NCBI GenBank assembly: GCA_900319275.1
Contig: ONNS01000007.1
Coordinates: 1-64,000 of the forward strand
DNA: 64,000 bases
Direction: 5' to 3'
Origin: an uncultured Eubacteriales bacterium
GTDB lineage: Bacteria; Bacillota; Clostridia; Oscillospirales; Oscillospiraceae
Both the position numbers and the translations under genes were made by a program. Below the pieces are notes generated by a model. The model had not been told where the DNA came from. It ran no database searches and was given only the letters and a program-made list of their open reading frames with translations. Positions 1 through 64,000 of this stretch are shown here, one piece after another (position 1 is the first letter of the stretch; every line of letters starts with the position of its first letter).

Positions 1-581
1 CGAACCTCTTTGCTGATAGCCTCGGTGTCATCCGCCTCACTGAGCTCAACGCTTGTCTTGACAAGTTTCAGCACAAAGTGTGACATCACATAGTCTGCAA
101 CAAAGACCGCTGACAGGGAGAATGCCATAATTTCCCGCAGGGGAAGGCTCATGTGTTCGGAAAGACAAAGCAGGAGCGGATTGACAAGGTCCACAATCAC
201 CACGCCGCCCAGCCCGAAAAGAATCAGGTTCCCGATCCAGACCCTGCCATGCAGATTCATGGGCTTCTGGCTATAATCCCACCAACGGGCGTGGAAGCGT
301 TTCTCCAGTACATAGCTCGTCATATATTCCAGGAAGCCGCACAGAAGGAACGACACAATGAAGGTCGTGCCGACGGAAAATTCCAGCGGGGCCAGGCCTT
401 TTATCACAACGGTGATCAGCGCTGCACCGGAGCCGTAGATTGGGAGCCACGGGCCGGTCAGAAAGCCGCGGTTGATGAAGCGGTGAAACTGAAAGTACTT
501 CAGTGTGACCTCGATGCACCAGCCAAGGAAAGCATAGGCAAAAAACAGCAATATCAAGTTTATCAGGCTTTCCGTCGCCAT
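1..581 (-). CDS. PF06541-type membrane protein (putative ABC transporter permease), 3' end cut by window edge
   Basis: The reading frame opens at the ATG complementary to 579-581, behind a GGAGG ribosome site, and stays open to base 1, so the C-terminus lies outside the window. About 193 residues are visible. They show several hydrophobic segments, an early AYAFLGWCIEV stretch, RGFLTGPWLPIYGSGA around residues 39-52, and the cluster WWDYSQKPMNLHGRVW near residue 105. These match the PF06541 family (called CmpB or putative ABC-transporter type IV), whose members are integral membrane proteins without an experimentally settled role. It lies 49 bases downstream of the frameshifted tocopherol-cyclase-like gene on the same strand and is probably cotranscribed with it. 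The family call is confident; the transport function is not established. Confidence 0.75.
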   Translation of the reverse strand, partial: MATESLINLILLFFAYAFLGWCIEVTLKYFQFHRFINRGFLTGPWLPIYGSGAALITVVIKGLAPLEFSVGTTFIVSFLLCGFLEYMTSYVLEKRFHARWWDYSQKPMNLHGRVWIGNLILFGLGGVVIVDLVNPLLLCLSEHMSLPLREIMAFSLSAVFVADYVMSHFVLKLVKTSVELSEADDTEAISKEV

Positions 582-630
582 TTTTCAAACTCCTCCATGT
601 ACTGAACAAGACTGTTGGGAACTGTATGTC

Positions 631-1783
631 TTAGTATGCTTCGCTGTGATCGTACTCTCCGTACTCACAGCCAATATGGGAGGCTTCGATTTCGTCTGTC
701 AGAACGAGCTGCCCATCCTTCCGGTCATACAGCTTCACAGTGCCCCAACCGTTACCGCCATTCCAAAGACGGTTGTGATGCCTGCTGCCGTCCGGCGCTT
801 CATAGTTGATCAACAGCATATCCTTCTTCAGACAGTGCACCTCAGTTTCCATTGCTGCATGAATATTCTCCTGGCGCACATGCCAGACGACTTCTTCATC
901 GTGCTCTTCAAAGGAGAATGTGGGTTTCACCATAAGGTGAAGCTTTGAAAAATTAAAATCGTATTCCTTGCCCTCATAGTAGAACACGCCCAACAGACGA
1001 CGATCCAACGGAACAAAGTAGATCTTTGGCCTGCCGCCGCCAATGTCGAATACACTGTTGCGGAGCTGCTGCCCGGTCTTTTTGCTGGTCAGGCAGTTGG
1101 AGGACAGCCAGACCCAGGGAGTGGTAAAATCCCGCCCCCAGTTTTTATCCGCATAGCCATAGCAACGCTCCGGCGTAACCGTGTACTGCCGGCCATTGAA
1201 GCTAAGGGTCCCGCTGTAGGCGCTCTTCATACCCTCAGCGTGCCAGTACATGGCGAAGGCTTCGGCGTCTCGCATAGGCTTGCTGGCCCCGTATCCAACG
1301 TTAAAAGCGATCTTCTTGTCTATTGTCAGATCCCAGGTCATTGTTCCTGCGTCACACATCCACTCTGGATGGGCGGCCGCATCCTCCGCCGTAATGTTTA
1401 CACTGCCTTTCAGTGCTGTCTCACAGGCCAGACAGTCCGCCGCCTCGATCCGGTACGGGGCATCCGGGTGCAAGGAGACGTCTTTCCAGGCGAAGAAACG
1501 GTGTAGCTGACAGGCATCCTCACCCCAGGTGCCAGGTGCCTGCCTTTACCATCAGGTAGGAAGGCTTCTTTCCTGCAGCCCGGTTCTCCGGAAGTTGTCC
1601 CAAGACAGGCTCCTCCTCTGCCAGTGCGGGATTGCAAACATAAAACTCAATAAAAAACGGCTTGTCCTCCCCGGTTTCAGCATCCTGAGCGGTGAAAGAG
1701 TGCCACCACCAATCATATCCGTGGTGCGCCAGGGGGCCGTGCAGCATGCAGCTGTCCCGAATTATATCGTGATGATTAAACAT
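631..1783 (-). pseudogene. Tocopherol-cyclase-like protein, frameshifted by a 7-bp tandem duplication
   Basis: The gene starts at the ATG complementary to 1781-1783 after an AAGGAG site and reads for 87 codons to a TGA near 1521. A second open frame then carries the rest of the protein (RIEAADCLACETAL to EYGEYDHSEAY). The two halves are separated by a perfect tandem duplication of a heptamer, CCAGGTG at 1525-1531 and 1532-1538 on the plus strand. Removing one copy restores a single frame of 381 residues that reads KAGTWGEDACQLHRFF across the junction. The restored protein resembles the tocopherol-cyclase family (PF14249), with aromatic-rich beta-sheet repeats such as GYADKNWGRDFTTPWVWLSS and NRLWNGGNGWGTVKLYD. 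Bacterial homologues have no known substrate. The frame break could also be an assembly error, but an exact 7-bp duplication looks like replication slippage. Confidence 0.7.
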
Positions 1784-2194
1784 GATTCGTCTCCTTGATG
1801 TATTGGATGTTAAGATTATACCGTATAATTAACCAGAATCAAATTCTCTTTCATCTCAAACATCTCATTAAGGCAATACCGCATAATGCGGCAAGAGCAG
1901 ATTCCGAGAAAAACCGAGTTCTGATGATGGCACTTTTTCGCAGGAATACTTAAGTGAGCTTCCAAATCTTTGATTTGGCTAAGCGAACTTATGCATGCGA
2001 GCAAAGCGAGTCGTATTGTGTATTGCAAGAAAAAGTGACGAAATCAGGGCGCGGTTTTTCCGGAAGATGCCTAAGTGAGCGTCCAAATCTTTGATTTGGC
2101 TACGCGAACTTATGCAAAGCTGCAGGCGTATTGTGCGGTGTTGCCTTATATTGAAAAGCGCCCCGCGTTTGGCGGGGCGCTGGAGTAGCAATGA
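1784..2194. other. Intergenic region, no gene
   Basis: No coding potential was found between the tocopherol-cyclase-like gene and hsp20. Most of the space is the MITE-like element at 1868-2150. The bases at 2157-2185 form a short GC-rich palindrome (AAGCGCCCCGCGTTTGGCGG, continuing GGCGCT) just 3' of the hsp20 stop. It can serve as the hsp20 terminator on the minus strand. Confidence 0.5.
1868..2150. repeat. MITE-like element with terminal inverted repeats
   Basis: The left end (TAAGGCAATACCGCATAAT at 1869-1887) is matched by the inverted right end at 2131-2149 with 17 of 19 bases complementary. Inside are two direct copies of an approximately 55-base unit, at 1937-1995 and 2059-2117. Each holds the small hairpin TCCAAATCTTTGATTTGG and the word CGAACTTATGCA. 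No reading frame is present, so the element would be non-autonomous. No clear target duplication was seen. Confidence 0.6.
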
Positions 2195-2641
2195 TTATCC
2201 TTGGATCTGAATGGTCTTACGCTCCGGAAGCGCCACCGGCGTCTCCTTCGGGAAATCAAGCGTCAGAACGCCATCCTCAAACCTGGCCCGGACGTCTTCT
2301 TCCTTGACATTCTCACCGATATAGAAGCTTCTGGTCATGGAGCCCTCATAGCGTTCCTGATGAACGATCTTGCCCTTCTTGTCCTTGTCCCCTTCTTCGA
2401 GGCCCTTGGACGCGGTGATCGTCAGGTAACCGTTCTGCAGCTGCAGATCGATCTGATCCTTCTTGAAGCCCGGCAGGTCCACCTTCAGCTCGTAGCCTTC
2501 ATCGTGTTCCTTCAGGTCGGTCTTCATCACATGTGCTGCATGTTTCCCATACAGCTTGTGATCCACATCGGATTCAAAGCTTCTGAACGGGAAGCCCATC
2601 CAGTCATCAAACAAACTCTCTCCAAAAATACTCGGTAACAT
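2195..2641 (-). CDS. Small heat shock protein, Hsp20/alpha-crystallin family
   Basis: A 148-residue ATP-independent holdase that binds unfolding cytoplasmic proteins. The alpha-crystallin domain spans about residues 42-146. It includes YELKVDLPGFKKDQIDLQL, the region GSMTRSFYIGENVKEEDV and the signature ARFEDGVLTLDFPK near the end. A short N-terminal arm with MLPSIFGESLFDDWMG and a C-terminal isoleucine-rich tip (KTIQIQG, an I-x-I motif) complete the standard layout and length. The start has an AAGGAGG site six to seven bases upstream. A near-perfect CIRCE operator overlaps its promoter, so HrcA repression with release on heat shock is expected. It is transcribed alone. Confidence 0.95.
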   Translation of the reverse strand: MLPSIFGESLFDDWMGFPFRSFESDVDHKLYGKHAAHVMKTDLKEHDEGYELKVDLPGFKKDQIDLQLQNGYLTITASKGLEEGDKDKKGKIVHQERYEGSMTRSFYIGENVKEEDVRARFEDGVLTLDFPKETPVALPERKTIQIQG

Positions 2642-2740
2642 AAGTCATGCCTCCTTCAATACTGCAATCATTTTTGTCTGTTACCTGAGCAAGGGGGATG
2701 GAGGTCATCTATTCGATCTTCGTTCCTCTGTTCGCTTATG

Positions 2741-2768
2741 ATTATATCACCAGTTTTAGCACTGTCAA
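2741..2768 (-). promoter_or_regulatory. Sigma-A promoter of hsp20
   Basis: On the minus strand TTGACA (plus 2763-2768) and TATAAT (plus 2741-2746) are separated by 16 bases. Both hexamers are perfect consensus. The -35 box lies inside the CIRCE operator. Confidence 0.85.
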
Positions 2769-2782
2769 GTCGAGAGTGCTAA
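2756..2782. promoter_or_regulatory. CIRCE operator (HrcA binding site)
   Basis: TTAGCACTG, nine bases, GAGTGCTAA. This is the CIRCE inverted repeat with a single deviation in the left arm (final G instead of C). It covers the -35 box of the hsp20 promoter, which fits direct repression by HrcA. hrcA itself is not in the window. Confidence 0.9.
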
Positions 2783-2808
2783 AAATTTATGAACAATCCT
2801 AACACATT

Positions 2809-2858
2809 TTGTTAACTTGTCCCATCAATGAGCCCAACTTGTCCCATCAATGAGCCCA
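2809..2858. repeat. Two tandem 22-bp repeats, possible solo end of an IS21-like element
   Basis: The unit ACTTGTCCCATCAATGAGCC plus CA occurs at 2815-2836 and again, perfectly, at 2837-2858. It is preceded by TGTTA at 2810-2814. Internal repeats next to a terminal TGTT are typical of IS21-family ends, but no transposase is nearby. The IS assignment is therefore an inference. Confidence 0.4.
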
Positions 2859-3027
2859 GGCTTAGTGGACTCGAACCCCAATCGGTTTTCCCGGGCGGCG
2901 TTCCGCCGATACTGCGTCAAATGGCTTGAAAATACGAAAGTATTCCCTGCGCCATTTTCCTTGTCTTGACGAAAATTGGCTCCGTCAAAACTGCAAGGCA
3001 CCTCTCTATTGCGCCGAAGGCGCAATA
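2859..3027. other. Non-coding stretch with hairpins, downstream of tRNA-Leu
   Basis: No gene was seen. The stretch holds small palindromes, among them GGCGGCGTTCCGCC (2895-2908), AATACGAAAGTATT (2931-2944) and ATTGCGCCGAAGGCGCAAT (3008-3026). On the minus strand it follows the tRNA-Leu terminator. Bases 2868-2882 read like a fragment of a tRNA T-arm, but no cloverleaf forms. Confidence 0.4.
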
Positions 3028-3067
3028 CCAGAAAAATGGGCATCCTTTCGGATGCCCATTTTTCTGG
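3028..3067 (-). terminator. Terminator of tRNA-Leu
   Basis: A perfect 18-bp stem (3028-3045 with 3050-3067) with a TTTC loop on the plus strand. The minus-strand transcript has an A-run before and a T-run within the stem. The outer three base pairs include the tRNA 3' CCA bases. Confidence 0.8.
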
Positions 3068-3153
3068 TGCGGGAGAAGGGACTTGAACCCTCACGTCTAT
3101 GGTTGGACACAGGCACCTCAAGCCTGCCTGTCTACCTATTCCAGCACTCCCGC
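3065..3153 (-). tRNA. tRNA-Leu (anticodon GAG)
   Basis: Acceptor GCGGGAG pairs with CTCCCGC, followed by A and an encoded CCA (plus 3065-3067). The anticodon stem CAGGC/GCCTG closes the loop TTGAGGT, so the anticodon is GAG and reads CUC/CUU. A class II long variable arm follows, then a T-arm with the loop TTCAAGT. Total length is 89 bases with CCA. Confidence 0.95.
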
Positions 3154-3169
3154 TTGTCAAGCAAAAGGA

Positions 3170-3197
3170 ATTATACCATAATCTTTTCGTTTGTCAA
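3170..3197 (-). promoter_or_regulatory. Promoter of tRNA-Leu
   Basis: On the minus strand TTGACA (plus 3192-3197) and TATAAT (plus 3170-3175) are 16 bases apart. The -10 box ends 17 bases before the first tRNA base. Confidence 0.85.
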
Positions 3198-3539
3198 GCA
3201 CAATTTTCTGCCGAACGTCTGTATGGCACATCGGATGGCCGCAGGCAACTCGTCGACGCCGTATTGCCCAGGTCTGCGGAGGCATCTGGGGAAACGGGAC
3301 CTTCCCGCTGCCGGTGGCAGAGGAAGGGAAGGTTTCGTTTCCGCAGCCGCGCCTTTGGCGGGCCGTCGCGTAAGCAGGCCCGGGAAAGGCATTCGCGGCA
3401 AGGCGGCCCGCCTCCCTACGCGGCGACTGAAAAAAGGAGGTATCCCTTCAGGGATGGATGAAATCGTCGCGAAGCGACACCTTCACTAAACACTAAACAC
3501 TAAACACTATACACTATTCACTATTCATGGCCTGCCTCC
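3198..3539. other. Intergenic region with dispersed repeat and simple repeat
   Basis: No gene was found. Bases 3337-3408 are the inverted partner of a repeat at 34603-34672; both contain TTTCCCGGGCCTGCTTAC and AAAGGCGCGGCTGCGG when read in the same direction. Bases 3484-3527 are a degenerate heptamer array (ACTAAAC repeated, then ACTATTC). Everything lies 3' of the Gpi18-like gene. Confidence 0.5.
3337..3408 (-). repeat. Dispersed GC-rich repeat, copy 1
   Basis: Read on the minus strand, this is about 80% identical to 34603-34672 on the plus strand. Weaker similarity continues for about 60 bases further. It contains no reading frame of its own. Confidence 0.65.
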
Positions 3540-4766
3540 CTATAGGGCGGCAGTGTTCCGCTTTGTCCCGCCGCTTGTGTAAAGCTCGCGGGCAAAGGCG
3601 GCGGCGGTCAGCACCAGCACGGCGATCAGCGACCAGGAGCCGTAGCGCATCGGCAGGAAAAAGCGCATATAGATATACGCGTGATAGCCCAGGAGACTTG
3701 CAAACTGCGTCAGCGGCGCGGCAGGGAAGGTCCAGGGGAGCGCAAAGGCCAATACGACCGTGAGGATGTCGGCGGCGAAAAAGTAGCGGTCGTGCATGTG
3801 CGGCAGGAAAAACGGTATCCCGACGGCGAACAGCACCGCCGCGCACAGAATCGCGCGGTCGCTCAGCCGATCGCGAAACAGCGATGCGGCGATCAGCACC
3901 AGCAGCATATAGAAGGCGGATGCGGCAATGGCCGTGGTGGCCGCGGCCTCCTCGTTGGCGACGTGCCAGAAAATTCCGAAAATCGAGCTGGAGTTATAGT
4001 TGAGCGCACTGCCGACACTGCCGGTCTGATTGGCGTAGAGCAGCACCGTGTCGAGAAAAGGCCGACCCAGCAGCACACACGGCAGCACCAGCAGCACATA
4101 GGCCGCTGGGAACACAGCCAGGTGGAACCATTTGAGCTTCCCGCGCAGCAGCAACAGTGCAAATACCGGCATCACAAAAATGGCCTGCAGCTTGAAGCCG
4201 AAGGACAGCGCCAGACAGATCATCGCCGCGACCGGGCGATCCTTCAGTCCCAGCCACAGCGCCAGTACCGCCAGGGCCACATAGATGCTGTCACACTGGC
4301 CCCAGAACGCGCCGTTTAAGATCACCGTGGGCAGCAACAATACACAGGCAAAGCATCCGAGCTTCCGCCATGCGCTCTCGCAGAATACGCCCAGCAGCTC
4401 GGCACTGCCCCAGGCGAGCAGTACGTCGAAGAGGATCGACAGGCATTTGATCAGATACAGATCCCGGATCGAGGAGTAGGAAAACAGCGCCATGAAATAG
4501 AGATAGGGGATATTATAGTTGCCGACCGGCCGCCACAGCGCCCGAAAGCCGCCGTTTTCACGGTAGAACGTAACCCAGGGGGAGAGGAAGTTCTGGTAGT
4601 CAAGCGTCTCGTGGTCGAGCACCAGTGCGCGCAGCGCGAAGCCGAGCACGATCACCGCAAGGCCGACGCACCACTGCGCCCTCGTGCGCAGCGCCCCGCA
4701 TCGCCAGAGCAGCGCCGCAGCCAACAGCGCCTCCAGAACGAGAATGAAGCAAACGCGAATATCCAT
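3540..4766 (-). CDS. Gpi18-like membrane glycosyltransferase (mannosyltransferase-related, GT-C fold)
   Basis: An integral membrane protein of about 408 residues with roughly ten hydrophobic segments. Two motifs recall the COG5542 (Gpi18-related) and GT-C families: LLPTVILNGAFWGQCDSIYVAL about one third in, and FLPHMHDRYFFAADIL near the end. An acidic stretch in the first loop (LDHETLDYQNFLSPW) is where GT-C enzymes carry the catalytic acid. It probably transfers a sugar from a polyprenyl-phosphate donor outside the membrane; the acceptor is unknown. I chose the ATG at 4766 because GGAG precedes it at good spacing. A GTG start at 4805 would add 13 residues. The gene is divergent from rpoB. 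Confidence 0.75.
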   Translation of the reverse strand: MDIRVCFILVLEALLAAALLWRCGALRTRAQWCVGLAVIVLGFALRALVLDHETLDYQNFLSPWVTFYRENGGFRALWRPVGNYNIPYLYFMALFSYSSIRDLYLIKCLSILFDVLLAWGSAELLGVFCESAWRKLGCFACVLLLPTVILNGAFWGQCDSIYVALAVLALWLGLKDRPVAAMICLALSFGFKLQAIFVMPVFALLLLRGKLKWFHLAVFPAAYVLLVLPCVLLGRPFLDTVLLYANQTGSVGSALNYNSSSIFGIFWHVANEEAAATTAIAASAFYMLLVLIAASLFRDRLSDRAILCAAVLFAVGIPFFLPHMHDRYFFAADILTVVLAFALPWTFPAAPLTQFASLLGYHAYIYMRFFLPMRYGSWSLIAVLVLTAAAFARELYTSGGTKRNTAAL

Positions 4767-4836
4767 CCTTACACACTCCGAGCATGAAAAAACAGCGGAA
4801 ACCACGCTCCCGCTGCAAAAAATCCAAAATTAACTC

Positions 4837-4865
4837 TTGACTTGAAATTGTAACCGATATATAAT
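4837..4865 (+). promoter_or_regulatory. Promoter of rpoBC
   Basis: TTGACT at 4837-4842, a 17-base spacer and TATAAT at 4860-4865. It leaves a leader of about 130 bases before rpoB. No L10-type leader or attenuator is obvious in that leader. Confidence 0.8.
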
Positions 4866-5003
4866 GAATTGCTATGTCAACAGGGGAGAGGGGGCATACC
4901 CCATCCTTACTGTAAAAAGTATAGCATTTTAACGCTGTGAAATCAACACCGGGATATAAAAACAAGCAACCCACCCGGGCGTTTTAAAAAGGAGAGTGCG
5001 CAC

Positions 5004-12466
<7,463 letters not shown>

Positions 12467-12508
12467 TTTACTCGCATACAGCGGCGGCCTCTCGGAGGAC
12501 CGATCGCA

Positions 12509-12547
12509 CAGACAAGGCACAGCAGTTTCGCTGTGCCTTGTCTGTTT
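12509..12547 (+). terminator. Terminator of rpoBC
   Basis: A perfect 15-bp stem (12509-12523 with 12530-12544), an AGTTTC loop, and a short T-rich tail. Confidence 0.9.
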
Positions 12548-12571
12548 GTCGTGTGAGAGAAAAGAAAAATA

Positions 12572-12600
12572 GTGACAAACGGAAACAAATATGATACAAT
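12572..12600 (+). promoter_or_regulatory. Possible upstream promoter
   Basis: GTGACA at 12572-12577, a 17-base spacer and TACAAT at 12595-12600. It is weaker than the promoter at 12764. Confidence 0.4.
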
Positions 12601-12763
12601 AATTATAAATATGGTTCCGGGAAGCAGAAGATGCCACATCAATGGTAACAATTGGGGTATTTGAATAGGTGCCGTTGTTCGGAGGGGCGTTGTTTTGAAT
12701 AATTGCTATGAAATAAAGGATACTGTGACTTCTTTTTCGGCAAAAGGTATAAAAGGAAAGTAG

Positions 12764-12792
12764 TTGACATTTATTTGAAAAACGAATATACT
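12764..12792 (+). promoter_or_regulatory. Promoter of the exopolysaccharide-type regulatory operon
   Basis: TTGACA at 12764-12769, a 17-base spacer and TATACT at 12787-12792. It fits sigma-A well and starts a leader of about 200 bases. Confidence 0.8.
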
Positions 12793-12880
12793 TAGAAGGC
12801 TGAAGTGGAACTGTATAACGAGATTCTGTTCCTATCCCGATAGATAATGCATGCTATGTGCGCGGCGATGCTGCGTACAG

Positions 12881-12928
12881 GTCCGGTTTTTCGCGGCTGA
12901 CTGCCTGACTGCCGGGAAAGCGCCGGAC
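12881..12928 (+). other. Leader hairpin
   Basis: GTCCGG (12881-12886) pairs with CCGGAC (12923-12928). Inner segments CGCGGC and GCCGGG extend the stem with one mismatch. It has no T-tract, so it is not an intrinsic terminator. Its role is unknown. Confidence 0.4.
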
Positions 12929-12992
12929 GGCTGAGCGCGAAGCGCGTGTTGGCCTCCGATGCGCAGAGAGGCGACGCTGCGGAAAGAAAAAA

Positions 12993-14081
12993 TTGTGCCT
13001 GAGTGAGGTTGGATTGGTTTTGAAGCGGATAATTGCACTTGTACTGGTATTGTGTGTTCTGGTTGCGGGCGCACTGTATGTATACCAGAAGGACAAAGCG
13101 GATCAGAGCTATATGCTCCAGATGTATTCTCAGGTTGAGCCGCTGCAGCAGCAGATCGACGAGCTTGAGCGTCAAAAGAAAGCCCTGCAGCAGGAGTATG
13201 AGAAGAAAAAGCGGGATCCCGGTACGATACAGCTTCTTGTGCGCGAGCTCAGCAGCGATGTTTTTGACAAGGTCTATCCGATCATGCGCACGCACGGTGT
13301 TACCGGCGTACTCGGCGTGTCTCTGGCCTCCCGGCCACTCCGCTTCGGCAACAGAGGTATGACGGCCGAGCAGTATAATCGCCTGCTCCTGGACGGCTGG
13401 GGGACCTGCCTTATATACGACGGCAAGAGCTTTGACGGTTACTACAGCGAGATAGAGCGATACATGAGCAGTCTCGAGCTGGCGATGCCGACGGCGATCT
13501 ATTTCCCGAACGGCTATGACGGGACGCTCGAACAGGCGCTGCTGGAGCGCGGCATCACCACCGTGATTGTCAACGCTGCGGACGGACATACCAACACAGT
13601 GACTGAATTCGGACCGATCTGGGTGACAGGCGCCATGCCCTGGAATTACACCGGCGTGACGGGTGATCTGGATCTTCTGGCCGTGACCGAAGGCGGAAAC
13701 CTGACCTTCACGCTCAGCACGAGTGATATCCTCGATCAGTTTGACAGCAAATCTTTTACCGAGATGATGGACAAGTGGTATGTGCTGACTACGGATACGG
13801 AGAATACCCCGTACAGCACGCCAGCACCGAAAAACACGTCCAAGAGCGGCGATGAGAAGGCCAATATCGAGCCGCTGCTGGTTGTCGCTTCATACGAGGC
13901 CGCACGTGCCGCGCATGAGACCGCCTATCAGACCGGATTACAGCTGGATTGGGAACTGCAGACGAAGCTGGATGAACTCAATCGACAGACAGCCGCGCTC
14001 ACCGCACAGATACAGGATATTTATGCCGTGACAAATGCAAACAGAGACAACAGTCTGCTCAAGAGCATTCTGGGACGTTAA
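12993..14081 (+). CDS. Membrane-anchored extracytoplasmic protein, possible degenerate NodB-like barrel
   Basis: About 353-362 residues. An N-terminal membrane anchor (RIIALVLVLCVLVAGALYVY) is followed by a glutamine- and lysine-rich coiled coil (residues about 40-75 of the long form). A globular domain comes next, and a second short helical segment lies at the C-terminus. The globular part has alternating strands and helices ending in residue runs such as MPTAIYFPNGYDGTLEQALLERG and TTVIVN. This recalls the polysaccharide-deacetylase (NodB) barrel, but no metal-binding His-Asp set is seen. It is first in the operon before the CpsC-like gene. Two TTG starts are possible, 12993 (GGAAAG upstream) and 13020 (GTGAGG upstream); the second gives a neater signal anchor. 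The fold guess is inference and the function is unknown. Confidence 0.55.
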   Translation: MCLSEVGLVLKRIIALVLVLCVLVAGALYVYQKDKADQSYMLQMYSQVEPLQQQIDELERQKKALQQEYEKKKRDPGTIQLLVRELSSDVFDKVYPIMRTHGVTGVLGVSLASRPLRFGNRGMTAEQYNRLLLDGWGTCLIYDGKSFDGYYSEIERYMSSLELAMPTAIYFPNGYDGTLEQALLERGITTVIVNAADGHTNTVTEFGPIWVTGAMPWNYTGVTGDLDLLAVTEGGNLTFTLSTSDILDQFDSKSFTEMMDKWYVLTTDTENTPYSTPAPKNTSKSGDEKANIEPLLVVASYEAARAAHETAYQTGLQLDWELQTKLDELNRQTAALTAQIQDIYAVTNANRDNSLLKSILGR

Positions 14082-14093
14082 TTGGAGATTCAC

Positions 14094-14873
14094 ATGGTGA
14101 AGAAAGAAAACGACGAAATTGAGATCGACCTTGCAAAGCTGTTGCTTGCTCTCTGGAGATCCGCGGCGGTGATCCTGCTCGTGGGCATCCTGTTTTCCGC
14201 GGTGGCCTTTCTGTACGCCCAGAGCTTTGTAACCCCCAAGTACGAGGCAAACGCGCTGTTCTATGTCAATAACAGCACGGTCTCACTCTCGAGCGCCGTG
14301 GCGATCACCACCGGCGAGCTCAATGCAGCGTCCGACCTGGTCGATACCTATGTTGCCATTCTGCAGTCGCGCGCCAATATGGAGCTTGTTCTGCAGGAGA
14401 GCGGCGCACCGTATACCTATGAGCAGCTGAGAAAAATGGTCTCAGCCTCGGCTGTAAACTCGACGGGACTGTTTCGTGTGACGGTCACTTCGTCCGATCC
14501 GGAGGAGGCCCGTACGCTTGCAAACGTCATTGCCAATATTCTGCCGGATAAAATTTCCGATATCGTCAACAACAGCTCGGTCGAAGTGGTCGACTATGCA
14601 GTCACCCCGCACAGCCGTGTTTCGCCGAGCTATCTCAAATACGCGATGGTCGGACTGCTGCTCGGTATCGTATTTGCCGGCGCGATCGTGGTGCTCCGCG
14701 ATCTGCAGGATGACGTGATCCACGACGAGGATTATCTGCTGTCGAACTTCGACGCGCCTGTGCTCGCGTCGATCCCGGATCTTGAGGCCAAGGGACAGAA
14801 AAAGTACGGCTATGGCTACGGCTATGGTTACGGCGCTGCCTCCCGCGAAGCCAAGAAGGGAGGAAAAGACTGA
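14094..14873 (+). CDS. CpsC/Wzz-family chain-length regulator and BY-kinase activator
   Basis: A 259-residue membrane protein with the Wzz layout. A cytoplasmic start (EIEIDLAKLLLALWRS) leads into transmembrane helix 1 (about residues 20-42). An extracytoplasmic coiled domain follows, then a second helix near YLKYAMVGLLLGIVFAGAIVVL (about 186-207). The cytoplasmic tail has the form seen in Gram-positive CapA/CpsC activators, which bind and switch on the separate kinase. The ATG at 14094 lies six bases after GGAG. The C-terminal tail ends in five Gly-Tyr steps, encoded at about 14810-14835. The stop overlaps the kinase start (TGATG), indicating coupled translation. Confidence 0.85.
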   Translation: MVKKENDEIEIDLAKLLLALWRSAAVILLVGILFSAVAFLYAQSFVTPKYEANALFYVNNSTVSLSSAVAITTGELNAASDLVDTYVAILQSRANMELVLQESGAPYTYEQLRKMVSASAVNSTGLFRVTVTSSDPEEARTLANVIANILPDKISDIVNNSSVEVVDYAVTPHSRVSPSYLKYAMVGLLLGIVFAGAIVVLRDLQDDVIHDEDYLLSNFDAPVLASIPDLEAKGQKKYGYGYGYGYGAASREAKKGGKD

Positions 14874-15739
14874 TGGCATCCAAAAAGAAAGTGGCTACCC
14901 CCGCCGCAGACCGTGAGCGTCGGGAGATCATGTTCGACAATCTGAGCTTTGCGGCCGCGGAGGCCTATAAGCTGCTGAGAACCAATCTGCTCTTCTCCAC
15001 ACCGGAAAAACCCTGCCGGATCGTCGGCGTGACAAGCTCGATGCGCGGCGAAGGCAAATCCACGACATCTGCGAATATTGCCTATACGATTGCCCAGTCG
15101 GGCAAGCGCGTGCTGCTGATCGACGCGGATATGCGTCTGCCGACAGCGCACACGAAGATCGGCGTCAAGGCGGCGCCGGGACTTTCGAACCTGCTGGCCG
15201 GGCTCTCGCGTGAGAAGAACGCCGTTCAGGTTTCGCCCTATTACGAGAACTGGTATATTCTTGCGGCGGGCGATATCCCTCCGAACCCCTCGGAGCTGCT
15301 CGGATCGCAGCGTATGGAGGCCCTGCTCAACAGTCTGTCGGAGATTTTTGACTATATCATCATCGATCTGCCCCCGGTCGACATTGTCGCTGATGCGCTG
15401 GTGATTTCTCCCTGGACAGACGGCCTGATCGTCGTTGTCCGCCAGAATTATACGTCCCGCCGCGCGCTGGACGAATGCATGTACCAAATTCGCAAAATCG
15501 GAGCCAAGTTCCTTGGCTTTGTAATGACCGACGTCTCGATGGAAAAGAGCGGCTACGGCAAATACGGCAAATACGGCAAGTACGGCAAATACGGGAAATA
15601 TAAACAGTACGGCTATGAATACGGCTCGGCGGAGGGAGCCTCCGGCGGCAGGAAGAGCGATGCTTTTATCAAAGCGACAGGAGCCTCGAGCATGTCCGCG
15701 GCAGAGCCGGAGAGTGAAAAGTCCGAGTCTGACCAATGA
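14873..15739 (+). CDS. BY-family protein tyrosine kinase (CpsD/CapB-like)
   Basis: A 288-residue cytoplasmic ATPase that autophosphorylates on tyrosine. Walker A is SSMRGEGKST (Lys 62), Walker A' is LLIDADMRLP (residues 81-90) and Walker B is YIIIDLPP (Asp 165). This is the diagnostic trio of bacterial tyrosine kinases. The C-terminal tyrosine cluster has nine Tyr between residues 228 and 250, mostly in YGK steps, followed by a tail with SSMSAAEPE. It needs the preceding CpsC-like protein for activation and is the expected substrate of the following PHP phosphatase. It overlaps both neighbours by one and four bases. In typical loci such kinases gate polymer length and export; here no polymerase or transferase is nearby. 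Confidence 0.95.
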   Translation: MASKKKVATPAADRERREIMFDNLSFAAAEAYKLLRTNLLFSTPEKPCRIVGVTSSMRGEGKSTTSANIAYTIAQSGKRVLLIDADMRLPTAHTKIGVKAAPGLSNLLAGLSREKNAVQVSPYYENWYILAAGDIPPNPSELLGSQRMEALLNSLSEIFDYIIIDLPPVDIVADALVISPWTDGLIVVVRQNYTSRRALDECMYQIRKIGAKFLGFVMTDVSMEKSGYGKYGKYGKYGKYGKYKQYGYEYGSAEGASGGRKSDAFIKATGASSMSAAEPESEKSESDQ

Positions 15740-16437
15740 TCGATTTTCACAGCCATATTCTCCCGGCCATTGACGACGGCAGCCAGAGCGTGGAGGAAAG
15801 CCTGTCCATGTTGCGCGCACTGAAGGACCAGGGCGTGGACACTGTAGTTGCCACATCTCATTTTTATGCGACGCACAGAAGTCCGGAATCATACCTGAAT
15901 CGCAGGAATGCGGCATTTGAAGTACTAAAACAGGCCTTGACAGATGACTGTCCGAGGATTATACTGGGGGCTGAGGTCCTGTATTTCCCAGGAATTTCCC
16001 GTATGGACGCTCTTGAATCCCTCTGTACAGAGGGAACGGATTCACTGCTGCTCGAGATGCCCTTCACCGCGTGGAGCAGGCAGATGGTCGCCGAAGTCAA
16101 TGAAATGGCGAGAGCGCACCGTGTCCAACTGGTCATGGCCCACATTGAGCGCTATTATTTCAAGCAGGATGTCTCGGTCTGGGATGAGTTCCTGCGCCAG
16201 GGGATCCTGATGCAGTCCAACGCTGATTTCTTTCTCCCGTTCTGGGAGGGGAGAAAGGCCTTGAAGCTGCTGCGCGAGGGTCGTATCCATCTGCTCGGTA
16301 CGGATTGCCACAATATGCGCGAGCGGCGCCCGCGGATGGACGAGGCGGCCTCTCGGATTCGAAGGGCGCTGGGGGAAGAAACCTTACAGGAGGTCAATAC
16401 GCTCGGACATCAACTCCTCAGGGAGGTTTTGGCGTGA
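15736..16437 (+). CDS. PHP-type protein tyrosine phosphatase (CpsB/YwqE-like)
   Basis: A 233-residue metal-dependent phosphatase of the PHP superfamily that removes phosphate from the BY-kinase tyrosine cluster. The metal ligands can be read in order: the opening DFHSHILPAIDDGS (His-x-His), a mid-protein Glu in LGAEVLYFPG, His in VMAHIERYYF, and the late LGTDCHNMRERRP. The length matches CpsB/CapC proteins. The start ATG overlaps the kinase stop (ATGA), and the next gene begins inside its stop (GTGA). Confidence 0.95.
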   Translation: MIDFHSHILPAIDDGSQSVEESLSMLRALKDQGVDTVVATSHFYATHRSPESYLNRRNAAFEVLKQALTDDCPRIILGAEVLYFPGISRMDALESLCTEGTDSLLLEMPFTAWSRQMVAEVNEMARAHRVQLVMAHIERYYFKQDVSVWDEFLRQGILMQSNADFFLPFWEGRKALKLLREGRIHLLGTDCHNMRERRPRMDEAASRIRRALGEETLQEVNTLGHQLLREVLA

Positions 16438-17189
16438 AGAAAAGACAATGTCTTTTCAGTCTGCTGCTTTTAGTGACGCTTCTTTTATCCGGTTGTACCG
16501 AGAGGGAGAACACCGATCCCTTCGAATGGCGGCTTCAAAACATGGCTGCCGGGGCCGAGAAGACATTTGAAAAGCGCGGCGACAAGCTGACAGACAGTGC
16601 AGGATCTGAGTTTATTGATTTTGCCTCACTGCAGGAGAAAAATCCTGAACTCTATGCGTGGCTGTATATTCCCGGTTCAGAGATCAGCGCTCCTATTGCC
16701 CAGAGTGAGTCGGGAGATATCACCTTTTATCAATCCCATGGCGCCGACGGCGCCGAGAATAAGCGCGGCTGTCTCTATACGCATTATCGCTATAGTGATA
16801 AGCACTTTGCTGAGCCTGTTTCCGTTATCTACGGAAAGACGCTCTCGGGAGTCGGGGTACTCAGCGACTTAGAAACGATCTACCGTTCTCGCGAAGGTTT
16901 ACAGCAGCATCAGGATCTTATTGTTTTCACGGCGGATTCGGTGTTGCGCTATCGGGTTTTCTGCGCGACTGAGTTTTCAGATGTGCTGATCTCCCGCGAT
17001 TATAATGAATTCCAGACAGAAGCGGATACCGCCGCCTTTCTGGAAGATATCCGGAATTACCATACACTGCAGCGTCAAGCAGATGACAGCGTCAGCGTAA
17101 GTTCCGGTGACCGTGTGCTCGTCCTGTCGACAGTCCTGTCACGGGATGCGGACAAACGGTTTTTAGTTGTGGCTAAACTGGTTGATTAG
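16434..17189 (+). CDS. Lipoprotein with class B sortase fold, catalytic His and Cys replaced (pseudo-sortase)
   Basis: 251 residues starting at a GTG that overlaps the previous stop, with GGAGG seven bases upstream. A lipobox LLLSGC puts the lipidated Cys at residue 21, so the protein is anchored on the outer face of the membrane. Residues 70-250 follow sortase B: LYAWLYIPGSEISAPIAQ, NKRGCLYTHYRYSD, VSVIYGKT, then VLVLSTVLSRDADKRFLVVAKLV. Active SrtB has IYGHN and TLSTC in these places. Here the His position is Lys 135 and the Cys position is Val 234, while the Arg (Arg 242) remains. A transpeptidase is therefore unlikely, and a binding or scaffolding role is possible. It sits between the phosphatase and the secreted protein. 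Confidence 0.8.
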   Translation: MKKRQCLFSLLLLVTLLLSGCTERENTDPFEWRLQNMAAGAEKTFEKRGDKLTDSAGSEFIDFASLQEKNPELYAWLYIPGSEISAPIAQSESGDITFYQSHGADGAENKRGCLYTHYRYSDKHFAEPVSVIYGKTLSGVGVLSDLETIYRSREGLQQHQDLIVFTADSVLRYRVFCATEFSDVLISRDYNEFQTEADTAAFLEDIRNYHTLQRQADDSVSVSSGDRVLVLSTVLSRDADKRFLVVAKLVD

Positions 17190-17239
17190 ACCAATTAGCA
17201 TATTAAAATTCCCATAGTGGATGAAAGGAAGGAAACCCC

Positions 17240-17773
17240 ATGAAGAAAGTTCTCTCTGTTGTTCTTGCCGTTATGATGCTGGCCAGCCTGAGCGTTTATG
17301 CTTTTGCTGATGGCAATCCCAGCGTTACGACGAAGGCCGTCCCTGCGTTCGAGGAAGAGGCTGTTACCGATGATGGCACCGCTGTCAAAGTTGAGCTGAC
17401 CTCCGCTGCCGATGCTGAGGGCGAAGTGAAGGAAGCCCTTGATGCTGCCGTTGCTGCTGTTTCTAGCGAGGAAGGTCTGGCCGAAGCTCTGAAGGCTGCC
17501 GAAGTCGAGCTCAATGCTGAGGATAAGGCCTCTGTCGGCGATGTGTTCTTCTTTGATGCGAAGGATGACAATGGCGAGTCCGTTTTCAAAGCTGATGGTT
17601 CTGTCAAGGTCAAGGCCAAGATCGAACTGCCCAAGAACCTGCTGGCTGCCCTGCAGCTCGTCGATGGCAACTGGGTCGAGGTCAACTTTGCTCCCGATGG
17701 CAAGGGCGGCTTCTGCCCCGTTCTCTCCCACGCCGGTGTTGTTGCCTTTGTTGTTAGCGCTGAGAACGGCTGA
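17240..17773 (+). CDS. Small secreted protein of unknown function
   Basis: 177 residues with a clear signal peptide (KKVLSVVLAVMMLASLSVYA, cleavage likely after AFA at residue 23). The mature part is acidic, rich in Ala, Val and Glu, and free of membrane segments. Its middle is helix-prone (EALDAAVAAVSSEEGLAEALKA-like). Its end is beta-rich with two aromatic patches, VDGNWVEVNF and GKGGFCPVLSHAGVVAFVV, which recall domains that face cell-wall or surface partners. The AGGAAGGAAACCCC leader gives a good ribosome site. Codon choice (GCT, GTT, AAG, CTG) differs from the GCC/GTC-rich neighbours and resembles tuf and rpsL, which suggests high expression. I do not recognise the family. Confidence 0.7.
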   Translation: MKKVLSVVLAVMMLASLSVYAFADGNPSVTTKAVPAFEEEAVTDDGTAVKVELTSAADAEGEVKEALDAAVAAVSSEEGLAEALKAAEVELNAEDKASVGDVFFFDAKDDNGESVFKADGSVKVKAKIELPKNLLAALQLVDGNWVEVNFAPDGKGGFCPVLSHAGVVAFVVSAENG

Positions 17774-17783
17774 TTAAGCTTGC

Positions 17784-18797
17784 ATGCGTCAAACGCGCAA
17801 ACGTAAGAAATCAAGGAGCTCCGTCCTGGTCACCGCCCTTTTGTTGGCGGTGATCGGGGCGGGCTTTCTTGGTATTCGCTTGTATGAACAGCGTATCGAA
17901 GCCGAGCAGGCCGCACTCCATGCGGATGAGCCCTATCAGAATCAACAGATCGAGATCAATTACGATGGGGTAGACTACCGGCTCAGGGACGATCTGGATA
18001 CCTATCTCTTCATAGGCATCGACAAGTTCACCGAGGATCTGCCGCAGGAGCAATACTACCGGAACTTCCAGCAGTGCGACTTTCTGTTTCTGATGATCGT
18101 CGATCACAGCAATAAGAGCTACTGCGCACTGCATATCAACCGCGATACCATGGCCGAGATCCGTCAACTTGGCCTAAACGGTCAGACGGTGGGTACGGAA
18201 ATCGGTCAGCTGGCGCTCTCGCACACCTACGGCTCCGGCGGTAAGGACAGCTGCCGCAATACTGTCTGGTCTGTCTCCCGTTTCCTGTATGACGTGCCGA
18301 TCGAACACTATGTGTCGATCACGATGGACGGCGTGCCGGTGCTCAACGATACGGTCGGCGGGGTTGTTGTCCATATCAGTGACGATTTCTCGACGGTCGA
18401 TCCCACGATGGAGACGGGGAAGGATGTCCGTCTTTCCGGCAATCAGGCGCTGCTCTATGTGCGCTCCCGCATGGCAGTGGGAGATGGGACGAACCTCAGC
18501 CGTATGCGCCGCCAGCGAGAATACATCCAGGCGCTCTATCAGCAGATGGATCAGCGCATGCAGACAGACAGTCATTTTGGCTACCGCCTGGCGAATGCTC
18601 TGGCTGATTACGTGGTTTCGGATCTTACAACCGACGAAATGTCGAAGGCGGCGGATACGCTGCGTGATTACCGGTTCACAACGATCTATTCCATAGAGGG
18701 TGAAGCCAGCTACGATTCGATCTTTGTGGAGTTTTACCCCGTTGAAACGGCACTGCAGCAGCAGGTGATCAAGCTGTTTTTCGAAAGAATCGAGTGA
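17784..18797 (+). CDS. LytR-CpsA-Psr (LCP) family protein
   Basis: 337 residues: a basic cytoplasmic start, one transmembrane helix (about residues 13-31) and an extracytoplasmic LCP domain. LCP enzymes move lipid-linked glycopolymers onto peptidoglycan. Supporting motifs are DTYLFIGID, the arginine in INRDTMAEI, VPIEHYVSITMDGVPVLNDTVGG, and the late LLYVRSRMAVGDGTNLSRMRRQREYIQAL. These hold the conserved Arg residues that bind the polyprenyl pyrophosphate. It starts 11 bases after the secreted-protein gene and closes the operon before a strong terminator. In context it would be the enzyme that attaches whatever polymer the operon controls. Confidence 0.92.
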   Translation: MRQTRKRKKSRSSVLVTALLLAVIGAGFLGIRLYEQRIEAEQAALHADEPYQNQQIEINYDGVDYRLRDDLDTYLFIGIDKFTEDLPQEQYYRNFQQCDFLFLMIVDHSNKSYCALHINRDTMAEIRQLGLNGQTVGTEIGQLALSHTYGSGGKDSCRNTVWSVSRFLYDVPIEHYVSITMDGVPVLNDTVGGVVVHISDDFSTVDPTMETGKDVRLSGNQALLYVRSRMAVGDGTNLSRMRRQREYIQALYQQMDQRMQTDSHFGYRLANALADYVVSDLTTDEMSKAADTLRDYRFTTIYSIEGEASYDSIFVEFYPVETALQQQVIKLFFERIE

Positions 18798-18859
18798 GCC
18801 TGTACATTTGTTGAAGCTTTGATGGATTTCGCCGGAAGGTCGGCAATATAATGAAAGAG

Positions 18860-18890
18860 AAGGACCGCACCGTCCGGTGCGGTCCTTTTT
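18860..18890 (+). terminator. Terminator of the tyrosine-phosphorylation operon
   Basis: A perfect 12-bp stem AAGGACCGCACC/GGTGCGGTCCTT with a GTCC loop and a run of five T. Confidence 0.9.
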
Positions 18891-18899
18891 GATAATGCG

Positions 18900-19787
18900 A
18901 TGATGGAAAAACATGATCATGCCAGGGCAAAGCGCAGACGTGCCCTGTGGATGTACGTTCTGTCGGCGCTGGTTCTGACGGTGCTGCTGTTTGCGGCTGC
19001 ACGGCTATCGGGCTGTGGCAGTGGACGCACAGAGCTGCCGGACGACACACTGCCGAGCGCATCCGTTGAGCCTGCTCAACGACGGGAGGAGACGGCTGTG
19101 GATCAACAACTGTTGAAAAACACCCTGCAGGGGCTGTCGGATGGTTTTCGCGGCAGCTGTTCGATCGGGTATACCGATCTGCGAACCGGCGAACGGATCC
19201 TGATTGGGGATAGACCGATGGTTGCTGCAAGTCTGATCAAGCTCTATGTGGCCGAGGCCTATTACGCAGCAGTCCATGACGGCGTGATAGCCGATTCCGA
19301 GCGCGAGCAGCTGCGCCTGATGCTCAGCGAGAGCGATAACGCCGCCTGTAACGCCGTGATCGAGCTGCTGGGCATGGAGAAGATCAACGCCTATATCGCG
19401 CAGCGCTACCCGTCCACACAGCTCAACCGCCGTATGCTCGAGCAAAACGGGTTGGAAAACTATACCTCGGCCGCGGACTGCTGTGCACTGCTCGAGCGGC
19501 TGTGGAACTCGAATTTTGTCTCAGCGGAGGCCTCGGCGCAGACGCTCGAGGCGCTCAAGGCGCAGATCCGTCGGGAAAAGATCCCCGCCGTGCTGCCGGA
19601 TGAGATCGTCTGCGCCAATAAAACCGGCGAGCTGGACGGCGTCGAAAATGACGCGGCGATCGTGATGCTGCCGGACGGCCGTGCCTATGCGCTGTGCGTT
19701 ATGGTCCAGACCGACATTGGAAACGGCAATGCGATGGAGTTTATCCGTTCCGTATCGGCCGCGGTGTATACCATTGTGACGCAATAA
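18900..19787 (+). CDS. Membrane-anchored serine hydrolase of class A beta-lactamase fold
   Basis: 295 residues with a single membrane segment at about residues 16-36 and the beta-lactamase2 (PF13354) motif set. The nucleophile motif is ASLIK (Ser 111, Lys 114), the second motif is SDN (145-147) and the third is KTG (241-243). The omega-loop ExxLN that supplies the deacylating Glu in true class A beta-lactamases is not evident. A cell-wall peptidase or esterase role is therefore as likely as antibiotic hydrolysis. The first ATG lies ten bases after the preceding terminator without a clear ribosome site; the second ATG at 18903 is equally possible. No promoter stands out, so it may depend on read-through from the operon upstream. 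Confidence 0.75.
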   Translation: MMEKHDHARAKRRRALWMYVLSALVLTVLLFAAARLSGCGSGRTELPDDTLPSASVEPAQRREETAVDQQLLKNTLQGLSDGFRGSCSIGYTDLRTGERILIGDRPMVAASLIKLYVAEAYYAAVHDGVIADSEREQLRLMLSESDNAACNAVIELLGMEKINAYIAQRYPSTQLNRRMLEQNGLENYTSAADCCALLERLWNSNFVSAEASAQTLEALKAQIRREKIPAVLPDEIVCANKTGELDGVENDAAIVMLPDGRAYALCVMVQTDIGNGNAMEFIRSVSAAVYTIVTQ

Positions 19788-19792
19788 TGATA

Positions 19793-19827
19793 CAGGCAGG
19801 CCGCTCGAAAGAGCGGCCTGCCTGTTG
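19793..19827. terminator. Convergent terminator hairpin
   Basis: A perfect 14-bp stem (19793-19806 with 19811-19824) closed by GAAA. It lies between two convergent genes. The T-tract is weak in both directions. Confidence 0.65.
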
Positions 19828-19830
19828 TGG

Positions 19831-20244
19831 TCAGATGACGTGCGATTTGATGTTGTCGGTGGCGTTTTCAAGCTCGGACGAGACACTGAGCACGAACTCC
19901 ACATTTTGCGAGGTGGAGAAGGCATCCAGCCAGGTGACGAAACGATCGAGCGCGTCGATAGACTTGTCGCCTACGAGCTTATAGAAGTTGTCGACAAAAA
20001 TATGGGTAATATCATAGTTGCCCGCATGCAGGCCGCTGATAAAGCCCTGCAAAAACTCATACGTTCCGATGCCGTACTCGCCGGCGTCGATCAGACGGGC
20101 GCGATAGGGGATATCGTAGGTGAGCTTCTTATCTTTTTCAATGCATACGACGTCGCCGTGATCGGCATCGACCGCCTCACGCACCATGTCGACCAGCCGC
20201 TTGGTCTTACCGGAGCCCTTCAGCCCCATAATGATCTTAACCAA
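19831..20244 (-). CDS. Small P-loop ATP-binding protein, unknown function
   Basis: 137 residues starting at TTG with AGGAG eight bases upstream; an ATG five codons later has no such site. The protein opens with Walker A GLKGSGKT (residues 7-14). A candidate Walker B, THIFVDNF, lies near residue 85, and an SSELENATDNI tail follows. It resembles short nucleoside-kinase-like or zeta-like ATPases only in the P-loop, and I do not recognise the family. It lies between pgi and the beta-lactamase-fold gene with its own weak promoter. Confidence 0.65.
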   Translation of the reverse strand: MVKIIMGLKGSGKTKRLVDMVREAVDADHGDVVCIEKDKKLTYDIPYRARLIDAGEYGIGTYEFLQGFISGLHAGNYDITHIFVDNFYKLVGDKSIDALDRFVTWLDAFSTSQNVEFVLSVSSELENATDNIKSHVI

Positions 20245-20276
20245 GTAGGATCACTCCTTTTCTTTTTGGTATCTTT

Positions 20277-20305
20277 ACTCTACCATTTTTCCGCCGCTAA
20301 AGCAA
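20277..20305 (-). promoter_or_regulatory. Likely promoter of the P-loop gene
   Basis: On the minus strand TTGCTT (plus 20300-20305) and TAGAGT (plus 20277-20282) are 17 bases apart. Confidence 0.5.
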
Positions 20306-20371
20306 GAGGCAAAAAATTTGAAATCGTGAAAGCAACGTAAACTTTTCGGCACAAGCCGCACGAGAGAGGTA

Positions 20372-20405
20372 AAAATCGCCTGTTCCCGCGGGAACAGGCG
20401 ATTTT
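20372..20405 (-). terminator. Terminator of pgi
   Basis: AAAATCGCCTGTTCCC pairs with GGGAACAGGCGATTTT around a CG-rich turn. The minus-strand transcript ends in a T-run. Confidence 0.85.
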
Positions 20406-20421
20406 GTAAAACTACAAAGGA

Positions 20422-21699
20422 TTATTTCGCACCGGGCTTGCCCAGCATGCGGAACATATTCTTTTTATACGCCTCGACGCCCGGCTGATCGAAGGGATTG
20501 ACGCCGGACATATAGCCGGAAATGGCGCAGGCCATCTCGAAGAAGCAGACGAGGGAGGCAAAGCCCTCTTCATTGCGCTCCTCGACCTCGACGACCATGT
20601 TGGGGACACCGCCGTCGATGTGAGCGGCCTTGACGGCGTCGGCGGCCACGCGGCAGACATCGGCCAGGTCGCGGTTGGCGACATAGTTCAGTCCGTCGGC
20701 GTCAGCGGCATCGAAGGGGATCTTATACTCGTCGCGGCACTTGGTGAAGCGTACGACCGTCTCCATCAGATCGCGGCGGCCGGCCTGGATATACTGGCCC
20801 ATGGAGTGCAGATCGGCGGTAAACTCGACACTGGCGGGGAAGATGCCGATGCCGTCCTTGCCCTCGCTCTCGCCGTAGAGCTGTTTCCACCACTCGGCCA
20901 TGAAGCGGAAGCTGGGCTCATAGCAGGCCAGCAGCTCGACGGTCTTGCCGGCGTTGTACAGGTTCTGGCGGGCGGCGGCATACTGCCATGCAGGGTTTTC
21001 GCTGCTGCGCAGATCAAGCGCGTCAAATTCACGGATCGCGGCGTCGATCACGCGGCGCACGTCGATGCCGGCCACGGCCATCGGCAGCAGACCCACGGCG
21101 GAGAGCACGCTGAAGCGGCCGCCGACATCGTCGGGAACGACAAAGCAGGGCCAGCCCTTCTCGTCAGCCTGGGCCTTCAGGGCACCGCGGCGCGCGTCGG
21201 TGGTGGCGAAAATGTGCTCGTCGGCCTTATCGCCATACTTCTTGATCAGCAGCTCGCGGAAGATGCGGAAGGAGACGGCGGGCTCGAGCGTTGTGCCGGA
21301 CTTGGAGATGACGTTGACGTCAAAGTCCTTGTCGCCCAGCTGGCGCAGCACGTCGCACAGATAGTCGGGGCTCAGACCGTTGCCGACGAAAAAGACCTTG
21401 GGGTCGCCTTCACCGGGCAGCGGCTTGAGCAGCTCGATCGCACCGCGGGCGCCGAGATACGAGCCGCCGATGCCGACGACGATCAGCGCCTGGGAGCGGC
21501 CGCGGATCTTCTCGGCCGCGGCACAGATCGCGTCGAGCTCAGTCTCTTTGATGCGGCGGGGCAGCTCGCCCCAGCCGGTGAAATCGGCGCCCTTGCCGGA
21601 CTTGGTGGCCAGCGTCTCGTGGGCCTTGGCGGCGGCTTCGTAATCGGGACCGTTTCCGCCGAAGAAGGCAGCGGCGCCGGTGGTATCTACTTTGACCAT
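20422..21699 (-). CDS. pgi: Glucose-6-phosphate isomerase
   Basis: A 425-residue glycolytic enzyme interconverting glucose-6-phosphate and fructose-6-phosphate, of the shorter Gram-positive type. Motifs include VVGIGGSYLGARGAIELL and the phosphate-binding loop ISKSGTTLEPAVSFRIFRELL. Further along come the active-site region FTADLHSMGQYIQAG and the C-terminal PFDQPGVEAYKKNMFRMLGK with its conserved Lys. The ATG at 21699 follows AAGGAGG. The frame stays open upstream through a repeat element, but that part is not protein-like. It is transcribed from its own promoter. Confidence 0.97.
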   Translation of the reverse strand: MVKVDTTGAAAFFGGNGPDYEAAAKAHETLATKSGKGADFTGWGELPRRIKETELDAICAAAEKIRGRSQALIVVGIGGSYLGARGAIELLKPLPGEGDPKVFFVGNGLSPDYLCDVLRQLGDKDFDVNVISKSGTTLEPAVSFRIFRELLIKKYGDKADEHIFATTDARRGALKAQADEKGWPCFVVPDDVGGRFSVLSAVGLLPMAVAGIDVRRVIDAAIREFDALDLRSSENPAWQYAAARQNLYNAGKTVELLACYEPSFRFMAEWWKQLYGESEGKDGIGIFPASVEFTADLHSMGQYIQAGRRDLMETVVRFTKCRDEYKIPFDAADADGLNYVANRDLADVCRVAADAVKAAHIDGGVPNMVVEVEERNEEGFASLVCFFEMACAISGYMSGVNPFDQPGVEAYKKNMFRMLGKPGAK

Positions 21700-21753
21700 G
21701 GGAATCAGTTCCTCCTTGTATCGAAAGTGAATGATTGATTGGGGTCCGCTTTT

Positions 21754-21781
21754 ATTATACCGGTTTTTTGCCTGATTGCAA
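21754..21781 (-). promoter_or_regulatory. Promoter of pgi
   Basis: On the minus strand TTGCAA (plus 21776-21781) and TATAAT (plus 21754-21759) are 16 bases apart. Confidence 0.75.
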
Positions 21782-21799
21782 GAGGCGGGGCGTTTTTTT

Positions 21800-21934
21800 A
21801 TAACTTTGTCTCCACGTCCGCAGAATGCGGACGTAAGCGGGCGACAGCCCGCAGCTGACGCACAACATGCGTCAGCTGGAGACGACGTTGCAACGGTGCA
21901 TGCGCGCATTTCATGCGCGCGGGGATTTAGTTAT
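21800..21934 (-). repeat. Hairpin-array repeat, copy A
   Basis: 135 bases. Read on the minus strand it starts ATAACTAAATCCCC and ends GGAGACAAAGTTAT, which are imperfect inverted termini. It contains consecutive hairpins: GCGCGCAT/ATGCGCGC, CGTTGCAACG, a 10-bp stem with a TGTTG loop, GCGGGC/GCCCGC, and ACGTCCGC/GCGGACGT. A second copy lies at 63275-63459 on the plus strand. The first bases overlap the dacF stop codon. Confidence 0.85.
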
Positions 21935-23103
21935 AGCCCGATCAGTCCGCGGCTCAAACGCCCGAGGATTCCGGCAAAACCGATGTGTGCGACAGCGCCG
22001 TCGGCCAGCAGCGGCAGCGTGGCTACAATGGCGCCGTCCCGTGTGGCTGTCAGCGTGCCGAGCTTCTCACCGTCATGCACTGGGGCGGCCACGCTCTCGG
22101 GCAGGTCGAAGGCGTACTCGATCGGGCTGCCGCTCTTCATCAGCAGGGCTTTGCCCTCGCCCTCGACACGCAGTGCGACGCTCTCGCTCTGCCCGAGCTC
22201 CACCGGCAGCAGCGGCAGCGGCTCTTCGGGCAGCAGCGAGGCGAGCTCGTAGTTGGCAAAGGCATAGTTGAGGAGCTTCTTGGCGTCGCTGTTGCGATCC
22301 TCGATGCTCGCCCCATGCATGATGACAGCGATATACTCCACGCCGTCGCGCTCGGCCGTGGCGGAGAGACAATACATGGCGCTGTTCGTAAAGCCGGTTT
22401 TCAGTCCTGTGCAGCCGGGATACCAGTAGACGAGCTTGTTGGTGTTGTTCAGCTCGAACGCGCCGTTTCGGATGCTGTCGATCCAGATCGTCGAGTAGTC
22501 TTTGATCAGATCATGGCGGATCAGCTCGCGCGACATGACGGCGATGTCGTAGGCCGAGGTATAGTGCTCAGCGTCCTCAAATAGTCCCGTGCAGTTTGTA
22601 AAATGGGTGTCCTGCAGGCCGAGCTCCTTGGCACGCTCGTTCATCCGCTTGACAAAAATCTCCTCGCTGCCGGAAATGTGCTCGGCCATCGCGACCGCGC
22701 AGTCGTTGGCTGAGACGACCGTGATGCACTTGAGCATATCGCTCAGACTCATCTGCTCGCCCTCTTCGAGATAGACGCAGCTGCCGCCGAAGGTCGAGGC
22801 GCGCTGTGAGGCTGTGACGATGTCGTCGAGAGACAGCTTGCCGCTCTCGATGTCTTCGATGATCAGCAGCAGCGTCATCACCTTGGTGACGCTGGCCGGG
22901 GACATGCGCTCGTGCGCGTTTTTCTCGTAGAGTACCTGTCCGGTTTCTTTTTCCATCAGGATCGCCGAGGGGGCGGAGATGCCCAGCGTGTCCTCGGTGA
23001 ATGCCGCTGTAGGGACACGGCCTCCGCTCTGACGCGGCGTATCGGCGTGCAGCCCGGGAAACAGCAGCCCAACAGTGAGTAATAAGGAAAGAAGTCGTTC
23101 CAT
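21931..23103 (-). CDS. D-alanyl-D-alanine carboxypeptidase, DacF/penicillin-binding protein type
   Basis: A 390-residue secreted low-molecular-mass PBP that trims the terminal D-Ala of peptidoglycan stem peptides. A signal peptide (MERLLSLLLTVGLLFPGLHA) precedes the peptidase S11 domain. Its motifs are SVTK (Ser 71, Lys 74), SAN (131-133) and KTG in GCTGLKTGFTN. A C-terminal beta domain (PBP5_C-like) follows, from about residue 290. The ATG at 23103 has GGAGGGCC upstream. The last codons read into the end of repeat copy A, which supplies the stop codon. DacF proteins are often sporulation-linked in Bacilli; that role is not shown here. Confidence 0.93.
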   Translation of the reverse strand: MERLLSLLLTVGLLFPGLHADTPRQSGGRVPTAAFTEDTLGISAPSAILMEKETGQVLYEKNAHERMSPASVTKVMTLLLIIEDIESGKLSLDDIVTASQRASTFGGSCVYLEEGEQMSLSDMLKCITVVSANDCAVAMAEHISGSEEIFVKRMNERAKELGLQDTHFTNCTGLFEDAEHYTSAYDIAVMSRELIRHDLIKDYSTIWIDSIRNGAFELNNTNKLVYWYPGCTGLKTGFTNSAMYCLSATAERDGVEYIAVIMHGASIEDRNSDAKKLLNYAFANYELASLLPEEPLPLLPVELGQSESVALRVEGEGKALLMKSGSPIEYAFDLPESVAAPVHDGEKLGTLTATRDGAIVATLPLLADGAVAHIGFAGILGRLSRGLIGL

Positions 23104-23246
23104 AATGGCCCTCCTGTTCGTTTCTGCCCTCACTGTATGCATGCGATGCGGCGGAACATGACAGGTTGACGAAATTATGTATAATGTGGGCAATAAAACG
23201 CATATCTCAGGAAAGTAAAAAACGGAAGGCCGCCTGAAACACAGAG

Positions 23247-23264
23247 TTTTTCACATTTTCCACA
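23247..23264 (+). promoter_or_regulatory. Two abutting DnaA boxes
   Basis: TTTTTCACA (23247-23255) and TTTTCCACA (23256-23264) both fit TTWTNCACA. A third, imperfect copy, TTTTCAACA, follows at 23268-23276. They lie between the divergent dacF and permease genes, in a 322-base gap that otherwise holds only promoters. No AT-rich unwinding region or dnaA gene is nearby, so regulation is more likely than an origin. Confidence 0.5.
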
Positions 23265-23363
23265 GAGTTTTCAACACGATGGCGACTGAATAAAGTAACA
23301 ATTATGCGACATATCGGTTAACATAAAAACAAAACGGTAACGGAAATCTTTTATATTTGACCG

Positions 23364-23392
23364 TTGACGCATCGGAAAACAGATAGTAAAAT
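23364..23392 (+). promoter_or_regulatory. Promoter of the AI-2E-family permease gene
   Basis: TTGACG at 23364-23369, a 17-base spacer and TAAAAT at 23387-23392. Confidence 0.7.
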
Positions 23393-23425
23393 ATCATTTA
23401 TATGAGAGTACAGGAGGGTCCGGAC

Positions 23426-24706
23426 ATGCACAGGCGGTTCAATTGGGACAAGCAATATCTGCATTGGGGCGTCACGGCGTTCTGCGTGATCGCGGCCTCG
23501 ATCGCGTTTTATATGGTATTCTCCAACCTCGCTATGATCAATACGGGCCTTGCGACATTTATCAGCATCCTCAGCCCGTTTCTGTGGGGTCTGGTCATCA
23601 CTTATCTGCTCTCCCCGCTGATGCAAAGACTGGAGAAGCGGGTATTTCTGCCGCTGTGCGGAAAACTGATGAAAAAAAGCAAAGACGGCGGAAAGCGTCT
23701 GGCACGCGGCATGAGCGTCGTCGTGAGCCTGCTGGTGTTTTTTCTGCTGCTGCTCGCCTTGGTCTATCTGCTGATCCCGCAGTTGTATAACAGCATTGCT
23801 ACGATTGTTGCCAACAGCAACAGTTATCTTGAAAATCTGACGGCATGGATCCGGAAGCTTCTGGAGAATTACCCGAGCATCGGATCGGTCGTGACCGAAA
23901 GCCTCGGGGATGCCAACGAGGATATCATGGGCTGGGTGCAAAACAACGTTCTGCCACGCTTCGGCGGCTTCGTTACGAACATCACGAGCGGGGTATACAC
24001 GGTCTTTCGCGGTGTGTACAATCTGGTCATCGGCATCATCGTATCGGCCTACATTCTCGGCAGCTATGAGACTGTGCTGGCCGGCATTCGCCGCGTGACC
24101 TACAGCCTGTTCCCGCTGGAACGGGCGGAGTCGATGCGCAGCGTCGTCCACTTTGTCGACAGGACATTTATGAGCTTTATCAGCGGCAAGCTGCTCGATT
24201 CGGCCATCGTCGGCATCATCTGCTATATCTTCTGTGCGATTGCCAATATGCCCTATGCGCTGCTGGTCAGCGTGATCGTGGGTATCACGAACATCATCCC
24301 GTTTTTCGGGCCCTTTATCGGCGCGATCCCGAGCGCGTTTATCATTCTGCTGGCCGATCCGCCCAAGGCGCTGATTTTTGTGATCTTTATCATCGTCCTG
24401 CAGCAGGTGGATGGCAATATCATCGGGCCGAAGATCCTCAGCAGCAGCGTCGGCATCAACGGCTTCTGGGTGATGTTTGCGATCATTGCCGGTGCGGGTC
24501 TCTTCGGCTTCTGGGGCATGCTGCTGGGTGTGCCGGTATTTGTGCTGATCTATACGGGCATTGACAACTGGATCGTCAAGCGCCTCAAACGCAAGGACCT
24601 GCCCGTTGAGACCGGCGAATACATGGATCTCGAGTGCGTTGACCCGATCAGCCGCCGGATCATCCGCCGGGAAGAGGACGAGGGCGACGAAGCCGAGCCG
24701 TCGTGA
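23426..24706 (+). CDS. AI-2E family transporter (UPF0118/PerM-like)
   Basis: A 426-residue permease of PF01594. Transmembrane segments cluster at the start (HWGVTAFCVIAASIAFYMVF, ILSPFLWGLVITYLLSPLM). A long amphipathic loop follows, then the conserved C-terminal block with FISGKLLDSAIVGIICYIFC, VGITNIIPFFGPFIGAIPSA and QQVDGNIIGPKILSSSVGIN. Family members have been linked to signal-molecule export or Na+/H+ exchange; the substrate here is unknown. The ATG at 23426 follows AGGAGGGTCC. An in-frame ATG at 23402 lacks a ribosome site. Confidence 0.85.
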   Translation: MHRRFNWDKQYLHWGVTAFCVIAASIAFYMVFSNLAMINTGLATFISILSPFLWGLVITYLLSPLMQRLEKRVFLPLCGKLMKKSKDGGKRLARGMSVVVSLLVFFLLLLALVYLLIPQLYNSIATIVANSNSYLENLTAWIRKLLENYPSIGSVVTESLGDANEDIMGWVQNNVLPRFGGFVTNITSGVYTVFRGVYNLVIGIIVSAYILGSYETVLAGIRRVTYSLFPLERAESMRSVVHFVDRTFMSFISGKLLDSAIVGIICYIFCAIANMPYALLVSVIVGITNIIPFFGPFIGAIPSAFIILLADPPKALIFVIFIIVLQQVDGNIIGPKILSSSVGINGFWVMFAIIAGAGLFGFWGMLLGVPVFVLIYTGIDNWIVKRLKRKDLPVETGEYMDLECVDPISRRIIRREEDEGDEAEPS

Positions 24707-24721
24707 AATCTGAAAAACGTG

Positions 24722-24764
24722 CAAAGGCCGTGGGGAACAGAGCGTCTGTCTCCGCGGCCTTTTA
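24722..24764. terminator. Bidirectional terminator
   Basis: AAAGGCCG/CGGCCTTT with an extended GGGGA/TCTCC stem, flanked by A- and T-runs. It separates the permease gene from the convergent cysteine desulfurase gene. Confidence 0.75.
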
Positions 24765-24770
24765 ATGGCT

Positions 24771-25901
24771 TTATCGGTGAGCAAGGGTTTTGTGCGCTTC
24801 AATGAGACCGTCGCAGAGGGCGTCGGCGTCCTCCTGGGTCGTATACCGGCTCAATCCGATGCGCAGCGCGCCGTCGATGACGCGCGAGGGCAGCCCCATG
24901 GCCTCGAGCACATGGCTGCGCGCGCCTTTCTTGCAGGCAGAGCTGCGTGAAACGTAGACCTCGCGCGCCTCGAGGAAGTTCATCAGCACCTCGCTGCGCC
25001 AGCCGGGCAGCGCCACAGACAGAATATGCGGCGCGCCGCCGCCGATGTGCTGCAGCTCGGGGATCGCTTCGGTCAGACGGTCGAGGATGCGCTGCCGCAG
25101 CGCCGCCATGTGGGCCGTGGCGGTCTCGAACTGCGCCGCGCCCAGCGCGCTCGCAGCGCCGAAGGCAGCGATCTGCGGCAGGGCCTCGGTCCCGGCGCGG
25201 CGGCCGTTCTCCTGCGCACCGCCGACGAGGAAAGGATGGAGCCGCAGTCCGCTGCGGATGTACAGCGCGCCGACGCCCTTGGGCGCGTGAATCTTGTGGC
25301 CGCTGATGCTGATGAGGTCGGCCCCGAGCGCCGATGCGCGGAAGGGGACCTTCAGGAAGCCCTGCACGGCGTCAGTATGCAACAGAATGTGAGTGGATTG
25401 TGCCTTTAAAAGCTTGGAAATTGCACAAATATCGTTGATCGCGCCGGTTTCGTTATTGACCAGCATCAAAGAAACGAGTATAGTATCCTCATTGAGCGCC
25501 TCGCGGACAGCCTCGGGGGGGATGGCCCCGCTTTTGTCTGGCTTGAGGCGCGTGACGCGATAGCCCCGCTGCTCCAGCTCGTCGAGACTGCGGCGCACGG
25601 CGTCGTGCTCGACGGCCGAGGAGATGATGTGCTTCCCGTGCCGGCGGTTTGCCTCCGCGCCGCCGAGAATGGCCCAGTTGTCGCTCTCGGAGCCGCAGGA
25701 GGTAAACACAAGCTCGTCACTTTTGCAGCCCAGTGCCCCGGCCACCTGGCCGCGCGCCATATCGAGCAGCTTCTTTGCCTCGCGGCCCTTGGTGTGGGTG
25801 GAGCTGGGATTGCCATAGACCTCGGTCATGGCCCGCAGCGCGGCCTCAGCCGCCTCGGAGCAGACGCGGGTGGTGGCGGCGTTGTCCAGATAATGTTCCA
25901 T
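24771..25901 (-). CDS. Cysteine desulfurase (NifS/IscS family)
   Basis: A 376-residue PLP enzyme that takes sulfur from cysteine as an enzyme-bound persulfide for Fe-S clusters or tRNA thiolation. It opens YLDNAATT, binds PLP at Lys 203 in SISGHKIHAPKG, and has the catalytic Cys 323 in SRSSACKKGARSHVLEAMG. The short SSAC loop followed by KKG, without the long extension of IscS, is closer to the NifS-like group 2 or IscS-like short forms of Firmicutes. No iscU or sufU is adjacent. It is divergent from mtaB, a radical-SAM methylthiotransferase that needs both Fe-S clusters and sulfur. Confidence 0.93.
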   Translation of the reverse strand: MEHYLDNAATTRVCSEAAEAALRAMTEVYGNPSSTHTKGREAKKLLDMARGQVAGALGCKSDELVFTSCGSESDNWAILGGAEANRRHGKHIISSAVEHDAVRRSLDELEQRGYRVTRLKPDKSGAIPPEAVREALNEDTILVSLMLVNNETGAINDICAISKLLKAQSTHILLHTDAVQGFLKVPFRASALGADLISISGHKIHAPKGVGALYIRSGLRLHPFLVGGAQENGRRAGTEALPQIAAFGAASALGAAQFETATAHMAALRQRILDRLTEAIPELQHIGGGAPHILSVALPGWRSEVLMNFLEAREVYVSRSSACKKGARSHVLEAMGLPSRVIDGALRIGLSRYTTQEDADALCDGLIEAHKTLAHR

Positions 25902-25941
25902 ATTGTTATTCCTTTACGCATCTTAAAAAATTGGAGAAAGC

Positions 25942-27225
25942 ATGAAATATATTATAACGACTCTCGGCTGCAAGGTCAACCAGTATGAGACCCAGGCCAT
26001 GGAGAGTATTTTGCGCGCCCACGGCCACAGCGCCGCCGGACGGGGAGAGACGGCGGACGCCGTGATCGTCAACACCTGCGCCGTCACGGCCGAGAGCGGG
26101 CGCAAATCGCGCCAGACGATCCGCCGGCTGCGCGAGCAGCACCCAGGGGCCGTGCTGGCCGTCTGCGGCTGTTATTCCCAGCTTGAGAGCGAGGAGACGG
26201 CGGCGCTCGGCGCCAGCGTGATCTTCGGCGCGAACGACCGCGCAAAGACCGTTGCGGCCATCGAGGCGGCGGTCGCCGAGGGGGCGGCATGCACCGATAT
26301 CGACAAGCCCTTTGAGCGCCGTGAGTTTGAAAAGCTGCCCGCAGGCGCGGTCAGCGGCCGCACGCGCGCCATGCTGAAGATTCAGGACGGCTGTGTGAAC
26401 TTCTGCAGCTACTGCATCATCCCGTATACCCGCGGGCGGCTGCGCAGCCTGCCGATCGCGGACGCCGCGGAGGAGACGCTTCGGCTGCGCGAGGAGGGCT
26501 ATAAAGAGCTCGTTCTGACCGGCATCGAGATCGCCTCTTACGGCGTTGATCTGCCGGGTAAACCCGGTCTCGGCGATCTGGTTGCGGCCATCGCGTGCGA
26601 GAGCGGGGATATGCGCCTGCGTCTCGGCTCGCTCGAGCCGACGATCGTGACCGAGGATTTCTGCCGCAAGATCGCCCTCGGCAACGTCTGCCGCCACTTC
26701 CATCTGGCGCTGCAGTCCGGCTGCGATAAGACCCTCAAGGCGATGAACCGCAAGTATGACACGGCCCGCTATGCCGAGAGCGCGGCGCTGCTGCGCAAGT
26801 ACTTCCCGGGCTGTGCCATCACGACCGACCTGATCACGGGCTTTCCCGGCGAGACTGACGACGACCAGGCCGAGACGCTCGCCTTTCTGCGGCAGATCGG
26901 TTTTTCGGCCATGCACATCTTCCCTTACTCCCGCCGCCCGGGTACCCCGGCCGACAAGCTGCCCGCGCAGTGCAAAAACGCCGTCAAGGCAGCGCGGGCG
27001 CACGAGGCTTCGCTCGTCGCCGCCGAGCTGCATGCCGACTTCCTGCGGCAGAGCGTCGGACAGACGCTGCCCGTGCTGTTTGAAACCGAGGAGGACGGAT
27101 GCTGGCAGGGGCACAGCGACACCTATGTGCTTGTGAAAGCGCGGGGCGATCAACTGCGCGGGAAGGTTTTGCCGGTAAAAATCACCGGGACAGACGGCGA
27201 CGCGCTGACCGGAGAGATCGTATAA
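25942..27225 (+). CDS. mtaB: tRNA (N6-threonylcarbamoyladenosine(37)-C2)-methylthiotransferase
   Basis: A 427-residue radical-SAM enzyme that converts t6A37 to ms2t6A37 in tRNAs. The opening TLGCKVNQYET is the hallmark of the MtaB (YqeV) branch. The remaining auxiliary-cluster cysteines are in NTCAVTA and VCGCYSQ. The SAM-binding cluster is CVNFCSYC near residue 150, followed by IIPYTRGRLRS. A TRAM domain fills the last 60 residues. The start has GGAG ten bases upstream. It is probably read from a short promoter region shared with the divergent desulfurase gene. Confidence 0.95.
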   Translation: MKYIITTLGCKVNQYETQAMESILRAHGHSAAGRGETADAVIVNTCAVTAESGRKSRQTIRRLREQHPGAVLAVCGCYSQLESEETAALGASVIFGANDRAKTVAAIEAAVAEGAACTDIDKPFERREFEKLPAGAVSGRTRAMLKIQDGCVNFCSYCIIPYTRGRLRSLPIADAAEETLRLREEGYKELVLTGIEIASYGVDLPGKPGLGDLVAAIACESGDMRLRLGSLEPTIVTEDFCRKIALGNVCRHFHLALQSGCDKTLKAMNRKYDTARYAESAALLRKYFPGCAITTDLITGFPGETDDDQAETLAFLRQIGFSAMHIFPYSRRPGTPADKLPAQCKNAVKAARAHEASLVAAELHADFLRQSVGQTLPVLFETEEDGCWQGHSDTYVLVKARGDQLRGKVLPVKITGTDGDALTGEIV

Positions 27226-27260
27226 TTGTGTTTTGCATACCATGGATGGGAGCTGATTCG

Positions 27261-28346
27261 ATGTCAAGAGATAAGGTTTTTAATTATGCAGCCGGCCCTT
27301 CGGTGCTGCCGGAGAGCGTGCTGAGAAAGGCCCAGAGCGAGCTGCTCGACTACCACGGCAGCGGCATGTCCGTCATGGAGATGAGCCACCGCTCCAAGCT
27401 GTTCCAGGGCATTTTTGACGAGGCCAAAGCCCGGCTCAAAGAACTGATAGCCGTACCCGACAGCCACGAGATCCTGCTGCTGCAGGGCGGCGCGACGACG
27501 CAGTTTGCCGCGATCCCGATCAATCTGCTCGAGGGCGGAGCCGCCGACTACGCGGTCACGGGCCACTTTTCCAACCGCGCCGCCGAAGAGGCGAAAAAGT
27601 ACGGCACAGTCCGTTTGAGCTGCGATACAAGTGACACCAACCACGACCGTATCCCGACCCAGTCTGAGCTGAAGCTGAGCGCCGACGCCAAATATTTTTA
27701 TTACTGCGCCAACAACACCACGGCAGGCACCGAGTGGCACTATGTGCCCAAGACCGCCGCGCCGCTCGTGTGCGATATGTCCTCGGATATTCTCTCGTGC
27801 CCGGTGGATGTGAGCCGCTACGGCCTGATTTACGCCGGCGCACAGAAGAACATGGCTCCGGCCGGCCTGACCGTCGTGATCCTGGACAAGAGCCTGATCG
27901 GGCGCGAGCCCGAGTGGACGCCGACCATGCTGTCGTATCAAACAATGGTCAAGCATGACTCCATGCTCAACACGCCACCCTGCTGGAACATCTATCTGTT
28001 CTCGCTGGTGCTCGCATGGGTGCAGGAGCAGGGCGGCATCCCCGCCATGGAGCAGCTGAGAGCGGAGCGTGCCGGAATGGTCTACGAGGTGCTGGACAAC
28101 AGCAGCTTCTATAAGCCGCACGCCCGCCGCGATTCGCGAAGCTTCATGAACGTGACCTTCCACACGCCCACGAAGGAGCTGGACGCGGCCTTTATCGCCG
28201 AAGCCGCCGCAAGAGGGATGCTGAACGTCAAGGGCTATAAGACCCAGGGCGGCCTGCGCGTGAGCCTGTACAACGCCATGCCCGTCGAAGGCGCCGTAGC
28301 CATCCGTGATTTTATGAAAGAATTCGAGGTTGCACACCATGTTTAA
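27261..28346 (+). CDS. serC: Phosphoserine aminotransferase
   Basis: A 361-residue class V PLP aminotransferase forming 3-phosphoserine from 3-phosphohydroxypyruvate and glutamate, the second step of serine synthesis. It opens FNYAAGPSVLPESVL, has the loop LLLQGGATTQFA, and binds PLP through the Lys in YAGAQKNMAPAG. The C-terminus MLNVKGYKTQGGLRVSLYNAMP is typical. The ATG at 27261 follows GGGAG. It overlaps serA by eight bases, so the two are translationally coupled. Confidence 0.97.
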   Translation: MSRDKVFNYAAGPSVLPESVLRKAQSELLDYHGSGMSVMEMSHRSKLFQGIFDEAKARLKELIAVPDSHEILLLQGGATTQFAAIPINLLEGGAADYAVTGHFSNRAAEEAKKYGTVRLSCDTSDTNHDRIPTQSELKLSADAKYFYYCANNTTAGTEWHYVPKTAAPLVCDMSSDILSCPVDVSRYGLIYAGAQKNMAPAGLTVVILDKSLIGREPEWTPTMLSYQTMVKHDSMLNTPPCWNIYLFSLVLAWVQEQGGIPAMEQLRAERAGMVYEVLDNSSFYKPHARRDSRSFMNVTFHTPTKELDAAFIAEAAARGMLNVKGYKTQGGLRVSLYNAMPVEGAVAIRDFMKEFEVAHHV

Positions 28347-29502
28347 AATTCAGACCATGAACAATATTGCCGAGGCCGGCCTTGAAGTCCTCGAAAAGCG
28401 CGGCTGCGAGGTCGGCCCCGAGACGGCCGAGCCGAACGGCATCCTGCTGCGCAGCGCCGATCTGCACGGCATGGCCTTTGGCGATGCGCTGCTGGCCATC
28501 GCCCGCGCCGGCGCCGGCACGAACAACATCCCGGTCGCGGACTGCACCGAGCGCGGCATCGTCGTCTTCAACGCCCCCGGCGCCAATGCCGAAGGCGTCA
28601 AGGAACTCGAGCTCTGCTCGCTCGTGATGTCCTCGCGCGACGTGCTCGGCAGCATCGCCTATGTGCGCTCGATCGCCGGGGAGGGTGAGGAGATCCCGAA
28701 GCTCGTCGAGAAGAACAAGAAGAACTTCGCCGGACCCGAGCTGCTCGGCAAGACGCTCGGCGTCCTGGGTCTCGGCGCCACCGGCGCGCTGATCGCCAAC
28801 GCCGCCGTCGAAATCGGCATGCAGGTCTACGGCTATGACCCCTTCATGTCGGTGGACGCCGCGTGGCGGCTGTCCCGCGACGTCATCCACTCCGACACGG
28901 TCGAGGAGATCTTCGCCCACGCCGACTATATCAGCCTGAACGTGCCCTATACCGAGTCCACCCACCACATGCTCAACGCCGAGGCCTTTGCCCACATGAA
29001 GCAGGGTGTGCGCATCATCAACGAGAGCCGCGCCGAGGTCGTGGACGATGAGGCGATGACCGAGGCACTGCTCTCGGGCAAGGTCGCCAAGTATGTCACC
29101 GATTTCCCGAACGAGCGGATTTTGAAGGCCCCGAACGTGATCGCCATGCCGCATCTCGGCGCCTGCACGCCCGAGAGCGAGGACCGCTGCGCGGTCATGG
29201 CCGCGCACGAGCTCTATGACTATCTGCTCAACGGCAACATCAAGAACGCGGTCAACTTGCCCGACCTCGTGCTCAACCGCATGGGCGTGTGCCGTCTCTG
29301 CGTCATCCACCGCAACGTCCCGCGCATGCTGACGCGCATCCTCGATTTCGTGGCCGACCGCAACATCAACGTCGAGCACATGTCCAACAAGCCCCGCGGG
29401 GAGTACGCCTATACGGTCGTCGACCTCGGCGAGCCGATCGGTGAGGACGTGGCCGAGAGTATCCGCCGTATGGACAATGTCCTGCGCGTGCGCGTGATCT
29501 GA
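28339..29502 (+). CDS. serA: D-3-phosphoglycerate dehydrogenase with C-terminal ACT domain
   Basis: A 387-residue NAD-dependent enzyme for the first step of serine synthesis. It has the catalytic/NAD layout with GVLGLGATGALIANAA and the active-site trio Arg (INESRAE), Glu (TDFPNER) and His (MPHLGACTPES). An ACT domain covers about the last 70 residues (RLCVIHRNVPRMLTRILDFV to LRVRVI), the usual site for serine feedback. The ATG at 28339 lies inside the end of serC. The last gene of the operon starts one base after its stop. Confidence 0.96.
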   Translation: MFKIQTMNNIAEAGLEVLEKRGCEVGPETAEPNGILLRSADLHGMAFGDALLAIARAGAGTNNIPVADCTERGIVVFNAPGANAEGVKELELCSLVMSSRDVLGSIAYVRSIAGEGEEIPKLVEKNKKNFAGPELLGKTLGVLGLGATGALIANAAVEIGMQVYGYDPFMSVDAAWRLSRDVIHSDTVEEIFAHADYISLNVPYTESTHHMLNAEAFAHMKQGVRIINESRAEVVDDEAMTEALLSGKVAKYVTDFPNERILKAPNVIAMPHLGACTPESEDRCAVMAAHELYDYLLNGNIKNAVNLPDLVLNRMGVCRLCVIHRNVPRMLTRILDFVADRNINVEHMSNKPRGEYAYTVVDLGEPIGEDVAESIRRMDNVLRVRVI

Positions 29503-29503
29503 G

Positions 29504-30655
29504 ATGACGGAGAGACTCTACTATCTCGACAGCCACTGCCTGCGCTTTTTGGCCGTCGTGACCGGCTGTGAGCCGGTCGGGGACGGCTGGGCGGTGACAC
29601 TCGATCGCACGGCCTTCTTCCCCGAGGGCGGCGGCCAGCTCGCCGACACCGGCCGGATCGCTGAGGCCGCTGTGCGCGACGTGCAGGAGAAGGACGGGGA
29701 GATCTGGCATTATACGGACTGGCCGCTCGCCCCTGGTACGGCGGTCGAGGGCGTGCTGGACGGTGAACAGCGGCTGCGGCGCATGCAGAACCACTCGGGC
29801 GAGCATATCGTCTCGGGCTGGGCGCACCGCCTGTTCGGCGTGGACAATGTCGGCTTCCACATGGGCGTGGACGGCATGACCATAGACTTTAACCGCGAAT
29901 TGACGGGCGAAGAGCTACAGCGGCTCGAGCGCGCGGCGAACGAGACCGTGCGCGCCGACGTGCCGATCCGCTGCTTTTTTCCGAGCGAAGACGAGCTCCA
30001 CACACTCGACTACCGCAGCAAAAAGGAGCTCAGCGGCGCGGTGCGCCTCGTGGAGATCGAAGGCGTCGATCTCTGCGCCTGCTGCGCGCCGCATGTCAGC
30101 CGCACCGGCGAGGTCGGGCTCATCAAGCTGCTCGACGCCCAGCGGCACCGCGGCGGCGTGCGCCTCACGCTGATCTGCGGCATGGACGCCTATGACGCCG
30201 TCTGCCGGATGCAGCAGAGCGTCACCGAGGTTTCGCGCGCACTGAGCGTGCCGCGCGAGCGGATCGCCGAGGGCGTAGCCCGACAGCTTGGTGAGAACGC
30301 ACGGCAGAAGGAGCGCATCGCCGCGCTGAGCCTGGAGCTGGTGCGGCTGCGCGCCGCGGCTGCCGAATATGTGGAAGGGAACCACATCGTCTTTGACGAA
30401 ACGCTCGACGAGGTCGCGCTGCGCGAGCTGGTCAATCTGCTGATGGACAAGTGCGGCGGCCTGGCCGCGGCCTTCTCCGGCAGCGATAAGAGCGGCTATC
30501 GCTACATCATCGGCTCGAAGCACGTCGATCTGCGTGCAAACAGTAAGGCCATCAACACGGCCATCTCCGGCCGCGGCGGCGGTAAACCGGAAATGATCCA
30601 GGGCAGCTGCACCGCCGACGCGGCGACGATCCGCGCGGCATTGGAAAGACTGTAA
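29504..30655 (+). CDS. Alanyl-tRNA editing protein, AlaX-L type
   Basis: A 383-residue free-standing editing enzyme that hydrolyses mischarged Ser-tRNA(Ala) and related species. It matches the second half of AlaRS. After a beta-barrel (FFPEGGGQLADTG) come the zinc ligands His 97 and His 101 in HSGEH and Cys 193/His 197 in CACCAPH. A helical linker follows, then a DHHA1/C-Ala domain with AAFSGSDKSGYRYIIGS and GRGGGKPEMIQGS. The presence of C-Ala marks the long form. It starts one base after the serA stop, in an operon that makes serine, the amino acid whose mischarging it corrects. Confidence 0.92.
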   Translation: MTERLYYLDSHCLRFLAVVTGCEPVGDGWAVTLDRTAFFPEGGGQLADTGRIAEAAVRDVQEKDGEIWHYTDWPLAPGTAVEGVLDGEQRLRRMQNHSGEHIVSGWAHRLFGVDNVGFHMGVDGMTIDFNRELTGEELQRLERAANETVRADVPIRCFFPSEDELHTLDYRSKKELSGAVRLVEIEGVDLCACCAPHVSRTGEVGLIKLLDAQRHRGGVRLTLICGMDAYDAVCRMQQSVTEVSRALSVPRERIAEGVARQLGENARQKERIAALSLELVRLRAAAAEYVEGNHIVFDETLDEVALRELVNLLMDKCGGLAAAFSGSDKSGYRYIIGSKHVDLRANSKAINTAISGRGGGKPEMIQGSCTADAATIRAALERL

Positions 30656-30659
30656 AAAA

Positions 30660-30707
30660 CCGGGAGACAACAGAGTCTCAATAGCTCTGCTGTCTCCCGG
30701 CCGTTTT
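30660..30707. terminator. Bidirectional terminator
   Basis: A perfect 16-bp stem (30660-30675 with 30685-30700), T-run after it and A-run before it. It serves serC-serA-alaX and the convergent two-component operon; the histidine kinase stop lies in its tail. Confidence 0.9.
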
Positions 30708-32023
30708 TATATTTTCAACGTAAACACGATCTCGTCGCCCTCGTAGGCGGCGGTGAGGCGGGCGCGGTGGCTTTCGGCGATCGCCATCGCCGCCGAAAGG
30801 CCGATGCCGAAGCCGCCGGTTTTGGTGCTGCGGCTCTCGTCGGCGCGGTAGAAGCGGTCGAAGAGGCGCTCGGCCGGGACGGACTGATCGGATACCGTGT
30901 TGCGCACACAAAGGAGGCCTTTGCCGCCCTCTTTTTTCAGCGCCACGCGGATCGTCCCGCCGTCGGCGCAGTATTTGACCGCGTTGTCGAGCAGGATGCC
31001 GATCAGCTGTCCGAGCTGCTGTCGGCTGCCGTGAACCTCGACGCCGGGGGCGATATCGGTCACAAGCGTCAGACCGCGCAGCTCGGCGCTCTCGCGGAAG
31101 GCGCGCGCGGTCTCGTCGGTCAGCGCGCCGAGGTCAAAGTCCTCGGCGCTCTCCTCCACACGCCACTCGTCGGCGCGCGCGAGCGCCAGCAGGTTTTGGG
31201 TCAGACCGCTCAGCCGCTCGACCTGGGCGCGGATGTTGCGGCTGTATTTGCTCTCGCCCTGGCGCAGCTCCATGGCCTCGGTATTGGCGAGGATGATCGC
31301 GAGCGGGGTTTTCAGCTCGTGTCCGGCGTCGGTCACAAAGCGCTTCTGCCGCTCCATGTTCGCGGCGATCGGCTGAATGGATTTGCGCGAGAGGAACAGC
31401 ACGAGCAGCAGCATCAGCCCCCAGGCGATCGCACCGCCGAGCAGGCTCAGCACGGCCATGCGCAGCATGGCGTTGCGCGCGCCGCCGGTGTGCAGAAAGA
31501 CCAGGGTGCTGCCCCCGCCGCGATTGGGGCTGCGCTGCCACAGCCAGGCGCCGACGCTGCCGCTCTGTCGCGCAGGATCGACCCCGGCGGCGAGCGCCCT
31601 GGCCTCATCCTCGCCGATCGAGCTGAGATTGTTCAGATCGACGCTCTCTATGCTGCCCGCGCTGTCCGCAGCGGCGGTGAAGAACAGCGCCGCGCGGCGC
31701 TGGTCCTCGCCGATCTCCTGCTGCATAAAGCCGCGCAGGTGCCGTTCGCGGCCCGAAAACGCGCCCGCATCGGAAAGACCGTCCTTCGCAAATTCCGGCG
31801 GCGCAGGCAGTTCGGCGGAAGAAGCGCCGTCCGCCCCCGGGACAAGGCCGTCCGTCGTTGGGGCAAAGCGCAGCGACGCGCAGAGCTGTTCGAGCAGCAC
31901 GCGGTTTTCCTGCCGGACCGAATAGGCGTTTATGAGATTGATGCCGCCAAGCAGCACCAGCAGCAGCACCGTGATCGCCGTCATGGCCGTCACCGTGAAG
32001 CTGCGCCGCAGTGTTTTGATCAT
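30707..32023 (-). CDS. Sensor histidine kinase, two-helix membrane type
   Basis: 438 residues. Transmembrane helix 1 is at about 12-33, an extracytoplasmic sensor region of about 150 residues follows, and helix 2 is at about 186-211. A HisKA domain carries the phospho-accepting His 235 in AGHELKTPLAII. The HATPase domain has an N-box LLDNAVKYC (Asn 347) and a G-box FGIGLSAAMAIAES. The sensor domain is Ala/Gly/Ser-rich with no recognised ligand pocket. The ATG at 32023 overlaps the response-regulator stop (ATGA) and has GGAGG upstream. The signal is unknown. Confidence 0.93.
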   Translation of the reverse strand: MIKTLRRSFTVTAMTAITVLLLVLLGGINLINAYSVRQENRVLLEQLCASLRFAPTTDGLVPGADGASSAELPAPPEFAKDGLSDAGAFSGRERHLRGFMQQEIGEDQRRAALFFTAAADSAGSIESVDLNNLSSIGEDEARALAAGVDPARQSGSVGAWLWQRSPNRGGGSTLVFLHTGGARNAMLRMAVLSLLGGAIAWGLMLLLVLFLSRKSIQPIAANMERQKRFVTDAGHELKTPLAIILANTEAMELRQGESKYSRNIRAQVERLSGLTQNLLALARADEWRVEESAEDFDLGALTDETARAFRESAELRGLTLVTDIAPGVEVHGSRQQLGQLIGILLDNAVKYCADGGTIRVALKKEGGKGLLCVRNTVSDQSVPAERLFDRFYRADESRSTKTGGFGIGLSAAMAIAESHRARLTAAYEGDEIVFTLKI

Positions 32024-32694
32024 GGGGCTGCCTCCAGCGTATAGCCGATGCCGCGCTTGGCCTGAATGCGGACGGTTGAGCCCAGCGCCGCGAGGCGCTT
32101 GCGCAGATAGGACAGATACACCCACACGATGCCCGCGTCCGACTCGGTCTCATAGCCCCAGATCTTCGTCAGGATGTCCTCGGTCGAGAGATAGATACCG
32201 TGGTTGCGCATCAGCAGCTCCATCAGCTGGTATTCGAGCTTTGGCAGCAGCACGCGCGTGCTGCCGCAGGAGAGCTCGTAGCTCTGCATATTCAGCTGCA
32301 GATCACCGAAGGAGAGAATGTCGGGCTTGAAGTCCTCGCGGCGGCGCAGCATCGCGCGCACGCGGGCCAGCAGCTCGCCCATGGCGAAGGGCTTGGTCAG
32401 ATAGTCGTCCGCACCGAGATCGAGCCCGGCAATGCGGTCGTCGACCTCGCCCCTGGCCGTCAGCAGCAGAACGGGCGTGCCGATGCCCGACTGCCGCAGC
32501 TCCTTTAACACCTCGGTGCCGCTGCGCTTTGGCATCATGATATCCAGAATGATGCCGTCATAGTCCCCGTGCAGGGCGTAGTAGAGCGCGTCGTCCCCGT
32601 CGTAGACGGCGTCCACCGTGTACTTGTGGTACTCGAGCACGTCCACCACGGCCTCCGACATGGCGATTTCATCCTCGGCGTACAGAAGCTTCAT
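32020..32694 (-). CDS. OmpR/PhoB-family response regulator
   Basis: 224 residues. The receiver domain has acidic residues Glu 7 and Asp 8, phosphorylatable Asp 51 in ILDIMMP, Thr 80 and Lys 102 in LTKPF. A winged-helix DNA-binding domain follows from about residue 128, with LEYQLMELLMRNHGIYLSTEDIL and the wing KRGIGYTLE. It forms one operon with the histidine kinase that follows. Targets are not visible in the window. Confidence 0.95.
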   Translation of the reverse strand: MKLLYAEDEIAMSEAVVDVLEYHKYTVDAVYDGDDALYYALHGDYDGIILDIMMPKRSGTEVLKELRQSGIGTPVLLLTARGEVDDRIAGLDLGADDYLTKPFAMGELLARVRAMLRRREDFKPDILSFGDLQLNMQSYELSCGSTRVLLPKLEYQLMELLMRNHGIYLSTEDILTKIWGYETESDAGIVWVYLSYLRKRLAALGSTVRIQAKRGIGYTLEAAP

Positions 32695-32755
32695 AGTATC
32701 ACCTCACCGTAGAGCATAGCATAGAAAGCTTAAAGCAACCTTAGCTGCAGATCAA

Positions 32756-32885
32756 TGAATACTGAAGAATGAATACTGAAAAATGAATAATTGCGGTATC
32801 GCTTCGCGATGATTATATTGAATCGTCCGCGAAGCGGATACATTTATTGTTCATTCTTCATTCTTAAGTTTTCAGTATTCATTAC
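32756..32885. repeat. MITE-like element with AT-rich inverted ends
   Basis: The left end reads AATGAATACTGAAGAATGAA and continues with a near-repeat. The right end is its degenerate inverse, finishing TTTTCAGTATTCATT. Between them are two hairpins, GCGGTATCGCTTCGCGATG and TCCGCGAAGCGGA. The same ATTCATT/CTTCATT words occur at 57690-57720 and around 62521. Confidence 0.6.
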
Positions 32886-32888
32886 ATT

Positions 32889-34493
32889 TTATCTTGTGTT
32901 TTCCTCAAGATCCGTCAGATGCACATACTCGTCATAGCTGCAGCGGCGGTCGATGATGCCGTCGTCGGTGATCTCGATGATGCGGTTAGCGACGGTCTGG
33001 GTCAGCTGGTGGTCATGGCAGGAGAAAATCAGATTGTACTTGAAGGCCTCGAGCCCGTTGTTGAGCGCGGCGATGGATTCGAGGTCGAGATGGTTCGTCG
33101 GCTGGTCGAGCAGCAGGAAGTTCGCGCCCGAGAGCATGAGCTTGCTGAGCATGCAGCGCACCTTCTCGCCGCCGGAGAGCACCTTGACGGGCTTGTACAC
33201 ATCGTCGCCCGAGAACAGCATCCGCCCGAGGAAGCCGCGCAGATAGCTCTCGCGCTTGTCCTCGGAGAACTGGCGCATCCAGTCGATCAGATCGAGATCG
33301 CAGCCCTCAAAGAAGCTGTTGTGGTCCTTGGGGAAGTAGCTCGGCGTGATCGAGGCGCCGAATTTGACGCTGCCGCTGTCTGGCTCCTCCTCACCCATGA
33401 GGATCTTGTAGAGCATCGTGACGGCCAGTTCGTTGCGGCCGATCAGCGCGATCTTGTCGTCCTTCGAGACGATGAAGCTGATGTTGTTCAAAAGCTTTAC
33501 GCCATCGACAGTTTTGCTGATCTCGGTGACAAACAGGCGATCCTTGCCGGGCTCGCGCTCCGGCTGGAAGCCGACCCAGGGATAGCGGCGGCTCGAGGCC
33601 GGCATCTCTTCGATCGTGATCTTGTCGAGCAGCTTGCGGCGGGAGGTGGCCTGGCGGGACTTCGACTTGTTGGCCGAGAAGCGGGCAATGAAGGTCTGCA
33701 GCTCCTGGATCTTCTGCTCGGCCTTCTTGTTCTGGTCGCGCGTCAGCTTCTGGATCAGCTGGCTCGACTCGTACCAGAAGTCATAGTTGCCGACGTACAT
33801 CTTGATCTTGCCGTAGTCGATATCGACGATGTGGGTGCAGATGTTGTTGAGGAAGTAGCGGTCGTGGCTGACGACCAGCACTGTGCCTTCGTAGTCCATC
33901 AGAAAGTCCTCGAGCCAGACGACGCTCGCCAGGTCGAGGTTGTTGGTCGGCTCGTCGAGCAGCAGCACGTCCGGGTGACCGAAGAGCGCCTGGGCCAGCA
34001 GCACCTTGACCTTCAGGCGCGGGTCGACGTCGGCCATCAGATTTCCGTGCAGCTCGACCGGCACGCCGAGCCCCTGCAGGATGCGCCCGGCGTCGCTCTC
34101 ACTCTCCCAGCCACCGAGCTCGGCGTATTCCTCCTCAAGCTCGGCCGCGCGGATGCCGTCGTCGTCGTTGAAATCGGGCTTTTCGTAGATCGCGTCCTTC
34201 TCAATGCCGCACTCGTATAGGCGCGCATGCCCCATGATGACGGTCTCGAGCACGGTGTGCTCGTCATAGAGGCCCTGGTTTTGCTTGAGCACCGACATGC
34301 GGCGCTTCGGATCGAGCACGATGGAGCCGGAGGTCGGCTCCAGCTCGCCGGAGAGGATCTTGATGAAGGTGGATTTCCCGGCGCCGTTGGCGCCGATGAT
34401 GCCGTAGCAGTTGCCGGCGGTGAACTGCAGATCCACTTTGCTAAACAGCACGGACGGCCCGAACTGCATGGAGAGGTCGTTGACAGTAAGCAT
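32889..34493 (-). CDS. ABC-F family ATPase with one degenerate ATP site
   Basis: 534 residues with two ABC domains and no membrane segments, the layout of ribosome-associated ABC-F proteins (YbiT/YkpA-like). Domain 1 has Walker A IGANGAGKST (Lys 40) and Walker B LLLDEPTNNLD (Glu 181), but its signature is DVDPRLK (155-161) instead of LSGGQ-like. The linker runs from about residue 240 to 310. Domain 2 has an intact signature LSGGEKVR (439-446), but its Walker A is GRNELAVTML without Lys, and the catalytic Glu is Gln 464 in LLLDQPTNHLD. One composite site is therefore intact and the other defective at three positions. ABC-F proteins act at the ribosomal E site in translation or antibiotic protection; which applies is unclear. 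Confidence 0.88.
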   Translation of the reverse strand: MLTVNDLSMQFGPSVLFSKVDLQFTAGNCYGIIGANGAGKSTFIKILSGELEPTSGSIVLDPKRRMSVLKQNQGLYDEHTVLETVIMGHARLYECGIEKDAIYEKPDFNDDDGIRAAELEEEYAELGGWESESDAGRILQGLGVPVELHGNLMADVDPRLKVKVLLAQALFGHPDVLLLDEPTNNLDLASVVWLEDFLMDYEGTVLVVSHDRYFLNNICTHIVDIDYGKIKMYVGNYDFWYESSQLIQKLTRDQNKKAEQKIQELQTFIARFSANKSKSRQATSRRKLLDKITIEEMPASSRRYPWVGFQPEREPGKDRLFVTEISKTVDGVKLLNNISFIVSKDDKIALIGRNELAVTMLYKILMGEEEPDSGSVKFGASITPSYFPKDHNSFFEGCDLDLIDWMRQFSEDKRESYLRGFLGRMLFSGDDVYKPVKVLSGGEKVRCMLSKLMLSGANFLLLDQPTNHLDLESIAALNNGLEAFKYNLIFSCHDHQLTQTVANRIIEITDDGIIDRRCSYDEYVHLTDLEENTR

Positions 34494-34782
34494 AGGAGAT
34501 TCCTTTCTCAGTATAGAATTTAATCCTTGCCTCGCCCCAGCCGCGAAGCGGCGTCTCGGGGGAGAGGTGTCACGATAGTGACGGAGAGGGGTTTCCGACG
34601 TTGCCCGCCTTGCCTCAAAAGCGTTTCCCGGGCCTGCTTACACAACGGCCCGTCAAAGGCGCGGCTGCGGTGCTGCCTGCCCTCTTCACCCGCTACCGGC
34701 GGCGTGGACCAAGCAGCCCCTCTCAGTCGCTGCGCGCCAGCTCTCCCCTCGCCTTGCGGCGGGGGCGAGCCAAGGGGGCGGG
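34494..34782. other. Intergenic region made of GC-rich repeats
   Basis: No gene was found. 34603-34672 is copy 2 of the GC-rich dispersed repeat. The flanks contain short palindromes such as CCGCGAAGCGG and GTGTCACGATAGTGAC. A weak -10-like TATACT lies on the minus strand near 34511. Confidence 0.5.
34603..34672 (+). repeat. Dispersed GC-rich repeat, copy 2
   Basis: Shares TTTCCCGGGCCTGCTTAC and AAAGGCGCGGCTGCGG with the inverted copy at 3337-3408. Confidence 0.65.
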
Positions 34783-35751
34783 TCAGACTTCCTCCAGCCC
34801 GAAATATTTTTCAGCGAAATCCACTTTTTTCACCTTGAACTCGCGGCCGCGCAGGTAGTTGAGCAGTCCGGCGTCGGTCGGAAAATCGAAGCGCAGACGG
34901 TAGGAGTAGAGCGCCTGGCCCTTTTCTTCAAAGCCGCGGTTGAAGCGCTCGCTGCCGTACTTGCCGTCGCCCAGCAGCGGCCAGCCCGCGTGGGCCATCT
35001 GCGCGCGGATCTGGTGCGTGCGTCCGGTCAGCAATCGGCATTCGACAAGACTCAGCGGCCCCTTTGAGCAGAGCGTTTTATACTCGGTGATTGCGGTTTT
35101 CGCACCGGGCTCGCTCTTTGACTTGACATACACCTGGTTTTTCGCCGCGTCCTTGAACAGAAAATCCTCCAGCCGTCCCTCACTGGGCTTCGGGCGGCCG
35201 TGCACCGCGCAGAGATAGTATTTTTCGATCTCGCGGTCGCGGATCTTTTCGTTCATGATGCGCAGCGTCTCGGCGTTTTTCGCGGCGATCACGATGCCGC
35301 CGGTGTTGCGGTCGATACGGTTGCACAAGGCCGGGGTGAAGGCGTTCTCCTCGCGAGGCCGCCACTCGCCCTTCTGGGCGAGATAGGCCTGGATGTTCGC
35401 AATTAAGGTGTTGTAATCCCATACGCCGGCGCTGTGGCAGAGCACACCGGGCTTCTTGTCGGCCAGCAGGATATTCTCATCCTCGTACACCACGGTGAGC
35501 CGCGGCGTGCCGACCTTGAGATAGGAATTTTCTTCCCGAGGCCTTTCAAAAAACTCGTCGTTGATGTATAATTGTATTGTATCCCCGAGCGCAAGACGCG
35601 TATCGCGCTTAGCGCCCTTGTTGTTCACCTTGATGCGCTTGAGACGGATATACTTTTGTAAAAGGCTCTCCGGCAGCAGGGGGACGGCCTTGCCCACAAA
35701 GCGGTCCAGCCGCTGCCCGGCGTCGTTTTGCCTGATCGTCAGTTCTTTCAT
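34783..35751 (-). CDS. RluA-family 23S rRNA/tRNA pseudouridine synthase
   Basis: 322 residues. An S4 RNA-binding domain occupies about residues 12-70 (LLQKYIRLKRIKVNNKGAKR). The catalytic domain follows, with the active-site Asp in CNRIDRNTGGIVIAAKN; RluA enzymes usually have HRLDxxTSG. The domain closes with LLTGRTHQIRAQMAHAGWPLLGDGKYG. The exact target uridines cannot be read from sequence. The protein is complete and its stop lies just inside a GC-rich repeat. It is divergent from yceD-rpmF with overlapping promoters. Confidence 0.92.
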   Translation of the reverse strand: MKELTIRQNDAGQRLDRFVGKAVPLLPESLLQKYIRLKRIKVNNKGAKRDTRLALGDTIQLYINDEFFERPREENSYLKVGTPRLTVVYEDENILLADKKPGVLCHSAGVWDYNTLIANIQAYLAQKGEWRPREENAFTPALCNRIDRNTGGIVIAAKNAETLRIMNEKIRDREIEKYYLCAVHGRPKPSEGRLEDFLFKDAAKNQVYVKSKSEPGAKTAITEYKTLCSKGPLSLVECRLLTGRTHQIRAQMAHAGWPLLGDGKYGSERFNRGFEEKGQALYSYRLRFDFPTDAGLLNYLRGREFKVKKVDFAEKYFGLEEV

Positions 35752-35791
35752 CGGCGTGCTCCAAAATCACTGGTGTTTTCTTCTTTTTTGG

Positions 35792-35820
35792 ATTATACAC
35801 GATAAATTTTCTGTTGACAA
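35792..35820 (-). promoter_or_regulatory. Promoter of the pseudouridine synthase gene
   Basis: On the minus strand TTGTCA (plus 35815-35820) and TATAAT (plus 35792-35797) are 17 bases apart. The -35 box shares five bases with the divergent promoter. Confidence 0.7.
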
Positions 35821-35842
35821 GTCCTGACAAAGCAACTATAAT
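35814..35842 (+). promoter_or_regulatory. Promoter of yceD-rpmF
   Basis: TTGACA at 35814-35819, a 17-base spacer and TATAAT at 35837-35842. Both hexamers are perfect. Confidence 0.85.
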
Positions 35843-36140
35843 ACTAAGGCGACTGTGCGAGGTATGATACTATACACCGATAAAAAGCTTTAGAGTTTTA
35901 CCGAGACAGAATTGTGTCAGGCGAGGCGGCGGTCGCAGGTCATAATGGAGATATATGGCCTAGCGAAGGGCGCCCAGCGAAGCGCCTACGCTTTGCTGGG
36001 AAGAGGAGGCACAGCGGAGGGAGCGAGCTTTCGCCGCGTCTGGCGGAAGCGAGACGATCCGGAGCTTGTGCCGACGAAACGAAGCATGGCGCAATTGTGG
36101 CCGGTAAAAAATGAAGGGTTTTATTGGTGGATAGTATACT
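35843..36140 (+). other. Long leader of yceD-rpmF containing a dispersed repeat
   Basis: About 300 transcribed bases without a convincing gene. Bases 36013-36068 are a hairpin-forming repeat (GAGCGAGCTTTCGCCGC, then GGCGGAAGCGAGACGAT) also found at 37129-37183. A second hairpin, GCCCAGCGAAGC to GCTTTGCTGGG, lies at 35971-35999. Confidence 0.5.
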
Positions 36141-36632
36141 ATGCGTCTGAATCTGAGTAAGATCATCGAGATCCCCGGCGGCTCCGTCCCTTTCGACTGT
36201 GAGCTGGATACCGAAGGGCTGGATTTTCCTTCGATCCGGGCGTATTTGAATCCGCCCCATGCGGTCGGCCGCATCGTGAACGAGGCCGGTGTGCTCCGTC
36301 TCGAAGGGACGCTGACGGCAGAGCTGCTCTGCGTCTGCGATCGCTGCGCTGCGGAGTTTGAAAGCACCAAGGTGACCGCTCTTCACGCCACGATCGTGGA
36401 AGAGGACGACGGAGAAAACCCCGAGCTGTTCCTGCTGGAGGGAACCGAGGTCGACCTCGACGAGATCCTGGTGACGAACTTCGTACTGGACATGGAGACC
36501 AAGTTCCTCTGCCGCGAGGACTGCAAAGGTCTCTGCCCGCGCTGCGGCAAAAATCTGAATCTCGGCCCCTGCGGGTGCGGGAAGGAACATGATCCAAGAT
36601 TTGCTGTGCTTGAGCAGCTTTTGGATAAATAA
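36141..36632 (+). CDS. YceD family protein (DUF177)
   Basis: 163 residues. The family is found almost always upstream of rpmF and is linked to 23S rRNA processing or 50S assembly. The N-terminal half is acidic. A zinc-ribbon-like C-terminus contains CREDCKGLCPRCGKNLNLGPCGCG, and an upstream pair (CVCDRC) may also bind metal. Gene order yceD-rpmF is conserved across Firmicutes and supports the call. Confidence 0.92.
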   Translation: MRLNLSKIIEIPGGSVPFDCELDTEGLDFPSIRAYLNPPHAVGRIVNEAGVLRLEGTLTAELLCVCDRCAAEFESTKVTALHATIVEEDDGENPELFLLEGTEVDLDEILVTNFVLDMETKFLCREDCKGLCPRCGKNLNLGPCGCGKEHDPRFAVLEQLLDK

Positions 36633-36685
36633 GAACAACAAATAAGAACTGCTCAAGTAAGCAGCGATTATCAGGAGGTGTCAAC

Positions 36686-36874
36686 ATGGCAGTCCCAAAA
36701 GGAAAAGTATCTCGGCAGAGACGTGACAAGAGACGTTCTTCCACCTGGAAGCTCACTGCTCCCAATCTGGTCAAGTGCCCCAACTGCGGCGAGCTGGTCA
36801 AGCCCCACCACGCCTGCAAAAACTGTGGTCTGTACAATGGCCGCACTGTTCTCAAAGTTGAGGAGAGCAAGTAA
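36686..36874 (+). CDS. rpmF: 50S ribosomal protein L32
   Basis: 62 residues: MAVPKGKVSRQRRDKRRSS at the N-terminus, then a four-Cys zinc ribbon CPNCGELVKPHHACKNCG. This is the zinc-binding form of L32. AGGAGG lies eight bases upstream of the ATG. It is cotranscribed with yceD. Confidence 0.98.
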   Translation: MAVPKGKVSRQRRDKRRSSTWKLTAPNLVKCPNCGELVKPHHACKNCGLYNGRTVLKVEESK

Positions 36875-36883
36875 AAAAGCTTG

Positions 36884-36916
36884 AGGAAGAAAGGGTCCGC
36901 CTTTCTTCCTTTTGCT
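36884..36916 (+). terminator. Terminator of yceD-rpmF
   Basis: An 11-bp stem AGGAAGAAAGG/CCTTTCTTCCT with a five-base loop and a T-rich tail. Confidence 0.85.
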
Positions 36917-36920
36917 TTTA

Positions 36921-37385
36921 TAACTGTTGAGCCCTTTAGGGGCTCAACAGTTAGGGGGATGCACGGCGCTGCGCGCACTCGGCTTGCGGGGGACGCCTCG
37001 CATCGTCAAACGAAACTCGCTCCAGTCCGCTTCCCCGGTTTCCGTAATTGCCGGGAAAGCTCCCCATCCGCTCCTTCCGTTTTCCTCTCAAATGCAAAGC
37101 ACCTGCTTTGCATTTGCTAAGGACGAGCAGTGGAGTGAGCGAGCTTTCGCCGCCTCGGCGGAAGCGAGACGATATGGAACTTGCGAGGACGCGCACCGTG
37201 AGAAGAGTTTTTTCCGAGGCGCATGTCCTCGGAAAAAACAGATTTAAATTGTTTTTCGCCTTGCGAGGCGAAAAAACAGAGGAAGATTCCCCCGGCGGGG
37301 GAAATGTCTGCGCAGCAGACAAAAGGGGGGTGGAGAGGTGCCCCTCTGAACACCCCCCGATGATGGGAGAGTTGAATTGGTATTT
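36921..37385. repeat. MITE-like element, copy 1 (diverged, with nested repeat)
   Basis: Starts with the perfect hairpin TAACTGTTGAGCCC/GGGCTCAACAGTTA. Its core 37201-37243 (AGTTTTTTCCGAGGCGCATG, then CGGAAAAAACAGATT) matches 40919-40961. The middle is enlarged by the repeat also present at 36013-36068. The right terminal repeat is degraded. Confidence 0.6.
37129..37183 (+). repeat. Hairpin repeat, second copy
   Basis: About 85% identical to 36013-36068. It folds as GCTTTCGCCG/CGGCGGAAGC. Confidence 0.6.
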
Positions 37386-37413
37386 GCTTTTGTCAAAGGC
37401 GGAAGAGGCGCGT

Positions 37414-38781
37414 ATGGAAAACAAGATCAAATCGGTCGATCCGACGAGCCCGCTGCTGCACAAGGTGCACGCGGGGGATACGGTGGTCGCCATCAACGAC
37501 CATCCGATCGTCGACGTGCTGGATTATAAATTTTTCTCCTACGAAAAAAAGCTGCTGCTGCGCCTGCAGCGGCCGGACGGCAGTGAGTATACCGTGGCGG
37601 TGCGCCATTTTGAGGGGCAGGATCTCGGATTGGACTTCGAGAGCTACCTGATGGATACGCCGCGATCCTGCTCGAACGGCTGCGTGTTCTGCTTTATCGA
37701 CCAGCTGCCGAAGGGCATGCGCCCGACGATGTATTTCAAGGACGACGACGCGCGGCTGAGCTTTCTTCTCGGCAACTATATCACCCTGACGAACCTATCG
37801 CCGCGCGAAATCGAGCGCATCATTGCCCTGCGCGTAAGCCCCATCAATGTCTCGGTGCACACGACGAATCCGGAGCTGCGCTGCAGGATGCTGCGCAACC
37901 GCTTCGCCGGCGAGAGCATCGAGGTCATGCGCCGCTTTGCCGCGGCCGGCATCGTCATGAACTGCCAGATCGTCTGCTGCCCCGGATTGAACGACGGCGA
38001 CGAGCTGCAGCGCACGATGGAGGATCTCGCGGTCATGTATCCGGGCGTACACAGTGTGTCGATCGTGCCGCTCGGCGTGACGAAATACCGCGAGGGGCTC
38101 TATCCACTGACGCCCTTCACCCGCGAGCACGCGGGAGAGACCATCGACCAGGTGACGGCCTTCGGCGATCAGTGCGTGGAGAAATACGGCACGCGCATCT
38201 TCTTCTGCGGCGACGAGCTCTATCTCACCGCCGGGTACGAGCTGCCGCCCGATGAATTTTATGAGGAGCACACACAGCTCGAAAACGGCGTGGGCATGCT
38301 CCGCCTGATGGAGAGCGAGTTTCGCTCTGCCCTGCGCCTCAGCGACGGGGTGGACGGTGTGCCCTTCTCGATCGCGACGGGCACCGCGGCGGCACCCTTC
38401 TTTGAAAAGTTGCTCGCGCTCGCCAAGGAGCAATACCCCAGCCTCAACGGCCGGGTGTATGCCATAGAAAACGACTTTTTCGGCCACACGATCACGGTCT
38501 CCGGCCTGATCACCGGACAGGACCTTGTCGCCCAGCTCAAGGGGAAGGCGCTCGGCGAGCGGCTGTTCATTTCCCAGAATATGCTGCGGCGCCAGGAGAT
38601 GGACTTTCTGGACGATATGACGCTCTCCCAGGCTGTCGAGGCGCTCGGCGTGCCGATCTATCCGAACGAGTCCGACGGCTTCGTGCTCTGGGACGCGATC
38701 TCCGGCGACGCTCTGCCCGAGGTCCGGCTGCCCGAACAGGGCGAGGCCACGGCGTACTACCGCTACAATCAGAATCCGTAG
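37414..38781 (+). CDS. DUF512 protein with PDZ-like N-terminus and radical-SAM-type cysteines
   Basis: 455 residues. A PDZ-like domain (VHAGDTVVAINDHPIVDVLDY) spans about 10-65. A CxxxCxxC motif CSNGCVFC (Cys 86, 90, 93) follows, then FIDQLPKGMRPTMYFKDDDARLSFLLGNYITLTNL. The C-terminal DUF512 domain begins near residue 240. Family members look like radical-SAM enzymes but have no assigned reaction. I chose the ATG at 37414, which has GGAAGAGG upstream; the open frame before it lies within a MITE. It directly precedes der, a conserved arrangement in Clostridia, which hints at a role in ribosome or envelope biogenesis. Confidence 0.88.
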   Translation: MENKIKSVDPTSPLLHKVHAGDTVVAINDHPIVDVLDYKFFSYEKKLLLRLQRPDGSEYTVAVRHFEGQDLGLDFESYLMDTPRSCSNGCVFCFIDQLPKGMRPTMYFKDDDARLSFLLGNYITLTNLSPREIERIIALRVSPINVSVHTTNPELRCRMLRNRFAGESIEVMRRFAAAGIVMNCQIVCCPGLNDGDELQRTMEDLAVMYPGVHSVSIVPLGVTKYREGLYPLTPFTREHAGETIDQVTAFGDQCVEKYGTRIFFCGDELYLTAGYELPPDEFYEEHTQLENGVGMLRLMESEFRSALRLSDGVDGVPFSIATGTAAAPFFEKLLALAKEQYPSLNGRVYAIENDFFGHTITVSGLITGQDLVAQLKGKALGERLFISQNMLRRQEMDFLDDMTLSQAVEALGVPIYPNESDGFVLWDAISGDALPEVRLPEQGEATAYYRYNQNP

Positions 38782-38785
38782 TATA

Positions 38786-38825
38786 GTTTCACTGACCACT
38801 ATCCACTAACCACTAATCACTATTC
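38786..38825. repeat. Degenerate heptamer repeat
   Basis: CACTGACC, ACTATCC, ACTAACC, ACTAATC and ACTATTC follow one another just before the der ribosome site. The same heptamer theme occurs at 3484-3527. Confidence 0.55.
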
Positions 38826-38839
38826 AGGAGGCACAAGGC

Positions 38840-40165
38840 ATGTCCAAACCCCTGGTCGCCATTGTCGGCCGCCCCAATGTGGGAAAATCCATGCTGTTCA
38901 ACCGTCTGGTGGGACAGCGTCTCTCCATCGTGGAGGATACCCCCGGCGTCACCCGCGACCGGCTGTATGCCGAGTGCGAGTGGAGAGGCCGGACCTTTGA
39001 TCTGGTCGATACCGGCGGCATCGAGCCGAGCACCGACAGCGAGATCCTGCTCTTTATGCGCGAGCAGGCGCAGATCGCGATCGATGCGGCGACGGTCATC
39101 ATACTCGTCACCGATATCCGCACCGGCGTCACGGCCGCGGACAAGGAAGTGGCGAATATGCTGCTGCGCTCGGGCAAGCCCGTGGTGCTGGCCGTCAATA
39201 AGGACGACTCCACCGGCGTGCAGAACCCGGCCATCTATGAATTTTACGAGCTCGGACTCGGCGATCCGATCGGCGTCTCGGCAGTCCACGGCCACGGCAC
39301 CGGCGAGATCCTCGACGCCTGCTTTGCCTATTTCCCCGATGAAGAGGAGGAAAGCAGCGAGGACGAGAGCATCAAGGTCGCCCTGATCGGAAAGCCCAAT
39401 GTCGGCAAGTCCTCGCTGATCAACTTCATCCTCGGCGAGAAGCGCGTCATTGTCAGCGACGTGGCCGGTACGACCCGCGACGCGGTAGACACCTCTTTCA
39501 CCAATAGCCACGGCAGCTATACCTTTATCGACACGGCCGGTATCCGCCGCCAGTCCCGCGTGGACGAGCGGGTCGAGAAATTCTCGGTCATGCGCGCGCA
39601 GCTCGCGATCGAGCGCGCCGACGTCTGTCTCATCATGATCGACGCGCGCGACGGCGTCACGGAGCAGGACACCAAGATCGCCGGACTCGCGCATGAATCC
39701 GGCAAAGCCAGCATCGTCGTCGTCAACAAGTGGGATCTGGTGGAAAAAGAGACCGGCACCATGGAGAAGATGCGCAAGGACATCATGCGCGATCTCAGCT
39801 TTATGAGCTATGCCCCGATCGTCTTTATCTCGGCCCTGACCGGGCAGCGCACCGAACGGCTCTTCGAGCTGATCAACTATGTCAACGACCAAAGCCATAT
39901 GCGCATCACGACCGGCATGCTCAACAACGTGCTGGCTGACGCGCAGGAGCGTATGCAGCCGCCCACCGACAAGGGCCGCCGTCTGAAGATCTACTACATG
40001 ACGCAGACCGGCATCTGCCCACCGAACTTCGTCATCTTCTGCAATTCCCGCGAGCTGTTCCATTTTTCCTACCAGCGGTATCTTGAAAATCAGATCCGTT
40101 CGGTCTTCGGGCTGGAGGGCACGCCTGTGCGTATCGTCATCCGGCAGAAGGGAGAGAATGAGTAA
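38840..40165 (+). CDS. der: Ribosome-assembly GTPase Der (EngA)
   Basis: A 441-residue tandem GTPase for 50S maturation. The first G domain has GRPNVGKSM and DTGG; the second, from about residue 175, has GKPNVGKSS, DTAG and NKWD. A C-terminal KH-like domain starts near residue 350. AGGAGG lies upstream of the ATG. The stop overlaps the ATG of the plsY-like gene (TAATG). Confidence 0.98.
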   Translation: MSKPLVAIVGRPNVGKSMLFNRLVGQRLSIVEDTPGVTRDRLYAECEWRGRTFDLVDTGGIEPSTDSEILLFMREQAQIAIDAATVIILVTDIRTGVTAADKEVANMLLRSGKPVVLAVNKDDSTGVQNPAIYEFYELGLGDPIGVSAVHGHGTGEILDACFAYFPDEEEESSEDESIKVALIGKPNVGKSSLINFILGEKRVIVSDVAGTTRDAVDTSFTNSHGSYTFIDTAGIRRQSRVDERVEKFSVMRAQLAIERADVCLIMIDARDGVTEQDTKIAGLAHESGKASIVVVNKWDLVEKETGTMEKMRKDIMRDLSFMSYAPIVFISALTGQRTERLFELINYVNDQSHMRITTGMLNNVLADAQERMQPPTDKGRRLKIYYMTQTGICPPNFVIFCNSRELFHFSYQRYLENQIRSVFGLEGTPVRIVIRQKGENE

Positions 40166-40821
40166 TGGTCTGGGTATTATCTGTGCTTGTGGCGGCCCTG
40201 GCCTACTTCTGCGGCTGTCTGGATGCCGGGGTCATCGCCGGAAACTTCGTGTTTCACCGCAATTTAAGCCGTCTCGGCAAGGGCAATGTCGGCTTTTCAA
40301 ACTTCCGGCGCATCTACGGCTGGAAGGGTTTTGCCGTCCTCTTTGGGATCGAGGCCGTGATCGACCTGCTGCCGATCCTGATCGGCTCGATCTTCTTCTC
40401 CACGCTCAAAGTGAAGAACGTCGATACGGCGCTCATTGGCCGCGCGCTGGCCGGTTACTGCCTGACGGTGGGCCGCCTCTGGCCATATACCAGGGACTTT
40501 CACGGCCGCAGCGGCGCCTTTGCGCTGCTCTTCACCGCCTTCGGTATCTCGATGCCCGTGGGCTTCACGGTGGTGGTCGGCGTCGCTGCAGGCTTTGCTG
40601 CCAGCCGGATGTTCTCGGTGGCCGCGCTGGCGGGGGCCGTGGTCTTCGTTGGCACGACGCTGCTGGCCGTGGACGAGCGCCTGGCCGTGAATATTGTACT
40701 GATTCTGGCCGTTCTTGTCCTTTTGCGCCACATCCCCTCGCTTGTCCGCATCCGCAAAAAGACCGAACCGAAGCTGAGCTTCCAGGAGGATATCAGCTAC
40801 AAGTTCGACGAAAAATTTTAG
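40165..40821 (+). CDS. PlsY-like membrane protein with degenerate acyltransferase motifs
   Basis: 218 residues with about five to six membrane segments, located directly after der where plsY usually lies. PlsY transfers acyl groups from acyl-phosphate to glycerol-3-phosphate. Its motif 1 (GSGNxGxTN) appears here as LGKGNVGFSNFRR (38-49). Motif 2 (GHxxP) is GRLWP (103-107), lacking the His, and the GGKG of motif 3 is GRSG (114-117). The overall fold and genomic position fit PlsY, but loss of the catalytic His argues against normal activity. It could be an inactive paralogue. Confidence 0.7.
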   Translation: MVWVLSVLVAALAYFCGCLDAGVIAGNFVFHRNLSRLGKGNVGFSNFRRIYGWKGFAVLFGIEAVIDLLPILIGSIFFSTLKVKNVDTALIGRALAGYCLTVGRLWPYTRDFHGRSGAFALLFTAFGISMPVGFTVVVGVAAGFAASRMFSVAALAGAVVFVGTTLLAVDERLAVNIVLILAVLVLLRHIPSLVRIRKKTEPKLSFQEDISYKFDEKF

Positions 40822-40823
40822 TG

Positions 40824-41045
40824 GTAACTGTTCAGTCCCTGACGGGACTAAACAGTTAGAGGGGAAGCGCCCTGCTGCATGCACTCGCTTGCGTGAGACG
40901 CTCGCACACTGGCAGGGCGAGAAGAGTTTTTTCCGAGGCGCATGTCCCCGGAAAAAACAGATTGATCTCTTTTTCCGTTGCGACGGGAAAATCAGAGGCG
41001 TTCCCCCTCTGAACTCCCCCTAATCAGAGTGGACTGAATAGTTAC
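40824..41045. repeat. MITE-like element, copy 2
   Basis: 222 bases bounded by GTAACTGTTCAGTCC at the left and the inverse of GTAACTATTCAGTCC at the right (14 of 15 complementary). Its core is shared with 37201-37243. It begins three bases after the plsY-like stop. It has no reading frame. Confidence 0.75.
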
Positions 41046-41057
41046 AATCTATGAATA

Positions 41058-41095
41058 AAAATGGTCCCCGAACGAAAGAATTCGTCCGGGGATCA
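41058..41095 (-). terminator. Terminator of the FMN split-barrel gene
   Basis: The stem TCCCCGAACGAA/TTCGTCCGGGGA has one mismatch and an AGAA loop. On the minus strand it is followed by a run of T. Confidence 0.8.
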
Positions 41096-41106
41096 ATTGC
41101 TATCAC

Positions 41107-41499
41107 TTAGAATCGTACGGTTTTCGGCGGCTCGGTGAAGGAGCTGAAGGTCGCCGCGGCATTGCGGAGATACCAGATCTCCATGTTGCCGTCGTCGGGG
41201 GAGTAGCTGCTCTTCAACTCGGGATAGGCCTCCAGCATGCTGAGCTTGGCCTCGCGCCGGTCGTCCACGGCGGCGCTGGCCTCGACGCGCAGCCATACGC
41301 CGTCGGAAAAGGCGCACAGCTCAAGCCGCGGATTCGCGTGCAGCTGGCGGGAGACGGATTTGCTGCGGCCGGTCAGAAAATACAGCTTGCCGTCAAAGAG
41401 ATGGATGGTACCGAAGGGGCGCACACGGGGCTGCCCGTTATCAACGGTGGCCAGATAGTAGACGCCGACCTTTTTGAGAAAATCGAGAACTTCCTGCAT
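41107..41499 (-). CDS. Pyridoxamine 5'-phosphate oxidase-like FMN-binding split-barrel protein
   Basis: 130 residues matching the PNPOx-like PF01243 family: VGVYYLATVDNGQPRVRPFG, LYFLTGRSKSVSRQLHANPRLELCAFS, and WLRVEASAAVDDRREAK. Such small proteins bind flavin or F420 and act as oxidoreductases of unknown substrate or as FMN stores. It is transcribed alone. Ribosome site AAAGGAG lies upstream of the ATG. Confidence 0.85.
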   Translation of the reverse strand: MQEVLDFLKKVGVYYLATVDNGQPRVRPFGTIHLFDGKLYFLTGRSKSVSRQLHANPRLELCAFSDGVWLRVEASAAVDDRREAKLSMLEAYPELKSSYSPDDGNMEIWYLRNAAATFSSFTEPPKTVRF

Positions 41500-41587
41500 C
41501 TGAAAAACTCCTTTCGGGTTAGTTGGATTTGTCCTGTCTATGTTTTTGGTTGCCGCGCGAGCGGCGAGAAAAACGGCCTAAATGAAA

Positions 41588-41617
41588 TACAATAAGCGCT
41601 TCTGCGCTTATTGTACC
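41588..41617. terminator. Terminator-like hairpin
   Basis: ACAATAAGCGC/GCGCTTATTGT around TTCT. It lies in the gap between two minus-strand genes. The T-tract ACCCTTTT is on the plus strand, so its role is uncertain. Confidence 0.4.
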
Positions 41618-41678
41618 CTTTTCAGAAGAAAAATACAAGAGCTGCGAGAAAGAAAGGCTATTTGGCAACAATCCGAAA

Positions 41679-41717
41679 CAAAAAACGTACGGCGCCGACC
41701 AAAGAGCCGGCGCCGTT
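41679..41717 (-). terminator. Terminator of the CarD-family gene
   Basis: The minus-strand stem ACGGCGCCGGC/GTCGGCGCCGT has one mismatch and is followed by TTTTTTG. Confidence 0.85.
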
Positions 41718-41724
41718 CAGGTAT

Positions 41725-42219
41725 TCAATTCAGCTCGGCAATACGGCTGGCAATATAGTCTTCCACATCCTTCACGTCGATGTCCAGCGCGACCGACAAC
41801 TCGCCGTGGAGCATGTCCTTGGCGCGCTTCATGGTCGCCTCGGCCCGGCTGCTGCGGGATTTCCTGTCGGTCATGCGGCTGTGCAGCCCCTTGACGATCG
41901 AGACCAATACCGTGCAGCTGTGCTGACGAAACAGCTCTTTATAATAGGCGTCGACATGGTTGAAGCGGCTGTCGTTGCAGATCGCAGGCTCGATATCGGG
42001 GATGGCGTCGATCAGAGCCTCGGCCTCGTCCCGGCTCATGACCGGGCGCATATAAACCCCGCCGTCCACCGGGGCAAAGTAATTGCCCGTACCGATCAGC
42101 GGAACCAACTGATAGTAATCCTTGTCCTTGGGCATACCGGCCATCGGCAGGGGGCCGATGGATTCAACGGTACAGACGCCGTTCTCCCCATAGACAATTT
42201 TTTCACCAACTGCATACAT
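41725..42219 (-). CDS. CarD-family transcriptional regulator
   Basis: 164 residues. The N-terminal CarD/TRCF RNA-polymerase-interacting Tudor-like domain reads YAVGEKIVYGENGVCTVESIGPLP with YYQLVPLIGTGNYFAPV. An alpha-helical DNA-binding C-terminus follows (RSSRAEATMKRAKDMLHGELSVALDI). CarD proteins bind the RNA polymerase beta subunit and steady open promoter complexes. It is monocistronic and divergent from the hemZ gene. Confidence 0.92.
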   Translation of the reverse strand: MYAVGEKIVYGENGVCTVESIGPLPMAGMPKDKDYYQLVPLIGTGNYFAPVDGGVYMRPVMSRDEAEALIDAIPDIEPAICNDSRFNHVDAYYKELFRQHSCTVLVSIVKGLHSRMTDRKSRSSRAEATMKRAKDMLHGELSVALDIDVKDVEDYIASRIAELN

Positions 42220-42329
42220 TGTATTATACCCCTACTTTATTACTATGGCTATTATACCGTAATTGCAGAGCAAATTCCAGCGTTTTTTTGAAGCAACTCC
42301 GTTTTTTCTGCATTTTTGCGCATTGTCCA

Positions 42330-42358
42330 TTGGCAAAAGACAAGGAATTTGGTATAAT
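42330..42358 (+). promoter_or_regulatory. Promoter of hemZ
   Basis: TTGGCA at 42330-42335, a 17-base spacer and TATAAT at 42353-42358. Confidence 0.7.
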
Positions 42359-42475
42359 CTAAAAAAAGAGCATATGGAGAGTTGCGGCCCTGCGCTGTGA
42401 AACCGGGATGGCTTTCCAGAAGTGGGGAATTGGCTGCGCTATTTGACCTGTATTCTGATACAGGTGGGGAATACA

Positions 42476-43960
42476 ATGAAGCTATATCTATTTGGACATG
42501 ACTATAAATATGCGGTGGAGCAGATGCTTCTGACGCTCTACCCGCAGGAGCGCCCGGAGTACGGCGCGGGAAAGCCGGAAGGAGACCGCATGGAACTGCG
42601 GCTCAGCCGCGGCGAGCGGCGCGTCACCGGCAGCTGTACGCTGGTGCGGGGAGAGCGGCGCTGGTACGGCCGCGCCTCAGCCGACAACGGTGAACTCACC
42701 GATACGCTGACGGCGGACCGCATCTGCCAGCGGCTGGTGAAGAACGCCATGTACCGCGCCGCGCTGCATGCGGGGCACAGCCGCCCTGCCTGGGGTGCGC
42801 TGACAGGCGTGCGTCCGGGCAAGCTGCTGTGCGCCCTGCTCGAGCAGGGGATGGCAGAGGACGAGGCACTTCGCAGCTTCATTGCCGAATATGACGTCAG
42901 CACGGAACGTGCGGCGCTGTGTCTCGACACCAGCCGCCACACGCTGCGTGCGATTCGATCACTGCAGAGCGGGGATGTCTGTTTGTATGTCGGCATTCCG
43001 TTCTGCCCGACGCGCTGCGCCTACTGCAGCTTTGTCAGCCAGAGTGTCGAGAAGTCCATGCAGCTGATCGAACCCTTTATGGACGCCCTGATGCGCGAGA
43101 TCGATGCGGTCGCGGCCCAGGTGCGCGCGCGCGGTCTGCGCGTGGTGTCGATCTATATGGGCGGCGGTACGCCGACCACGCTCTCACCGCAGCAACTCGA
43201 GCGGCTGTGCACGAAGCTCGAAGAGGCGTACGATCTTTCGGCTCTGCGCGAATACACCGTCGAAGCCGGGCGGCCCGACACGGTCACGGCCGAGAAGCTG
43301 CGGGTGCTGCGGCGCCACGGCGTGGACCGCGTCAGCGTCAACCCCCAGACCATGAGCGATAAGGTGCTTGAGACGATCGGGCGCCGGCACACGGCCGCGG
43401 ATATCGTCTCGGCCCTCGCCCTGGTGCGCGAGATCGGGGGTTTCGCCGTGAACATGGACCTGATCGCCGGACTGCCGGGCGACACGGTCGAGGGCTTTGC
43501 CGACACGCTCGAGCGGGTCCTGGCGCTCGAGCCGGAGAACATCACAGTCCACACGCTGAGTCTCAAAAAAGGCTCGCGCCTGACACTCGAGGGCACAAGC
43601 ATCCCCACCGCGGCCGAGGTATCGCACATGCTCGACCTCGCGGGGGAGCGGCTCCGCGGCGCAGGCTATGGGCCCTACTACCTCTATCGGCAGAAGTTTA
43701 TGTCCGGCGGCTTTGAAAACGTCGGCTGGGCGCGGCCGGGGCGGGAAAACCTGTACAATATCTGCATCATGGAAGAACTCTGCAGCATCCTGGCGATGGG
43801 CGCGGGCGGCTCGACCAAACTCATTGTGCGCGACGGCGGGCGCAATATCCGCCTGATGGCGCCGAAGTACCCGCTGGAATACATCGAGAGCATCGAGCGC
43901 TGCTGTGCCGAAAAACAGAAAATCAGCGAATTTTTCCTGTCAAAAAGTGGGAGGGAATGA
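42476..43960 (+). CDS. hemZ: HemZ-type coproporphyrinogen dehydrogenase-like radical SAM protein
   Basis: 494 residues. The N-terminal region resembles HemZ of Bacillus (about 160 residues without cysteines, with WGALTGVRPGKLL). The radical-SAM core has CPTRCAYC near residue 185, YMGGGTPTTLS and NMDLIAGLPGDT. HemN-type enzymes oxidise coproporphyrinogen anaerobically, but HemZ homologues in gut anaerobes often lack a haem pathway, and no other haem gene is here. The ATG at 42476 follows GTGGGG; a GTG-to-ATG frame upstream adds a non-conserved stretch. The stop is one base before the next gene's start codon. Confidence 0.85.
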   Translation: MKLYLFGHDYKYAVEQMLLTLYPQERPEYGAGKPEGDRMELRLSRGERRVTGSCTLVRGERRWYGRASADNGELTDTLTADRICQRLVKNAMYRAALHAGHSRPAWGALTGVRPGKLLCALLEQGMAEDEALRSFIAEYDVSTERAALCLDTSRHTLRAIRSLQSGDVCLYVGIPFCPTRCAYCSFVSQSVEKSMQLIEPFMDALMREIDAVAAQVRARGLRVVSIYMGGGTPTTLSPQQLERLCTKLEEAYDLSALREYTVEAGRPDTVTAEKLRVLRRHGVDRVSVNPQTMSDKVLETIGRRHTAADIVSALALVREIGGFAVNMDLIAGLPGDTVEGFADTLERVLALEPENITVHTLSLKKGSRLTLEGTSIPTAAEVSHMLDLAGERLRGAGYGPYYLYRQKFMSGGFENVGWARPGRENLYNICIMEELCSILAMGAGGSTKLIVRDGGRNIRLMAPKYPLEYIESIERCCAEKQKISEFFLSKSGRE

Positions 43961-43961
43961 A

Positions 43962-44894
43962 ATGTCATATCAAATTACAGATATCAATTACCGCCTGGTG
44001 ACAGACCCTGTTGGGATGATCGAGGAGGGCGACGCGAACTATCACGCCCTGGTCGATCAGGCTGCTGAGCATATTATCGGCAACCTGCAGAACAGCCCTA
44101 TCGTGCTGCTGTCCGGGCCGTCCGGCTCGGGAAAGACCACCACGGCCATGAAGATCGCCGACGCGCTCAGCCGCCGGGGCATCGGCACGCACTACGTCAG
44201 CATGGACGACTATTTCCGCACGATCGGGCCGGATACACCCCGTACGAGCGAGGGGGCGCTGGACCTCGAATCGCCGCTGTGTCTTGATATGGAACTGCTC
44301 AACGAGCATTTCACGCGCCTCAGCCGCGGCGAGCAGGTCGACCTGCCGCACTATGATTTCACCGCCCGCGCCCGCGCGCCGGAGTCATCGCGCTCGATCC
44401 GGCTTGCCCGCGACGAGGTCGTGATCTTCGAGGGGATCCACGCCCTGAACGACAGCATTACCCAGCGCCACCGCGAGGCCTTCAAGCTGTATATCTCGGC
44501 CCGCAGCGACGTGTTTTACGGCGAAAGCATGGTTTTCAAGCGCAGCTGGTTCCGTCTGGTGCGCCGTATGGTGCGCGACTACAACTTCCGCGGCTCTTCG
44601 CCTGATGATACGCTGGCCATGTGGGCCAACGTCCGTCGCGGCGAGAAGCTGTATATCTCGCCCTTTAAGAATAAGGCCGATTTCCAGTTCGACACGAGTC
44701 TCCCCTATGAACTGCCGGTGTTCAACACCACGGCCACGATGCTCTTTCGCTCGATACCCGAGGGGATCGAACGCTATGACGAGCTGCGCTCGGTGCTGCC
44801 GGCCATCCAGATGTTCGGCCACATTGACGAGAAGCTTGTGCCGGAGACCTCGCTGCTGCGCGAGTTCATCGGCGGTGGCGTGTATCAGTATTAA
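43962..44894 (+). CDS. Uridine-kinase/phosphoribulokinase-like P-loop kinase
   Basis: 310 residues: Walker A GPSGSGKTTTAMKIADAL near residue 50, YVSMDDYFRTIGPDTPRT, DLPHYDFTARARAPES, and EVVIFEGIHALND. This is the PRK/uridine-kinase family with an extended N-terminus of about 35 residues. Uridine, phosphoribulose or another hydroxyl may be the acceptor; the sequence does not decide. It starts right after hemZ with its own GGGAGGGA site, so it is cotranscribed. Confidence 0.8.
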   Translation: MSYQITDINYRLVTDPVGMIEEGDANYHALVDQAAEHIIGNLQNSPIVLLSGPSGSGKTTTAMKIADALSRRGIGTHYVSMDDYFRTIGPDTPRTSEGALDLESPLCLDMELLNEHFTRLSRGEQVDLPHYDFTARARAPESSRSIRLARDEVVIFEGIHALNDSITQRHREAFKLYISARSDVFYGESMVFKRSWFRLVRRMVRDYNFRGSSPDDTLAMWANVRRGEKLYISPFKNKADFQFDTSLPYELPVFNTTATMLFRSIPEGIERYDELRSVLPAIQMFGHIDEKLVPETSLLREFIGGGVYQY

Positions 44895-44907
44895 GCGTTA
44901 ATAGCGC

Positions 44908-44936
44908 TTGACGAAGTGTCGAATCGGCGCTAAAAT
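44908..44936 (+). promoter_or_regulatory. Promoter of the GGDEF gene
   Basis: TTGACG at 44908-44913, a 17-base spacer and TAAAAT at 44931-44936. Confidence 0.65.
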
Positions 44937-44993
44937 ATAATTGACAGTATACCCCTTGATTAGTCCGACCGCGCCGGAGAAGGGAGATGTGAG

Positions 44994-46055
44994 ATGGAAA
45001 AGCTAAAGAAAATATTGTTGTACGCGGGGCTTGAACGGGAGCAGTTTCATACTCTGGCTCCCGATGTACTGCAGGCCAACCGCAAGAGTCTGAGCACCTA
45101 TGCGCTGCTTGCCGTTATTGTGTTTGCCGGGCTGTTTGCCGTTTCCGGGCTTACGCAGAGTTTTGCCGATGTCAATCACCGGCTCTACGGCGGTATGCTG
45201 CTGCTGAACATTTTTCTCTATCTGTGCGTCTGGCTGCTTCTGCCAAGGGTGCCTGTACTGATACTGCCGGCAGGCTACCTGTTTATGGGCGGACTGTATA
45301 CCTTTTCCCTGGTCGTGACAGCGTTGCATCCTAAGTACCCGGCTGTCAGCACCGTGGTTTTTCTGTTTGCCGTCCCGTATTTGCTGACGGATCGACCGAT
45401 CCGCATGATCGCCATGACGGCGCTGGTTGTGATCGCGCAGAGTCTGATATCCCTGCGATTCAAGACTGCCGAGCTTGCTTCCACGGACAACTGGAACGCC
45501 ATTTCCTTCGGAGCGATCGCCATTGTGGTGGAAACGGTACAGCAGTGCAATAAATACAGAATGCTGCTGCAGGAAGAAAAGCTTGCCTATCTCAGCAATA
45601 CCGACATATTGACCGGGGCGAAGAACCGCAACCGCTTTGAAGCCAGGAAAGAGGAATATGCGCAGTTTTGCGACAAGTGCCTGAGTTGCATCTACGTCGA
45701 CGTCAACGGCCTGCATGCGCTCAACGATAAGGAAGGCCATCTGGCCGGCGACCGGCTTCTGATCGCGGCCTCCCACGCACTGATCGACGCATTCGGAAAA
45801 GACGACACCTACCGCATCGGCGGCGACGAATTTGTCTGCTTCAGTCAGGACACGGAGAAGGAAACAGTCCGGCAGCAGATGCAGAAGATCGATCAGAATC
45901 TTGCCAAAATGGGATATTCCGTCTCCTGGGGCGCGTCAACGCAGGAGAAGGCGGCGATCGATATGCGCAGCTTGACCACCGAAGCGGAAGAGGAGATGTA
46001 TGCCGCGAAGAGACGCTATTATCAGCAATCCGGCCATGACCGTCGGAGCCGCTGA
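44994..46055 (+). CDS. Membrane-bound diguanylate cyclase (GGDEF domain)
   Basis: 353 residues. About six membrane helices lie between residues 35 and 185, and a short coiled linker (LLQEEKLAYLSNTDILTGAKNR) leads into a GGDEF domain. The active-site motif is RIGGDEFVCF near residue 280, so c-di-GMP synthesis is expected. The RxxD inhibitory site usually found before the motif is not evident. It is transcribed from its own promoter and ends at a clear terminator. No EAL or PilZ protein is in the window. Confidence 0.9.
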   Translation: MEKLKKILLYAGLEREQFHTLAPDVLQANRKSLSTYALLAVIVFAGLFAVSGLTQSFADVNHRLYGGMLLLNIFLYLCVWLLLPRVPVLILPAGYLFMGGLYTFSLVVTALHPKYPAVSTVVFLFAVPYLLTDRPIRMIAMTALVVIAQSLISLRFKTAELASTDNWNAISFGAIAIVVETVQQCNKYRMLLQEEKLAYLSNTDILTGAKNRNRFEARKEEYAQFCDKCLSCIYVDVNGLHALNDKEGHLAGDRLLIAASHALIDAFGKDDTYRIGGDEFVCFSQDTEKETVRQQMQKIDQNLAKMGYSVSWGASTQEKAAIDMRSLTTEAEEEMYAAKRRYYQQSGHDRRSR

Positions 46056-46076
46056 TGCGCACTCTTTCGCAAAAAC

Positions 46077-46107
46077 ACGGCCGACTGGAAGCAGCCGGCC
46101 GTATTTT
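46077..46107 (+). terminator. Terminator of the GGDEF gene
   Basis: ACGGCCGACTG/CAGCCGGCCGT with one mismatch around GAAG, then ATTTT. Confidence 0.75.
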
Positions 46108-46139
46108 CACCTTGAAATGTCTGAATAAGAGATTTTTAC

Positions 46140-46168
46140 TTGAATTATTATCTGCAATGTGCTACACT
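46140..46168 (+). promoter_or_regulatory. Promoter of the S24 repressor gene
   Basis: TTGAAT at 46140-46145, a 17-base spacer and TACACT at 46163-46168. Confidence 0.6.
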
Positions 46169-46221
46169 AAGGGCATAAAAGAATCTATGTCGGACGGTAA
46201 AGAAAAAGGGGGCCGAAAAGA

Positions 46222-46923
46222 ATGACAACGATCGGGGAGATCCTTGCCGCGCGGCGCAGGGAACTCGGGCTGAGCCAGAACGAACTCGCCGTCAGGCTGA
46301 CGATGCTGGGGACAGAGGTATCCAACCAGGCTGTCAGCAAATGGGAAAAGGGCAGCACGCTGCCCAACGCCAAACAGTTTTTAGCGCTCTGCCGTGTGCT
46401 GAATATCCAGGATGTCCGCGCCGCATTCTCCGGCGGCCGTGAGGGCGTGTTTGCCGGGCTGGACAGCCGCGGCCGCCGTCTCGCGCTGGACTATGTGGAA
46501 CTGCTGAAAAAGAGCGGATTGTACTCTAACCGCGAGACACCGGAGCGGCGTCTGCGCTCGCTGCCGCTCTATTCGCTGGCGGTCTCGGCCGGCACAGGAC
46601 AGTTCCTCGACGGCGAGGATTATGAGATGGTCGACGTCGGGGACGAGGTACCGGACGGCGCCAACTTCGGCGTGCGCGTGGCCGGCGATTCGATGGAGCC
46701 GGAGTTTCACGACGGGCAGACCGTCTGGGTGCGTCAGCAGCGCAGCCTGATGACCGGTGAGATCGGCATTTTTCTCTATGACGGCAACGCCTACCTGAAA
46801 AAGCTTGTCGCCGCCGGGGACAGGATGGCGCTGCACTCGCTCAACCCCAAGTATCCGGATATCCTCGTCTCACCGGAGTTGCCGCTGCGTGTGCTTGGCA
46901 AGGTGCTTCCGCAAATCGCATAA
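46222..46923 (+). CDS. XRE-family repressor with S24 (LexA-like) peptidase domain
   Basis: 233 residues. The helix-turn-helix covers about 5-60 (ARRRELGLSQNELAVRL, SNQAVSKWEKG). The C-terminal S24 domain has the self-cleavage pair Ala 123-Gly 124, nucleophile Ser 157 in VAGDSMEPEFHDG, and general-base Lys at 193 or 194 in AYLKKL. Such proteins resemble CI/HdiR regulators and can cleave themselves under RecA control. No prophage surrounds it, and the next gene is spoIIR, so it appears to be a chromosomal stress regulator. Confidence 0.88.
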   Translation: MTTIGEILAARRRELGLSQNELAVRLTMLGTEVSNQAVSKWEKGSTLPNAKQFLALCRVLNIQDVRAAFSGGREGVFAGLDSRGRRLALDYVELLKKSGLYSNRETPERRLRSLPLYSLAVSAGTGQFLDGEDYEMVDVGDEVPDGANFGVRVAGDSMEPEFHDGQTVWVRQQRSLMTGEIGIFLYDGNAYLKKLVAAGDRMALHSLNPKYPDILVSPELPLRVLGKVLPQIA

Positions 46924-46950
46924 GCGCTTGTTTAAAAGCTGAACAAATCG

Positions 46951-46981
46951 CCGATACTTCTGGTACTCCATAGTATCGGCG
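46951..46981 (+). terminator. Hairpin between the S24 repressor and spoIIR genes
   Basis: GCCGATACT/AGTATCGGC with a long loop, followed by a weak T-rich stretch GGTGTTTGT. It may terminate the repressor transcript or lie in the spoIIR leader. Confidence 0.45.
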
Positions 46982-46989
46982 GTGTTTGT

Positions 46990-47601
46990 ATGTTCCAATC
47001 CAACAAGCGTTTGAAAATCTGGGAAACGGCGCTGCTCTGCGCCTTCGCGCTCGCGCTGCTGGCGTCCTGCTGGGCGCAGGGGCGGCAGCGCGCGCTGGCG
47101 GACGGCCTGATCCGGCTGCATGTGATCGCCGCGGACGACAGCGAGCAAGAGCAGGCATTGAAGCTGCGCGTGCGCGACGCGGTGCTGGCCTGTCTTGAGC
47201 CGAAGCTTGAGGGCTTGTCCGATGCCGACGAAGCTGCGGAGACCGTCCGTGCCTCACTCGGGGAGATTCGTCTTGCCGCAGAGAGCGCCAGCGAGGGCCG
47301 CTCTGTGGCGGTCGCGCTCGGGCAGGAGCGCTATCCGCTGCGCCAGTATGAAGGTTTTGCTCTCCCGGCGGGGGAGTACCGCTCGCTGCGCGTCACGCTC
47401 GGCGAAGGGCAGGGACACAACTGGTGGTGCGTCGTTTTCCCGCCGCTATGCCTGCGCAGCGCGACAGACCCCGCCGTTCAAAGCGTTATGAATGTGGACG
47501 ATCTGCATTTGATCCAGCAGGACGAGGGCTATGAGATCCGCTTTCGCGTGCTGGAGCTCTGGGGCGAACTGAAAGAATGGCTTTCCGATGGATGCGGATA
47601 A
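46990..47601 (+). CDS. spoIIR: Stage II sporulation protein R
   Basis: 203 residues: a membrane anchor at about 12-30, then ADGLIRLHVIAADDSEQEQALKLRVRDAVL, the SpoIIR signature. The GHNWWCVVFPPLCL segment and a hydrophilic end follow. SpoIIR is made in the forespore, crosses into the intermembrane space and triggers SpoIIGA processing of pro-sigma-E. Its presence indicates sporulation potential. The upstream TTTA plus CGATAC spacing loosely fits sigma-F but is not a firm promoter. Confidence 0.92.
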   Translation: MFQSNKRLKIWETALLCAFALALLASCWAQGRQRALADGLIRLHVIAADDSEQEQALKLRVRDAVLACLEPKLEGLSDADEAAETVRASLGEIRLAAESASEGRSVAVALGQERYPLRQYEGFALPAGEYRSLRVTLGEGQGHNWWCVVFPPLCLRSATDPAVQSVMNVDDLHLIQQDEGYEIRFRVLELWGELKEWLSDGCG

Positions 47602-47603
47602 TA

Positions 47604-47633
47604 CTGTCGGGGCGGCAATTTGCCGCCCCGACA
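47604..47633. terminator. Convergent terminator hairpin
   Basis: TGTCGGGGCGGCAA pairs with TTGCCGCCCCGACA. It lies between spoIIR and the convergent hydrolase. The T-run is weak. Confidence 0.6.
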
Positions 47634-47663
47634 TTGTCTGCTTATGATGGTGTGTTCGCCTGC

Positions 47664-48587
47664 TTATTTTATATATTTCCGGATAAATTCGTCCACCTTG
47701 TTCCCGTAGGTCTCAGCGTCGCGATAGAACGACTGAATATGCCTGACGTCCGGGAGGAAGAGCGCGTCGCAGGGGCCGCGGTAGCTGCTCATCAGGCTCG
47801 GACCGTTGCGGAAGGGGACGGCCGTGTCCTTCTGACCGTGCACAAACAGAATCGGCTTGCTGCTGCGTTCCAGATTGGGACGGACGTCGGTCGCACTCAG
47901 GTCATAGGCCTTGAACAGATTGATCAGCCGTACGCTCGTATACAGCGGCCCAAGCCGGTATTTCATCTGCTCACGAGCGTCGCGGTAGGCCGAATCGGAG
48001 ATGATGAATTTTACGTTGTCGCCGCAGCGGTCGCTCATTTTCAGCACCGTCGAGGCGCCGAGTGAAAAGCCGTGCAGGATCAGGGCGATGTCAGCGCCGA
48101 AGGTCTCGCGCAGAAAAGCGATCCACCGCAGCGCGTCCTCGCTCTCGTAGGTGTCATAGCCGTAGTGCTGCCCGAAGCTCGCCCCGCAGGCGGTGTTATC
48201 CACGGCGAACAGATCGAAGCCGCGAGCGGCATAGAAATCGTACAGCACCCCCGCCGTGCTCGCATGCTCCGAGCGGAAGCCATGCACGATAAAGGCGATC
48301 CGTTTGCCCTCGCCGGTCGTGGGGTAGTAATAGCCCTGCAGCAGCTCGCCGCGTGCGGACGTGATATTGTAAAGCTGGTGCTTCTGCTTCCGGAGATAGT
48401 CGGCCCCCTGCTCGCGCCAGGCGTGAAAGCTGTCGTCGCGGCTCCTGTTCACAAACGGAGAGAGGATCGGCGAGGGATTGCGCTCGAAAACGGCGCGGTA
48501 GGCCTCCATCGACACAGCGGACAGCACCGCCAGCGACGCCGTGGCCGCCCCGGCCGCGCCGAGTGTCAGCTTCGTTTTCATCTTCAT
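47664..48587 (-). CDS. Membrane-anchored alpha/beta hydrolase
   Basis: 307 residues. A signal-anchor (TKLTLGAAGAATASLAVLSA) precedes the alpha/beta-hydrolase fold. HGFRSEH forms the oxyanion region, nucleophile Ser 175 sits in HGFSLGAS, the acid Asp is in VHGQKDTAVP, and the His is in DVRHIQSF. It resembles cytoplasmic-membrane esterases of the COG1073 type; the substrate is unknown. The ATG at 48587 follows AGGAGGCC; a GTG-started longer frame is less likely. Divergent from the MATE gene. Confidence 0.85.
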   Translation of the reverse strand: MKMKTKLTLGAAGAATASLAVLSAVSMEAYRAVFERNPSPILSPFVNRSRDDSFHAWREQGADYLRKQKHQLYNITSARGELLQGYYYPTTGEGKRIAFIVHGFRSEHASTAGVLYDFYAARGFDLFAVDNTACGASFGQHYGYDTYESEDALRWIAFLRETFGADIALILHGFSLGASTVLKMSDRCGDNVKFIISDSAYRDAREQMKYRLGPLYTSVRLINLFKAYDLSATDVRPNLERSSKPILFVHGQKDTAVPFRNGPSLMSSYRGPCDALFLPDVRHIQSFYRDAETYGNKVDEFIRKYIK

Positions 48588-48622
48588 ATCCCGGCCTCCT
48601 TCAACAGGTATCCGATACATTC

Positions 48623-48651
48623 AGTATAATTTTCCTGTGCGGTGTTGTCAA
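48623..48651 (-). promoter_or_regulatory. Promoter of the alpha/beta hydrolase gene
   Basis: On the minus strand TTGACA (plus 48646-48651) and TATACT (plus 48623-48628) are 17 bases apart. Confidence 0.8.
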
Positions 48652-48707
48652 GAAAACGTTCCAAAGAGCACAGGGGATTGGACGCAAAAAACGTTGGATT
48701 TGCCGTC

Positions 48708-48736
48708 TTGTCATTTCGTGCCATCGGCTGTATAGT
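48708..48736 (+). promoter_or_regulatory. Promoter of the MATE gene
   Basis: TTGTCA at 48708-48713, a 17-base spacer and TATAGT at 48731-48736. Confidence 0.7.
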
Positions 48737-48776
48737 ATACAGCGATTTGACCAAACAGATAGAAGGCACACACGGT

Positions 48777-50126
48777 ATGGACAATCCGAACGATCTCACT
48801 CACGGCAGCATACTGCCGAAGCTCCTGCGCTTTTTCTTCCCGGTGCTGCTGGGGATGCTGTTCCAGCAGCTGTACAACACGGTCGACGCGGTCATCGTCG
48901 GCAACTTCGTCGGGCCGACGGCACTGGCCGCGGTCGGCGGGAGTCCGGCAAGGATCATTGACTTGGTGATCGGCTTTTTCACGGGCCTCGGCTCGGGAGC
49001 CACGGTCATCATCTCGCAGTATTACGGCTCGCACGACGAGGAAAAACTATCCGAGGCTGAGCACACGATCATCCTCTTCTGCCTGATTGCCGGGGCGGCG
49101 CTGGCCGTGCTGGGGCTGCTGATGGCAAGCAGCGCGATGCGCCTGCTGCAGACCCCCGCGGACGTATTCGACGAGGCGCTGTCCTATCTGCGCATCTATT
49201 TTGCGGGCACGGCGGCCGTGCTGCTCTTCAATGTCGGCAGCGGCATCCTGCGCGCCGTCGGCGATTCGCGTACGCCGCTGATCGCACTCGGCATCTGCGC
49301 GGGTCTCAACATCATCCTCGACCTGTTCTTTGTGGCTGTGCTCGGCTGGGGCGTGGCCGGGGCCGCGTGGGCAACGGTGATCTCGCTGGCGCTCAGCGCG
49401 GCGCTGATCCTCGCCCATCTCCACCGCGCCGGCGAGCTGCCGCCGCTGCGGCTGCGGCAGCTGCGCATCTACCCCAAGGCACTGCGGCGCATCCTGTATA
49501 TCGGCGTGCCCGCGGGCCTGCAGGGCTCGATGTATTCGATCTCCAACATCATCATTCAGGCGTCTGTCAACGGTCTCGGCACCGCGGTTGCGGCGGCCTG
49601 GACAGTCACCGGCAAGTTCGACGGTATCTATTGGGTCACCTCAAACTCCTTCGGCATGGCGCTGTGCACCTATGTGGGCCAGTGCTACGGCGCGGGGGAT
49701 ATCGAGCGCATGAAAAAAGGCGCGCGGCTCTGGCTGCTGTTTGACCTCGGCGTCTCGGCAGTCGTCTCGGCACTGCTGCTGTCGCTGGCGCGCTGGGGCT
49801 TCCGGCTCTTTACGCCGGATGCCGACGTGATCGCCTATTCGATCGAGATGGTCTGGTGCTTTGCCCCGTACTATGTGGTCTGGACCTTTATCGAGATCAT
49901 CTCCAACATCCTGCGCGGCGTCGGCGACTCGGTGCGGCCAATGCTGATCGTGACGGTCGGCGTCTGCGTGCTGCGCATAGCGTGGATATTCCTCGTCGTG
50001 CCGCACTGGCACACGGTCGTCGGCATCAGCATGTCCTATCCTGTCACCTGGGCGCTGACGGCGCTCGCCCTGACGGTCTACTATTTCAAAGGAAACTGGC
50101 TGCCGAAGCCTGCGGCGGCAGATTGA
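48777..50126 (+). CDS. MATE family efflux transporter
   Basis: 449 residues, twelve predicted helices. The opening LTHGSILPKLLRFFFPVLLGMLFQQLYNTVDAVIVGNFVG is typical of the DinF-like MATE branch. Repeated motifs are GSGATVIISQYYG, GILRAVGDSRTPL and NILRGVGDSVRP. It exports cationic compounds or drugs with Na+ or H+; the substrate is unknown. The ATG at 48777 follows AGAAGG. Confidence 0.92.
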   Translation: MDNPNDLTHGSILPKLLRFFFPVLLGMLFQQLYNTVDAVIVGNFVGPTALAAVGGSPARIIDLVIGFFTGLGSGATVIISQYYGSHDEEKLSEAEHTIILFCLIAGAALAVLGLLMASSAMRLLQTPADVFDEALSYLRIYFAGTAAVLLFNVGSGILRAVGDSRTPLIALGICAGLNIILDLFFVAVLGWGVAGAAWATVISLALSAALILAHLHRAGELPPLRLRQLRIYPKALRRILYIGVPAGLQGSMYSISNIIIQASVNGLGTAVAAAWTVTGKFDGIYWVTSNSFGMALCTYVGQCYGAGDIERMKKGARLWLLFDLGVSAVVSALLLSLARWGFRLFTPDADVIAYSIEMVWCFAPYYVVWTFIEIISNILRGVGDSVRPMLIVTVGVCVLRIAWIFLVVPHWHTVVGISMSYPVTWALTALALTVYYFKGNWLPKPAAAD

Positions 50127-50134
50127 GAAAGCAC

Positions 50135-50163
50135 TTGAATTTTCTGTTAAAACTCGGTATGAT
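50135..50163 (+). promoter_or_regulatory. Promoter of cstA
   Basis: TTGAAT at 50135-50140, a 17-base spacer and TATGAT at 50158-50163. AGAAGGAGA follows before the ATG. Confidence 0.65.
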
Positions 50164-50195
50164 GAATTCAAGAAAACCAATAGAAGGAGATAAGT

Positions 50196-51890
50196 ATGCT
50201 ATCTGCCATGATTCTACTCGGCACCCTGCTGGTGCTGATCCTGGGCTATGCCCTGCTCGGAGGACGGCTGGAAAAGGCCTGGGGACTCGATCCCAAGGCC
50301 GAGACGCCTGCCTATGACAAATTTGACCGCAAGGACTATGTGTCCGCCGCGCCCGGTATCCTGTTGGGACACCACGTCGCGTCGATCGCGGGCGTGAGCG
50401 TCATTTTCGCGCCGGTGCTGGCTGCGAAAACCGGCTGGCTGCCCGCGCTTTTGTGGTGCGTGCTGGGCGGCGTGCTGTTCGGCGCCGTGCTGGACTTCGG
50501 CGCGCTCACTGCTTCGCTGCGCGAGGACGGCAAGTCCCTTGGCGAGGTGCTGCGCCGCTTTGTCGGTCTCCGGGCGCAGCGGCTGTATATCGTACACGCG
50601 CTGCTCGTGCTGGTGCTGTCCGTCGCGTTCCTGACTGCCGTGGCGGCCGACGGCTTTGCTTCCGCCGGGGCCATCGTCACGCTCGGTGAGGCGCAGGTCA
50701 GCGCCGCCGCGGCTTCAGGCACCACGGCGATCCTGTTCGTGCTGCTCTCGCTGCTGTTCTCGTTCCTCGTGTACCGAAAGAACCTGCCAATGGGTGCGAT
50801 GATTGTCCTCGGCGTCGTCGGCATCGCGCTGTGCGTGTTCGGCGGCATGAACCTCGGACTGAATCTGCCCGCCTTTGTTTGGGTGGCGCTGATCGCCGTC
50901 TATGCGATCGTCGCCTCGCAGCTGCCTGTGTGGACGCTGCTGCAGAGCCGCGATTTCCTCAGCGCGATCCTGCTCGGCGTCATGCTCTTGCTGGGCATGG
51001 TGTCGGTTGTCGGCGCGGCCTTCGCGGGCAAGGCGGCGATCCAGGTGCCCGCCCTGGGCGCGGACTGGACCGACGGTAAGTGGAGCGCTGCGCTCGCGCT
51101 CGTGCTGGCCGGAACAGGCGTCTCGGGATTTCACGCGCTGGTCGCCTCCGGCACAAGCGCCAAACAGCTCGGCAGCGAGAAGCACGCCAAACTCATCGGC
51201 GTCGGCGGCGCGCTGCTGACGGTATTTGTCTCTGTGCTCGCGCTGCTCGCGGCCGCAACGCTGCCCGGCGGCGTCGACACGGCAAACCCCGCGCAGAACT
51301 TTGCCTTGGGCCTGGCTACGGCCTTTGCCGCATTGCTCGGCGGCGACGGCGCTGCGGTGGCCTCGGGCGTCGTGTATGAGCTGTGGCTGCTGGCGGTCAC
51401 GGTCTTTGCCATGACCTCGCTCGACACCGCGGTGCGCCTCGGGCGCTATCTGTTCGTCGAACTCTTCAACCCCGAGGGGCTGCGCAAAAAAGAAATGACA
51501 CCGCTGCAGAAGACCATGACCCGTCCGCTGACCGGCGCGCTGGCCGTGGCGCTGCCGGGCTGTGCGCTCGGCCTCATCCCTCAGATGCGCGAGCTGCTGC
51601 CCTCGGTGGCGGCGGCCGATCTGCTGCTGGCCGCCGTGTGCCTGATGGCAGTCGGCATCTGGCTCGGCGGCACAAGGCGCAAGGCCGGTGCGGTCCGGGC
51701 GCTTGCGCTCGTGCTGCTGGTGCTCGCGATCGCCGATCAGGTGCTGACCGGTGTTTCGCTAGGCGGTAACGTGCTCGCGCTCGTCGGCGAACTGCTCCCC
51801 GGCGGCTTCGGTCTTGTCACGGCCGGGGCGATCCTCCCGGCCCTGCTGCGCAGGAAAAAGCCGGAAGAAGAGACGGATACAGAAGAATAA
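50196..51890 (+). CDS. cstA: CstA family peptide/pyruvate transporter (carbon starvation protein)
   Basis: 564 residues with about fifteen membrane segments. The family signature appears as DYVSAAPGILLGHHVASIAGVSVIFAPVLAA, GTGVSGFHALVASGTSAKQLGSE and VFAMTSLDTAVRLGRYLFVEL. CstA-family proteins take up peptides or pyruvate when carbon is scarce. No BtsS/BtsR-type regulator is adjacent. The GC-rich loop region shows the same codon use as its neighbours. Confidence 0.93.
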   Translation: MLSAMILLGTLLVLILGYALLGGRLEKAWGLDPKAETPAYDKFDRKDYVSAAPGILLGHHVASIAGVSVIFAPVLAAKTGWLPALLWCVLGGVLFGAVLDFGALTASLREDGKSLGEVLRRFVGLRAQRLYIVHALLVLVLSVAFLTAVAADGFASAGAIVTLGEAQVSAAAASGTTAILFVLLSLLFSFLVYRKNLPMGAMIVLGVVGIALCVFGGMNLGLNLPAFVWVALIAVYAIVASQLPVWTLLQSRDFLSAILLGVMLLLGMVSVVGAAFAGKAAIQVPALGADWTDGKWSAALALVLAGTGVSGFHALVASGTSAKQLGSEKHAKLIGVGGALLTVFVSVLALLAAATLPGGVDTANPAQNFALGLATAFAALLGGDGAAVASGVVYELWLLAVTVFAMTSLDTAVRLGRYLFVELFNPEGLRKKEMTPLQKTMTRPLTGALAVALPGCALGLIPQMRELLPSVAAADLLLAAVCLMAVGIWLGGTRRKAGAVRALALVLLVLAIADQVLTGVSLGGNVLALVGELLPGGFGLVTAGAILPALLRRKKPEEETDTEE

Positions 51891-51897
51891 AACGGTT

Positions 51898-51940
51898 GGG
51901 GCTGTAGCAAATGATGTTACAGCCCCTTATTTTGTGATAA
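51898..51940 (+). terminator. Terminator of cstA
   Basis: GGGGCTGTA/TACAGCCCC with a short inner pairing GCA/TGT and a T-rich tail at 51929-51935. Confidence 0.75.
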
Positions 51941-51953
51941 TATCCAGATTACC

Positions 51954-52102
51954 GTAGGGGCCGACGCCCTCGGCGGCCCGTTGCGGAACAATCTGCTTTT
52001 GTACGGAAATCTCCGAAAAACATGTATGTTTGTACGTGCTTTCCATGAATTAGTGCGGCAAGTATGTTTTTCTGACGGGCCGCCGAGGGCGTTGGCCCCT
52101 AC
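51954..52102. repeat. 149-bp MITE with 28-bp terminal inverted repeats
   Basis: Left terminus 51954-51981 and right terminus 52075-52102 are inverse copies with 27 of 28 bases matching. Both begin GTAGGGGCC and end GGCGGCCCGT in their own direction. The inner 93 bases have no gene. GTAGGGGC-starting inverted termini are typical of small mobile repeats in gut Clostridia. Confidence 0.8.
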
Positions 52103-52156
52103 ACTTAACTCGGATTTAACAAATGAAAAATGTATTTTGCTACAGCTTATTGCCTC

Positions 52157-52915
52157 TTACAGCCCGAAAAACGCCGCGATCTGCTTGATGGCCTCTTTCA
52201 TCAGCAGTGGGTCGATGAAGCGGTGGTCGGCGTTCGCAATCGGGACAAACTCGATCACGTTGTTATCGGCAAAGGCACGCACCGCGTCGATCGGCACGAT
52301 CTCGTCCTTCGTGCCGTGCAGGATCAGAATATCGTCCGCCCAGTCGAGAAAGCTGAGAGCGGTGATGTCCGATGTCTGCAGTTCGTCCAAAAAGGCACGG
52401 CTGAGCCTGATTTTCCGGTCAAAGCCGACCATGGCGTCCTTCCCTTTGTCAAGGAGCGCGCGGTTTTCCTCGGTCATGATATTGGCCGTGAAGACCTCGT
52501 ACATATTCACGGCCGGGCAGCGCAGCGCGAGCTTATCAAAGGGGCTGCCGTGCTCAGAGACATATTTGAGCGTCAGATAAGCGCCGAAGCTCGTGGCATA
52601 GAGATCGAACGTCTTTGCACCGAGCGTGTCCCGGGCGTAGGCGGTCACCAGTCGGAGATAGGCGTCGCAGTCCGCAAGCGCCAGCTTTCTCCGCACGTCC
52701 GCGCCGTGACAGGGCCAGTCGAAGCACAGCACGGCCAGATCCTTATGTTTCGAGAGAACGTATTCGGCAAAGTGCCTGGCCGCGGCGTTCTCCTTGTGCC
52801 CGCCAAAGCCGTGGCAGTACACGATCACATGGTCAATGGAGGATCCGCCGTTAGAATACAGGAGGCAGCTGACGTTATAGTCTGCCTCGTGAATTGCGAA
52901 TGCTTTTTCTAACAT
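52157..52915 (-). CDS. Alpha/beta hydrolase, cytoplasmic
   Basis: 252 residues without signal peptide. The oxyanion region is YCHGFGGHKEN, nucleophile Ser 109 is in ATSFGAY, the acid is in LHGTKDEIVP and the His is in NADHRFIDP. The strongly diverged nucleophile elbow (TSFGA rather than GxSxG) is notable but still ends in Gly. The start ATG lies behind GGAAGG, three bases after the alr stop. It ends an operon with alr. Confidence 0.82.
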   Translation of the reverse strand: MLEKAFAIHEADYNVSCLLYSNGGSSIDHVIVYCHGFGGHKENAAARHFAEYVLSKHKDLAVLCFDWPCHGADVRRKLALADCDAYLRLVTAYARDTLGAKTFDLYATSFGAYLTLKYVSEHGSPFDKLALRCPAVNMYEVFTANIMTEENRALLDKGKDAMVGFDRKIRLSRAFLDELQTSDITALSFLDWADDILILHGTKDEIVPIDAVRAFADNNVIEFVPIANADHRFIDPLLMKEAIKQIAAFFGL

Positions 52916-52918
52916 TTT

Positions 52919-54046
52919 TTATCCTTCCGTATAGATGCGCGGTACGCGCTTCGAAACCGCGCACAGCAGTTCATAGGGGATGGTCTGCGCGGCGGCGGAG
53001 AGCGTGTTGATGTCGTTGTGCGGCCCAAAGATCTCGATCTCGTCTCCGACGGAGACCTGCGGCAGATCGGTCAGATCGACCATGCACATATCCATGCAGA
53101 TGCTGCCGCGCTGCGGCGCCGAGCCGCCCGCCCAGAAGGAGCACTTATTTGAAATCAGACGCGGCAGCCCGTCGGCATAACCGATCGCGAGCACGCCCAT
53201 GCGCGTGTGACGCTCGGTGACAAAGCGCCGCCCGTAGCTGACGGACGTACCGGCCTCGTAGTGCTTGATGGTCGAGACCGTCGTCACCAGGCGCATACAG
53301 GGCTTGAGACCGAGCCGGCCGCTCGGGTCGCCGTAGCCGTAGAGCAGCAGGCCAGGCCGCACCATGTCGAGCGCCATCTCCGGGTACGAGACCACAGCGC
53401 CGGAATTGGCGCAGTGGCGGATCGCAAAGCGCACGCCGCGTTTTCCCAAGGCCTCGACCACGTCGGTGAAGAGCCGAAACTGCGCGCGGGTGTAGCCCTC
53501 GCAGTCCTCGCCCGGCTCATCCGAGACGGCGAAGTGCGTATAGATGCCCTCGGCCTCAAGCCCTGGCAGCGCGCAGCTCTCGGCCACATTGGCCACGCCC
53601 TGCTCAAAATGACTCCCGGCGCACAGAAAGCCCAGGCGGCTCATGCCGGTGTCGAGTTTGATGTGCACCTTCAGCGTCTTGCCGAGACGCACGGCCTCGC
53701 TCGAATACTCCCGCGCCTTGGCGAGCGCCGAGACCGTCTGTGTGATGTGATAGTCGATCAGCGTCTCGGTGTACTGATACGGCGTGTGGCCGAGGATCAG
53801 GATCGGCATTGTCACGCCGCCCTGCCGCAGCTCCAGCGCCTCGTCGAGACAGGAGACCGCGAGATAGTCCGCGCCGACCGTCTGCAGCCGGTGGGCCACG
53901 GCCAGCGCGCCGTGGCCGTAGGCGTCGGCCTTCACGACGCCGAGAAAGCGGCAGCCCTCGGGCAGAGCCGCGCGGATGGCGCGGTAGTTGTGTTCGATGC
54001 TGTTCAGGTCGATCTCGGCCCAGGATCTCTTCTGTAATTCGTTCAT
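52919..54046 (-). CDS. alr: Alanine racemase
   Basis: A 375-residue PLP enzyme making D-alanine for the cell wall. PLP binds at Lys 39 in VVKADAYGHG. The barrel holds DTGMSRLGF and the catalytic Tyr is in TSVSYGRRF. C-terminal pieces are MGVLAIGYADGLPR and GSICMDMCMVDLTDLP. The ATG at 54046 lies two bases after the preceding stop with GGAGC upstream. It forms an operon with a lipoprotein gene before it and a hydrolase after it. Confidence 0.96.
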   Translation of the reverse strand: MNELQKRSWAEIDLNSIEHNYRAIRAALPEGCRFLGVVKADAYGHGALAVAHRLQTVGADYLAVSCLDEALELRQGGVTMPILILGHTPYQYTETLIDYHITQTVSALAKAREYSSEAVRLGKTLKVHIKLDTGMSRLGFLCAGSHFEQGVANVAESCALPGLEAEGIYTHFAVSDEPGEDCEGYTRAQFRLFTDVVEALGKRGVRFAIRHCANSGAVVSYPEMALDMVRPGLLLYGYGDPSGRLGLKPCMRLVTTVSTIKHYEAGTSVSYGRRFVTERHTRMGVLAIGYADGLPRLISNKCSFWAGGSAPQRGSICMDMCMVDLTDLPQVSVGDEIEIFGPHNDINTLSAAAQTIPYELLCAVSKRVPRIYTEG

Positions 54047-54048
54047 TT

Positions 54049-54582
54049 TTAGCTCCAGTTTGTCAGGTTTATAAATACCCGCACGCGCCCGTCCGAGCGC
54101 AGTTCGGCGGACAGCGGGGAGAGTGTCTCGCTGAGCGTGACCTCGGCGGACACATGGTCGTCGAACGTCAGATCGCAGAGCGTATGGTCGCCCTCGGTCC
54201 AATAGCTCTCGGCATGCCCCTCGCGCAGGGCGCGCAGCAGCGTCGGCAGAGCGGTGACGGGACTGAGCCCGAAATCGTTGAGATCACCGCAGTCGAGCGT
54301 GACGCCGTCCAGGCTCAGTTGGCTCATCTCCGCGCCGAGCTTCACGCTGACGCCCGCGATCTCCTGCGGGGCCAGGACGCTCACAGTATAGCCATCGTCC
54401 GTCTCGTCGCAGTGAAGCGTGAAGGACACGCTGCGATCGTCATACTCGCACCGGAGCTCCGCCGTAACGTGCACGGCGTCGGGCAGCAGCGCGCGAAAAC
54501 GCTCAAAACCGGTCTTGGCGCCGTTTGAGCAGCCCGAGAGCAGCAATGTCGGCAGCAACAATATCCACAAGGCTCGTCTCAT
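54049..54582 (-). CDS. Lipoprotein of unknown function
   Basis: 177 residues. The signal peptide has a lipobox LLLSGC, so the protein is lipid-anchored. The mature part is a beta-rich domain with many Asp/Glu and no recognised motif: VHVTAELRCEYDDRSVSFTLHCDET, then VSVKLGAEMSQLSLDGVTLD. GGAGG precedes the ATG. It is the first gene of the operon with alr, which suggests a cell-envelope setting. It is not known to me as a family. Confidence 0.7.
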   Translation of the reverse strand: MRRALWILLLPTLLLSGCSNGAKTGFERFRALLPDAVHVTAELRCEYDDRSVSFTLHCDETDDGYTVSVLAPQEIAGVSVKLGAEMSQLSLDGVTLDCGDLNDFGLSPVTALPTLLRALREGHAESYWTEGDHTLCDLTFDDHVSAEVTLSETLSPLSAELRSDGRVRVFINLTNWS

Positions 54583-54631
54583 GCTATCCTCCAAAAGTTT
54601 GAGATAGCAGTAGCCTATGCGCCTATTTGGC

Positions 54632-54659
54632 ATTATAGCACGATGACCAAAATAGTCAA
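54632..54659 (-). promoter_or_regulatory. Promoter of the lipoprotein-alr operon
   Basis: On the minus strand TTGACT (plus 54654-54659) and TATAAT (plus 54632-54637) are 16 bases apart. Confidence 0.75.
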
Positions 54660-54668
54660 TCTTACCGA

Positions 54669-54697
54669 TTGACGCGGCGACGGCAAATCCGTATAAT
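54669..54697 (+). promoter_or_regulatory. Promoter of the PfkB-family kinase gene
   Basis: TTGACG at 54669-54674, a 17-base spacer and TATAAT at 54692-54697. Confidence 0.8.
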
Positions 54698-54740
54698 TGA
54701 CAATATCTCAGCGACAAATTCCGACAGGGGGAGAAACGCT

Positions 54741-55673
54741 ATGGGTATTGTGGTGATCGGTTCGGTCTTCGTGGACATCAAGGGCTTTCCCGACGACGTA
54801 TACAGCCCCACCGGGCGCAACGCCGGGCGCGTGGAGATCGTCCACGGCGGCGTGGGCCGCAACGTGGCGGAGGATATCGCCAATGTCGAGCTGCGCCCCA
54901 CCTTTGTCAGCATGGTGGACGACACGGCCAACGGCGCCGAGGTTCTGCGCAAGCTGCGCAACCATAAGGTCAATACCGACTATGTGATCACGGTGCCCGA
55001 CGGCATGGGCCTGTGGCTTGCGGTGTTTGATAACACCGGCGATCTCGCCGGATCAATCTCCAAGCGGCCGAAGATGGAACCGATGGTCGAGCTGCTCGAT
55101 CAAAAGGGGGACGAGATCTTCCGCGACTGCGACAGTATCGTGATCGAGATCGACATGGACAAGGAGATCGTCAAGCGCGTCTTTGCCTATGCCGCGAAGT
55201 ACCAAAAGAAGGTCTACGCGGTCGTGTCCAATATGGTCATTGCCTCGCAGCGGCGGGACTTCCTGCAGTCGATCGACTGCTTTGTCTGCAACCTGCTCGA
55301 GGCTGGCATCCTGTTTGTCGACGATTTCAGCGCGCTCGAGCCCGAGGACTTTGTCGAGGTGCTGTATCAGAAGATCTGTAAGGCCAACATCCCGTCTATG
55401 GTCGTCACAATGGGCAGCCGCGGCGCGGTCTACGCCTCACAGAGCGGCGAGCGCGGCTATTTCCCGCCCGAGACCGTCAAGGTCCGCGACACGAGCGGTG
55501 CGGGCGACGCCTTCTGCGCCGGCGTGGCCATTGCGCTGACCTACGGCAAGACGATCCGCGAGTCGGTCGTCATCGGCACACATCTTGCGGCCTCGGTCAT
55601 CACGATCTCCGAGAGTACCTGCCCGCGCTTCCTGCCGAGCGAACTCGGACTGAATATAGAGGTTGCGCCATGA
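54741..55673 (+). CDS. PfkB/ribokinase-family carbohydrate kinase
   Basis: 310 residues. The N-terminal GIVVIGSVFVDIKG, the substrate-binding VHGGVGRNVAEDIA, and the catalytic anion hole/base motif DTSGAGDAFCAGVAIALTYG place it in the ribokinase superfamily. Whether it acts on ribose, pseudouridine or another sugar cannot be told from sequence. The ATG at 54741 follows AGGGGGAG. The stop overlaps the ATG of the fRMsr gene (ATGA). Confidence 0.85.
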   Translation: MGIVVIGSVFVDIKGFPDDVYSPTGRNAGRVEIVHGGVGRNVAEDIANVELRPTFVSMVDDTANGAEVLRKLRNHKVNTDYVITVPDGMGLWLAVFDNTGDLAGSISKRPKMEPMVELLDQKGDEIFRDCDSIVIEIDMDKEIVKRVFAYAAKYQKKVYAVVSNMVIASQRRDFLQSIDCFVCNLLEAGILFVDDFSALEPEDFVEVLYQKICKANIPSMVVTMGSRGAVYASQSGERGYFPPETVKVRDTSGAGDAFCAGVAIALTYGKTIRESVVIGTHLAASVITISESTCPRFLPSELGLNIEVAP

Positions 55674-56131
55674 CAGACTATGCCCTTCTAACTGCGCAGC
55701 TTTCTGCGCTCGCCGCGGACGAGCCGCACTGGCTGCCGGTGCTGTCGAATGCTGCGGCGCTGCTTTGGGAGAGTCTCGAGAATATCAACTGGGCGGGCTT
55801 CTATCTGACGCGCCGCGAGAGCCTGCTGCTCGGCCCCTTCCAGGGGAAGGTCGCCTGCATCCGCATCCCCTATGGCCGCGGCGTATGCGGCACGGCCGCG
55901 GCCGAGGACAAAACCCAGCTTGTACCCGATGTGCACGCTTTCCCCGGCCATATCGCCTGTGACAGCGCTTCGCGCTCCGAGATCGTCGTGCCGCTGCACT
56001 GCGGCGGCACGGTCGTCGGCGTGCTGGACATCGACAGCCCGACCGAGGGCCGCTTTACCGAACAGGACCGGCAGGGACTGGAGACCTTTGCGCGCACGCT
56101 CGAGGAGGTCACGCACTGGCAGGCCCTGTGA
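55670..56131 (+). CDS. Free methionine-(R)-sulfoxide reductase (GAF domain)
   Basis: 153 residues of the fRMsr (YebR-like) family that repairs free methionine-R-sulfoxide. The active-site cysteines fall at 63, 73 and 97 in VACIRIPYGRGVCGTA and FPGHIACDSASRSEIVVPL. The whole signature matches the family. It is translationally coupled to the kinase before it by a four-base overlap. Confidence 0.95.
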   Translation: MTDYALLTAQLSALAADEPHWLPVLSNAAALLWESLENINWAGFYLTRRESLLLGPFQGKVACIRIPYGRGVCGTAAAEDKTQLVPDVHAFPGHIACDSASRSEIVVPLHCGGTVVGVLDIDSPTEGRFTEQDRQGLETFARTLEEVTHWQAL

Positions 56132-56171
56132 AGTGCTTGCCCGGTTAAAATTGGCGAACGGAGGGAAAGCT

Positions 56172-56927
56172 ATGGAAGAGAAAAAGCTGCGCGGACTGTC
56201 GGGCAGCACGCTCAAGTGGATCGCCGTGATCACGATGGCTATCGACCATTTCGCCGCTGTGGTCCTCCTGGGGCGACTGTACAGCGAAAGAGCCTGGGGC
56301 GCCGGGATCTGGAGCCGACAGTGCTATTGGGATCTGCGCATCATCGGCCGCCTTGCCTTCCCGATCTACTGCTTTCTGATCTGCGAGGGTTACCGCCACA
56401 CACGCAGTTTGCGCGGTTATCTGCTGCGTCTGCTGGGCTTTGCCCTGCTCTCGGAGCTGCCCTTCGACCTGGCCTTCCAGAGAGCCTGGTTTGATCTGAG
56501 CGCGCAGAATGTGTTCTTTACGCTCGCGCTCGGCCTTTCGGCGATCGCCCTGTGGGAGACACTGCGCCGGGACAGGGAGGGCGAGGCGCTTGTCCGGTCA
56601 AGCATTGCTGCTGCTCTTGCCTGTGCTGTGCTTTGCGCAGCGGGGGAGTTGCTGCACACCGACTACGGCAGCATGGGCGTTCTGCTGATTCTTGTCATGT
56701 GGCTGCTGCGCGACCAACCGCTCTGGCGCATTCCGGCTGCCGCGGCGATCTTTGCGTCCATGGCGCTGTTCTTCCGCTCAAGCTGGGTCGAACTCTTCGC
56801 ACTTGCGGCCTTTATTCCGATCGGCCTGTATAACGGCACGCGCGGCAGGCAGATGAAATACCTGTTCTATGTGTTCTATCCCGTTCACCTTTTGCTGCTC
56901 TGCGGCGTCCGGTATTTTCTGTTTTAA
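56172..56927 (+). CDS. TraX family membrane protein
   Basis: 251 residues with about seven helices. The opening LSGSTLKWIAVITMAIDHFAAVVL and the segment RIIGRLAFPIYCFLICEGYRHTRSLRGYLLRLLGFALLSELPFDLAF are typical of PF05857. TraX acetylates F-pilin in plasmids, but chromosomal homologues in gut Firmicutes are probably acyltransferases of unknown target. GGAGGG lies upstream of the ATG. Confidence 0.88.
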   Translation: MEEKKLRGLSGSTLKWIAVITMAIDHFAAVVLLGRLYSERAWGAGIWSRQCYWDLRIIGRLAFPIYCFLICEGYRHTRSLRGYLLRLLGFALLSELPFDLAFQRAWFDLSAQNVFFTLALGLSAIALWETLRRDREGEALVRSSIAAALACAVLCAAGELLHTDYGSMGVLLILVMWLLRDQPLWRIPAAAAIFASMALFFRSSWVELFALAAFIPIGLYNGTRGRQMKYLFYVFYPVHLLLLCGVRYFLF

Positions 56928-56993
56928 AGCGTCAATCAGCACTTTGTACAGCACCGACGCCCGATTTTCGGGAAAATTCTTTCACAAAAATGA

Positions 56994-57022
56994 TTGACGA
57001 AGTTTGTATAATGTGCTAAAAT
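56994..57022 (+). promoter_or_regulatory. Promoter of the str operon
   Basis: TTGACG at 56994-56999, a 17-base spacer and TAAAAT at 57017-57022. Confidence 0.7.
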
Positions 57023-57031
57023 TCATATTTG

Positions 57032-57110
57032 CATGGCCCGGATTCCGCCTTGCGCGGCGCGGGACATGAAATGCGGTAAAAAAGCAGCCAATATGCGGCT
57101 TTTTTATCAA
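57032..57110 (+). promoter_or_regulatory. rpsL leader with hairpin followed by intrinsic terminator (possible attenuator)
   Basis: A stem built from CATGGCCCGG and CGCGGGACATG (57032-57069, with bulges) is followed at 57079-57109 by AAAAAAGC-x-GC pairing with GC-x-GCTTTTTT. The second hairpin ends in a T-run, 40 bases before the rpsL start. This layout fits transcription attenuation of ribosomal protein genes. A competing fold and a ligand have not been identified. Confidence 0.5.
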
Positions 57111-57146
57111 AATTTTGAATTGATTATCGAAGAAAGGAGGAAAACA

Positions 57147-57572
57147 ATGCCCACTTTTAACCAGCTGGTAAGGAAAGGCAGAGAGCAGAGCACCTACAAA
57201 TCCGCTTCTCCTGCACTGCAGAAGGGTATGAACACTCTGAAGGATCGCGAGACCGACCTGTCCGCTCCCCAGAAGAGAGGTGTCTGCACCGCCGTTCGTA
57301 CTTCCACCCCGAAGAAGCCGAACTCGGCTCTGCGTAAAATCGCCCGTGTCCGCCTGACCAATGGCTACGAAGTCACCGCCTATATCCCCGGTATCGGCCA
57401 CAATCTGCAGGAGCACTCTGTGGTTATGATCCGTGGCGGCCGTGTCAAGGACCTTCCCGGTGTCCGCTACCACATCATCCGCGGTACGCTCGACGCGCAG
57501 GGTGTGTCCGGCCGTATGCAGGCTCGTTCCAAGTACGGCGCGAAGAAGCCCAAAGCTGCGAAGAAGAAGTAA
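57147..57572 (+). CDS. rpsL: 30S ribosomal protein S12
   Basis: 141 residues. The streptomycin-contact region [13 protein letters not shown] has the wild-type Lys at the K43 position. [14 protein letters not shown] has Lys at the K88 position and the Asp that RimO modifies in many bacteria. AAAGGAGG lies upstream of the ATG. First gene of the str operon. Confidence 0.99.
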
Positions 57573-57609
57573 TTTCCCGACGCGGCAAATTGCCCTGTCG
57601 CTTATATAA

Positions 57610-57722
57610 TAGATAATCAGAATTGAGCATGGAGAATTTGTCTGTTCGCCGCGGGCGAACGGATTCCGATTGCCGCGCAGCGGCATCGCAATTCTTCATT
57701 CTTCATTTTTCATTATTCATTT
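57610..57722. repeat. AT-rich repeat inserted between rpsL and rpsG
   Basis: Two internal hairpins (GTTCGCCGCGGGCGAAC; TTGCCGCGCAGCGGCATCGCAA) are followed by the CTTCATTCTTCATTTTTCAT run shared with 32756-32885 and 62521. The gap between rpsL and rpsG is 230 bases long, wide for this operon. Confidence 0.55.
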
Positions 57723-57802
57723 GTATATAGCCTCGGGGCGCAACGGACGGTAATCCGTTCGAGTACCGATGATCCCATTTTTTAATGAAGGAGGGAAGTA
57801 AC

Positions 57803-58273
57803 GTGCCCAGAAGAGGTAATGTTCCCAAAAGAGAAATCTTGCCGGATCCTGTTTACAACTCCGTTCTTGTCACCAAGCTTGTCAACGGTGTTATGCTCGA
57901 CGGCAAGAAGGGTGTTGCTCAGAAGGTCGTTTACGATGCTTTCGATATCGTGAAAGAGAAGACCGGCAAGGAACCCCTTGATGCGTTCAACGAAGCCATG
58001 AACAACATCATGCCCGCCCTGGAGGTCAAGGCCCGCCGTGTCGGCGGCGCGACCTATCAGGTCCCCATTGAAGTTCGTCCCGCCCGCCGCCAGACGCTGG
58101 CCCTGCGCTGGCTGGTCGATTATTCCCGTAAGCGCAGCGAGAAGACCATGAAAGAGCGTCTCGCTGGAGAAATCATGGATGCCTGCAATAACCTCGGCAA
58201 CGCCGTCAAAAAGCGCGAGGATATGCACAAGAATGCCGAGGCCAACAAGGCTTTCGCGCATTTCCGCTGGTAA
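57803..58273 (+). CDS. rpsG: 30S ribosomal protein S7
   Basis: 156 residues, the standard S7 length, starting [19 protein letters not shown]. The GTG at 57803 has AAGGAGGG nine bases upstream. An ATG six codons earlier would place the ribosome site inside the protein. The core [29 protein letters not shown] is typical. Confidence 0.98.
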
Positions 58274-58294
58274 TCATCCCATCAGGAGAGACAA

Positions 58295-60373
58295 ATGCCC
58301 AGAAAAGTATCGCTTGAAAGAACCAGAAACATTGGTATCATGGCTCACATCGACGCCGGAAAGACCACCACGACAGAACGTATCCTGTTCTACACGGGTG
58401 TCAATTACAAGATCGGTGAGACCCATGAGGGTACGGCGACCATGGACTGGATGGAGCAGGAGCAGGAGCGTGGCATTACGATCACCTCGGCTGCAACCAC
58501 CTGCTATTGGCGCGATCATCGCATCAATATCATCGACACCCCGGGTCACGTGGACTTCACGGTCGAGGTCGAGCGCTCGCTGCGAGTGCTGGACGGCAGT
58601 GTGACGGTCCTGTGTGCCAAGGGCGGCGTCGAGCCCCAGTCGGAAACCGTGTGGAGACAGGCTGACCACTTCCACGTGCCCAGAATGATCTACGTCAACA
58701 AGATGGATATCATGGGTGCGGACTTCTATCATGTGCTGGATATGGTTCGTGACAGACTCAAGTGCAACGCAGTTCCCATCCAATTGCCCATCGGCTCTGA
58801 GGATACCTTCCGGGGTATTGTCGACCTGGTGGAAATGAACGCCCGCATCTTCTACGACGATCTTGGCAAGGATATGCGCACCGAGGAGATCCCCGGGGAT
58901 ATGCGCGATCTGGCCGAGGAGTACCGCGAAAAGCTGATGGATGCCGTCTCCGATTTCGATGACGAGATCATGGAGATGTATCTCGAAGGCGAAGAGGTGC
59001 CCGTCGAGAAGATCAAGGCAGCCATTCGCAAAGCCACAGTCGAGGTCAAAATGGTCCCGGTCACCTGTGGCACATCCTATAAAAACAAAGGCGTACAGAA
59101 GCTGCTGGATGCCATCGTGGATTATATGCCCTCTCCGCTGGACATTCCGCCCGCGGAAGGCACCGATCCCAAGACGGACGAGCCTGTGACGCGTCCGGCG
59201 GACGACAACGCGCCGTTCTCGGCCTTGGCCTTCAAGATCATGACCGACCCCTATGTGGGACGCTTGAGCTTCTTCCGTGTCTATTCCGGCTCGCTCGAGA
59301 CCGGCAAGACCGTGCTCAACTCCACCAAGGGACAGCGCGAGCGCATCGGCCGCATCCTGCAGATGCACGCCAACCACAGAGAGGACCTGACGATGGTGTA
59401 CTCCGGCGATATCGCCGCGGCCGTCGGCCTGAAGAACACCACCACCGGCGATACTCTGTGCGACGACAAAAACCCCATTGTCCTTGAATCCATGGAATTC
59501 CCCGAACCGGTTATCCGCGTGGCCATCGAACCGAAGACCCGCGCCGGTCAGGAGAAGATGACTGTGGCTCTGGCCAAGCTGGCGGAGGAGGACCCGACCT
59601 TCAAGACCTATACGGACGAGGAGACGGGTCAGACCATCATCGCCGGCATGGGCGAGCTGCATCTGGAGATCATCGTGGACCGCCTGCTGCGCGAGTTCAA
59701 GGTCGAGGCCAACGTCGGCAAGCCGCAGGTTTCCTATAAGGAGACCATCCGGAAGGCCGCCACGGTCGACACCCGCTACGCGCGCCAGACCGGCGGCAAG
59801 GGTCAGTTTGCCCACGTGAAGCTGACGATCGAACCCAACGAACCCGGCAAGGGCTACGAGTTCATCAACAAGATCACGGGCGGCGCGATCCCGAAGGAAT
59901 TCATCCCCTGTGTCGATCAGGGTATCCAGGGAGCCATGCAGTCCGGCGTTCTGGCCGGCTACGAGGTCGTCGACGTCAAGGTGACGCTGATCGACGGCTC
60001 CTTCCACGAGGTCGACTCTTCGGAGATGGCGTTCAAGATCTGCGGCAGCATGGCCTTCAAGGAAGCCTGCCAGAAGGCCGAACCCGTTCTGCTTGAACCG
60101 ATCATGAAGGTCGTTGTCACCGCGCCCGAAGAATATATGGGCGACGTGATGGGCGATATCAACGCCCGCCGCGGCCAGATCAACGGCAGCAACGTCCACA
60201 ACGGCAGCGCCGTGATCGAGTGCAGCGTCCCGCTGTCCACGATGTTCGGCTACGCCACCGATCTGCGCAGCAAAACGCAGGGCCGCGCCACCTATTCGAT
60301 GGAGCCCAGCCACTTTGTTGAGCTGCCCAAATCTCTGCAGGAAGCCCTTGTGAAAACTCGCAACGGGCAATAA
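58295..60373 (+). CDS. fusA: Elongation factor G
   Basis: 692 residues. GTPase motifs [20 protein letters not shown] and NKMD lie in domain I. Domain IV contains [12 protein letters not shown], and domain V ends in [15 protein letters not shown] moves tRNA and mRNA through the ribosome. AGGAGAG lies before the ATG. Follows rpsG by 21 bases. Confidence 0.99.
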
Positions 60374-60418
60374 GGATAAGAAGTAAACCATAGGAAATTT
60401 TATTAGGAGGAAATTCTA

Positions 60419-61621
60419 ATGGCTAAACAGAAGTACAACCGCAACAAGCCCCACGTGAACATTGGCACCATTGGACACATTGACCACGGCAAGACCACCC
60501 TGACCGCCGCCATCACCAAGTACCTCGCCATGTTCGGTGAGGCCGAGTACACCGACTACTCCTCCATCGACAAGGCTCCCGAGGAGCGCGAGCGCGGCAT
60601 CACCATCAACACCGCTCACGTCGAGTACGAGACCGAGAAGCGTCACTACGCTCACGTCGACTGCCCGGGCCACGCCGACTATATCAAGAACATGATCACC
60701 GGCGCTGCTCAGATGGACGGCGCGATCCTCGTCATTGCCGCTTCCGACGGCCCCATGGCCCAGACCCGCGAGCACCTGCTGCTGGCCCGTCAGGTTAACG
60801 TGCCCTCCGTTCTGGTCTTCCTGAACAAGTGCGACCAAGTCGACGACCCCGAGCTGCTCGAGCTCGTCGAGATGGAAGTCCGCGAGCTGCTTGACTTCTA
60901 CGGCTTCCCTGGCGACGACACCCCGATCATCCGCGGCTCCGCTCTGAACGCCCTGACCTGCGAGTCCAACGACCCCAACGCTCCCGAATATGCCTGCATC
61001 AAGGAGCTCATGGACGCTGTTGACGAGTGGATCCCCACTCCTCCGCGCGCCGACGACAAGCCCTTCCTGATGCCCATCGAGGACGTCTTCACCATCTCCG
61101 GCCGCGGCACCGTCGTTACCGGCCGTGTCGAGCGCGGCGTTGTCAAGATCGGCGACAAGGTCGAGATCGTTGGCCTGTCCGATGAGAAGAAGCAGACTGT
61201 CGTTACCGGCACCGAGATGTTCCACAAGACCCTCGACTACGCTGCTGCCGGCGACAACGTGGGCTGCCTGCTCCGCGGCATCGACAAGAAGGACGTCGAG
61301 CGCGGCCAGGTTCTGTCCGCTCCCGGCTCCATCCACCCCTACACCAAGTTCAAGGGACAGGTTTACGTCCTGAGCAAGGAAGAGGGCGGCCGTCACACCC
61401 CGTTCTTCAACAACTATCGTCCCCAGTTCTATTTCCGTACCACCGACGTGACCGGCGTCATCACTCTGCCCGAAGGCACTGAGATGTGCATGCCCGGCGA
61501 CAACGTCGACATGGACGTCGAGCTGATCACCCCGATCGCCATCGAGAACGGCCTTCGCTTCGCTATCCGCGAGGGCGGCCGTACCGTCGGCTCCGGTGTT
61601 GTCATCGGCATCAACGAGTAA
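60419..61621 (+). CDS. tuf: Elongation factor Tu
   Basis: 400 residues. GTPase motifs [19 protein letters not shown] and NKCDQVDD are intact. Domains 2 and 3 are complete with [23 protein letters not shown]-Tu delivers aminoacyl-tRNA. AGGAGG lies before the ATG. It is the last gene of the operon and ends at a strong terminator; rpsJ does not follow. Confidence 0.99.
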
Positions 61622-61638
61622 TTTATACTAAAAAGAGA

Positions 61639-61670
61639 AGGCCGCTGCCTTGGCAGCGGCTTTCTTTTTT
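61639..61670 (+). terminator. Terminator of the str operon
   Basis: GCCGCTGCC/GGCAGCGGC with flanking A and T runs, T-tail at 61661-61670. Confidence 0.92.
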
Positions 61671-61701
61671 GCCCGGAGCTGTGCGTGGCGGACAATTCCT
61701 G

Positions 61702-61730
61702 TTGCAATCAGTCGGAAAAGCGAGTACAAT
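61702..61730 (+). promoter_or_regulatory. Promoter of the YczE-like gene
   Basis: TTGCAA at 61702-61707, a 17-base spacer and TACAAT at 61725-61730. Confidence 0.65.
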
Positions 61731-61764
61731 ACAGCGGTAATACTGATTGGAGAGATAAATCATC

Positions 61765-62460
61765 ATGCACCTGTTCCGTGATTCGGATAATTCCACATCT
61801 ATGCATATTTTGCGCCATGCGCTGATGGCGGCGCTGAGCCTGTTTGTCAACGGCTTCGGCATCTATCTGACGATCCGCGCAAATATCGGCGTCAGTCCCT
61901 GGGACGTACTGAACATCGGCGTATCGAAGACCTTCGGTATCCTGTACGGCACGGCCTCGATCGCAATCTCGGTCCTCATTCTGGGCATCGACCTGATGTT
62001 GCGCGAGCCGATCGGGCTGGCCATGCTGATCGACGCGATCGTGGTCGGCAAAGCGGTCGATTTCTTCAACTGGCTCGACGCGGTACCTATGGCAGACACA
62101 CTGCCAATGAGTATCGCCATGCAGGTGCTTGGGCTATTTATTATGGGTTACACGCAGTATTTTTACATGGCCGCCGCGCTCGGCTGTGGGCCGCGTGATA
62201 CGCTGCTGGTAGGGCTCAAGCGCCGTACAAGCCGTGTTCCGATTGGCGCTGTCAGCATCGCGCTGCTCTCTGTCGCCACGCTGACGGGCTGGCTGCTGGG
62301 CGGCCCTGTTGGTCTCGGTACGCTCGTTTGCGCCTTCTTATCCGGACCGATCATGCAGCTGGCCTTCCGCACAGTCGACTTCGACGCCACCTGCATCCGC
62401 CACCAGAGTTTGCCGGAGAGCCTGCGCGTGCTGTTGCATACACGGAGAAAAACCGCATAA
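61765..62460 (+). CDS. YczE/YyaS-like integral membrane protein
   Basis: 231 residues with five to six helices. The pattern FVNGFGIYLTIRANIGVSPWDVLNIGVSKTFGI, then IDAIVVGKAVDFFNWL and MAAALGCGPRDTLLVGLKRRT, is that of the YczE/YitT-related membrane family. Its transport or sensing role is unsettled. A second ATG 12 codons later is possible. Its own promoter and terminator mark it as monocistronic. Confidence 0.8.
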   Translation: MHLFRDSDNSTSMHILRHALMAALSLFVNGFGIYLTIRANIGVSPWDVLNIGVSKTFGILYGTASIAISVLILGIDLMLREPIGLAMLIDAIVVGKAVDFFNWLDAVPMADTLPMSIAMQVLGLFIMGYTQYFYMAAALGCGPRDTLLVGLKRRTSRVPIGAVSIALLSVATLTGWLLGGPVGLGTLVCAFLSGPIMQLAFRTVDFDATCIRHQSLPESLRVLLHTRRKTA

Positions 62461-62488
62461 AAAAACACCGCCCGAAGGCGGTGTTTTT
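62461..62488 (+). terminator. Terminator of the YczE-like gene
   Basis: AAAAACACCGCC/GGCGGTGTTTTT around CGAA. Confidence 0.9.
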
Positions 62489-62520
62489 ATAAAAGCGGCA
62501 TAAATAGGAAAACGAAAGCT

Positions 62521-62836
62521 TAAATGAAGAAATGAAATAATGAAGTCACTCGCTGCGCTCGCTGATGAAGCGAAGTCGCCCTTTGCTTCGTTCCCTTGTT
62601 TCTTCATTTCTTCATTAGCGAAGCGACTTCATTCTTCATCAGCCCGCAGGGGCGACTTCATTGAAAAAACCTCGTCGGGATAAATGAAGAAATGAAAAAA
62701 TGAAGTCACTCGCTTCGCTCGCTGATGAAGCGAAGTCGCCCTTTGCTTCGTTCCCTTGTTTCTTCATTTCTTCATTAGCGAGGCGTCTTCATTCTTCATC
62801 AGCCCGCAGGGGCGACTTCATTGAAAAAACCTCGTC
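62521..62836. repeat. Tandem duplication of a 160-bp unit
   Basis: Copy 1 spans 62521-62680 and copy 2 spans 62681-62836. They differ at only a few positions. The unit contains GCGAAGTCGCCCTTTGCTTC, CTTCATT runs and ends with the left arm (AAAAAACCTCGTC) of the tRNA terminator. The gap 62489-62854 has no gene. Confidence 0.85.
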
Positions 62837-62853
62837 TTTCGACGAGGTTTTTT
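62824..62853 (-). terminator. Terminator of the tRNA-Thr/tRNA-Tyr transcript
   Basis: AAAAAACCTCGTC/GACGAGGTTTTTT around TTTC, symmetric with T-run on the minus strand. Confidence 0.85.
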
Positions 62854-62854
62854 C

Positions 62855-62939
62855 TGGTGGGGGAAGGTGGATTCGAACCACCGAAGGCATCGCCAGCAGA
62901 TTTACAGTCTGTCCCCTTTGGCCACTCGGGAATTCCCCC
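62855..62939 (-). tRNA. tRNA-Tyr (anticodon GTA)
   Basis: Acceptor GGGGGAA/TTCCCCC with encoded ACCA. The anticodon loop CTGTAAA gives anticodon GTA. Long class II variable arm, T-loop TTCGAAT. 85 bases with CCA. Confidence 0.95.
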
Positions 62940-62968
62940 ATATTCACTTACCGAAGCAAACCGGACGC

Positions 62969-63044
62969 TGGAGCTGGTAGACGGACTCGAACCCCCGACC
63001 TGCTGATTACAAATCAGCTGCTCTACCAACTGAGCTATACCAGC
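62969..63044 (-). tRNA. tRNA-Thr (anticodon TGT)
   Basis: Acceptor GCTGGTA/TACCAGC, discriminator T, encoded CCA. Anticodon stem GCTGA/TCAGC closes TTTGTAA, anticodon TGT. T-loop TTCGAGT. 76 bases with CCA. Upstream of tRNA-Tyr in one transcript. Confidence 0.95.
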
Positions 63045-63061
63045 ACGCAACCGGCTTGCAT

Positions 63062-63090
63062 ATAATAGCAAATCCGGCTCGAAATGTCAA
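63062..63090 (-). promoter_or_regulatory. Promoter of tRNA-Thr/tRNA-Tyr
   Basis: On the minus strand TTGACA (plus 63085-63090) and TATTAT (plus 63062-63067) are 17 bases apart. Confidence 0.85.
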
Positions 63091-63190
63091 CACTTATTTT
63101 CACATTTTTTTCGTTTCGGACGGATTTCCGAACAGAGAATTGCTGCATAAGCCCCGCATATAATTATTTTCCGAAAAGCGAGCGCGGGAT

Positions 63191-63219
63191 TTGCTTTTCC
63201 GGGCAAACTATGATAAAAT
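63191..63219 (+). promoter_or_regulatory. Promoter candidate for the muramidase gene
   Basis: TTGCTT at 63191-63196, a 17-base spacer and TAAAAT at 63214-63219. If used, the transcript runs through the whole hairpin-array repeat. Confidence 0.45.
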
Positions 63220-63274
63220 GCCGCAGGTAGGACTATGTTTAGCCCTTTCCTGTGAAAGCTGCGCTTCCACAGGT

Positions 63275-63459
63275 ATAACTAAATCCCCGCGCGCATGAAA
63301 TGCGCGCATGCGAAACGCTGTTTCGCATGAAAAACACAGAATACTCTGTGTTTTTGGGGATACCGTTGCAACGTCGTCTCCAACTGGCGCACGTTGTGCG
63401 TCAGTTGCGGGCTTTCGCCCGCTTACGTCCGCCGCTGGCGGACGTGGAGACAAAGTTAT
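63275..63459 (+). repeat. Hairpin-array repeat, copy B
   Basis: 185 bases, same order of hairpins as copy A (21800-21934, opposite strand). It has an extra module of about 52 bases at 63309-63360 with two hairpins, ATGCGAAAC/GTTTCGCAT and AAAAACACAGA/TCTGTGTTTTT. The termini ATAACTAAATCCCC and GGAGACAAAGTTAT are identical to copy A. Confidence 0.85.
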
Positions 63460-63603
63460 TATTTGATGCAAACGCGCCATTCTCGCCCCTTGCGGGGCAA
63501 CCGAATGGCATGCGTAAAAATCCCCATGCGCCAGACGCTTTCGTTTGTTGTGGTGCAAATGAAATGCGCATGGGAATTTATTATGTATTTACAGGAGAAG
63601 CGC

Positions 63604-64000
63604 ATGAAGAGAGCTTCAAAAGCCCGCAATGGTTTTATCCTCGCCGTGATCGTGGCCTTGCTCGGCGCGATGGTTGTACTCAGCGCCATGGTGCGCCCGC
63701 GGCTGACGGATCCGCATGCGGGTCAGGTATATGTATATGACGGCTACGACTGGGTATGGATGACGCCGATGGAGGGCGTGCCGGTCAATGCCATGGCGGA
63801 GGAGGATTTCGACTGGAGCGCGGCGGTGCCCAGTTATCTCCGCGACGGCTATGATGTGCTGTGCGGCGTGGACGTTTCCGAGCACCAGGCGGAGATCGAC
63901 TGGCAGCGCGTGGCCGCCGCAGGCGTCGATTTTGCCTATATCCGCGTCGGCCGCCGCGGCTACAGCGAGGGCGGCCTGTTTGAGGACGCCTATTTCCGCC
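63604..64000 (+). CDS. GH25 muramidase, N-terminal part (cut by window edge)
   Basis: 132 codons are visible. A membrane anchor (ILAVIVALLGAMVVLSAMV) is followed by a linker with tryptophans and then by the GH25 start. The start contains the catalytic Asp in GVDVSEHQAEIDWQRV and FAYIRVGRRGYSEGGL. GH25 enzymes cleave the N-acetylmuramic acid to N-acetylglucosamine bond of peptidoglycan. GGAGAAG lies upstream of the ATG. The rest, including the second catalytic acid, lies outside the window. Confidence 0.88.
   Translation, partial: MKRASKARNGFILAVIVALLGAMVVLSAMVRPRLTDPHAGQVYVYDGYDWVWMTPMEGVPVNAMAEEDFDWSAAVPSYLRDGYDVLCGVDVSEHQAEIDWQRVAAAGVDFAYIRVGRRGYSEGGLFEDAYFR

Follow-up and report, generated by a model that had tools for sequence, protein, structure and literature searches.

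A gene at positions 16434 to 17189 of the window, the stretch of 64,000 nucleotides analysed here from an uncultured Eubacteriales bacterium (all coordinates lie on the forward strand), encodes a pseudo-sortase, here called pSrt: a putative lipoprotein of 251 amino acids with a predicted class B sortase fold, in which the catalytic histidine and cysteine are replaced. The small secreted protein encoded next to it, here called X (17240 to 17773), bears no sorting motif, whereas its counterparts in operons with intact sortases do. pSrt likely holds X without welding it, because the catalytic residues and the tail of X are lost, the losses are coupled and the protein is nevertheless conserved. 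We therefore propose, with a confidence just short of even, that pSrt is a lipid-anchored docking protein to which X is bound non-covalently.

A predicted sortase fold without catalytic His and Cys

The pSrt reading frame starts with GTG, is preceded by GGAGG and runs without interruption along its whole length; its start codon overlaps the stop codon of the phosphatase gene upstream (GTGA). A signal peptide with the lipobox LSGC (residues 18-21, 16485 to 16496) can be read at the N-terminus, with Cys21 as the lipobox cysteine, as the original prediction had claimed.

Against TIGR03064, the model of class B sortases, pSrt scores 66.7 bits (E 1.8e-18), below the cut-off of 153.75. A sequence search of the PDB gave 15 matches at E<=1 (best E 5.3e-10), named sortase B or hypothetical and uncharacterised entries of like kind, so the similarity of pSrt to class B sortases is far beyond chance at the sequence level. 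A Pfam scan of pSrt listed no family at E<=1, a PHROGs search gave nothing useful, and a pattern scan of genome contigs, built from the single pSrt protein, found no relative. The predicted model has the class B sortase fold with its N-terminal helix, and thus the barrel on which the earlier assignment of the fold had been staked. The same genome carries one intact class B sortase (L002, G000:C52:5428-5991), which exceeds the TIGR03064 cut-off.

The motif order VIYG, LSTx, RFxVVAKL that had first drawn attention to the gene is present as VIYGK, LSTV and RFLVVAKL. Column alignment confirms the expected replacements: Lys135 (AAG, 16836 to 16838) occupies the column of the catalytic histidine and Val234 (GTC, 17133 to 17135) that of the catalytic cysteine, and the catalytic arginine is kept as Arg242 (CGG, 17157 to 17159). 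SrtB-type sortases need the catalytic His/Cys pair. As both residues were tested for and are absent, pSrt groups by sequence and predicted fold with class B sortases, but not with class B sortase enzymes.

A search of 5.8 billion proteins returned 18 homologues of pSrt. The 15 closest (54-94% identical over the aligned part), the window protein and a protein from a genome of the same genus (L041) make up a clade of 17, in which Lys135, Arg242 and the lipobox occur in every member and position 234 is Lys in eight, Ile in five, Val in three and Arg in one. These are not 17 independent cases, since some are closely related (P0002 and the window protein share 95% identity; P0012 and L041 look near-identical). 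Three homologues fall outside the clade: P0017 is intact; the other two lack both catalytic His and Cys, P0018 having Gln and His in the two columns and P0019 a gap and Pro. The comparison set consisted of 20 operon sortases picked as intact (L116, L119 and L128 stand outside that alignment), with His in 20/20 and Cys in 19/19, one sequence running off its contig. Intact homologues, which had been named as a sign that the window copy is a lone mutation, do exist, but the loss of His and Cys is common to the clade and a lone mutation is rejected.

Five residues are fixed and specific to the clade (17/17 each): Gln100, Tyr115, His117, Lys135 and Cys177; at these positions most intact sortases carry Leu, Phe, Glu, His and Ala, respectively. 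In the PDB-search alignment, with a gap adjusted by hand, Gln100 corresponds to Leu106 and Tyr133 to Tyr138 of BaSrtB, two residues of the P3-proline pocket according to the available part of the report on the published model (PMC11987632); in this hand-adjusted alignment the residue matching Leu106 is Gln in all 17. Judged from the alignment, some of the old substrate pocket is retained and some has been rebuilt, and the changed P3 residue speaks against simple retention of sorting-motif binding. Of the features whose conservation had been in question, Lys135, the arginine and part of the groove are kept, and the P3 residue matched by hand is changed.

Cys177 (16962 to 16964), present throughout the clade, is replaced by Ala in 19 and by Gly in one of the 20 intact sortases, and such a pattern could be expected if pSrt were still an enzyme, its nucleophile moved to Cys177 or a new chemistry performed by Lys135. 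Cys177 is placed inside a strand (170-182) in the predicted model, however; it matches, by hand, position 181 of BaSrtB, for which the available part of the source gives no ligand contact (PMC11987632); six other dead sortases checked have no Cys at this position; and X of the window offers no sorting motif to cut. We hold continued catalysis to be very improbable.

For pSrt, which is 57% identical in the window and in L041, NG86 estimates dN at 0.33 and dS at 2.87, the latter saturated; dS of five other operon genes in the same comparison ranges from 0.86 to 1.77, and with either dS the omega of pSrt is about 0.1-0.4 in this one pair. A copy drifting neutrally, with 0.4 to 1.5 changes per site, would acquire 7-11 stops on average and retain 12-45% identity. 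It follows from the omega and this neutral expectation that pSrt is constrained, in the one pair, but less than the surrounding proteins. X (dN 0.29, dS 1.0) and pSrt evolve faster than the other genes of the operon (dN of neighbours 0.05-0.16). With its catalytic residues lost clade-wide, its predicted fold kept and its gene under constraint in this one pair, pSrt would fit the description of a pseudoenzyme.

The operon and its secreted protein

The operon contains a gene that recurs in same-genus operons and matches no family above cut-off (12993 to 14081), a Wzz/CpsC chain-length determinant (14082 to 14873; PF02706, E 8.2e-17), a CpsD-like BY-kinase (14873 to 15739; TIGR01007, E 4.3e-56), a CpsB/CapC tyrosine phosphatase (15736 to 16437; PF19567, E 1.3e-37), pSrt, X and an LCP (LytR-CpsA-Psr) glycopolymer ligase (17784 to 18797; PF03816, E 3.9e-23). 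The order Wzz, BY-kinase, CpsB, sortase, X, LCP ligase is repeated in relatives; in L116, L119 and L128 the sortase is placed after LCP instead. At the C-terminus of the BY-kinase, a Tyr-Gly-Lys repeat occurs in six overlapping copies (15545 to 15616), likely a tyrosine cluster for autophosphorylation. The LCP gene is followed by a gene for a beta-lactamase-family protein (18900 to 19787; PF13354, E 1.8e-41), whose NCBIfam scores fall far short of the cut-offs of named class A beta-lactamases.

The position of pSrt directly after CpsB, with overlapping codons, in a capsule-type kinase operon also suits a protein converted to sensing or regulating the kinase and phosphatase or the polymer machinery, whose ligand would be wall polymer, lipid II or a protein other than X. 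A sortase groove normally also meets the wall nucleophile, which fits such a role. Lipoproteins, on the other hand, have no cytoplasmic part that could touch the kinase or phosphatase, and the state of the sortase tracks the tail of X, as described below (features of the kinase were outside that comparison). Regulation of the kinase in particular, as first suggested, gains no support from the present results. We regard this regulatory role as rather doubtful.

A search with X of the window returned 22 homologues. Neither a sorting motif nor any TG in the last 60 residues was found in window X or in 22/22 of these homologues. The LCP gene starts 10 bases past the stop codon of X and leaves no room for a hidden signal, so that a frameshift or assembly error concealing one was rejected. 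The hydrophobic end of window X is predicted to form a strand and has no basic tail; hydropathy of its last 45 residues is 2.0, against 2.1-3.1 after the motif in X of 20 intact-sortase operons, and hydropathy alone therefore fails to separate the groups. Window X ends in Glu-Asn-Gly (17762 to 17770), of which Glu and the final Gly are invariant in 23/23 aligned sequences. A Glu-x-Gly end is absent from X of the dead-sortase operons L043, L046, L055 and L048; X of L065, an operon without sortase, ends in EVG. No PDB match to X was found at E<=0.001 (best 5.7e-2). The longest contigs of five pSrt homologues (P0004, P0008, P0010, P0011 and P0014; sizes 1696, 4493, 7615, 4253 and 3537) are each as long as that of an X homologue, the size 3537 being shared by two X homologues, which suggests that these five adjoin X homologues.

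Profile models recognise few of the sorting signals on X. The NCBIfam LPXTG-anchor model is above cut-off in two of eight X proteins from intact-sortase operons (L044 and L012), the other six and two X of dead operons being unlisted at E<=0.01. With Pfam Gram_pos_anchor, run on six intact-operon X, L012 passes, L044 is just short and the other four are unlisted. The genome of the window has one Gram_pos_anchor match, which at 20.4 bits barely exceeds the cut-off of 20, and the same search matches 13/14 control genomes at E<=1. The sorting motif pattern was found neither in the three best loci of this genome nor beside its intact sortase.

Coupled loss of catalytic residues and sorting signal

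The state of the sortase was compared with the tail of X in the operons in which X was assessed, 21 with an intact sortase, six with a dead one and eight with none (14 together). Beside intact sortases, X carries near its end a motif like SPQTG, SPKTG or SAQTG, followed by a hydrophobic stretch and a basic tail, with the exception of L050 (G358:C79), where X adjoining an intact sortase ends in SPQTGYD and a stop, a motif without hydrophobic tail. The pattern [SA][PA]xTG, chosen after the sequences had been read, is present on X in 20/21 intact-sortase operons (the sole exception is L020, with APQTD) and in 0/14 of the others. The looser T[GD] gives 21/21 against 1/14 (AARTD in L048, dead), and any TG in the last 60 residues of X 21/21 against 1/14 (L129). 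A basic hydrophobic tail is missing from X in five of the six dead operons, L048 keeping its tail together with AARTD. Among the eight sortase-less operons, X of L064-L067 has no such tail; X of L100, L103, L113 and L129 keeps it without a motif and for this reason may have turned into a membrane protein.

A link between pSrt and the secreted protein next door, which had been offered as one possibility, is supported by this absence of the motif in the assessed operons with a dead or missing sortase, and more strongly than the sequence of the window could show. A point against it is L122 (G202:C58), which has an intact sortase after the BY-kinase in another gene order, and in which no ORF with a sorting signal was found in the 7.5 kb examined.

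The operons were collected as follows. A sortase search in the genus matched 67/102 genomes at E<=1e-12, many of them weakly, and loci were taken from the best seven besides the genome of the window (L040, where there is no such operon, was unused). Of 29 loci in other genomes, the 16 with kinase and/or CpsB directly upstream were analysed and 13 left out. Among 27 CpsB places in other genomes, six were already included, 20 were added and G224 was left out; 13 of these 20 (L071-L083) have no sortase match and are outside the count of X, ORFs having been read in L071 only. A second set of 53 CpsB places held 18 already included or belonging to the genome of the window and 35 new ones, seven of which were counted; L121, where the sortase is cut, L122, with its different gene order, and L101, L102 and L104, which have no X-like ORF, are outside the count, and the remaining 23, without sortase match, were screened only for an ORF resembling a sorting signal, not for a tail-less X. 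Also outside the count are L045 and L051, whose X runs off the contig, and L068, L069 and L070, in which no X was found. Kept apart were L062 and L063 (another gene order) and L054 and L056-L058 (no CpsB beside the sortase).

Recurrence of dead sortases

A tree of 40 operons, built from four concatenated proteins with IQ-TREE, requires at least three changes between dead and active sortases and six between active and inactive ones; the tree does not give their direction. We read these changes as losses, since a sortase is unlikely to regain both His and Cys; an intact sortase-X pair might instead have been acquired by transfer. The clade of the genus comprises 15 rows, three active, five dead and seven without sortase. 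Four supported independent pairs all point in the same direction (p 0.125), four being too few for significance.

A second dead lineage, that of L046, has Ser for His, His for Cys, the arginine kept and a lipobox; the combination S/H/R occurs in 8/8 of L046 and P0042-P0048 (P0048 lacks its N-terminus). The other hits, of 30 in all, are P0049, which breaks off ahead of the Cys position, P0050, which reads R/S/R, and P0051-P0071 (21 hits), which are intact. Further dead forms are L043 (R/G) and L055 (D/E); on the tree, L043, L055 and L046 may trace to one loss. P0055 shares its first 34 residues with the dead P0043, yet continues into a domain with intact His, Cys and Arg, and would be a chimera either of assembly or of evolution. 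In two Lachnospiraceae MAGs, a Cys-less sortase-like protein lies upstream of CpsB (L062:8704-9591 and L063:530-1432) and a small tail-less secreted protein follows LCP.

The lipobox is not limited to dead sortases. A loose pattern matches five of 20 intact ones (L020, L022, L023, L044 and L049; L052 was scanned in part), of which L049 alone looks by eye like a real lipobox; the intact P0062 has a lipobox-like start, and the pattern is not found in L043 and L048, which are dead.

Some of these observations would suit a relic: X would have lost its signal first and left a useless sortase, now slowly decaying toward deletion. In four operons of the genus a tail-less X occurs without any sortase, one of them, L065, being sister to the dead L046, and dN of pSrt is above that of the operon's enzymes. 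Against slow decay, the gene is open throughout, all 17 clade members share new fixed residues at or near the old active site, dN/dS is well under 1 in the one testable pair, and there are two dead lineages, each a conserved lipoprotein family. A mere relic thus seems unlikely to us. Our broader suggestion, a tentative one held with somewhat less assurance than docking of X by pSrt, is that pseudo-sortases are recurrent: catalysis would have been lost repeatedly together with the substrate signal in capsule-type kinase operons, and in at least two lineages the product would be a lipoprotein docking its former substrate.

Proposed mechanism and known systems

For pSrt as a docking protein, we envisage the following course. 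The ancestral sortase of the operon would have linked X covalently to the wall in the course of attaching the capsule, which is presumed because intact sortases pair with motif-bearing X. In the lineage of the window, the sorting signal of X and the His and Cys of the sortase would then have gone, while the predicted fold, the arginine and part of the groove were kept, with a lipobox at the N-terminus. The old groove, rebuilt with Lys135, Gln100 and His117, may now bind X, or a complex of X and polymer, at the membrane, where the LCP ligase would attach polymer to the wall; the contact on X is perhaps the conserved C-terminal Glu-x-Gly. X would not always depend on a sortase, since the genus operons L064-L067 keep a tail-less X without one. 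The faster evolution of pSrt and X, and the lack of a Glu-x-Gly end on X of the other dead-sortase operons named above, also count against docking.

Sortases have been studied as enzymes and as drug targets, and no description of a naturally dead sortase lacking its catalytic residues was found in the open-access literature searched. If the proposal is true, pSrt is a natural experiment on what the sortase fold does beyond chemistry, with the substrate signal lost in parallel, and capsule operons offer a non-covalent means of surface display that can be tested, in which covalent wall anchoring has given way to docking. Annotations of "class B sortase" near capsule operons call for a check of the residues.

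One of the closest known systems is SrtB4 of Mediterraneibacter gnavus, for which the report was available in part (PMC13121745). There, LCP and kinase/phosphatase genes share a capsule cluster with a class B sortase, deletion of srtB4 abolishes the surface capsule, complementation restores it, and candidate targets with sorting signals are encoded near sortase genes. The window resembles this cluster, by gene content and description rather than by sequence, in its combination of class B sortase, BY-kinase/phosphatase pair and LCP ligase; it differs in that its sortase is dead and its X has no sorting signal.

According to the available parts of two papers (PMC4155245, PMC5569036), Clostridioides difficile SrtB cuts peptides with SPQTG or SPKTG in vitro (PMC4155245), motifs borne by X of related operons. 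CD2768 of C. difficile carries SPQTG, yet in cells it is not anchored to the wall, so a sorting motif alone is no proof of anchoring (PMC5569036). CD3392 and CD2537 without the whole signal are released into the supernatant; when only the motif is lost, CD3392 is trapped in the membrane and CD2537 remains with the wall (PMC5569036). The C. difficile protein is an active enzyme with Cys209, no dead homologue being described in those parts of the papers (PMC4155245, PMC5569036), whereas pSrt has no such cysteine.

With class B sortases in general (SrtB; TIGR03064; PDB 4LFD, 2OQW and 5GYJ), pSrt shares the predicted fold, the N-terminal helix, the catalytic arginine and the YG and LS/LT framework; it differs from them in the missing catalytic His and Cys, a score under the TIGR03064 cut-off, an N-terminal lipobox and an altered P3 pocket.
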